DNA of 36,892 bases from Bacteroidota bacterium. GTDB lineage: Bacteria > Bacteroidota > Bacteroidia > Bacteroidales > VadinHA17. The stretch covers positions 1-36,892 of the forward strand of contig QKCK01000172.1 in NCBI GenBank assembly GCA_003245695.1, given 5' to 3'. The notes below the pieces were generated by a model. The model made no database searches, was not told where the DNA came from, and saw only the letters and a program-made list of their open reading frames with translations. Within the stretch, counting starts at the first letter, position 1. Every line of letters begins with the position of its first letter. The translations under genes and the position numbers were made by a program. Positions 1 to 36,892 of this stretch are shown in pieces.

Positions 1-38
1 AATAACAATAAATTTATGAAAAATAATATGTTTATTAT

Positions 39-56
39 AATGAACATTTGTTCATT
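39..56. promoter_or_regulatory. Perfect palindrome AATGAACA-TT-TGTTCATT, candidate operator of the downstream DUF134 regulator
   Basis: 8-bp arms with 2-nt spacer, just upstream of a TATATTTG -7-like box (63-70) and the likely ATG at 92. Confidence 0.6.
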
Positions 57-91
57 ACTTTGTATATTTGTGGCCTCCAAAAAGCATAAAA

Positions 92-880
92 ATGCCACGC
101 CCCATAAGAAAAAGATGTGTATCGTCGCCGCCATTAATGGAGGGTTTCAAACCATTTGGCATACCCTCGTCGGAGCTGCAGCATGTGGTACTTCTTATAG
201 AGGAATTTGAATCAATAAAACTGTGCGACTATTCCGGGCTAAGGCAGGAAGAAGCCGCAATAAGGATGGATATTTCAAGGCCCACCTTCACCAGGATTTA
301 TGAAAATGCCCGCAAAAAAGTTGCTGAAGCATTTGTTGAAGGCAAAGCTCTTATTATTGAGGGGGGGAACTTCAGGAGTGATGAGGGATGGTACAGATGC
401 AGGAGGTGTCGTCATGTTATTAAGAGTCGTGAAACAGTAACTGAGTGTGATAGTTGCCACTCAGATCAGATAAAACAACTAAATATTGAAGATAAAATGA
501 TGAAGATTGCACTTCCCACCTCGGGAAATTTTGTAGATGATCATTTTGGTCATTGTGAAATGTTTACAGTTTTTTCAATTGACGAGAATAACGATGTTGT
601 AGGCAGTGAGATTGTTCCTGCTGCAGAGGGATGTGGCTGCAAATCAGGGATTGCCACAGTTTTAAAAGAGAAGGGGGTAAAGGTTATGCTTGCCGGCAAC
701 ATGGGAGAAGGAGCCGTAAACGTTCTTGGAAACAATGGGATTAAGGTAGTACGTGGATGCCATGGTGAACTCAGGAGTGTCCTCACAGCCTGGCTTGGAG
801 GAGAGGTAACTGACTCAGGCCATGGGTGTGCAGGGCATCATGGTGAGGATGGTCATGGCCATCAGTGCCATAATCATTAG
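92..880 (+). CDS. DUF134 HTH domain - zinc ribbon - dinitrogenase Fe-Mo cofactor (NifX/NifB C-terminal-like) fusion protein with His-rich tail
   Basis: MPRPIRKRCVSSPP..FKPFGIP..LRQEEAAIRMDISRPTFTRIYENARKKVAEAFVEGKAL is DUF134-like; CRRC..CDSC; MKIALPTSGNFVDDHFGHCEMF..GCGCKSGIA..LAGNMGEGAVNVLGNNGI is NifX-like; ATG at 92 preferred over the TTG at 68. Confidence 0.85.
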   Translation: MPRPIRKRCVSSPPLMEGFKPFGIPSSELQHVVLLIEEFESIKLCDYSGLRQEEAAIRMDISRPTFTRIYENARKKVAEAFVEGKALIIEGGNFRSDEGWYRCRRCRHVIKSRETVTECDSCHSDQIKQLNIEDKMMKIALPTSGNFVDDHFGHCEMFTVFSIDENNDVVGSEIVPAAEGCGCKSGIATVLKEKGVKVMLAGNMGEGAVNVLGNNGIKVVRGCHGELRSVLTAWLGGEVTDSGHGCAGHHGEDGHGHQCHNH

Positions 881-911
881 TTTTAAAAAACATCATTCAT
901 GATGAAAGTTT

Positions 912-950
912 AAAGCAGAAGGGATCCTGCAAAAGGATCCCTTCTGCTTT
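912..950. terminator. Bidirectional intrinsic terminator between convergent genes
   Basis: Perfect 16-bp stem AAAGCAGAAGGGATCC / GGATCCCTTCTGCTTT with 7-nt loop; overlaps the ettA stop codon. Confidence 0.85.
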
Positions 951-2631
951 ATGTAAGCTTTTTGTACTTAATTCTCACCGGGCCTGTATTCCCGGTACGT
1001 CTGCGGTAATTCTCCTCATATTCTGAGTAATCACCTTCAAACCAGACAACCCTGGAATCGCCTTCAAAGGCTATAATATGAGTAGCAATGCGGTCGAGGA
1101 ACCAGCGATCGTGGGAAATGATCACAGCACAACCTGCAAAGTTCTCAAGCCCCTCTTCGAGAGCCCTGAGAGTATTTACATCTATGTCGTTTGTGGGTTC
1201 GTCAAGTAAAAGGACATTCGCTCCGCTTTTCAGTGTAAGGGCAAGATGAAGACGGTTTCTTTCCCCGCCCGATAATACGCCACATTTCTTCTCCTGGTCA
1301 GCACCGGTAAAATTGAAGCGGGCGGCATAGGCTCTTGCATTCACAGGTCTGTTTCCAACCATTACCTCCTCCAGGCCACCTGAGATAACCTCATAAACTG
1401 ATTTAGAAGGATCGATATCGGTATGAGCCTGATCGACATATCCAAGAGAGACAGTCTCTCCAACCTCAAAGATTCCTTTGTCAACACTCTCCTGTTGCAT
1501 AATCATTCTGAAGAGTGTTGTCTTACCTGCCCCGTTAGGTCCTATTACGCCGACAATACCGTTAGGTGGCAGGTTGAAGTCAAGGTTCTCAAACAGTATT
1601 CTGTCTCCGAAAGACTTTGATACGTTCACAGCCCTGATAACCTTGTCACCCAGACGGGGTCCGTTAGGTATGAATATCTCCAGTTTATCCTCCTTCTGTT
1701 TCACATCCTGATTAAGCAGGTTCTCATAGGCACTGAGGCGTGCTTTTGACTTGGCGTGTCTTGCTTTCGGAGACATTCTCACCCACTCCAGTTCTCTCTC
1801 GAGGGTCTTACGGCGTTTCACATTCCCTTTCTCCTCCTGCTCAAGTCGTTTTGATTTCTGCTCAAGCCATGATGTATAGTTCCCCTTCCATGGTATTCCT
1901 TCACCTCTGTCAAGCTCCAGGATCCATCCGGCTACATTATCGAGGAAATATCTGTCATGAGTAATGCAGATAACTGTTCCCTTGTATTGTTTAAGGTGAG
2001 TCTCAAGCCACTGAATACTCTCAGCATCGAGATGGTTTGTTGGCTCATCAAGCAGCAGCACATCCGGTTCCAGGAGCAGCAGACGGCAGAGTGCCACTCT
2101 TCTGCGTTCACCACCCGAGAGAACATTTACAGGTGTTGATGAGTCAGGGCAGCGAAGGGCATCCATTGCCCTTTCAAGTTTATGATCGAGGTTCCACCCG
2201 TCAAGATGGTCTATCTGCTCCTGAAGCTCAGCCTGTCTGTTCATAAGCTTTTCCATGGCATCAGCATTCTCATAAACCTCCGGTTCAGCAAATTTCAGGT
2301 TTATCTCTTCGTATTCCTTAAGAGCAGCAACAACAGCTGCAGCACCCTCCTCAACAATCTCACGCACGGTACGTGACTCATCCATAAGGGGGTCCTGAGG
2401 CAGGTAGCCAACAGAATATCCGGGGCTGAAAACAACCTCGCCCTGATATTCTTTCTCAATGCCTGCAATAATCTTCAGAAGGGTTGACTTTCCTGATCCG
2501 TTAAGACCAATGATACCAATCTTGGCACCCAGGAAAAACGAAAGGGATATATCTTTGATAACCTGTTTATGCGGCGGGTAGCTTTTGCTGACCCTATACA
2601 TCGAAAAAATGATTTTTTTGTCGTCACTCAT
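949..2631 (-). CDS. ettA: ABC-F ATPase, energy-dependent translational throttle protein EttA
   Basis: Two ABC domains (GLNGSGKST, GPNGAGKTT; LSGGERRR, LSGGERNR), no TM domains, EttA-like overall; start MSDDKK at 2631 preferred because a TATTTTTG box (2653-2660) overlaps the longer N-terminus. Confidence 0.92.
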   Translation of the reverse strand: MSDDKKIIFSMYRVSKSYPPHKQVIKDISLSFFLGAKIGIIGLNGSGKSTLLKIIAGIEKEYQGEVVFSPGYSVGYLPQDPLMDESRTVREIVEEGAAAVVAALKEYEEINLKFAEPEVYENADAMEKLMNRQAELQEQIDHLDGWNLDHKLERAMDALRCPDSSTPVNVLSGGERRRVALCRLLLLEPDVLLLDEPTNHLDAESIQWLETHLKQYKGTVICITHDRYFLDNVAGWILELDRGEGIPWKGNYTSWLEQKSKRLEQEEKGNVKRRKTLERELEWVRMSPKARHAKSKARLSAYENLLNQDVKQKEDKLEIFIPNGPRLGDKVIRAVNVSKSFGDRILFENLDFNLPPNGIVGVIGPNGAGKTTLFRMIMQQESVDKGIFEVGETVSLGYVDQAHTDIDPSKSVYEVISGGLEEVMVGNRPVNARAYAARFNFTGADQEKKCGVLSGGERNRLHLALTLKSGANVLLLDEPTNDIDVNTLRALEEGLENFAGCAVIISHDRWFLDRIATHIIAFEGDSRVVWFEGDYSEYEENYRRRTGNTGPVRIKYKKLT

Positions 2632-2700
2632 GTTTTTAACAATTGGTGATGACAAAAATAATCATTTTGAATATTGTCTGAATAATACTCGCCGGCGTGC

Positions 2701-3102
2701 TTAGTTTTCACCAGGCGAATACCCACGGGTATCTTTTTCAAACAGCTCCAGAGTTTCCTGCTGCACAAGTGTCCAGATAATATAGACACCCTTAAGTGTT
2801 CCTATCGGAATATTCAGCATTCCGAGTGCCCCCATTATCAGTGTCAGTATTCTTCCCCATTTTTTGTAGGCCAGAAGACCAAATGCTCCTGTAACCATAA
2901 GGACACCAAAAAAGCAAAGCAATATTTCAAGAGGGATTGTGATAAAGCTCAATATTTTCAGAACCTCGGGGTCCGGAATAAAACTTTCAATAAAACTGAA
3001 AGCAAGTATTAAAAACAGTCCGCTTAGGATATTTAATATCCCGAAAGCTATTTGTATCACTCCTACTGCAGTGATATGTGACTTCATTCTGTTAGTCTCC
3101 AT
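2701..3102 (-). CDS. Small multi-pass membrane protein, unknown function
   Basis: 133-aa ORF with several hydrophobic segments. Confidence 0.6.
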   Translation of the reverse strand: METNRMKSHITAVGVIQIAFGILNILSGLFLILAFSFIESFIPDPEVLKILSFITIPLEILLCFFGVLMVTGAFGLLAYKKWGRILTLIMGALGMLNIPIGTLKGVYIIWTLVQQETLELFEKDTRGYSPGEN

Positions 3103-3205
3103 AATATTGTACTTTTAGTTTTGTTTTCATTGATAATGACTTTTAAAGTTAGCTAATGCTGCATTAATAATCTTACCATTTTGTACATTTGTAAAAAATA
3201 GTTGT

Positions 3206-3439
3206 ATGAAAAGAAAGATACTGTTTGTAATATCATTAGTAGCAATATCATTCTCGTTTACGGCCTGTGACCTGCTGGGAGGTGATTGTGAGGTTTGCCG
3301 CTACGCATCATATGACTCAAGTACTGGCAGCACGACATATTCTGATGAGGTTGAATACTGCGGGACTGACCTGGTTGCCATGAAAGCCACCCGTCCTTCA
3401 ACATACGGCTCTGTCACAACAAGCGTGGAGTGTTACTGA
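3206..3439 (+). CDS. Small putative lipoprotein with four additional cysteines
   Basis: Signal sequence and lipobox SFTAC; CEVC..EYC..VEC; TACATTTG box at 3184-3191. Confidence 0.6.
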   Translation: MKRKILFVISLVAISFSFTACDLLGGDCEVCRYASYDSSTGSTTYSDEVEYCGTDLVAMKATRPSTYGSVTTSVECY

Positions 3440-3572
3440 GCCGTTTTCGCACACTATTTGCGGCATGCTTTTTGTTTCTTTATTAACGTTTTTATCGTCT
3501 GAGATGACGTTTAAAAACTGTTGTTAATAAAATGGTTCGCCATGTTGATATTTGAGAAAAATTTTTCTATCC

Positions 3573-3611
3573 TTGTCATGTGTTCAGCCTAACTTTAGGC
3601 TGGCATGGCAA
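3573..3611 (+). promoter_or_regulatory. Two-tier leader hairpin upstream of the response regulator
   Basis: TTGTCATG / CATGGCAA outer stem (one G.T) and CAGCCTAA-CT-TTAGGCTG perfect inner stem. Confidence 0.45.
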
Positions 3612-3637
3612 ATTACCCCCATAGCCCCTAACTACCT

Positions 3638-4036
3638 ATGATTGACATTACTGGAAAGAGAATTGCGATTGTTGAAGACGATATTGCTTCCCTGCGTTAC
3701 TATGAAACACTCCTCAGGGAAACAGGAGCAGAGGTGACAATATTCCGCAACGGGAGAGAGTTTGTTGATGCCATCGGCTCTTCTTCCTTTGACCTTGTTT
3801 TTATGGATTTCCTGATACCGCTTGTAAACGGCATTGATTGCACCAGAGCCTTCAGAAAAGTAAATAAATCAGCTCCTGTAATAATTGTAACGGCATATTA
3901 CTCTGAGCAGACCAAAAACGAAGCATATATAGCAGGTTGTACTGAGTTCAATTTAAAACCCATTTTCCCGGAGAAGATTTTTATGATCCTGGAAAAGTAT
4001 CTTGAAAAGAAACGCGAATTTCGTTTTACAGAATAG
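3638..4036 (+). CDS. Single-domain response regulator (receiver only)
   Basis: Conserved receiver residues: VEDD, FMDFLIP, IIVTAYY, NLKPI; no output domain. Confidence 0.88.
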   Translation: MIDITGKRIAIVEDDIASLRYYETLLRETGAEVTIFRNGREFVDAIGSSSFDLVFMDFLIPLVNGIDCTRAFRKVNKSAPVIIVTAYYSEQTKNEAYIAGCTEFNLKPIFPEKIFMILEKYLEKKREFRFTE

Positions 4037-4051
4037 ATAACATAAGAGAAT

Positions 4052-4087
4052 AAAAAAATCCCACCCTTCGAGAGTGGGATTTTTTTA
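4052..4087. terminator. Bidirectional intrinsic terminator
   Basis: AAAAAAATCCCAC..GTGGGATTTTTTT between convergent genes. Confidence 0.88.
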
Positions 4088-4111
4088 TGAGAATATTTTT
4101 ACCCACATTAT

Positions 4112-7100
4112 TTAACGGCCACCGGATGATCCCACAAACTGTGAGTAGAGTTCGGTAAACTTTTTATTCAGTTCCTCGGCTATCTCTGTCTCCCCGTTAT
4201 CATAGCATGCCTGTAATGCCTGTGAGACTATCTGGATGCCCTGTGTTATCTCCTGGCTGGCAGAATGAAGAATATAAGGTTTCTGCCTGAGGTAATACTC
4301 AATATGTCCGGAGTAGTAATCAGATAGTTCTCTGGTCAGCTTTGTTGCGGCTTCATTATCACCTGCAGCAAAGTAAGCCTCTACTATATACGGAAGGTAA
4401 AAATCATATCCTACATTTGACAGTGGCAGGTCGGTCATACATCTGTCAAGCACTTCGCGTGCCTTTTCTGTCTGGCCCTCTTCTGCAAGCTGTTTGGCGA
4501 GTCTTGAATAGAGCAGACGGGCCCTGATAACAGTGATTGTCCTGCGGTGGTAGTAATCAACATTCACTTCAGGATTATTTGCCCCACCCCAGACAAACTT
4601 ATCCATGACATTTTTTGTCATGATATCACTCTCAATCCTGGAATATTCAAACCAGCTTTTGTTTTCTGTCCTGATAGGCACCAGCCTGTAAGCCATACCT
4701 TCACATTGAAAGTATTCTTCCAGACCCATGGCATCGCTGTTATAGCCGGTAACAAAATATATTGGCCTCTTCCAGTTATTGTTTGCGAGAATATCGAGTA
4801 TAAGCAGCTGGCTTTTTATAACCCATGAGCCCTTGAGCTTTATATCGATATAGGGTACTATTTTATCAGCATCTTCAGGTTTCACTGTTCCGTTAGCCAG
4901 CACTGCCTCCTTATCAACCGGAATCCTTATGGTACGTGTAGGAACAAAATAGAGGTCCTCACCCATAAATTTGAGTTTTGAAGCCTCTTCTCCGCTTGAT
5001 ATAAAGGCCATTACGTCTTTAGCAGTAGCCGGCTCCCTTATCACATCATATATTGCAACCTGATTGTTTACTCCATCGTAATAATACTCTTTCTGAAGGC
5101 TTATAGGCAGTGGCTCAGATGTATATGATTTCCTTTTCATCTGGTCAATATACCAGTCGGTATTAAGTAGCATGAGGTTACACACCCTCACATCGGTTCT
5201 TTTCCCCTCAACCTCCTGGGCATACCACAGGGGGAAGGTATCATTATCGCCATTGGTAAAGAGTATAGCCTGGTCAGCACATGAGTTCAGATAATTAAAT
5301 GCCACATCACGTGTAAGATAACGACCTGATCTGTCATGGTCATGCCAGTTTTCAGAAGCCATAACCGTTGGAACTGCCACCAGGGAGAGCACCAAAGCTG
5401 TTATTGCTCCAGCCTTTTCACCCAGGTGTGTTCTGAAGAGTTCAAAAAGTGCAAGCACTCCCAGTCCTATCCAGATGGTAAAGGCATAGAATGATCCTGC
5501 ATAGGCATAATCGCGTTCACGTGGCTGGTTTGGATACTGATTCAGATAAAAAACTATTGCTATGCCCGTCATAATGAAGAGCAGCATCACAACCCACCAG
5601 TTTCTTCTGTCGCGGTTAAACTGATAGACCAGACCCAGAATGCCGAGTAAAAGAGGCAGCATATAATATGCATTCCGTGAAGAGTCTTTCTTCATATCAG
5701 CCGGCATATCCTTTATTGTGCCCAGGCGTATCTCATCAAGGAATCTTATTCCGGTGATCCAGTTACCATTAATGGGACCTCCCAGGCTCTGGGTGTCATT
5801 TTGCCTGCCACTGAAGTTCCACATGAAATATCTCAGATACATAAATCCGAACTGATAGTCAATCATATAACTGAGGTTCTGACCAAAGGTGGGGCAGTAT
5901 AATTTCTCTGTCTCCTGAGTCTGCGGATCCACAACCCTGATGGGCTTCCCCCTGCTACCAACATAATCTTTGTATACATCTATATGGTCATCCTCTGAAC
6001 TCCACATTCTTGGGAAGATAGTCATGAATCTCCTGTCATAAACCTTCTCCGTCTCATGGTTTGTGATGATGTATTTCTTCCCAGAGGGGCTGTATACCGC
6101 CTTGCCCTTCTCATATTTTTCCACCGGGGCATTATAATATGCTCCGTAGAAGAGAGGACGCTGACCATACTGCTCCCTGTTCAGATAATATAATAAAGCA
6201 AACGGGTTCGAGGGTGCATTCTCATTCATTGGTGGTTCTGCCGACGACCTGATCACGATTGTGGCAAAAGAAGAATATCCGATAAAGATAGCAAGCAGGG
6301 ATGTCAGAACTGTATTCAGCAACACCCTGTTCTTTGATGCCATAACCCATACGCCCCAGATAATAAGGGCCAGTATTACAAAATTCAGAAGAAACGATTT
6401 TGAAAGAAGCCATATCCCCGACAGCAGGAAAAATGCCGAGGAGAGCAGGAAGTTGTTTCTGGTGTCGCTGTGTGTATAGCTGTACCATACTGCCAGCACC
6501 ATTACTGACACAAACAGCAGGAGATGAATATACATACCACTGTTGAAAGGCAGACCTATGCTGTTTACAAAAAAGAGTTCAAAGGAGGAAGTAAGCCTGA
6601 AGATTCCGGGAATAACACCATACATCAAAAGCACCAGCAGCATCACAGAGACAGTGAGTGAAAGCACGGCTCCCTTCCATGAAAACTCATATTTACGGAA
6701 ATAATAGACAAACACTATTGCCGGTATTGCAAGCAGGTTGAGAAGGTGGACACCAACAGACAGCCCCATCAGGCAGGCGATAAGTACAATCCATCTGTTT
6801 GAATGTGGTTCATCAGCCACCTCTTCCCAGCGAAGCATAGCCCAGAAGACCACTGCTGTGAATAATGATGAGGTAGCATATACCTCTCCTTCAACAGCTG
6901 AAAACCAGAATGTGTCAGAGAAAGTGTAAGCCAGTGCGCCTGTCATACCGGCTCCCAGAACAGCAATTATCCTCCCTGCAGTATATGACTTATCATCCGG
7001 CAGAAAAATCCTTTTTGCCAGATGTGTTATTGTCCAGAAAAGGAAAAGGATGGTGAATGCACTTGCCAGTGCAGACATGCTGTTTATCATCATTGCCACC

Positions 7101-7324
7101 TTTGAGGTGTCACCACCGGCAAGGTTGGCAAAAAAACGCGATATTATCATAAAGAGCGGAGCCCCGGGAGGATGACCCACCTCAAGCTTAAATGACGAGG
7201 CAATAAACTCCCCGCAATCCCACAGACTTGCAGTTGGTTCTATTGTCATCAGATAGGTAATTGCCGCAATAAGGAAAGCAACCCAACCGGCAATGTTATT
7301 ATAAAACCTGTACTTTTTGACCAT
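4112..7324 (-). CDS. DUF2723 family multi-pass membrane protein (putative protein O-mannosyltransferase-like)
   Basis: Many TM segments; N-terminal EPTASLWDCGEFIASSFKLEVGHPPGAPLF typical of DUF2723. Confidence 0.85.
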   Translation of the reverse strand: MVKKYRFYNNIAGWVAFLIAAITYLMTIEPTASLWDCGEFIASSFKLEVGHPPGAPLFMIISRFFANLAGGDTSKVAMMINSMSALASAFTILFLFWTITHLAKRIFLPDDKSYTAGRIIAVLGAGMTGALAYTFSDTFWFSAVEGEVYATSSLFTAVVFWAMLRWEEVADEPHSNRWIVLIACLMGLSVGVHLLNLLAIPAIVFVYYFRKYEFSWKGAVLSLTVSVMLLVLLMYGVIPGIFRLTSSFELFFVNSIGLPFNSGMYIHLLLFVSVMVLAVWYSYTHSDTRNNFLLSSAFFLLSGIWLLSKSFLLNFVILALIIWGVWVMASKNRVLLNTVLTSLLAIFIGYSSFATIVIRSSAEPPMNENAPSNPFALLYYLNREQYGQRPLFYGAYYNAPVEKYEKGKAVYSPSGKKYIITNHETEKVYDRRFMTIFPRMWSSEDDHIDVYKDYVGSRGKPIRVVDPQTQETEKLYCPTFGQNLSYMIDYQFGFMYLRYFMWNFSGRQNDTQSLGGPINGNWITGIRFLDEIRLGTIKDMPADMKKDSSRNAYYMLPLLLGILGLVYQFNRDRRNWWVVMLLFIMTGIAIVFYLNQYPNQPRERDYAYAGSFYAFTIWIGLGVLALFELFRTHLGEKAGAITALVLSLVAVPTVMASENWHDHDRSGRYLTRDVAFNYLNSCADQAILFTNGDNDTFPLWYAQEVEGKRTDVRVCNLMLLNTDWYIDQMKRKSYTSEPLPISLQKEYYYDGVNNQVAIYDVIREPATAKDVMAFISSGEEASKLKFMGEDLYFVPTRTIRIPVDKEAVLANGTVKPEDADKIVPYIDIKLKGSWVIKSQLLILDILANNNWKRPIYFVTGYNSDAMGLEEYFQCEGMAYRLVPIRTENKSWFEYSRIESDIMTKNVMDKFVWGGANNPEVNVDYYHRRTITVIRARLLYSRLAKQLAEEGQTEKAREVLDRCMTDLPLSNVGYDFYLPYIVEAYFAAGDNEAATKLTRELSDYYSGHIEYYLRQKPYILHSASQEITQGIQIVSQALQACYDNGETEIAEELNKKFTELYSQFVGSSGGR

Positions 7325-7427
7325 AGCTCTTAATTATCTTATTTATCATTACCGGACGAAAATAATAAGTTTTCACGAGTAACAGATGCAATAATCAATT
7401 TTGGTACATTTGAATAAACAGTTTTTA

Positions 7428-10286
7428 ATGAATATCCGGATTCTGTTTATAACATTATTGCTTCTGGCCACAGGCACTGAAGGAATCTGCCAGTTCTATT
7501 CAACAGGGCAGGACCCATCTTCATTGAAATGGAAACAGGTTGAGACAGAGAGTTTCAGGTTAATATTTCCGGAGTCATTCTCACCCCGAGCTGCAGAATA
7601 TGCACAACTTCTGGAGCAGTCACTGGCAAATGCCCGAGAATTGTATCCCGGAACCAGGGGAAGGGTACCTGTAATTATCCATAGCTACTCTATGCAATCA
7701 AACGGATATCTCTCCTGGGCTCCCGGAAGAATTGAGCTTTACCCTTTACCCGGGCAGGTAAATCAGCCTGATGATCCCTCTCAGCTTCTGATAATGCATG
7801 AGGTGACTCATTTCGCAGAGATATCATCATTAAATTATGGCTTTACCCGTATACTGAATTTCTGCCTTGGAGAACAGGCAACAGGCATTGCAGCAGCAAC
7901 ACTTCCTCTCTGGGCGCTTGAAGGGGATGCGGTCTATGCAGAGACAAGGTTCAGCAACTCTGGACGTGGACGCAGCAACGACTTCATGAGTGATGCAAAA
8001 GCAATTGCACTGAGTAGCTCAGGAAACTACAGCTACGATAAGATGCTTTTCGGATCATACCGTGACTTCACACCTGATCATTATGTATTCGGGTACCAGA
8101 TGATGAACTATCTGAGGACAAACTACCCTGAGTTCTGGAAAGAGAATGTTGATTTCTCCGGCAGAAACCTCTATGTCATTCTGCCTACCAATTATATGCT
8201 CAGAAAAAAACTGGGGATAAACAAGAATAAACTGTATAAGATGGTTTTCGATTCCCTTGCAGTGGCATGGCAATCAGAAGAGGAAAATTTCAGATTTACA
8301 GGCTATAAATCACTTAACCCCGATAAAAACGGAGATTATATCAACTATCATTCGCCTTTTATTACTGATGACGGTAAAATTATAGCACTCAAAACATCGT
8401 TTACAAAGCCACGCCATTTTGTTCTTATAGATACAACAACCCATTCGGAGAAAGATATTTTCACTCCGGGATACTTATCCAACTCTATATTTACCTATTC
8501 CCCCGGGAAAATAGTCTGGGCAGAATACCATCCCGACATAAGATGGGAAAACCTTGATTATTCAGTAATAAAAACCCTGGATATTAAAACAGGCATTTGC
8601 AGACAGCTTACACATAAAACCCGCTATTCGGCACCATCACTCTCTGCCGACGGCACTTTAATTGCTGCTGTAAATAACAATCCGGACATTACTACAAACC
8701 TGGTGATTATAAACGCTGAAGATGGATCGGTCGTTGATGAATCAACACCCCCTGGCGGCATTTATCTTCAAAGGCCGTCATGGTCAGTTGATAATAGCTT
8801 TATCACAGCTGTTTCACTCTCTTCCCAGGGCGAGGGCCTGATTAAGTATTCGCTGGCAGATAAAAAATGGAATTACATTCTGGCCCCCTCACACATTGAT
8901 ATCACAAGTGCTGAACCTGCAGAAAATGGAGTATACATTCTCTGTCAGGATTCAATCTCCAATAACATATATTTTTCAGACAATTCCGGGTGTATTAAAC
9001 AGGTTTCACATTCAAGATTCGGTATTTCATCATTCAGCCATAGAAACAATAAACTCTGTATCTCTGATAATACAGTATCGGGTTACAATATAGCTTCAAT
9101 CGATGAGGTATCTTCAGAGGATTTGCAGAATGCGACTCCTTCTTATCTCACAACTTCATGCCAGCCGGATACTGTAGTTGATTACAGCACCGGAATAACT
9201 GAGTACGAGATCAAACCTTATACACCGGCTTTTCACCTTTTCAGATTTCACAGCTGGGCTCCATTTTACTATAACCCATCTGATCTGCAGACAAATCCTG
9301 AAGAAATTGGACTTGGCTTTACACTTCTATCGCAGAATGACTTAAGCACTCTTATATCAACTATTGGTTATGAGTTTAAGGAGAATCTTCACACCCTTCA
9401 TTCAACAATAAAATGGCAGGGATGGTACCCGACTATTGAGGCTGATGTCAGTACTGCACGAAACAACTTCTTTAGTTATCCTGCAGATGAATCATATTTT
9501 TCAAGTGATATTGAGCATTATACAACTTTGAATCTAAATATTTATCTCCCTCTTTATTTTTCTTATAGTCGTTTCTATCAATATATTATGCCCGCCATAT
9601 ATATTTCTTATATAAATGAATGTTATTATGATTATGGTTCTAAAGTAAAAGAAGAGATAACTTTACTAAAACCCCGTATATATTTCTCCAACATTCATCG
9701 TACTGCAGTCACGGACATTTATCCACGCTGGGGGCAGATTATTGATATTCAGGCTTCGTTAGCTCCATTTGACTCCGAAACTTTCCGTCCATTGAAAGGA
9801 TTCAGAAGTCAGTTTTATTTTCCATCGTTTGCCTCCGGTCATGGCATAAAAATCGGTATTGGATATGAGAGTCAGGCTCCGCTTATAAAAGGTATAATGT
9901 TTAATATCAATTCCTTTCCAAGAGGTTATGGAAGTCTTGTCTCAGCAAAAATGACAACCTTCACCTCCGATTATACCCTTCCTCTTTTCTATCCCGATTT
10001 TTCTGCCGGTTCATTCCTTTATCTCAAGCGGATACGCTGTACGGCATTCTATGACCGTAATGTAAGTAAAGGTACATACAGTATGATCACATATAAATAT
10101 AATCCGGATACTGAAATATTTTCCTCCCTGGGAGGCGAGCTGACAGCTGATTTCTTTATTCTTCGTATCCCCTATGAGATAAGTGCAGGAATAAGAACCG
10201 GGTACAAACCTGAAGAAAAGAGATATTTTGCTGAGAGTATTCTGTCAGTGAATATTTATGGTTCCGTTCTCGGAAGAAATAGATAA
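7428..10286 (+). CDS. Secreted/outer-membrane zinc metallopeptidase-like protein (HExxH) with TolB/WD40-like repeats and a likely C-terminal beta-barrel
   Basis: Signal peptide, LIMHEVTHF..WALEGDAVYAET, propeller-like repeats, aromatic-rich C-terminal strands; ATG 7428 follows a TACATTTG box at 7405-7412, so the TTG at 7401 is unlikely. Confidence 0.7.
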   Translation: MNIRILFITLLLLATGTEGICQFYSTGQDPSSLKWKQVETESFRLIFPESFSPRAAEYAQLLEQSLANARELYPGTRGRVPVIIHSYSMQSNGYLSWAPGRIELYPLPGQVNQPDDPSQLLIMHEVTHFAEISSLNYGFTRILNFCLGEQATGIAAATLPLWALEGDAVYAETRFSNSGRGRSNDFMSDAKAIALSSSGNYSYDKMLFGSYRDFTPDHYVFGYQMMNYLRTNYPEFWKENVDFSGRNLYVILPTNYMLRKKLGINKNKLYKMVFDSLAVAWQSEEENFRFTGYKSLNPDKNGDYINYHSPFITDDGKIIALKTSFTKPRHFVLIDTTTHSEKDIFTPGYLSNSIFTYSPGKIVWAEYHPDIRWENLDYSVIKTLDIKTGICRQLTHKTRYSAPSLSADGTLIAAVNNNPDITTNLVIINAEDGSVVDESTPPGGIYLQRPSWSVDNSFITAVSLSSQGEGLIKYSLADKKWNYILAPSHIDITSAEPAENGVYILCQDSISNNIYFSDNSGCIKQVSHSRFGISSFSHRNNKLCISDNTVSGYNIASIDEVSSEDLQNATPSYLTTSCQPDTVVDYSTGITEYEIKPYTPAFHLFRFHSWAPFYYNPSDLQTNPEEIGLGFTLLSQNDLSTLISTIGYEFKENLHTLHSTIKWQGWYPTIEADVSTARNNFFSYPADESYFSSDIEHYTTLNLNIYLPLYFSYSRFYQYIMPAIYISYINECYYDYGSKVKEEITLLKPRIYFSNIHRTAVTDIYPRWGQIIDIQASLAPFDSETFRPLKGFRSQFYFPSFASGHGIKIGIGYESQAPLIKGIMFNINSFPRGYGSLVSAKMTTFTSDYTLPLFYPDFSAGSFLYLKRIRCTAFYDRNVSKGTYSMITYKYNPDTEIFSSLGGELTADFFILRIPYEISAGIRTGYKPEEKRYFAESILSVNIYGSVLGRNR

Positions 10287-11687
10287 GGCTGTCTCGCATA
10301 TTAATTTCCATGCGTTTTGCACGTGGTTTTCTGTAACATTTGTTTGTGCAGTAACCATTCTGAGAGCATATTTGCCTTCCACAGTCGTATGAGTCAGGTA
10401 CATTCTTCCGGTGTCATTCAATGTATGGTTAAGCTTCTCATTCAGATTATTCAAACCAGATTCAGGAAACTTTTCAGGTTTATATCTGAAGCATACTGTA
10501 TTAAGTCTGACAGGGGCCAGTATTTCAAAGTCGTCACGTTGCTCAATCCACTCCTTAAGTAGAGAAGCCAGTCTCATATGCTCTCTTATCTTTGACTGAA
10601 GCCCTTCCACTCCGAATCCTCTTATTACGGCCCATAGTTTAAGAGCCCTGAAGCGTCGTCCAAGAGGTATACCCCAATCGCGGTAGTCGTTTACAACACC
10701 ACGTGTACGTGTTTTAAGATAGTCGGGCAGAATCTCAAATGTCTTTATCAGTGAAGCGGCATCCCTCACAAAGTATACAGTACAGTCAAAGTTAGTGAAC
10801 ATCCACTTATGAGGATTAATAACCATACTGTCAACATATTCAATACCTTCTGTCATCCATCTCATCTCAGGAAGGAGCAGGGCTGTTCCGCCGAGCGCAC
10901 CATCGACATGTAACCAGATTCCCTTTTCACAGCATATTTCACCTATCTCTTTCAAGGGGTCAATTGCAGTGACTCCGGTTGTCCCGATTGTAGCGACGAC
11001 ACAACAGGGAGTGTAACCTTTCTGTATGTCAGCATCTATTGCTTCTCTCAGAGCGGCAGGGTCAAGTGAGTAGTCATCTCTAACTTTTACCTTAACAACA
11101 TTTCTTCTGCCAATGCCTGCAATACCAGCGCCCTTGTCGACCGATGAGTGTGTCTGTGAGGAGCAATATACCCGCAGTATGGGAGATGCAGACAATCCGT
11201 CGCTGTTTGATTTAAATGCTGTCACCCTCTCCCTGGCTGTGATAAGTGCTGCAAGAGTAGCCGAAGAAGCGCTGTCCTGTATTACTCCTTCAAAGTAATC
11301 AGGCAGGCCTGTCATCTCCCTGAACCATATCATCATCTGCTCTTCGAGTTCTGCAGCAGCCGGTGAAGTCTCCCACAACATACACTGTGCTCCCAGTGCA
11401 GCAGTGAGCATCTCTCCCAGTATTGACGGGAAGCTGTTATTTGCAGGAAAATAGGCAAAAAAATCAGGACTCTGCCAATGTGTTATCCCGGGGATAATCA
11501 CATTGTCAAAGTCCTTCATAAATTCTTCAAATGACTCCGCCATGTGTGGCGGATTATCAGGCAGTTGTGCTTTAATACTGCCCGGTTTTACAGGCGATTT
11601 TACAGGATACTTTTCTATTGTCTCATAGTAGCGGGCAATCCACTCCACAACCTCATGCCCATACTTCCTGAAATCGTCACTGTCCAT
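10245..11687 (-). CDS. PLP-dependent aromatic-L-amino-acid decarboxylase (group II, DDC/TDC-like)
   Basis: ITHWQSPDFFAYFP, ASSATLAALITAR, QTHSSVDKGAGIAG, VDGALGG, NPHKWMFTNFDCTV, NDYRDWGIPLGRRFRALKLW. Confidence 0.9.
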   Translation of the reverse strand: MDSDDFRKYGHEVVEWIARYYETIEKYPVKSPVKPGSIKAQLPDNPPHMAESFEEFMKDFDNVIIPGITHWQSPDFFAYFPANNSFPSILGEMLTAALGAQCMLWETSPAAAELEEQMMIWFREMTGLPDYFEGVIQDSASSATLAALITARERVTAFKSNSDGLSASPILRVYCSSQTHSSVDKGAGIAGIGRRNVVKVKVRDDYSLDPAALREAIDADIQKGYTPCCVVATIGTTGVTAIDPLKEIGEICCEKGIWLHVDGALGGTALLLPEMRWMTEGIEYVDSMVINPHKWMFTNFDCTVYFVRDAASLIKTFEILPDYLKTRTRGVVNDYRDWGIPLGRRFRALKLWAVIRGFGVEGLQSKIREHMRLASLLKEWIEQRDDFEILAPVRLNTVCFRYKPEKFPESGLNNLNEKLNHTLNDTGRMYLTHTTVEGKYALRMVTAQTNVTENHVQNAWKLICETALSISSENGTINIH

Positions 11688-11691
11688 ATTA

Positions 11692-11943
11692 TCAGGCAGT
11701 TATCACAGAATCGGCTAACAGTATAACTTTATCAGCCTTTACCTCAACTACCCCACCGGAAATCTCGAACCTGAACTCAACTCCCGCCTCATCAACCACT
11801 ACCACCGGTCCGTTGTCGAGTGTGGAAATCACCGGTGCATGATCCTTCAGCACCTGGAAAGATCCCTTCTGACCGGGCACCCTGACAGAGCGAATTATTC
11901 CGGAATATATCTTTTTTTCGGGTGTTATTATCTCTAGTTTCAC
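11692..11943 (-). CDS. atpC: F1Fo ATP synthase epsilon subunit (short form)
   Basis: MKLEIITPEKKIYSG..FQVLKDHAPVISTL..G; next to atpD. Confidence 0.92.
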   Translation of the reverse strand: MKLEIITPEKKIYSGIIRSVRVPGQKGSFQVLKDHAPVISTLDNGPVVVVDEAGVEFRFEISGGVVEVKADKVILLADSVITA

Positions 11944-11958
11944 TTTCCTTGTACCTTG

Positions 11959-13473
<1,515 letters not shown>

Positions 13474-13505
13474 CTATGTTTTATTAAACGCTTTACTACA
13501 AACTA

Positions 13506-13513
13506 CAAATTTA
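13506..13513 (-). promoter_or_regulatory. Candidate Bacteroidetes -7 box TAAATTTG upstream of atpD
   Basis: Matches TAnnTTTG, 38 nt upstream of the atpD ATG in a 137-bp gap. Confidence 0.4.
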
Positions 13514-13604
13514 AAAAAATATGATTTACAGCTGATAAGTACTTATCTTTTTAACCCGCTGGGGGCTGAATAATGCTTTTCAGTTGTGATGTTCATCTCT
13601 GTTT

Positions 13605-14579
13605 CTATTTTGCTCTTCCTATGAGGCTTGTTGCCAATTGCCTCAGTTCGGTCTTACGGTCTTTTTTAACATTCACTGAATCAAGAGATTCAAAAGCCTT
13701 ATTTATATATTCATATGAGAGATTCTCAGCAAGGAGTCTCACCCCCAGTGAATCATAAATGCTTTTTACAGCTTCAATTTTTTCTTCAGCAACAATCTCC
13801 TTTTCCGAGAGAAGCCTCTTCAGTTCCTTCAGGTCCTGACCGCCGGCAAGTTCCAGTGTCTTTACAAGTAACCATGTCTTTTTGTTGGCTACAATATCAC
13901 CACCTGTTTTCTTCCCGAACCGTTTAGTCTCACCGTAGGTGTCGAGAATGTCATCCTGAATCTGGAAAGCAATTCCAAGACAACGGCCGAATTCGTAGAG
14001 TAGATTCTGGTCGCTGTCGGGGGCCTCTCCTATTATTGAGCCTATCTTGAGTGAGGTGGCTATAAGGACTGCTGTTTTCAGTTCAATCATCCTGATATAC
14101 TCCTCCTCCTGAACAATTGATTTTTTCTCAAAGTCAATATCCAGTTGCTGGCCTATACATACCTCAGTAGCAGTTTTGTTAAACAGTCTGAGAATCTTCA
14201 GGAGCTGTTTTGGTGGTGCCTGTGCAATACATTCTGAAGCAATGAAGGTCATCACATCACCTGACAGGACAGCCTGTTCCAAACCCCATTTGGCATGAAT
14301 AGTAGGAACGCCTCTTCGTATTTCAGCCTTATCTATTATGTCATCATGGACTAGGGTGAAGTTATGAAACACCTCAATACCTATTGCAGGCATTATTGCT
14401 TCATCAATCATATCAGAGAAGAGGTTACATGCCATGAGGCATAATACTGGCCGGAGCCTTTTCCCTCCCTGTGACAATATGTATTTAACAGGGTCATATA
14501 GTCTTTGTGCCTCGGCTGAGGAGCCTAGGCCCGATATGGCTCTGTCTGAAATCTCTCTCAGGTAATCGCTTGAAAACAT
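13605..14579 (-). CDS. Polyprenyl (isoprenoid) diphosphate synthase
   Basis: GGKRLRP, LVHDDIID, FQIQDDILDTYG motifs. Confidence 0.93.
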   Translation of the reverse strand: MFSSDYLREISDRAISGLGSSAEAQRLYDPVKYILSQGGKRLRPVLCLMACNLFSDMIDEAIMPAIGIEVFHNFTLVHDDIIDKAEIRRGVPTIHAKWGLEQAVLSGDVMTFIASECIAQAPPKQLLKILRLFNKTATEVCIGQQLDIDFEKKSIVQEEEYIRMIELKTAVLIATSLKIGSIIGEAPDSDQNLLYEFGRCLGIAFQIQDDILDTYGETKRFGKKTGGDIVANKKTWLLVKTLELAGGQDLKELKRLLSEKEIVAEEKIEAVKSIYDSLGVRLLAENLSYEYINKAFESLDSVNVKKDRKTELRQLATSLIGRAK

Positions 14580-14627
14580 TCTGTCCGTTTATATTTCAGG
14601 TTGTTTAAGTGTGGCAGAAGGGTATGG

Positions 14628-15515
14628 CTATCCCTTAAGTGCTTCTGCCCCGCTGACAACCTCTAGCAACTGGTTAGTGATAGAAGCCTGACGGGCTTTA
14701 TTATACTGAAGGGTTAAGTCTCTTATAAGATCTGATGCATTGTCTGTTGCCTGATGCATTGCTGTCATTCTGGCACCATGTTCAGCAACAAATGAGTCGA
14801 GAATAGCCTTATAAAACTGTGTCTTTAACGACTTTGGTATAATCTCCTGGATAATTGTCTCAACACCGGGTTCATATATAAAGTCTGTTGCAATACCCTT
14901 GCCTACGCTCTCTTCTATCTCCTGGACAGGGAGAAAAACCTCAGTGGTAAGACGCTGCATTGCAGCGTTCTTAAACTGATTGTATAGTATCTCTATCCTG
15001 TCATACTCCCCTGAAACATATTTTTTTATAAGCTCTGAAGCAATTAACGAGGTGTTTTCAAAAGAAAGGTTGTTGAAAATGTCATTATGCTCCTCAACAA
15101 TATTGCACCTCATTCTTTTAAGGGCATCATGTCCCTTCTTCCCGATACTCATAAAGACAAGCTTACCCTTATTATGTTTGTCCGGATACCTCTCAGTCAT
15201 GATGCGTTTTGCCTCCCGTGCAACATTTGCATTAAAAGCACCGCAAAGACCTCTGTTTGATGTGACAACCACAACAAGAATCTTCCCGTCACCTGATTTC
15301 CTTTTGCAGAAAATATTCTCAACGTCACACCCCTGTAAGCTTTTGTTTACCTCAACCAGTACTCCATGCAGTTTATCAGCATATGGCCGTAACTGTACAA
15401 TTTTATCCTGTGCCTTTCTGAGTTTGGCTGCAGAAACCATCTTCATGGCAGAGGTAATCTGCCTGGTTGACTTTACTGAGCTTATTCTGTTTCTTATCTC
15501 CTTGAGATTTGCCAT
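14628..15515 (-). CDS. atpG: F1Fo ATP synthase gamma subunit
   Basis: MANLKEIRNRISSVKSTRQITSAMKMVSAAKLRKAQ; SNRGLCGAFN; C-terminal YNKARQASITNQLLEVVSGAEAL. Confidence 0.96.
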   Translation of the reverse strand: MANLKEIRNRISSVKSTRQITSAMKMVSAAKLRKAQDKIVQLRPYADKLHGVLVEVNKSLQGCDVENIFCKRKSGDGKILVVVVTSNRGLCGAFNANVAREAKRIMTERYPDKHNKGKLVFMSIGKKGHDALKRMRCNIVEEHNDIFNNLSFENTSLIASELIKKYVSGEYDRIEILYNQFKNAAMQRLTTEVFLPVQEIEESVGKGIATDFIYEPGVETIIQEIIPKSLKTQFYKAILDSFVAEHGARMTAMHQATDNASDLIRDLTLQYNKARQASITNQLLEVVSGAEALKG

Positions 15516-15535
15516 CAGATATTCCTCTTTTATCC

Positions 15536-17122
15536 CTACCTGTTACTGTAACGGCTGCCTATCTCATCGGCAGCTTTTTCCAGAACAGCAGTTACATCAT
15601 CATTTATCACTCCTGATTTGATCGTATTCAGAACATCGCTGTGTTGTGCCTTCAGGAATTCTATATAGTCCTTTTCAAAGAATCTCACCTTGTTTACAGG
15701 GATATCCTTCAATAATCCTTTTGTACCACAATAGATAACAGCTACCTGTTCTTCTACTGCCATCGGTGAGAACTGACCCTGTTTCAGGATCTCAACATTC
15801 TTTGCCCCCTTGTCAATAATTGAAAGAGTTGCGGCATCAAGATCTGACCCGAATTTTGAGAATGCTTCAAGCTCTCTGTACTGAGCCTGGTCAACCTTCA
15901 ATGTACCGGCTACCTTCTTCATAGCCTTTATCTGGGCATTACCACCAACCCTCGACACTGATATACCTACGTTTATTGCCGGTCTGATACCTGCATTAAA
16001 GAGGTTTGATTCAAGGAATATCTGACCGTCGGTGATGGAGATAACATTTGTAGGAATGTATGCCGAGACGTCACCTGCCTGAGTCTCAATAATAGGAAGA
16101 GCGGTAAGGGAACCGCCACCTTTTACAAGATGTCTGATAGACTCAGGTAGGTCATTCATCTGTTTTGCCACCTCATCTGATTCAATAACTTTTGCAGCTC
16201 TCTCCAGCAGGCGTGAATGCAGGTAGAAAACATCACCGGGATATGCTTCACGTCCGGGAGGACGGCGCAGCAACAGCGACACTTCTCTGTATGAAACAGC
16301 CTGTTTTGAAAGGTCATCATAGATTATGAGAGCATCACGTCCGGTATCGCGGAAGAATTCACCGATAGCTGCACCTGCAAAAGGTGCATAGAACTGTGCT
16401 GCTGCAGAATCAGAAGCTGTTGCACTGACAATAACAGTGTATTTCATTGCATCATTTGCCTCAAGCGTTGAAGCAATATTGGCAACTGTTGAACCTTTCT
16501 GTCCTATAGCGACATAGATACAGTATACCGGTTTCCCTTTATCCCATTCACCCTTCTGGTTTATTATTGTATCAAGGGCTATGGCTGTTTTGCCTGTCTG
16601 CCTGTCGCCGATAATAAGCTCTCTCTGTCCGCGTCCTATTGGAATCATAGCGTCAATAGCCTTTATCCCTGTCTGCAGAGGCTGTTTTACGGGATGACGG
16701 AAGATAACGCCGGGAGCTTTTCTCTCAAAAGGCATCTCATAGAGTTCTCCCGCAACATTTCCTTTCCCGTCAATAGGTTGGCCGGTTGTGTTTATAACCC
16801 TGCCCAGCAGACCCTCACCAACCATAATTGATGATATACGGCCTGTACGCTTTGCAATGTCACCCTCTTTTATCTTTTCAGAAGGGCCAAGAATAACGGC
16901 ACCAACATTATCTTCCTCAAGGTTAAGTACGATACCCTGGATTCCTGTTTCAACAAATTCAATAAGTTCGTTTGATCTGACGTTGGAAAGCCCGTATATA
17001 TGGGCAATACCATCGCCATCCTGCAGTACGGTGCCTACTTCTTCCACCTCTACGGCGGCTTTAACTCCTTCTAACTGCTGCTTTAAGATCTTCGATACTT
17101 CAGATGGTTTAATGCTCTCCAT
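15536..17122 (-). CDS. atpA: F1Fo ATP synthase alpha subunit
   Basis: [42 protein letters not shown]. Confidence 0.97.
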
Positions 17123-17164
17123 TTCTGTTATCTTATAATTGCTGTGTTGTAAAAATTATTCTGA

Positions 17165-17698
17165 TTATGATGCAAACTCTTTTTTGAAGCGGTTAAGCCT
17201 GTTTTTTACGCTTGCATCGACATATGTATCATCAACCTGGAGAATGAATCCTCCGATAATATCGGGATCATTCTTTTCAATAAGTTCAACCTTTGAATTC
17301 ATGGTCTTTCCGATCATATCTTCAATTTTCCGGCGGATATCATCATTCACAGGCACAGTGGTAGTAATTGTAACCTCTCTGATACCTCTGTGTTTTCGCG
17401 TTGCCTGAATGAAGTCCATAGCCATGGCGCGCAGGTATTTTTCACGTCCCTCGGCAAAAACCAGGTCAAGGAATTTACCGGTAACAGGGTCAATAGTGTT
17501 ACCCAGCACTGCTCCCAGTACCTCTCTTCGTTTTGAACCCGATATAACAGGATTATCCATTACCTCCCTTACTTCTTTCAATGAGAAAAGATGTTTGATG
17601 GATATCATATCATCATAAATCCTGTCGAGTTTTCCTTTCTCAAGTGAAAACTCAAAAAGAGCCTTTGAGTACCTGACAGGTATTTTACTATCGTTCAT
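17165..17698 (-). CDS. atpH: F1Fo ATP synthase delta subunit
   Basis: RYSKALFEFSLEKGKLDRIYDD; C-terminal IIGGFILQVDDTYVDASVKNRLNRFKKEF. Confidence 0.93.
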   Translation of the reverse strand: MNDSKIPVRYSKALFEFSLEKGKLDRIYDDMISIKHLFSLKEVREVMDNPVISGSKRREVLGAVLGNTIDPVTGKFLDLVFAEGREKYLRAMAMDFIQATRKHRGIREVTITTTVPVNDDIRRKIEDMIGKTMNSKVELIEKNDPDIIGGFILQVDDTYVDASVKNRLNRFKKEFAS

Positions 17699-17712
17699 CT
17701 GGTATGTTGTTC

Positions 17713-18225
17713 CTAGTTCCTGTTCGACTCAATTTCCTTAAGATATCTCTCCATGAGTTTCTGTTGCTCATCGTCACTCTTAAGCTTTTCATTCAGCACT
17801 TTGGAGGCAACCTCAATGGCAAGCATTGCCACCTCATTCTTCACCTCTGCCAGTGCGGCATTCTTCTCTCTCTCAATCAGATCCCTGGCTCTGGCAACAA
17901 GAGCTTCAGACTCCTGAGAACCCTTTTCACGTGCTTCAGCGAGCATCTTATCATAGGCAACCCGTGCATCACGCAGTATCTTGTCCCTCTCTTCCCGGGC
18001 CTTCCTGAGAATAGCTTCATTGTCAGCCTGAAGGACCATCATCTCCTCACGGGCTTTCTCAGCCGCATCAAGTGATCCTTTTATCATCTCCTCGCGGGCC
18101 TTGATGGCTGACATCACCGGCCCCCACGCAAACTTACGGAGCAGAAAGACGAACAACAAAAAGATAAATGTTGTCCATATCAATGTTCCGATAGCCGGTG
18201 TCGCAAGACTGTTTGCAAGTAACAT
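17713..18225 (-). CDS. atpF: F1Fo ATP synthase b subunit
   Basis: Single N-terminal TM then charged Ala/Glu/Lys-rich helix. Confidence 0.92.
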   Translation of the reverse strand: MLLANSLATPAIGTLIWTTFIFLLFVFLLRKFAWGPVMSAIKAREEMIKGSLDAAEKAREEMMVLQADNEAILRKAREERDKILRDARVAYDKMLAEAREKGSQESEALVARARDLIEREKNAALAEVKNEVAMLAIEVASKVLNEKLKSDDEQQKLMERYLKEIESNRN

Positions 18226-18257
18226 ATCTTAATTCTTTAAATGTTTACAAAAGAAAG

Positions 18258-18278
18258 CCTGTAACCAACCGTTACAGG
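18258..18278 (-). promoter_or_regulatory. Intercistronic hairpin between atpE and atpF
   Basis: Perfect 8-bp stem CCTGTAAC-loop-GTTACAGG; on the - strand followed by CTTTCTTTTG. Confidence 0.6.
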
Positions 18279-18291
18279 TTTCTGGTAATGC

Positions 18292-18507
<216 letters not shown>

Positions 18508-18532
18508 TTAAATTATAAATAAAATATCTGGT

Positions 18533-19603
18533 TTAATGATGTTCTTCCTGTAATGCCAACCCGATAAAGAGGGCTGAAAGTAATGTAAATACATATGCCT
18601 GAAGGAATGCCACAAAGAGTTCAAGGACATCCATGAAGAGCACGAAGAATATTGATACCGGTGAGATAAGAACTGATTTGAATATGAAAATCAGCCCTAC
18701 CAGGCTCAATACCACAATATGTCCTGCTGTTATATTGGCAAAGAGACGAATCATCAGGGCAAAAGGCTTTGAGAAAATTCCAATTATCTCAACGACGAAC
18801 ATGATAGGGACAAGCCAGAATGGAACACCCGGGGCTGCCACTATATGTTTCCAATATGTTTTTGTACCATTAATCTGGGTAAGGATAAACGTGCCGACGG
18901 CAAGTACTGCTGTTACAGCAATATTACCGGTAACATTTGCACCAAACGGGAAGAATGGTATAAGCCCAAGGATGTTATTTACCAGTATAAAGAAGAAGAC
19001 TGTAAGAAGGTATGGGACAAATTTCTCATATTTAGGCCCTACATTTGGTTTAATAACATCATCGCGGATAAAAAGAATGATAGGCTCCATGAACCCCTGT
19101 ATCCCCTTGGGTGCACTTATCCCGCTTTTCTTATATGAGCGGGCCAGGGCGATAAAAAGCCAGAGCAATATTACCACTGCAACCATCATTGCGGCTACAG
19201 CTTTTGTTATCGAAAGATCAATAGGTGGACGGCCTTCAAGTATCTGACCATTCTTATCAACCTTTACAATACGACCCTCATAATCTCCTTCATGTGCAAT
19301 GGCATATCCTTTATAAGACTTACCATGTGAAATATTTCGTGAAGAAAAGAGGTGAAGCCCCGATTCCTTGTCATAAATGATCACCGGAAGATAAACTGCG
19401 ACCGGATGACCTGCCGGAGTAGTGAGTATATGCCACTCATGTGAGTCCTTCACATGCTCCATAATATACTCAGTGGCATTGAATTCTTCTTCTTCGCTTT
19501 TTTGTTGTTCCCCGTGTTCCTGGCCAAATGCCGGGAGGCTGACTGTCAGGCAAAAAAGTGCCATAATAGTCATTGTTACAAGCCTGCCTTTCAAATCTCT
19601 CAT
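18533..19603 (-). CDS. atpB: F1Fo ATP synthase a subunit with N-terminal signal-like extension
   Basis: MIRLFANITAGHIVVLSLVGLIF; about 130-aa extracytoplasmic-looking extension starting with a signal sequence. Confidence 0.94.
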   Translation of the reverse strand: MRDLKGRLVTMTIMALFCLTVSLPAFGQEHGEQQKSEEEEFNATEYIMEHVKDSHEWHILTTPAGHPVAVYLPVIIYDKESGLHLFSSRNISHGKSYKGYAIAHEGDYEGRIVKVDKNGQILEGRPPIDLSITKAVAAMMVAVVILLWLFIALARSYKKSGISAPKGIQGFMEPIILFIRDDVIKPNVGPKYEKFVPYLLTVFFFILVNNILGLIPFFPFGANVTGNIAVTAVLAVGTFILTQINGTKTYWKHIVAAPGVPFWLVPIMFVVEIIGIFSKPFALMIRLFANITAGHIVVLSLVGLIFIFKSVLISPVSIFFVLFMDVLELFVAFLQAYVFTLLSALFIGLALQEEHH

Positions 19604-19992
19604 TTTTTTAATGACTCTTTTTTCAGAGTGTTTAACAAGGTAAACACTACAAATAAAGTGAATCCCAAATATAGGATAAAAAACAATATCAGAGTGTCAA
19701 TATTATTCATTTTAAATCCGACAAACAATATCAGGGCAAAAATCAGCAGTAACAGCATCCTCAGGCTTATTGCCAGAAGAGTTCTCGATCCCTTTTGTGC
19801 GGCATCATTTCCTTTAGCTGAGAAGAAGATAGTCATGGTGACAGCTGATATTGCCATAAATGCAATCATCAATAAATCGGTCTTGCCGGGTGGAAACAGG
19901 GAATAGTCGACGACAGATAACAGCAACAGCAGAGCCCTGAAAAAAATGGTAAAGAAAATCAGATTCAGGAAGTATTTAATATTTCGCCTCAC
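19600..19992 (-). CDS. Small membrane protein of the atp cluster, AtpI-like position
   Basis: Four hydrophobic segments; overlaps the atpB and AtpZ ORFs by 4 bp each. Confidence 0.6.
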   Translation of the reverse strand: MRRNIKYFLNLIFFTIFFRALLLLLSVVDYSLFPPGKTDLLMIAFMAISAVTMTIFFSAKGNDAAQKGSRTLLAISLRMLLLLIFALILFVGFKMNNIDTLILFFILYLGFTLFVVFTLLNTLKKESLKK

Positions 19993-20246
19993 TGCCCCTT
20001 GCTTCTCTTGATAAGATCCCTGATAACAATATAGATTGCTGCAGCCACACCTGTTAGTGATAGAATAACAGTAAAAAGAGGAGATGTACCAGCCCGTTCA
20101 TCAATTTTTATTCCTCCATAGGTAGAAAGCCCGATGATTGCAATCATTTCAAAGGCCATACCACTGTAGCGGGCATAATCACCAATCCCTCCCTGGTTGC
20201 TACTTTTCTGTTTCTTTTGGTTTTTCGGCTGTTCCTCCATTTTCAT
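19989..20246 (-). CDS. AtpZ/AtpI family F0F1-ATPase accessory protein
   Basis: YARYSGMAFEMIAIIGLSTYGGIKIDE..; two TM helices; first gene before atp subunits. Confidence 0.8.
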   Translation of the reverse strand: MKMEEQPKNQKKQKSSNQGGIGDYARYSGMAFEMIAIIGLSTYGGIKIDERAGTSPLFTVILSLTGVAAAIYIVIRDLIKRSKGQ

Positions 20247-20583
20247 CCTTCATTGAACAGTTGCCTGTAAACACAGCTCCCGGCTCAATTGAGAGTTTTG
20301 CAGTAATAATATCACCAACAATTTTTGAGGAGGCTTTCAGGTTAAGAAGTTGTGACACACTTATCTTACCTTCAATAATGCCTAAAACTTCGGAGTTTTT
20401 GCACTCAATCTCTCCGTTAACTTTTCCAGAGGTACCAATCACCACCTTACCTTTGGCATAGAGGTTTCCCTTCAGGGTTCCGTCAATGCGGATATCGCCG
20501 GAAGAACGGATATCGCCGGTAATATCAGTACCAACACTTATCATGTTAATCGTTGGTGTGTCTGCTTCGTTAAGCTTTGCCAT
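20200..20583 (-). CDS. Bactofilin family polymer-forming protein
   Basis: GTDITGDIRSSGDIRIDGTLKGNLYAKGKVVIGTSGKVNGEIECKNSEVLGIIEGKI. Confidence 0.9.
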   Translation of the reverse strand: MAKLNEADTPTINMISVGTDITGDIRSSGDIRIDGTLKGNLYAKGKVVIGTSGKVNGEIECKNSEVLGIIEGKISVSQLLNLKASSKIVGDIITAKLSIEPGAVFTGNCSMKDENGGTAEKPKETEK

Positions 20584-20648
20584 AGTTTAAAGTTTTTAAA
20601 ATCCCCAATTAATAACCTACAAATATAAAAACTTATTGTCTGTATCAT

Positions 20649-20677
20649 AAAAAAATGGACAGCAAATTGCTGTCCAT
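20649..20677 (-). terminator. Intrinsic terminator downstream of fabH
   Basis: - strand ATGGACAGCA..TGCTGTCCAT stem followed by TTTTTTT. Confidence 0.85.
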
Positions 20678-20693
20678 CCAATATTGCAAAGTC

Positions 20694-21692
20694 TTATTTT
20701 GAATCGTAGAACCATTTGAGCCAGACACTGCCCCAGGTAAAACCGCCGCCGAAGGCAGCCAGTATTATGTTGTCGCCTTTCTTAAGACGTTTTTCAAAGT
20801 CCCAGATACATAGTGGTATTGTTGCAGTGGTGGTATTACCGTATTTTTCAATATTGATAAGTACTTTTTCAGACGGGATACCCATCCTTCTTCCTGTTGC
20901 ATCAATAATACGAAGGTTTGCCTGATGAGGCACAAGGTATGCCACATCCTCAGGGTTCAGGTTATTCTTCTCCATTATGGCAGCAGCTGTGTCAGCCATA
21001 TTTGAGACGGCAAACTTAAATACAGCCTGTCCCTCCTGGTAAATAAAGTGTTCACGTGCGTCTACAGTCTCATGTGAGGCAGGTTTAACCGATCCGCCGG
21101 CTTTCATATGAAGGAATTTCCTTCCGGAGCCGTCTACCTGGAATATATGATCCAGCACGCCGTACTCTTCTGTCGTAGGTTCAAGCAGTACAGCTCCTGC
21201 ACCATCACCAAACAGAGGGCAAGTGGTACGATCTGTATAATCTACTATTGAAGACATTTTATCAGCTCCGACAACGATCACCTTTTTAAAATCACCTGAC
21301 TCAACATACATTGAAGCAGTCCGGAGAGCATATAAAAAGCCTGAGCAGGCTGCGTTCATATCAAAGCTGAAGGCATTCTTAATGCCAACCATATCACTGA
21401 TAATATTTGCGGTGGCAGGGAATGCCATATCAGGGGTGACAGTGGTGCAGATGAGGAGGCTTATTTCATCAGGTGATGTGCCTGTTTTTTCAAGTAGTCC
21501 TCTTACAGCCTCTGCTCCGAGAAATGAAGATCCGAGTCCTTCACCCTTAAGAATTCTTCGTTCTTTAATACCAACACGTTGCATTATCCACTCATCAGTG
21601 GTATCAACCATTGTTGATAATTCATGATTAGTAAGAACATATTCAGGCACATAGCCATGAATACCAGTAACAACAGCATGGATTTTACTCAT
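20694..21692 (-). CDS. fabH: 3-oxoacyl-ACP synthase III
   Basis: [37 protein letters not shown]. Confidence 0.95.
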
Positions 21693-22633
21693 TGTCCTAT
21701 AGCGTCCTTGATTTTGTTAGCCAGGTCAGCGTGAACGACAGTCCTGGTCTGAAGAATCATGTTCATAATAGCCTTCCGGCGTGATATGCCATGACCGATG
21801 ATAACATTATCATTGATTCCGATGACAGGAGTGCCTCCTACATTTTCGAAGTTCAGTCTGTCAAAGAAAGGATCGCTAATACCCCGATCCTTTGAAATAA
21901 CATAGAATTTCTCAGCCATTTTAAGAACCACGTTACCCACAAAGCCATCACATACAATTACGTCAGGCATTTCAGTGGAGAAGAGGTCATGACCTTCAAT
22001 ATTTCCTATGAAATTAATATCAGAGCTCTCTTTCAGCAGTTCGTAAGCATTCTTCACTGCAGCAGAGCCTTTTGACTCTTCCACTCCGATATTCAGAAGT
22101 CCTACCCTTGGATTATCAATTTTAAGGACATACTTTGCATATATAGACCCAAGAAGTGCATATTGCAATAATATGTCAGGCTTGCAATCCGGGTTTATCC
22201 CGACATCAAGCAGGACAGACGAGCGGCCGTCAACCGAGGGAATGAGCGTTGCCAATGCCGGACGGAATACTCCCGGAATAACATTGAGGGTATAACTGGC
22301 ACCTACAAGGATTGCCCCTGTGTTACCGGCGCTTGCGAAACCATCAATAAGCCCGCTCTTGAGCATCCCAAAGCCAACGGCAATGCTTGAATCACGCTTC
22401 TGTGAATAAGCCTTTGCCGGATGATCGGCCATCTCTATTACCTGTGAGGTATGGATAATTTCAAAACGAGAAGCTTCTGCCTCTAACGAGGCAAGTTTCT
22501 CCCTGATCGCGTTACTGTCGCCAATAAGTACCAGACGGTCCTCTGCCGGAAGCAGATTCAATGCATCTACAGCACCTTCAATGACAGCATCAGGGGCAAA
22601 ATCGCCCCCCATCACATCAAGACCTATTCTCAT
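21689..22633 (-). CDS. plsX: Phosphate acyltransferase PlsX
   Basis: [39 protein letters not shown]; conserved neighbourhood. Confidence 0.95.
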
Positions 22634-22661
22634 TTATTACCCTAATTTACCTGTCGAAAAC

Positions 22662-22847
22662 TCAGGCGCTGACTTTCTTCTCAACAGCCAGTTTGCCCCT
22701 GTAATAACCACACTCAGGGCATACTCTGTGATAAAGATGAGCCGAACCGCAGTTCTGACAAGAAGTTACTGTAGGTGCAACAGCTTTATCATGTGTTCTG
22801 CGCTTATCCCTCCTGGTCTTCGAATGTTTGTGTTTCGGATTTGGCAT
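22662..22847 (-). CDS. rpmF: 50S ribosomal protein L32, zinc-binding (C+) form
   Basis: MPNPKHKHSKTRRDKRRTHDKA; CQNCGSAHLYHRVCPECGYY. Confidence 0.95.
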   Translation of the reverse strand: MPNPKHKHSKTRRDKRRTHDKAVAPTVTSCQNCGSAHLYHRVCPECGYYRGKLAVEKKVSA

Positions 22848-22875
22848 TTCTGTAATAGTTAAATTCTACAATCTT

Positions 22876-23379
22876 TCATTTAATTCTCTTCAGCATATCC
22901 CATCGGGGATCTGTTGATTCTTTATCTCCTGTCAAATGCTCTCCCAGCTTTTTAAGCATAACAGGGTCACATTTGCTATTCCCTTTTTCATCATCAGGAT
23001 GTATCCTCTGTATGGGCAGAGTCAGAAGAATGTATTCATAAAAAAACTGACTCATATCTATCTGATGCTCCTCCATACCCATTGTAACCATCTCAGGGTC
23101 ATCGTCATCCCACTCCTCTCCAAGCTTTATGTAAAGCTTGTTTCGGGTTGAGACAGGCATCATAAAAGAACCCAGACACCGGTCACATATCACCTCCACC
23201 TGGCCATTTATCACAATAAGCAACTCCAAAAGGTTCGCCCTTTTATCAAGAGTCACATCGGCCTTTAAAACTCCCCTGGTGACCTCTGACCCTTCAAACA
23301 GCTCATCACCTATTGTAAAATCGTAGGTGTATCTCCCCTCCTTGAGGCTTGCCAGTGGTATGGAATATAACCCGGACAT
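22876..23379 (-). CDS. DUF177 / YceD family protein
   Basis: Precedes rpmF; CDRCLGSF and HxID/E-like region; start MSGLYSIPLASL (23379) preferred, with TAATTTTG box at 23398-23405 inside the longer ORF. Confidence 0.82.
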   Translation of the reverse strand: MSGLYSIPLASLKEGRYTYDFTIGDELFEGSEVTRGVLKADVTLDKRANLLELLIVINGQVEVICDRCLGSFMMPVSTRNKLYIKLGEEWDDDDPEMVTMGMEEHQIDMSQFFYEYILLTLPIQRIHPDDEKGNSKCDPVMLKKLGEHLTGDKESTDPRWDMLKRIK

Positions 23380-23555
23380 TATCCTTTTTTCGGACTGCAA
23401 AATTATAAATAGTGTTCTAATAAAAAAAATTATAAACAAAAAAGTAACACCCCTGTTTCATTTCGTCATTCACCGATAAATTTCCGTTGTCTGCCAGAAT
23501 AGCTACATTTGCCTAAAGGAGGCATTATTAGTTTTGACATGAAAATTGGCAGACC

Positions 23556-23903
23556 ATGAAACAAGATGAAAAAAATGCATTAAACGGAGTTGGCAAAGCA
23601 TTTATTGCTCTCGGACTGGTTTTACTGGGCATTAAACTTGACCTCCTCGGGCTGGGATCACCATCAGAATACTTCAGATGGGAGATGATATTTGCTTTCT
23701 TCGCGATCCTGGCCCTATTCAACCTCAACCTGGTCCTATCGGTGATCTTTTTCGCCATAGGAGCTTATTTCCTGATGCCGGACATGAATATTGTGTTACC
23801 GGAAATAATTAAGAACATTTTCTGGCCATCATTACTTGTGCTTGCAGGTATTGAATTTATGCTCAAGCCATGGAGATGCAGAAGTAATACTCAGAAAAAA
23901 TAA
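23556..23903 (+). CDS. Small membrane protein (DUF5668/LiaI-like)
   Basis: Several short TM segments; paralogous in style to the N-terminus of the next gene; TACATTTG box at 23504-23511. Confidence 0.65.
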   Translation: MKQDEKNALNGVGKAFIALGLVLLGIKLDLLGLGSPSEYFRWEMIFAFFAILALFNLNLVLSVIFFAIGAYFLMPDMNIVLPEIIKNIFWPSLLVLAGIEFMLKPWRCRSNTQKK

Positions 23904-23915
23904 AGAACAGATATC

Positions 23916-24659
23916 ATGGAAACAAACAAAACAAACATGGAGAGACGGCACGATAACTCAAACAGATTTATGATAGGCATATTGCTTATCGTAGCCGGCG
24001 TTATACTGATAATCAAGAAGACAACTATTCTGCCGGATGGGTTTAATCACTTCATTGACGACATAATATTCAGCTGGCAGATGCTGCTTGTAGCAATCGG
24101 ACTTGTGGTCTTTGTGGGTTCAGAAAATAAAACACCGGGTATTGTACTTATGGCTGTGGGTGGTTTCTTTCTTATTCCTGAACTCTTTACTGAATACTTC
24201 AGATCGTTTAATTTCTTCTGGCCGGCACTGTTTATTGTAATAGGTGTCATAATGCTGGTACATTCCAAAAGGTCAAAAGATCTGTTTGTAAATGCCTCAA
24301 GCGGATCAAATGCAGATATGGTTGACTATGTAAACATCTTCAGCGGAGCTGAACGGCAACTTATCACTGATAACTTCATGGGGGGAAAAGTAACCTCAAT
24401 TTTTGGCGGAGGAGAACTCGACCTCACCCGCTGTAAGCTTGCTCCCGGAACTAATGTTCTGGAGATAACCTGTGTTTTCGGAGGCAATACTATCATTGTC
24501 CCTGAAGACTGGAACATAAAACTTGAACTTACACCTATCCTCGGAGGCTTCTCTGACTCAAGAAAAATGAGCAGCAATATTCAGCCTGACCCTTCCAGGA
24601 TATTGATCATTAAGGGAGTGGCCGTTTTTGGTGGTGGAGAGATAAAACTCTTTAAATAA
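23916..24659 (+). CDS. LiaF-like membrane protein (N-terminal TM + C-terminal beta-rich domain)
   Basis: VTSIFGGGELDLTRCKL..ITCVFGGNTIIVPEDWNI..VAVFGGGEIKL is LiaF C-terminal-like. Confidence 0.78.
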   Translation: METNKTNMERRHDNSNRFMIGILLIVAGVILIIKKTTILPDGFNHFIDDIIFSWQMLLVAIGLVVFVGSENKTPGIVLMAVGGFFLIPELFTEYFRSFNFFWPALFIVIGVIMLVHSKRSKDLFVNASSGSNADMVDYVNIFSGAERQLITDNFMGGKVTSIFGGGELDLTRCKLAPGTNVLEITCVFGGNTIIVPEDWNIKLELTPILGGFSDSRKMSSNIQPDPSRILIIKGVAVFGGGEIKLFK

Positions 24660-24662
24660 GTG

Positions 24663-25721
24663 ATGAACCATCCGATTTTAAGCAAAGGATCGAGAATAGC
24701 TATATGGTGGCTGGCCTGGGCATTACTTGCTGCAGGTCAGTCACTGCTCTTTTATTTATTTTACAATATTCCAATAGGTATAGCCCTTACAGATGGCTTT
24801 ATCTCCATGGCCCTCCTTGGAATAATAGGACTGGTAATGTGGTTCCCCCTTATTACGATAAAGAGAACCAGGTCTTTTGACCTCACTGCCTTACTGAATT
24901 TCGTTCTTATAGGCACTCTTATTGTCTATCTCTGGTTCTCCCTCACCAAGGCACTGACACACTCACTCTATCCGGGTAACAACTACTATCTCTCCTTATG
25001 GGATGATACAGTGATATACCGGGTTACAACCGGGGTATTGCTTTTTGGAGTTATAGTTCTGACATACTATCTTTTTATCAGTGCCGTAACCCTGGCAGAA
25101 AAAGCATCACGCCAGGCCCAGCTTGAGTCACTGGTGAAAGAGGCCGAACTAAAGGTACTTCGCAGCCAGCTTAATCCCCATTTTCTATTCAACAGCCTCA
25201 ACTCTATCAGTTCACTTACAATCACTGATCCGGAAAAAGCCCGGGAGATGATTGTAAAACTGTCAGAGTTTATGCGCTACTCTCTCTCAGGTAAGAATGA
25301 TCAACCTGTCACCCTTCGCCAGGAGATGGAAAACCTCAGACTCTATCTGGAGATTGAGAAGATCCGCTTCAGGGAAAGACTTGTCTGCGAAGAGGATATT
25401 GATCCAAGATGCGAGAAGACCATGATACCGTCAATGCTCCTTCAGCCCCTGTTTGAGAATGCAATTAAACACGGTGTTTATGAGTCTACCGGACCTATAC
25501 TTATCAAGACATCAGCTGAGTATCTCTCAGGTACAATAAGAGTTACCGTCTTCAATACCGTTGACCCTACTGTTATTACCACTCGTAAGGGTACAGGCAC
25601 AGGATTAAGCAATGTAAAACACAGGTTAAAACTCTTTTTTGGTGATAACTCTGAAATGATTTCAATACGCACTGAAAATAACTTTACTGCCACTCTTGTC
25701 TTTCCGTATATAACTGAATAA
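24663..25721 (+). CDS. LytS/YehU-type sensor histidine kinase
   Basis: LRSQLNPHFLFNSLNSISSL; MLLQPLFENAIKHG; TM N-terminus. Confidence 0.93.
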   Translation: MNHPILSKGSRIAIWWLAWALLAAGQSLLFYLFYNIPIGIALTDGFISMALLGIIGLVMWFPLITIKRTRSFDLTALLNFVLIGTLIVYLWFSLTKALTHSLYPGNNYYLSLWDDTVIYRVTTGVLLFGVIVLTYYLFISAVTLAEKASRQAQLESLVKEAELKVLRSQLNPHFLFNSLNSISSLTITDPEKAREMIVKLSEFMRYSLSGKNDQPVTLRQEMENLRLYLEIEKIRFRERLVCEEDIDPRCEKTMIPSMLLQPLFENAIKHGVYESTGPILIKTSAEYLSGTIRVTVFNTVDPTVITTRKGTGTGLSNVKHRLKLFFGDNSEMISIRTENNFTATLVFPYITE

Positions 25722-25732
25722 AATGCACTGAC

Positions 25733-26485
25733 ATGAATAAGATCAGAGTATTAATCATAGAGGATGAAGCTCCGGCCAGGGAGCTGTTAAAACACATGCT
25801 GTCAGATTACAACGGTATAGAGATCATTGCAGAATGTGCTGATGGTTTCTGCGGATTAAAAGAGATAAAGGAGAAAAAACCTGATCTTGTCTTTCTCGAT
25901 ATCCAGATGCCAAAACTCACCGGCTTCGAAATGCTTGAAGTGCTTGATGAAAGGCCCCAGGTTATTTTCACAACCGCATATGATCAGTTTGCCATACGCG
26001 CCTTTGAGATGAATGCCATAGATTATCTCCTGAAGCCCTTCTCCAGGGAGAGGCTTGATGATGCTATGCAAAAGGCCCTGACCCGGATCGAAAAGGACGA
26101 CAGACAGGAAAAGGCCTTCGACAGGCTGCTCACAACAAGAAATGAGGATGAAGGCCCTCTTACCCGCATCGTAATAAGAAAAGGGTCGGGTATCAAGATC
26201 ATACCTCTTGATTCTGTTTCCTATATAGGAGCCGAAGACGACTATGTTATGATTTACTACAATGAAGGCAAGGCACTGAAACAACAGACTATGAAATACT
26301 ACGAGGAAAAACTGCCATCGTCAACTTTTCTCAGAGTACATCGTTCATTTATAATAAACATGGATAAGATATCACGTCTGGAGCCTTACAGCAAGGATAA
26401 CTATGTAGCAGTATTAAAAAGCGGGGAGAAGATACCTGTCAGCCGTTCAGGCTATAAGACACTAAGGGAAAGGTTGAATTTCTAA
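25733..26485 (+). CDS. LytTR family response regulator
   Basis: Receiver domain plus C-terminal LytTR ([28 protein letters not shown]). Confidence 0.94.
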
Positions 26486-26796
26486 TCGTGTACTGCCAGC
26501 CGCCGGCATCTCCTATATCTTTTAAACAAACTCTTAAATGGTCTGTACCGTTTAAAGAGATATTCAGGTACCGGATCATAACCATGGGTCCCACCGGGCC
26601 GGCAACGGAGTATCCTGTCAGTAGCCAGAACAAAACCACGCACAGGGCCATGCTTTTTCACAGCATCAAGGGCATACGCAGAACAGGTAGGAGTATGGCG
26701 GCACGAAGGAGGAGTCAGGGGGGAAATAAACCAACGGTAAAACCATACCGGTAAAAGAATTATAAAAGATAATATCTTTGCAACTCTCTTTTTCAT
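26482..26796 (-). CDS. yidD: Membrane protein insertion efficiency factor YidD
   Basis: [58 protein letters not shown]; start MKKRVAK (26796) preferred. Confidence 0.92.
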
Positions 26797-26817
26797 AGGA
26801 TCAAAGATAACCATTTG

Positions 26818-26864
26818 CTCTTTTGTCATGACACTTATAGGAAATAGTGACAAAAGAGTGTCAT
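26818..26864. repeat. Two crossing inverted repeats in the divergent yidD / metallopeptidase intergenic region
   Basis: CTCTTTTGTCA (26818-26828)/TGACAAAAGAG (26848-26858); ATGACACT (26828-26835)/AGTGTCAT (26857-26864). Confidence 0.7.
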
Positions 26865-26922
26865 TAAGTCATAAAAAACAAACTGGTATCAGGTTTGACA
26901 ATAACAGATAAAAAGTAAAGAT

Positions 26923-27630
26923 ATGTTTAACGGGATGATTATGATGGATGGAACCTATTGGGCAATATTCATAGGTTTCATGGTGTTGAGCTGGATTATC
27001 AGCTACAGGCTGAAGTCAAAATTCAGAAAATACTCAAAGATACCGATAGCTTACGGTATGACGGGGAAGGATGTGGCAGAGAAGATGCTGCATGATAACG
27101 GCATATATGATGTCACCGTACACAGTGTACAGGGTGAACTGACAGACCACTATAACCCTGCGAATAAAACAATCAATCTCAGCAGTGAGGTTTATTCAGG
27201 TAACAGTGTTTCAGCAGCCGCTGTGGCAGCACATGAGACAGGTCATGCCGTACAGCATGCACATGCCTATTCATGGCTTCAGATGAGATCAAATCTTGTT
27301 CCGGTGGTCAGTTTCGCATCAAACTGGGTCCAGTGGATATTATTACTCGGTGTTATACTCTTATCGAGAAGGCCTGAGATACTCTTTATTGGAATTATCC
27401 TTTTTGCTATCACAACTCTCTTCACCTTTATCACACTCCCTGTTGAAATAAATGCATCGAAGAGAGCGCTGGCATGGCTTGCTGATTCAGGCATTACAGT
27501 CTCGGGTACACATGATAAAGCCGAAGATGCTCTCCGCAGTGCGGCATATACCTACGTTGTGGCAGCATTGGGCTCACTGGCAACACTGATATACTATATA
27601 ATGCTCTTTCTCGGAGCAAGGGACAGGTAG
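26923..27630 (+). CDS. Membrane zinc metallopeptidase, YugP family
   Basis: VAAHETGHAVQHAHAYSWLQMRS; TM segments. Confidence 0.9.
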   Translation: MFNGMIMMDGTYWAIFIGFMVLSWIISYRLKSKFRKYSKIPIAYGMTGKDVAEKMLHDNGIYDVTVHSVQGELTDHYNPANKTINLSSEVYSGNSVSAAAVAAHETGHAVQHAHAYSWLQMRSNLVPVVSFASNWVQWILLLGVILLSRRPEILFIGIILFAITTLFTFITLPVEINASKRALAWLADSGITVSGTHDKAEDALRSAAYTYVVAALGSLATLIYYIMLFLGARDR

Positions 27631-27638
27631 CCTCAGGG

Positions 27639-28397
27639 CTATCTTCCCTCAACATTCAGGAAGCGGGTTCTTTTTACAAGGTATCGTGCAATACACCAGA
27701 AAATAAGTGCAGCAACAAGCATTATCATGTAGAAATTACCTAAGTAAAGCTTTCTTGTTATAGCCAGATTCCTTGTTACATCGAGAAGAGAGAAAACAAT
27801 AAATACATTGGTAATACTGTTATATTCTCTCTTCAGCACATTCCTGAATGAGAATGGCAGTTCTGACGGTATGAGATTTCTGAATCCCGGAATGACGGCT
27901 TTTACCTTGAAAGCCCAGGTGTCATAGGCCTCACCAAACTTACGGCGTAAAAACTGTTCTTCGGCAAAAATGATCCTTTCATAGTATAACCAGTATGCCA
28001 GAACGAATATTATTACACACCACACTGACCTTAAAAACAATACCGGTCCGAGCCACATAAAGAAGTTACCCACATAAAGAGGGTTACGGACAACAGAATA
28101 TATTCCGGTGGTATTCAATTCCTCTGCCAGCTGATCTATCACATTCCTTCCGGAGGTATTTTTTGGCACATACCCTACAGTATAAGATCTTATCACTTCG
28201 CCGATAAGACTTACTGAAATAAAGATTATTTCATATACATAGTTAAAGAATATTGTGCTTCTGTTAGCAACAAAAATGTAAACTAATGCAAGTATTATTA
28301 CAGTAGCCGGTAGCCAGCTTCTTCTTCTGAAGAGCCAGTTTCCCGATCTCTCAAGTTCATGAACCATTGCCATAAAACAAGGTATTACCGGCAGCAA
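27639..28397 (-). CDS. Membrane methyltransferase of the ICMT/PEMT superfamily
   Basis: GIYSVVRNPLYVGNFFMWLGPVLFL; E..L..KFGEAYDTW; real start probably one of the internal ATGs (MAMVHELERSGNW). Confidence 0.75.
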   Translation of the reverse strand: MLPVIPCFMAMVHELERSGNWLFRRRSWLPATVIILALVYIFVANRSTIFFNYVYEIIFISVSLIGEVIRSYTVGYVPKNTSGRNVIDQLAEELNTTGIYSVVRNPLYVGNFFMWLGPVLFLRSVWCVIIFVLAYWLYYERIIFAEEQFLRRKFGEAYDTWAFKVKAVIPGFRNLIPSELPFSFRNVLKREYNSITNVFIVFSLLDVTRNLAITRKLYLGNFYMIMLVAALIFWCIARYLVKRTRFLNVEGR

Positions 28398-28448
28398 TAA
28401 ATGCTGCCATTGATTAGTACTATTTAACGCTGTAAAAGTAGGAATTTT

Positions 28449-29603
28449 TCAGAAACTATATCTCAGTCTTAAAAAACCAAGATTAAGTCTTGTCTCAAGG
28501 CCGGTAATTGTACTGTGGAAATACTGCCACATGACAGAAAGGTCCAGGTTTTCAGTTGCAGAAAGGTCTAAAGCCGGGCCTGCAAAGAGACCGTTGAGGT
28601 CAGGGTACCAGATAGCAGATCCTGTCAGACCAAGCAAAGGCATTGGGTTCCATGTCACCTGCGCCATGGCAGTTATCTCCGAGAAAGCCAGCTTTGTGGC
28701 ATCCATACCCCCGTAATAGAGCTGCGAAAGGTTCCATAGCTGTAAAGGTTTATTACAATACATAACCTGGGCCATAGCTGTGAAACTGTCAGAGAAAACC
28801 TTGTCAGTGCCAATAGTAACCATTAATGTTGCTGATTTATCTGTCCTGTCGTCGACAGGTTTAAACCACGAAGCCTCGCCACGCAATGAATATGATCCTA
28901 TGGCCCCTGACCATCCGGTACCGGCAACAAATTGTTCCTGAGACATCTCCCCGGTGATAAACTGAACATCAAATCCTTTGATACTGAACCTGTACAAAGC
29001 TGCTGCAGTTATCCTGCCGTCATGTTCAGCTTTGACAGCTACCTCTGCAGAAGAGGAGGGTGTAGTAGAATAGATTATCTGAACAGCATCGCTTCCCGGT
29101 CGCTCAACATAGTCAAAGTCAAAAAAAGAATATGTATTGAAGATATCATTGGGATTCCATACCATAGTCTGACTCCAGTTAATACGCTGCCGGCCGGCTC
29201 TTAACTGAAAATTGCCCCTGTTGTATTCCACCCAGAGTCTGTCAAGCATGGTGTTGAAGATAAATCCTTTTTCATCAACCAGGTTCCATGACATATCAAT
29301 CCAGCCCGGGTCTTCCTCAAGTGATTCAGCATAGTATGGATTGGATGAGACCATATTACCGGTAACAGCCCTGTTGCGTATCTCTGCCCCCACAATGAAT
29401 GAGTTGCCTCCATATGCCTTTAGGTTAATCCGGTTGTGGATCATATTACTGTTAGTCCATGGACCAGTGATGCTGTCAAAAATTGCAGAATAAACCCAGT
29501 TAACATAACCTGAACAGGTTATGTTCTGCCCCTTCTCCTGAGCAAAAAGAGTCTGAGCGGCAGACAAAAAAATGAGTAATATAATAACCGTTGCTCTCCT
29601 CAT
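28449..29603 (-). CDS. Outer-membrane beta-barrel protein of a LolA-like/ABC operon
   Basis: Signal peptide, alternating strands, RAGRQRINWSQTMVWNPNDIFNTYSFFDFDYVERPGSDAV, C-terminal Phe. Confidence 0.7.
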   Translation of the reverse strand: MRRATVIILLIFLSAAQTLFAQEKGQNITCSGYVNWVYSAIFDSITGPWTNSNMIHNRINLKAYGGNSFIVGAEIRNRAVTGNMVSSNPYYAESLEEDPGWIDMSWNLVDEKGFIFNTMLDRLWVEYNRGNFQLRAGRQRINWSQTMVWNPNDIFNTYSFFDFDYVERPGSDAVQIIYSTTPSSSAEVAVKAEHDGRITAAALYRFSIKGFDVQFITGEMSQEQFVAGTGWSGAIGSYSLRGEASWFKPVDDRTDKSATLMVTIGTDKVFSDSFTAMAQVMYCNKPLQLWNLSQLYYGGMDATKLAFSEITAMAQVTWNPMPLLGLTGSAIWYPDLNGLFAGPALDLSATENLDLSVMWQYFHSTITGLETRLNLGFLRLRYSF

Positions 29604-29608
29604 AGATC

Positions 29609-30292
29609 TCAGCGTCGTTCATCTGACACCACACGACCATCTTCAAGAGTAATAATACGGCGTGCCCGTCTGACAACCCGTGAGTCGTGTGTTGAAAAGA
29701 TAAATGTCATCTCTTCGTCCCTGTTTAGCTTCTCCATAATATCAAGAAGCGTATCTGTTGATTTTGAATCGAGGTTGGCAGTCGGTTCATCAGCCAGGAT
29801 AAATTCAGGTCGTGTTGCCAGGGCTCTTGCCACGGCAACGCGTTGCTGCTGTCCTCCCGACAGCTGCGAAGGTCTGCTGTTACCTCTGTCAGCCAGCCCG
29901 ACTGAATGAAGCAGCTCGTCAGTCCGCTTTTTCCTCTTATCTGCAGGCCAGTGCTGCAGATTCATAATAAAGCCTATATTCTCTGATGCAGTCAGGACGG
30001 GGATAAGATTATAAGACTGAAAGACAAACCCCACATGTTCCATTCTGAAATCAATCAGTTCAGAAGGCCGCAGCTCAGAAAGCCTGTGTCCCGCAACAAT
30101 TATCTCGCCGTCAGTTGGCTGGTCAAGACCTCCGATAAGATTCAGAAGGGTAGTCTTACCTGAACCTGAAGGGCCAACCACAGCAGCAAACTCACCCCTC
30201 TCAAAACTGAGAGTCACTCCATTCACAGCTGTCACCGCCACTTCTGTGTCATGATAGGTCTTATATACCTCATTAATCTCAAGTACATTCAT
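29609..30292 (-). CDS. ABC transporter ATP-binding protein (LolD/MacB-type)
   Basis: GPSGSGKTT, LSGGQQQRVAVARAL, LADEPTANLD; start MNVLEINEVYKTY at 30292 preferred. Confidence 0.92.
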   Translation of the reverse strand: MNVLEINEVYKTYHDTEVAVTAVNGVTLSFERGEFAAVVGPSGSGKTTLLNLIGGLDQPTDGEIIVAGHRLSELRPSELIDFRMEHVGFVFQSYNLIPVLTASENIGFIMNLQHWPADKRKKRTDELLHSVGLADRGNSRPSQLSGGQQQRVAVARALATRPEFILADEPTANLDSKSTDTLLDIMEKLNRDEEMTFIFSTHDSRVVRRARRIITLEDGRVVSDERR

Positions 30293-30332
30293 GATGTCTG
30301 TTTTCTTTTTACATTTTATCTTTTTCAGCCTC

Positions 30333-31778
30333 CTACTTCTCACCCCTGAGTGCCTCAACGGGATTGAGTTTAAGAGCCTTACGCGCCGGATATACAGATG
30401 ATATAATGCCTGTCAGAATAATCAGGCAGGCTGTTATTGTAAAAAAGAGAGGATCAATTACCGGAAAGAGATTTACCGAATATCCTATCGCCTCCATCCC
30501 TTCTGAGTAATTAACCAGATTAATGCCATTCCTTGATGTAACAGCAATAATAACCATCCCCACTATCATGCCGGATATTCCACCTATTACGGACAGAAAA
30601 ACAGATTCCGTCATTATCATTGCAAAGATCTTTTTTCTGTTCATCCCTATTGCAGCCAGCATTCCTATTTCGCGTGTTCTTTCGAGCACAGCCATAAGCA
30701 TTGTGTTAACAATTCCGAAAGCCAGGGCAGCAAGGATTATTATCATGAAAAGAGCATATATCTGCTGCATGAAGTCAGCCAGCATAGCCAGGTCAGGTGA
30801 TATCTCCTTCCAGTTAAGAACCTCCAGTGAAGGCAGTGCAGCCCTCACCTCCCGGGTAACCCTGTCTGTAATATCATTATCAGTCAGTCTGGCAATAATC
30901 CTGTGGTAGTTACCAGGCTCTATACCAGTTAGAGAGCATAGTTCATCATAAGGAACAAAAACCGAAGAAGTTTCAAACATATCATTGTTGGTACGGAAAA
31001 TACCTGTGATCCTGAAGGTTGCTCCTGTCTGATTCCCTTCACAATCAACAAAAGTGAATACAATTCTTGATCCCTCCCTGTATGACCATGCTGAAGAGAA
31101 AACCTGTCCCGAGTATTGCCTGAACTCCTTATGCGAAAGAACATTTCTTAATTCAGCCTTCAGTTTCTTCTCTGATACAAAACGCACACCCCTGAATTGT
31201 TCAAGCTTCAAAATAACTTCCTGTGGTATATCCGATTCCGACATCTTGTTAAAAGCCTCATCATCCATCATGTACCTGACAATATTGAGCTCTTTTGCCA
31301 GCTTCTCACCAATATATGCAGTGTTGTACTTCGTCTCACCCTGGAAAAATCCACCTGTTCCGGGAATAACCTTTTCACCGAGAGTGAAGATATGCCTCTC
31401 CTTTTCCGGATCAATTCCAACAAGCATAACGCCAGTGCTCTTCCTTGCTGTAGATGCCATCGCCTGAACAATAATACGTCCTGTTGCATCTTCCACTCCC
31501 TCAGTTGTGAGTATCTTCTCAAACAGGGTATCCAGATCAGGAATAAAGTCGTTTATATCATTGCTGCTCCTGAAATCCTTGTTGTTTATCTGAATATGCG
31601 ACAGCTCTTCGTTTACGGCTGAGTCAATGCGCTGAACCACACTGCTGTTCATTACAGCAATAGAAAAAACACCCGCAAAAACACCAATTGTCATCGCGGC
31701 TATCACAATCAGACTTCTGACCTTGTTACGCCAGACATTTTTCCATGCAATCTCTATTATCATGGTCTTTATTATCAT
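30333..31778 (-). CDS. ABC transporter permease (FtsX/MacB/LolCE-type)
   Basis: AWKNVWRNKVRSLIVIAAM; periplasmic domain; FtsX C-terminal ERTREIGMLAAIGM..YPARKALKLNPVEALRG. Confidence 0.9.
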   Translation of the reverse strand: MIIKTMIIEIAWKNVWRNKVRSLIVIAAMTIGVFAGVFSIAVMNSSVVQRIDSAVNEELSHIQINNKDFRSSNDINDFIPDLDTLFEKILTTEGVEDATGRIIVQAMASTARKSTGVMLVGIDPEKERHIFTLGEKVIPGTGGFFQGETKYNTAYIGEKLAKELNIVRYMMDDEAFNKMSESDIPQEVILKLEQFRGVRFVSEKKLKAELRNVLSHKEFRQYSGQVFSSAWSYREGSRIVFTFVDCEGNQTGATFRITGIFRTNNDMFETSSVFVPYDELCSLTGIEPGNYHRIIARLTDNDITDRVTREVRAALPSLEVLNWKEISPDLAMLADFMQQIYALFMIIILAALAFGIVNTMLMAVLERTREIGMLAAIGMNRKKIFAMIMTESVFLSVIGGISGMIVGMVIIAVTSRNGINLVNYSEGMEAIGYSVNLFPVIDPLFFTITACLIILTGIISSVYPARKALKLNPVEALRGEK

Positions 31779-33187
31779 GCCCTGAGGGCGTTAATAACAT
31801 TTATCCTGTAAATCTTTCTTATGCAGAAAAACACTGCAATTACCAGCATTATCAGAACTACAAGGGTCTGCCAGAGATAATATGTATCAGGCAACATAAA
31901 TGGCATAACAGGTTCAAAGCCATAATCCTCATACATCCTTGCCATCTGACCGGTGAAACGTATAGGGTGAGTATTAAAATAAAATGCAAAAGGTATAGTT
32001 GCGATTACTCCGGTAATTAATCCGAGCAGACCCATCAATATCAATTCAATTGACACAACCTTTGCGAGTCTTCTTTTTTGCATTCCTATTGAGATAAGCA
32101 TCCCGAATTCTCTTTTCCTCTCTGACATCATCATCAGTACAGTACCAAAAACACCAAAGGCAATAACAAGATAAAGAATACCAATCATTATCAGACCGCT
32201 TTTGCTGTCAGCTTCCATCTGGTTAACCAGTATTTCATTCATCTCCTGCCATACGAGTACCTTTAGAGGAGAGCTAAGCGTTGAAGAAATTCTTGTCTTT
32301 GTCTCAGCTATAGCCTCTTCAGAGTTGTCTTTTATATCTAATACAGCTGATGTAACCATCCCTGGTGTATCATAAAATAATCTTGCCGAATTGACCGTCA
32401 GATAAACAATCTTATTGTCTATATCGGGTGTTGGAAGCTTTACTATTCCGTCTACCACATATTTTGCTGCAGCTGAAGAAGCATGATACCCCTGACCTAC
32501 CATAACCAGAGTGTCCCCCACATTCAGATGAAGATAAACAGAGAGCTTATCGCCAATAAGTACCCCTGGAGAAGTCTCACCGAAGTAACCATTCGGGAAT
32601 GATGCCTTTTTTCTGATAAGAGGTAGTATCACAGCAGTATCAGACTCTTTCAGGTCAAGGTCTGCCATCAAACGGCCCACGCTTGAATATGACTCATTCT
32701 CAAAAAGAGGCAATAACTTCTTAATCTTGTCAGGCACTGAATCCTCAGACATCTCTTTTACTATCTCAGGTGTAAACCTGTACTTCACCAGCCGGTCCTT
32801 TATCCCAGAAACCTCATTCTCAAGTACCGGATCAATACCCATAACAATCACTCCCTGTGTGCGATTTCCACTTGCAGCTAAAGCAAATGATTCGATGCGT
32901 GGGATAACTTTGTCAATGTTTTTATCAGCCTCAAGAGCAGATACCTGCTGGTCTGAAAGGACGAAGCAATTGTCAATAACAGGCTCATCAGCAAAGGCAG
33001 AGTCCTGTATCTGAAGATATCCTGTATATGATTCAATCACATTTTTAAACATGTGATCGTAAGTCCCCAGCTGAAATGATCTCATAACAAGAGCAAAGAA
33101 GACAGCAAAGAAGACAGAGGCAGCTGTTATCATCGTTCTCCTGCGGTTTCGCCAGAGATTCTTCCATGCAAGTTGATAATCTTTCAT
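31775..33187 (-). CDS. ABC transporter permease (FtsX/MacB/LolCE-type)
   Basis: AWKNLWRNRRRTMITAASV..SERKREFGMLISIGMQ..INALRA; 4-bp overlap with next permease. Confidence 0.9.
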   Translation of the reverse strand: MKDYQLAWKNLWRNRRRTMITAASVFFAVFFALVMRSFQLGTYDHMFKNVIESYTGYLQIQDSAFADEPVIDNCFVLSDQQVSALEADKNIDKVIPRIESFALAASGNRTQGVIVMGIDPVLENEVSGIKDRLVKYRFTPEIVKEMSEDSVPDKIKKLLPLFENESYSSVGRLMADLDLKESDTAVILPLIRKKASFPNGYFGETSPGVLIGDKLSVYLHLNVGDTLVMVGQGYHASSAAAKYVVDGIVKLPTPDIDNKIVYLTVNSARLFYDTPGMVTSAVLDIKDNSEEAIAETKTRISSTLSSPLKVLVWQEMNEILVNQMEADSKSGLIMIGILYLVIAFGVFGTVLMMMSERKREFGMLISIGMQKRRLAKVVSIELILMGLLGLITGVIATIPFAFYFNTHPIRFTGQMARMYEDYGFEPVMPFMLPDTYYLWQTLVVLIMLVIAVFFCIRKIYRINVINALRA

Positions 33188-33218
33188 ATATTTTTCTCTG
33201 ATTGATTATTAACTCATA

Positions 33219-33989
33219 CTATCTTAAGTTTTTCATATTCTGTTGCGAAAAATAACTTTCAGCAATATCAATATTGAATTTTATTTCCTTGATTCTTACA
33301 ACGGTTTTATTTCCCTCCTCTTCGGCAGGAACAAGTTCAATAACAGTAGTTATCAGGCGTCCATCCATAACCTTTATCTCCGAAGCTGTCTCTGTCCGTA
33401 CAAGATACCCATCTTCATCATACAACTCTGCCTTAAGCACCAGGAAATCCTTTTTATCAATCCATCTTATCTGATGACCCCATAGCACATCTGATCCGGG
33501 TAATGCCTCCATTCTGATTTTATAACATAATCTGCCGTCAATAACCTCCTCTCCGTCAATAACATGTGTGTAGTCATTGACTACTGATGATTCTTTTAGT
33601 ATGTCATCATTTGTGTAGTCTGAGCCCATCCATCCCTGCGACATCATTGATGGTGGCAGTTTTATAAGCCGGTTTATTGACGGATTCCAGTTCCACATTT
33701 CGTTGCCTCGTTTCAGAAATGATTGCCCCTTGTCACGCGCAGGAGAGGTGATAAGAGTAAGCGAATAATCATCTCCCAGCGACCATGACCTGAACTCTAC
33801 GGTGCGCTGCCATGAAGGACGGACAATAGTCATGGACATCACACTGTATCCCGACTTCTCGCCGTTGAATTTATCATCAGCCTTTTTTACAATCTCTTTT
33901 GCAGAGAGATCCTGTGAAAAGGAAACTGTTACCCCCGGAAAAACGAGAAGGCAACACAGTAATACAATATTTACTAACCATTTTTTCAT
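33219..33989 (-). CDS. LolA-like periplasmic protein (outer membrane lipoprotein-sorting protein family)
   Basis: Signal peptide; RGNEMWNWNPSINRLIKLPPSMMSQGWMGSDYTNDDIL; IRWIDKKDFLVLKAELYDEDGYLVRT. Confidence 0.85.
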   Translation of the reverse strand: MKKWLVNIVLLCCLLVFPGVTVSFSQDLSAKEIVKKADDKFNGEKSGYSVMSMTIVRPSWQRTVEFRSWSLGDDYSLTLITSPARDKGQSFLKRGNEMWNWNPSINRLIKLPPSMMSQGWMGSDYTNDDILKESSVVNDYTHVIDGEEVIDGRLCYKIRMEALPGSDVLWGHQIRWIDKKDFLVLKAELYDEDGYLVRTETASEIKVMDGRLITTVIELVPAEEEGNKTVVRIKEIKFNIDIAESYFSQQNMKNLR

Positions 33990-33991
33990 GA

Positions 33992-34624
33992 CTACCTGTA
34001 TCTTGATATTATTGCATCAACCATTTTTTCATAATATGGTGTACTATATAGCTCTTCAGAAAAGAGGAAGGTAAGCGCAAAACCCTTTAGTGTATTTACA
34101 AACATAAGCATCTCAATCATCGGATCATACGACTCATCACTGCCATTACCCCTGGCTGTAAAATACTCAATGAACATTCTTACCATCTCCTGGCTGAAAA
34201 CCCTCATATTTTCACCACCTCTTTTTACCAGATCATTCTCCCTGACAAAAAGACGCTCATATACATCATTCTGCATCATTATTGCAAAAAGCAACCGCCA
34301 GAACCGGCTCTTCTCCCTTATTATATCAAATATCTTTCTTACAAAAACTTCAAACTCCTCAACTGAAAGGTGGCCATCATGATCAGTGTCAAAAGAAGAG
34401 TAAAGCTCATCAATAGACTCTGAAACTATCTCGGCAAGGATATCGTCCTTGCTTCTGAAGTAATTATATATCAATCCTTTTGATATCCCTGCTTTAGCAG
34501 CAATTGTGCTTATTGTGGTGCTGTGAAAACCCAGGTCAGCAAAACAGGTAAGAGCAACCTCTTTTATCAAGGCACGCTTTGCCTTCCTTATGGTATCATA
34601 TTGTCTTGCAGTCCGTGGTGACAT
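33992..34624 (-). CDS. TetR family transcriptional regulator containing an EF-hand-like loop
   Basis: HTH ADLGFHSTTISTIAAKAGISKGLIYNYFRSKDDILAEI; DTDHDGHLSVEE; start MSPRTARQ at 34624 preferred because the promoter/operator covers the longer N-terminus. Confidence 0.9.
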   Translation of the reverse strand: MSPRTARQYDTIRKAKRALIKEVALTCFADLGFHSTTISTIAAKAGISKGLIYNYFRSKDDILAEIVSESIDELYSSFDTDHDGHLSVEEFEVFVRKIFDIIREKSRFWRLLFAIMMQNDVYERLFVRENDLVKRGGENMRVFSQEMVRMFIEYFTARGNGSDESYDPMIEMLMFVNTLKGFALTFLFSEELYSTPYYEKMVDAIISRYR

Positions 34625-34633
34625 AGCTACTTT

Positions 34634-34655
34634 TTTGACTGAACGTCCGGTCAAA
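34634..34655. promoter_or_regulatory. 22-bp near-perfect palindrome, candidate TetR operator
   Basis: TTTGACTGAAC|GTCCGGTCAAA; half-sites match at 9 of 11 positions. Confidence 0.75.
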
Positions 34656-34683
34656 GCTAGGCCATTTTTTTACCCAATGCAAA
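34652..34683 (-). promoter_or_regulatory. Bacteroidetes-type promoter of the TetR operon
   Basis: - strand TTTG (34680-34683) - 20 nt - TAGCTTTG (34652-34659), matching TTTG/N19-21/TAnnTTTG. Confidence 0.7.
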
Positions 34684-34690
34684 TTTTTTT

Positions 34691-35479
34691 TCAATATGCA
34701 TTCAGAAGATTTTTCATCTTTTCAACTTCACCCGCTCCCTTTCCCTTTTTCAGTATTTCATTCAGCCAGGTACCATACATGGGATTAGGAAGAATAATAT
34801 AACTGGTTCCAAAAAGTGCTTCATTCCCGTCAACCGTATCAAATGAGGGAGCGTCAGGGCGTTTTTCCCATATACCGTCAAAATCACTCAGACTGTCACC
34901 TATCAACAATACAATATTATATCTGTCTGAGATTCTATTACGCCTGGAAACCTTCGATGAGTTCTCACCCATAAGCATTACATGAACACTGTCGGCTCCC
35001 GGAAAACCTTCAGCCGAGAGATTTCTGACAGTGGCATCGAATACAGATGAGCTCCTGTTTGAAACATAAAAAAGTGTCACACCCAGCGAATCTGCAAAGC
35101 GGGTGAATGACAGTGCGCCGGGCAGTGCTTTTGCTTTTTCCATAACAACCCACTTGTTCCAGAGCTCTTCAGAGTATTGCACCTCATTCAGTATCAGCCA
35201 TGCTTCAAACGGACTGTTATCAAGGATTGTCTCATCTATATCGAGCACAACTGCAAGCGGTTTGCCATCATTTGCACTGGCTGTCTTTTCCTCAAGCGCT
35301 CTCTTTGCATTCCTGTAGCATTGAATATACAAAGCCCTCATCTCACCTGACTTCTGATACCATAAAACAGGAAGGAGCAATTCATCCTGTGATTCCTTTA
35401 TATTGGAAGCAGGTATAACTCTATGACTACAGGCTGACAATAGCAGTAGTATCAAAAAATAAAATAGAGTGTGCTTCAT
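34691..35479 (-). CDS. 5'-nucleotidase, lipoprotein e(P4)-type HAD acid phosphatase
   Basis: Lipobox LLSACS; AVVLDIDETILDNSPFEAW; FYVSNRS; LLIGDSLSDFDG. Confidence 0.9.
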   Translation of the reverse strand: MKHTLFYFLILLLLSACSHRVIPASNIKESQDELLLPVLWYQKSGEMRALYIQCYRNAKRALEEKTASANDGKPLAVVLDIDETILDNSPFEAWLILNEVQYSEELWNKWVVMEKAKALPGALSFTRFADSLGVTLFYVSNRSSSVFDATVRNLSAEGFPGADSVHVMLMGENSSKVSRRNRISDRYNIVLLIGDSLSDFDGIWEKRPDAPSFDTVDGNEALFGTSYIILPNPMYGTWLNEILKKGKGAGEVEKMKNLLNAY

Positions 35480-35569
35480 TTATAAATATTTTACTGATTC
35501 ATAATAATTTTGGTACCCTTTGTTACGTTGATACCACAGGTCTAATTAACAAATTATTATTCTATCCTG

Positions 35570-35605
35570 CCTGTTATGTTCTGAAAGATTTTTATCTTTA
35601 ACAGG
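35570..35605 (+). promoter_or_regulatory. Leader hairpin upstream of the GH16-like repeat protein
   Basis: CCTGTT / AACAGG outer arms and AAAGAT-TTTT-ATCTTT inner stem. Confidence 0.35.
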
Positions 35606-35622
35606 TTATATCTAAAACAATA

Positions 35623-36892
35623 ATGGCAATGTCGAGTCTAAAGTTGATGCTTGGAATGGTTCCGGCAACATCAAAATTGGAAAAGGTTGAAAATGCGCTT
35701 GTTGCTGAATATGAAAAACTTATAGCTTATGCCGCTTCTAATGAGTTAGCACGATACTATGATCTGTATGAAAAGGTAAACTCTTCTTCATTCAAGCAGA
35801 AAAGAAAAGAGATAGAATCGCTCTCATATAAAGGCTCGGAAGAGTTTTCAAGGGAACAGGAATTTATTAAACTTAAAAAAACAAGGGAGCTTACTCTCTT
35901 TTTCCGTACTCTTGCCGGCAGTGAACTGAAAAAATACGATGAGATTGCTAACTCTAAGTTACTTGCAGATTACTTTGAGCTTGAGAAATTCATCTCCTCT
36001 GCCGGGTTCAAAGAAAAGCAGAAGATGAAACCTGTAACTTTCAAAGACTCTGAAGAATATCAGAAATTCCTAAAGTATAAAAAGCTTCGGTCAGACAAGG
36101 ATGTCAGGAAAAAGAGGGATGAAGAAAAGGTTAAACTATATGAAGAGTTAAGTCAGTTTGTCTCATCTCCTGAATTCCAGAAGAAAAAAGAGATGAAGCC
36201 CATTAAGTTCAAGGATACGCCTGAATTCCAGAAGATGAAGGAGTATCAGAAGATGAAGGAAAACAGCGACATCAGGTTTTATTTTAAATATAAATCTTCA
36301 AAAGAGCTGGCCAATTATCTTAAAGTAAAGGACTCCCCTGTTCTTAAAAGATATCATGAGCTTGACGCCTACCTTAAGTCGGGTGAATTTGCAACACGGA
36401 AGGAATACCTGCTTGATAAAAAGCGTTTTGAAAAAAGCGACATGTACAAAGATCTTCTTGAATATAATGCATTAAAGGATTCTGATGATATCAACTGGTA
36501 TTTCAGTGTAAAGGATTCATCAAAATTCAATGTATTAAAGAGCCGGGAGAAGACATTCAGTGATGAATTTGACGGAGAGAAGCCTGATAAGGATAAATGG
36601 TTAACAAATTACTACTGGGGAGAGAAACTGCTTCATGACAGATACAGCATTGACACAGATCTTCATGCCTATACTCCGGAAGAGAACTTTGAAATGAAAA
36701 ACAGTCTTCTGCGGATAATCACCAAACCACAGAAGATAAGCGGAAAATCATGGAGTGCTGAAAGAGGTTTTAATCAGAAGGAGTTTTCGTTTACTTCGGG
36801 GCTGATCAACACCGGTGTTTCATTCAGACAAAAATACGGAATCTTTGAAGCAAAAATCAGGCTTAATAACCCTGAATTCAGAAATGCATTCT
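35623..36892 (+). CDS. Partial CDS (runs off window): charged helical repeats followed by a GH16-like glycoside hydrolase domain
   Basis: Open from ATG 35623 to window end (423 codons, no stop; absent from ORF track). C-terminal FSDEFDGEKPDKDKWLTNYYWGEKLLHDRYSIDTDLHAYTPEENFEMKNSLLRIITKP..GFNQKEFSFTSGLINTGVSFRQKYGIFEAKIRL is GH16-like. Confidence 0.82.
   Translation, partial: MAMSSLKLMLGMVPATSKLEKVENALVAEYEKLIAYAASNELARYYDLYEKVNSSSFKQKRKEIESLSYKGSEEFSREQEFIKLKKTRELTLFFRTLAGSELKKYDEIANSKLLADYFELEKFISSAGFKEKQKMKPVTFKDSEEYQKFLKYKKLRSDKDVRKKRDEEKVKLYEELSQFVSSPEFQKKKEMKPIKFKDTPEFQKMKEYQKMKENSDIRFYFKYKSSKELANYLKVKDSPVLKRYHELDAYLKSGEFATRKEYLLDKKRFEKSDMYKDLLEYNALKDSDDINWYFSVKDSSKFNVLKSREKTFSDEFDGEKPDKDKWLTNYYWGEKLLHDRYSIDTDLHAYTPEENFEMKNSLLRIITKPQKISGKSWSAERGFNQKEFSFTSGLINTGVSFRQKYGIFEAKIRLNNPEFRNAF

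Follow-up and report, generated by a model that had tools for sequence, protein, structure and literature searches.

A TetR-family regulator with an EF-hand-like loop between helices alpha4 and alpha5, and a possible calcium input to envelope transport in Bacteroidota

Introduction

In TetR proteins, helix alpha4 carries the ligand-binding signal to the DNA-binding domain. The regulator described here shares its fold and helix-turn-helix with the acyl-CoA-responsive FadR of Bacillus and FasR of Mycobacterium, both among its top structural matches, at about 20% sequence identity; we know of no EF-hand loop in the FadR or FasR structures. With calmodulin, calbindin D9k and neurocalcin it shares the 12-residue loop, the flanking hydrophobic residues and the helix-loop-helix arrangement. 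Unlike those EF-hands, its loop is single and unpaired, lies inside a DNA-binding regulator, and is framed by helices that belong to the TetR fold itself. The animal EF-hand transcriptional repressor DREAM/KChIP3 has been described (PMC3027194). In it, repression is under the control of Ca2+ loading of the EF-hands. It would thus work in a similar way if the Ca2+ switch proposed below is right, but it has an unrelated fold, carries several EF-hands and is eukaryotic.

Calcium loops of the Dx[DN]xDG type occur in many unrelated folds and have been explained by convergence within existing loops, in a study that makes no mention of TetR regulators (PMC3123361). Compared with such loops elsewhere, the apparent in-place origin of the TetR loop can be traced on a tree that includes loop-free orthologues. 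A described cousin of the operon studied here is the TetR-MMPL-LolA-hypothetical operon of Porphyromonas gingivalis (HMPREF1322_RS06000-06015), whose genes rank with those most strongly over-expressed when hemin is limiting (PMC10470040). There, as here, a TetR gene adjoins a gene for a LolA-like lipoprotein-sorting protein and a transporter, but the transporter is of the MMPL type instead of LolCDE-like ABC parts. The open-licence literature on TetR proteins with EF-hands, calcium or this operon yielded neither a paper nor a solved structure for a TetR with an EF-hand, and no description of any one-component transcription factor bearing an EF-hand could be found, although the architecture may already figure in automatic domain databases.

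Results

The window is a 36,892-nt stretch of contig QKCK01000172.1 of a Bacteroidota bacterium; the features discussed are listed in Table 1. The ATG at 34624 was taken as the start of the TetR gene on the grounds that the MSPRT start is kept among relatives. The TTG at 34654 in the open reading frame list was rejected, as it overlaps the predicted operator and relatives do not start there. The product matches the TetR_N domain (PF00440) at 57 bits against a cut-off of 24 (E 1.6e-15). An AlphaFold2 model built on a 60-sequence alignment (pLDDT 93, pTM 0.86) has the all-helical C-terminal domain of the TetR fold, with TM scores of 0.5-0.66 to TetR structures in Foldseek. The closest solved folds all came from TetR proteins, FadR and FasR among them (E about 3e-5), and none of the matches listed is described as an EF-hand TetR. 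FadR also gave the best NCBIfam score, although at 51.2 bits against a cut-off of 200 the protein falls outside the FadR equivalog.

Table 1. Features of the EF-hand TetR locus (window coordinates)
Feature	Position	Strand	Evidence or remark
TetR-family regulator with EF-hand, 210 aa	33992..34624	-	ATG 34624, stop at 33992 (coding part 34624-33995)
TetR_N helix-turn-helix DNA-binding domain	34427..34561	-	Pfam match
Helix alpha4, residues 59-75, counterpart of EF-hand helix E	34400..34450	-	AlphaFold2
EF-hand 12-residue loop DTDHDGHLSVEE, residues 79-90	34355..34390	-	ORF translation, Pfam, alignments
Helix alpha5, residues 88-104, counterpart of EF-hand helix F	34313..34363	-	AlphaFold2
Predicted operator TTTGACTGAACGTCCGGTCAAA	34634..34655	.	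2 mismatches from phylum-wide palindrome TTTGACTGAACGTTCAGTCAAA
LolA-like outer-membrane lipoprotein-sorting protein, PF17131	33219..33989	-	Pfam; 2 nt past TetR stop
FtsX/LolCE-like permease 1	31775..33187	-	Domain matches
FtsX/LolCE-like permease 2	30333..31778	-	Domain matches
LolD/MacB-like ABC ATPase	29609..30358	-	Domain matches
Outer-membrane protein, last operon gene	28449..29603	-	Conserved position

An earlier note, made from the sequence, had placed the regulator beside an envelope transport operon that it would control. The adjacency is borne out: the TetR gene is the first of the operon, and the predicted operator is conserved. The last gene product had no Pfam or NCBIfam match; its GRQRINWSQ..VWNPNDIF stretch is reminiscent of DUF1302 barrels. 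The same gene order is found 3' of nearly all homologues with enough flanking sequence, with or without the loop. At the 29 loci of a phylum-wide search, the LolA gene was downstream in 18, divergently upstream in 8 and in neither position in 3 within the stretch examined. In one loop-free lineage (L114-L134 of genome family f58), the TetR gene does not head the operon but is divergent from the LolA-FtsX genes, and it has the same operator upstream. Just upstream of the TetR gene of the window is a gene for a HAD class-B acid-phosphatase-like lipoprotein (34691-35479, minus strand), and a dozen relatives also have it upstream, nearer or farther away.

Like other TetR-family genes, that of the window appears from its sequence to have a palindromic operator near its own promoter. 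With up to five mismatches, the palindrome TTTGACTGAACGTTCAGTCAAA was located upstream of 82 of 91 members with the EF-hand and 25 of 30 without it, as compared to 0 of 2420 shuffled regions. Since operon and operator are common to both kinds of orthologue, DNA recognition would be independent of the loop, and the loop an added function.

The twelve loop residues lie in the stretch C-terminal to TetR_N, FDTDHDGHLSVEEF, and read in context as SIDELYSSF-DTDHDGHLSVEE-FEVFVRKIF. Read from the ATG at 34624, residues 79-90 fall at 34390-34355 of the minus strand, exactly where the earlier note had seen a canonical EF-hand loop. Ligand-type residues are present at loop positions 1, 3, 5 and 12, with glycine at 6 and a hydrophobic residue at 8, and the phenylalanines at -1 and +13 are the hydrophobics typical of EF-hand flanks. 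In Pfam, EF-hand_7 scored 37 bits against a cut-off of 30 (E 4.5e-9), and EF-hand_1 scored 24.9 bits in the protein scan, just below its cut-off of 25.4, and 27.3 bits, above cut-off, for the same loop when the 3.59-Mb genome was scanned in six frames. The other Pfam EF-hand models stayed below cut-off. A PDB search with the segment alone, its first residue entered as Q instead of E, returned calmodulin, neurocalcin and calbindin D9k among the best matches (E 1e-9 to 1e-7). EF-hand_7 is a pair model and its match spreads over residues 71-161; no second loop is visible there, and we treated the span as an artefact of the model. Neither Pfam nor alignment revealed a second EF-hand loop in the protein, so that the usual, though not obligatory, partner is missing.

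Chance was rejected as the source of the motif. The loop is conserved among homologues, as described below. It is the best and the sole above-cut-off EF-hand_1 match in the six-frame scan of the genome, whose seven other TetRs all lack the motif. The strict motif occurred 6 times in 478,942 residues of unrelated open reading frames, or 0.0026 expected per 210 residues. Shuffling the TetR protein itself produced it in 181 of 200,000 shuffles. The EF-hand likeness is a correct observation and is beyond chance.

In the AlphaFold2 model, helix alpha4 (59-75) is followed by a coil (76-87) and helix alpha5 (88-104), a helix-loop-helix, predicted there with high confidence, in the position proposed earlier for the loop. 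As modelled, the EF-hand-like unit sits at the alpha4-alpha5 hinge and is built from the TetR's own two helices. A permanently bound Ca2+ or Mg2+ might merely stiffen this hinge, while the signal would be a different ligand, such as an acyl-CoA bound in a FadR/FasR-like pocket. This structural role is the main rival to a regulatory one. It draws on the acyl-CoA-responsive FadR and FasR being the closest solved folds and on stabilisation of structure being a common role of Dx[DN]xDG calcium loops (PMC3123361), and it would explain strong selection on the ligand positions equally well. We nevertheless consider it unlikely: the loop lies exactly on the allosteric hinge, and homologues without it are predicted to fold, so that the fold would not need a metal staple. 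In one loop-free orthologue (L121), the predicted alpha4 is longer (58-76), and a short helix (78-82) with a turn of three residues separates it from alpha5 (86-103).

When 100 related genomes were searched, the loop was present in all 29 of the best homologues (36-51% identity) found besides the window protein. The wider set held 123 distinct homologues, of which 93 have an EF-hand loop (71 strictly canonical, 22 variant, in most cases N1 combined with S6 or D6) and 30 do not, most of these belonging to different Bacteroidota families and classes. The named members come from Bacteroidales-type metagenome-assembled genomes: Prolixibacteraceae, Salinivirgaceae, Lentimicrobiaceae, Marinilabiliales and unplaced Bacteroidota, with two labelled Chlorobiota. 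Every EF-hand member of the wider set has Glu at position 12, but as these members were selected by pattern, the invariance of D5 and E12 there is partly circular. The clean test is an alignment of 21 homologues, 34-50% identical and picked regardless of the loop: just 25 columns are invariant, D83 (loop position 5) and E90 (position 12) among them, and L86 (position 8) is nearly invariant. The loop is conserved across wide divergence. In the same genus as the window, one genome (G006) has only the C-terminal 118 residues of the TetR in frame (L151); its helix-turn-helix part was not found.

These patterns bear on two further readings. The acidic residues could act solely as helix caps and salt bridges of a metal-free hinge, the EF-hand likeness being accidental convergence; acidic, proline-rich caps (DPYEKL) stand at the same place in loop-free orthologues, and several subclades tolerate the N1 and S6 variants. 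Yet positions 1 (D/N), 3 (D/N), 5 (D), 6 (G/S), 8 (L) and 12 (E) are held jointly while 2, 4, 7 and 10 are free, as is typical of Ca2+ ligands rather than of helix caps, and 14 of 21 members match EF-hand_1 at E<=0.01. A metal-free hinge is accordingly very improbable in our judgement. EF-hand-like loops are able to take Mg2+ and Mn2+, and the regulator could instead sense another divalent ion, Mg2+, Mn2+ or Fe2+. The strong induction of the cousin TetR-LolA operon of P. gingivalis at hemin limitation (PMC10470040) may speak for such a sensor. Against it, Glu12, which does not vary in the unselected set either, points to seven-coordinate Ca2+ rather than Mg2+, and all-oxygen ligands are ill-suited to Fe2+ or Zn2+; we regard it as improbable.

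On a tree built without the loop columns, the EF-hand label needs 3 changes, compared with a shuffled mean of 26.9 (25-28 in the rooted tree). Loop-free members fall mostly outside the EF-hand clade; L063 and L126 are apparent losses inside it, and L111 and L116 lie near its base or are unresolved. In L063 (6001-6660), within the clade, a five-residue insertion breaks the loop (DADIPYISHDRPLSPDE). An inserted EF-hand domain was rejected, given that no length is added relative to many loop-free orthologues. In most loop-free members the linker has the same length as in EF-hand members or is one residue shorter, and this unchanged length favours an origin in place. Rooting with paralogous TetRs put loop-free members at the base, but weakly, on an outgroup with very long branches and one row inside the family. 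Gain of the loop is likely, as opposed to loss, and from these alignments it looks like an extra input with roughly a single origin, formed in place and with no increase in linker length.

The earlier note had counted against its own reading any orthologues that keep the operon and lack the acidic loop residues. This is partly the case: 30 homologues lack the loop, most of them with the same operon, but they branch outside the EF-hand clade or as losses within it (L063, L126). Because of this branching, their lack of a loop reads as lineage-specific gain elsewhere in the family, rather than as absence of constraint.

Discussion

As we picture it, the TetR gene would head an envelope-transport operon and regulate itself, its product being a FadR/FasR-shaped repressor predicted to bind the palindrome just upstream. 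In one large clade of Bacteroidota, the alpha4-alpha5 hinge would have turned into an EF-hand loop that holds a divalent cation. Lodged between alpha4 and alpha5, the cation would fix their angle, so that metal loading may re-orient one helix against the other and thereby alter affinity for the operator. Ca2+ is the likeliest cation because position 12 is always Glu. That the hinge of an autoregulated repressor binds a divalent cation, probably Ca2+, which sets its DNA affinity, seems to us an evenly balanced proposition. The loop, its conservation, the predicted fold, the operon and the operator are established here, whereas metal binding and Ca2+ control are what we infer; which way the switch works, and what signal it answers to, is a guess. 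Resting cytosolic Ca2+ is low, and its entry through a damaged envelope would therefore be a sensible inducer of an envelope-transport operon: damage would let Ca2+ into the cytosol and release repression of the LolA/LolCDE-like genes. A second ligand may occupy the usual TetR pocket.

Several points weigh against the Ca2+ switch. Orthologues without the EF-hand seem to manage the same operon, and the loop appears to have been lost in two members inside the clade (L063, L126). A lone EF-hand without a partner tends to bind weakly, and the cytosol holds sub-micromolar Ca2+ against millimolar Mg2+. Most members of the window's own genus, moreover, have Asn at position 1 and Ser at position 6 (NPDHDSHLTPEE), which should weaken metal binding.

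These proteins probably form a new Ca2+- or divalent-metal-responsive subfamily of TetR regulators. The use of cytosolic Ca2+ as a regulatory signal by bacteria is a long-standing question, and the family is directly testable: it combines one small protein with a predicted operator of 22 bp and a fixed target operon, and loop-free orthologues can serve as natural controls. It also bears on the origin of EF-hand-like loops, since this one seems to have taken shape within a linker that was already there and kept its length. Somewhat short of an even chance, in our estimate, is the fuller account: a bacterial one-component Ca2+ switch in which the TetR hinge evolved in place into an EF-hand, so that cytosolic Ca2+ would be linked to outer-membrane lipoprotein or lipid traffic in a large part of the Bacteroidota.
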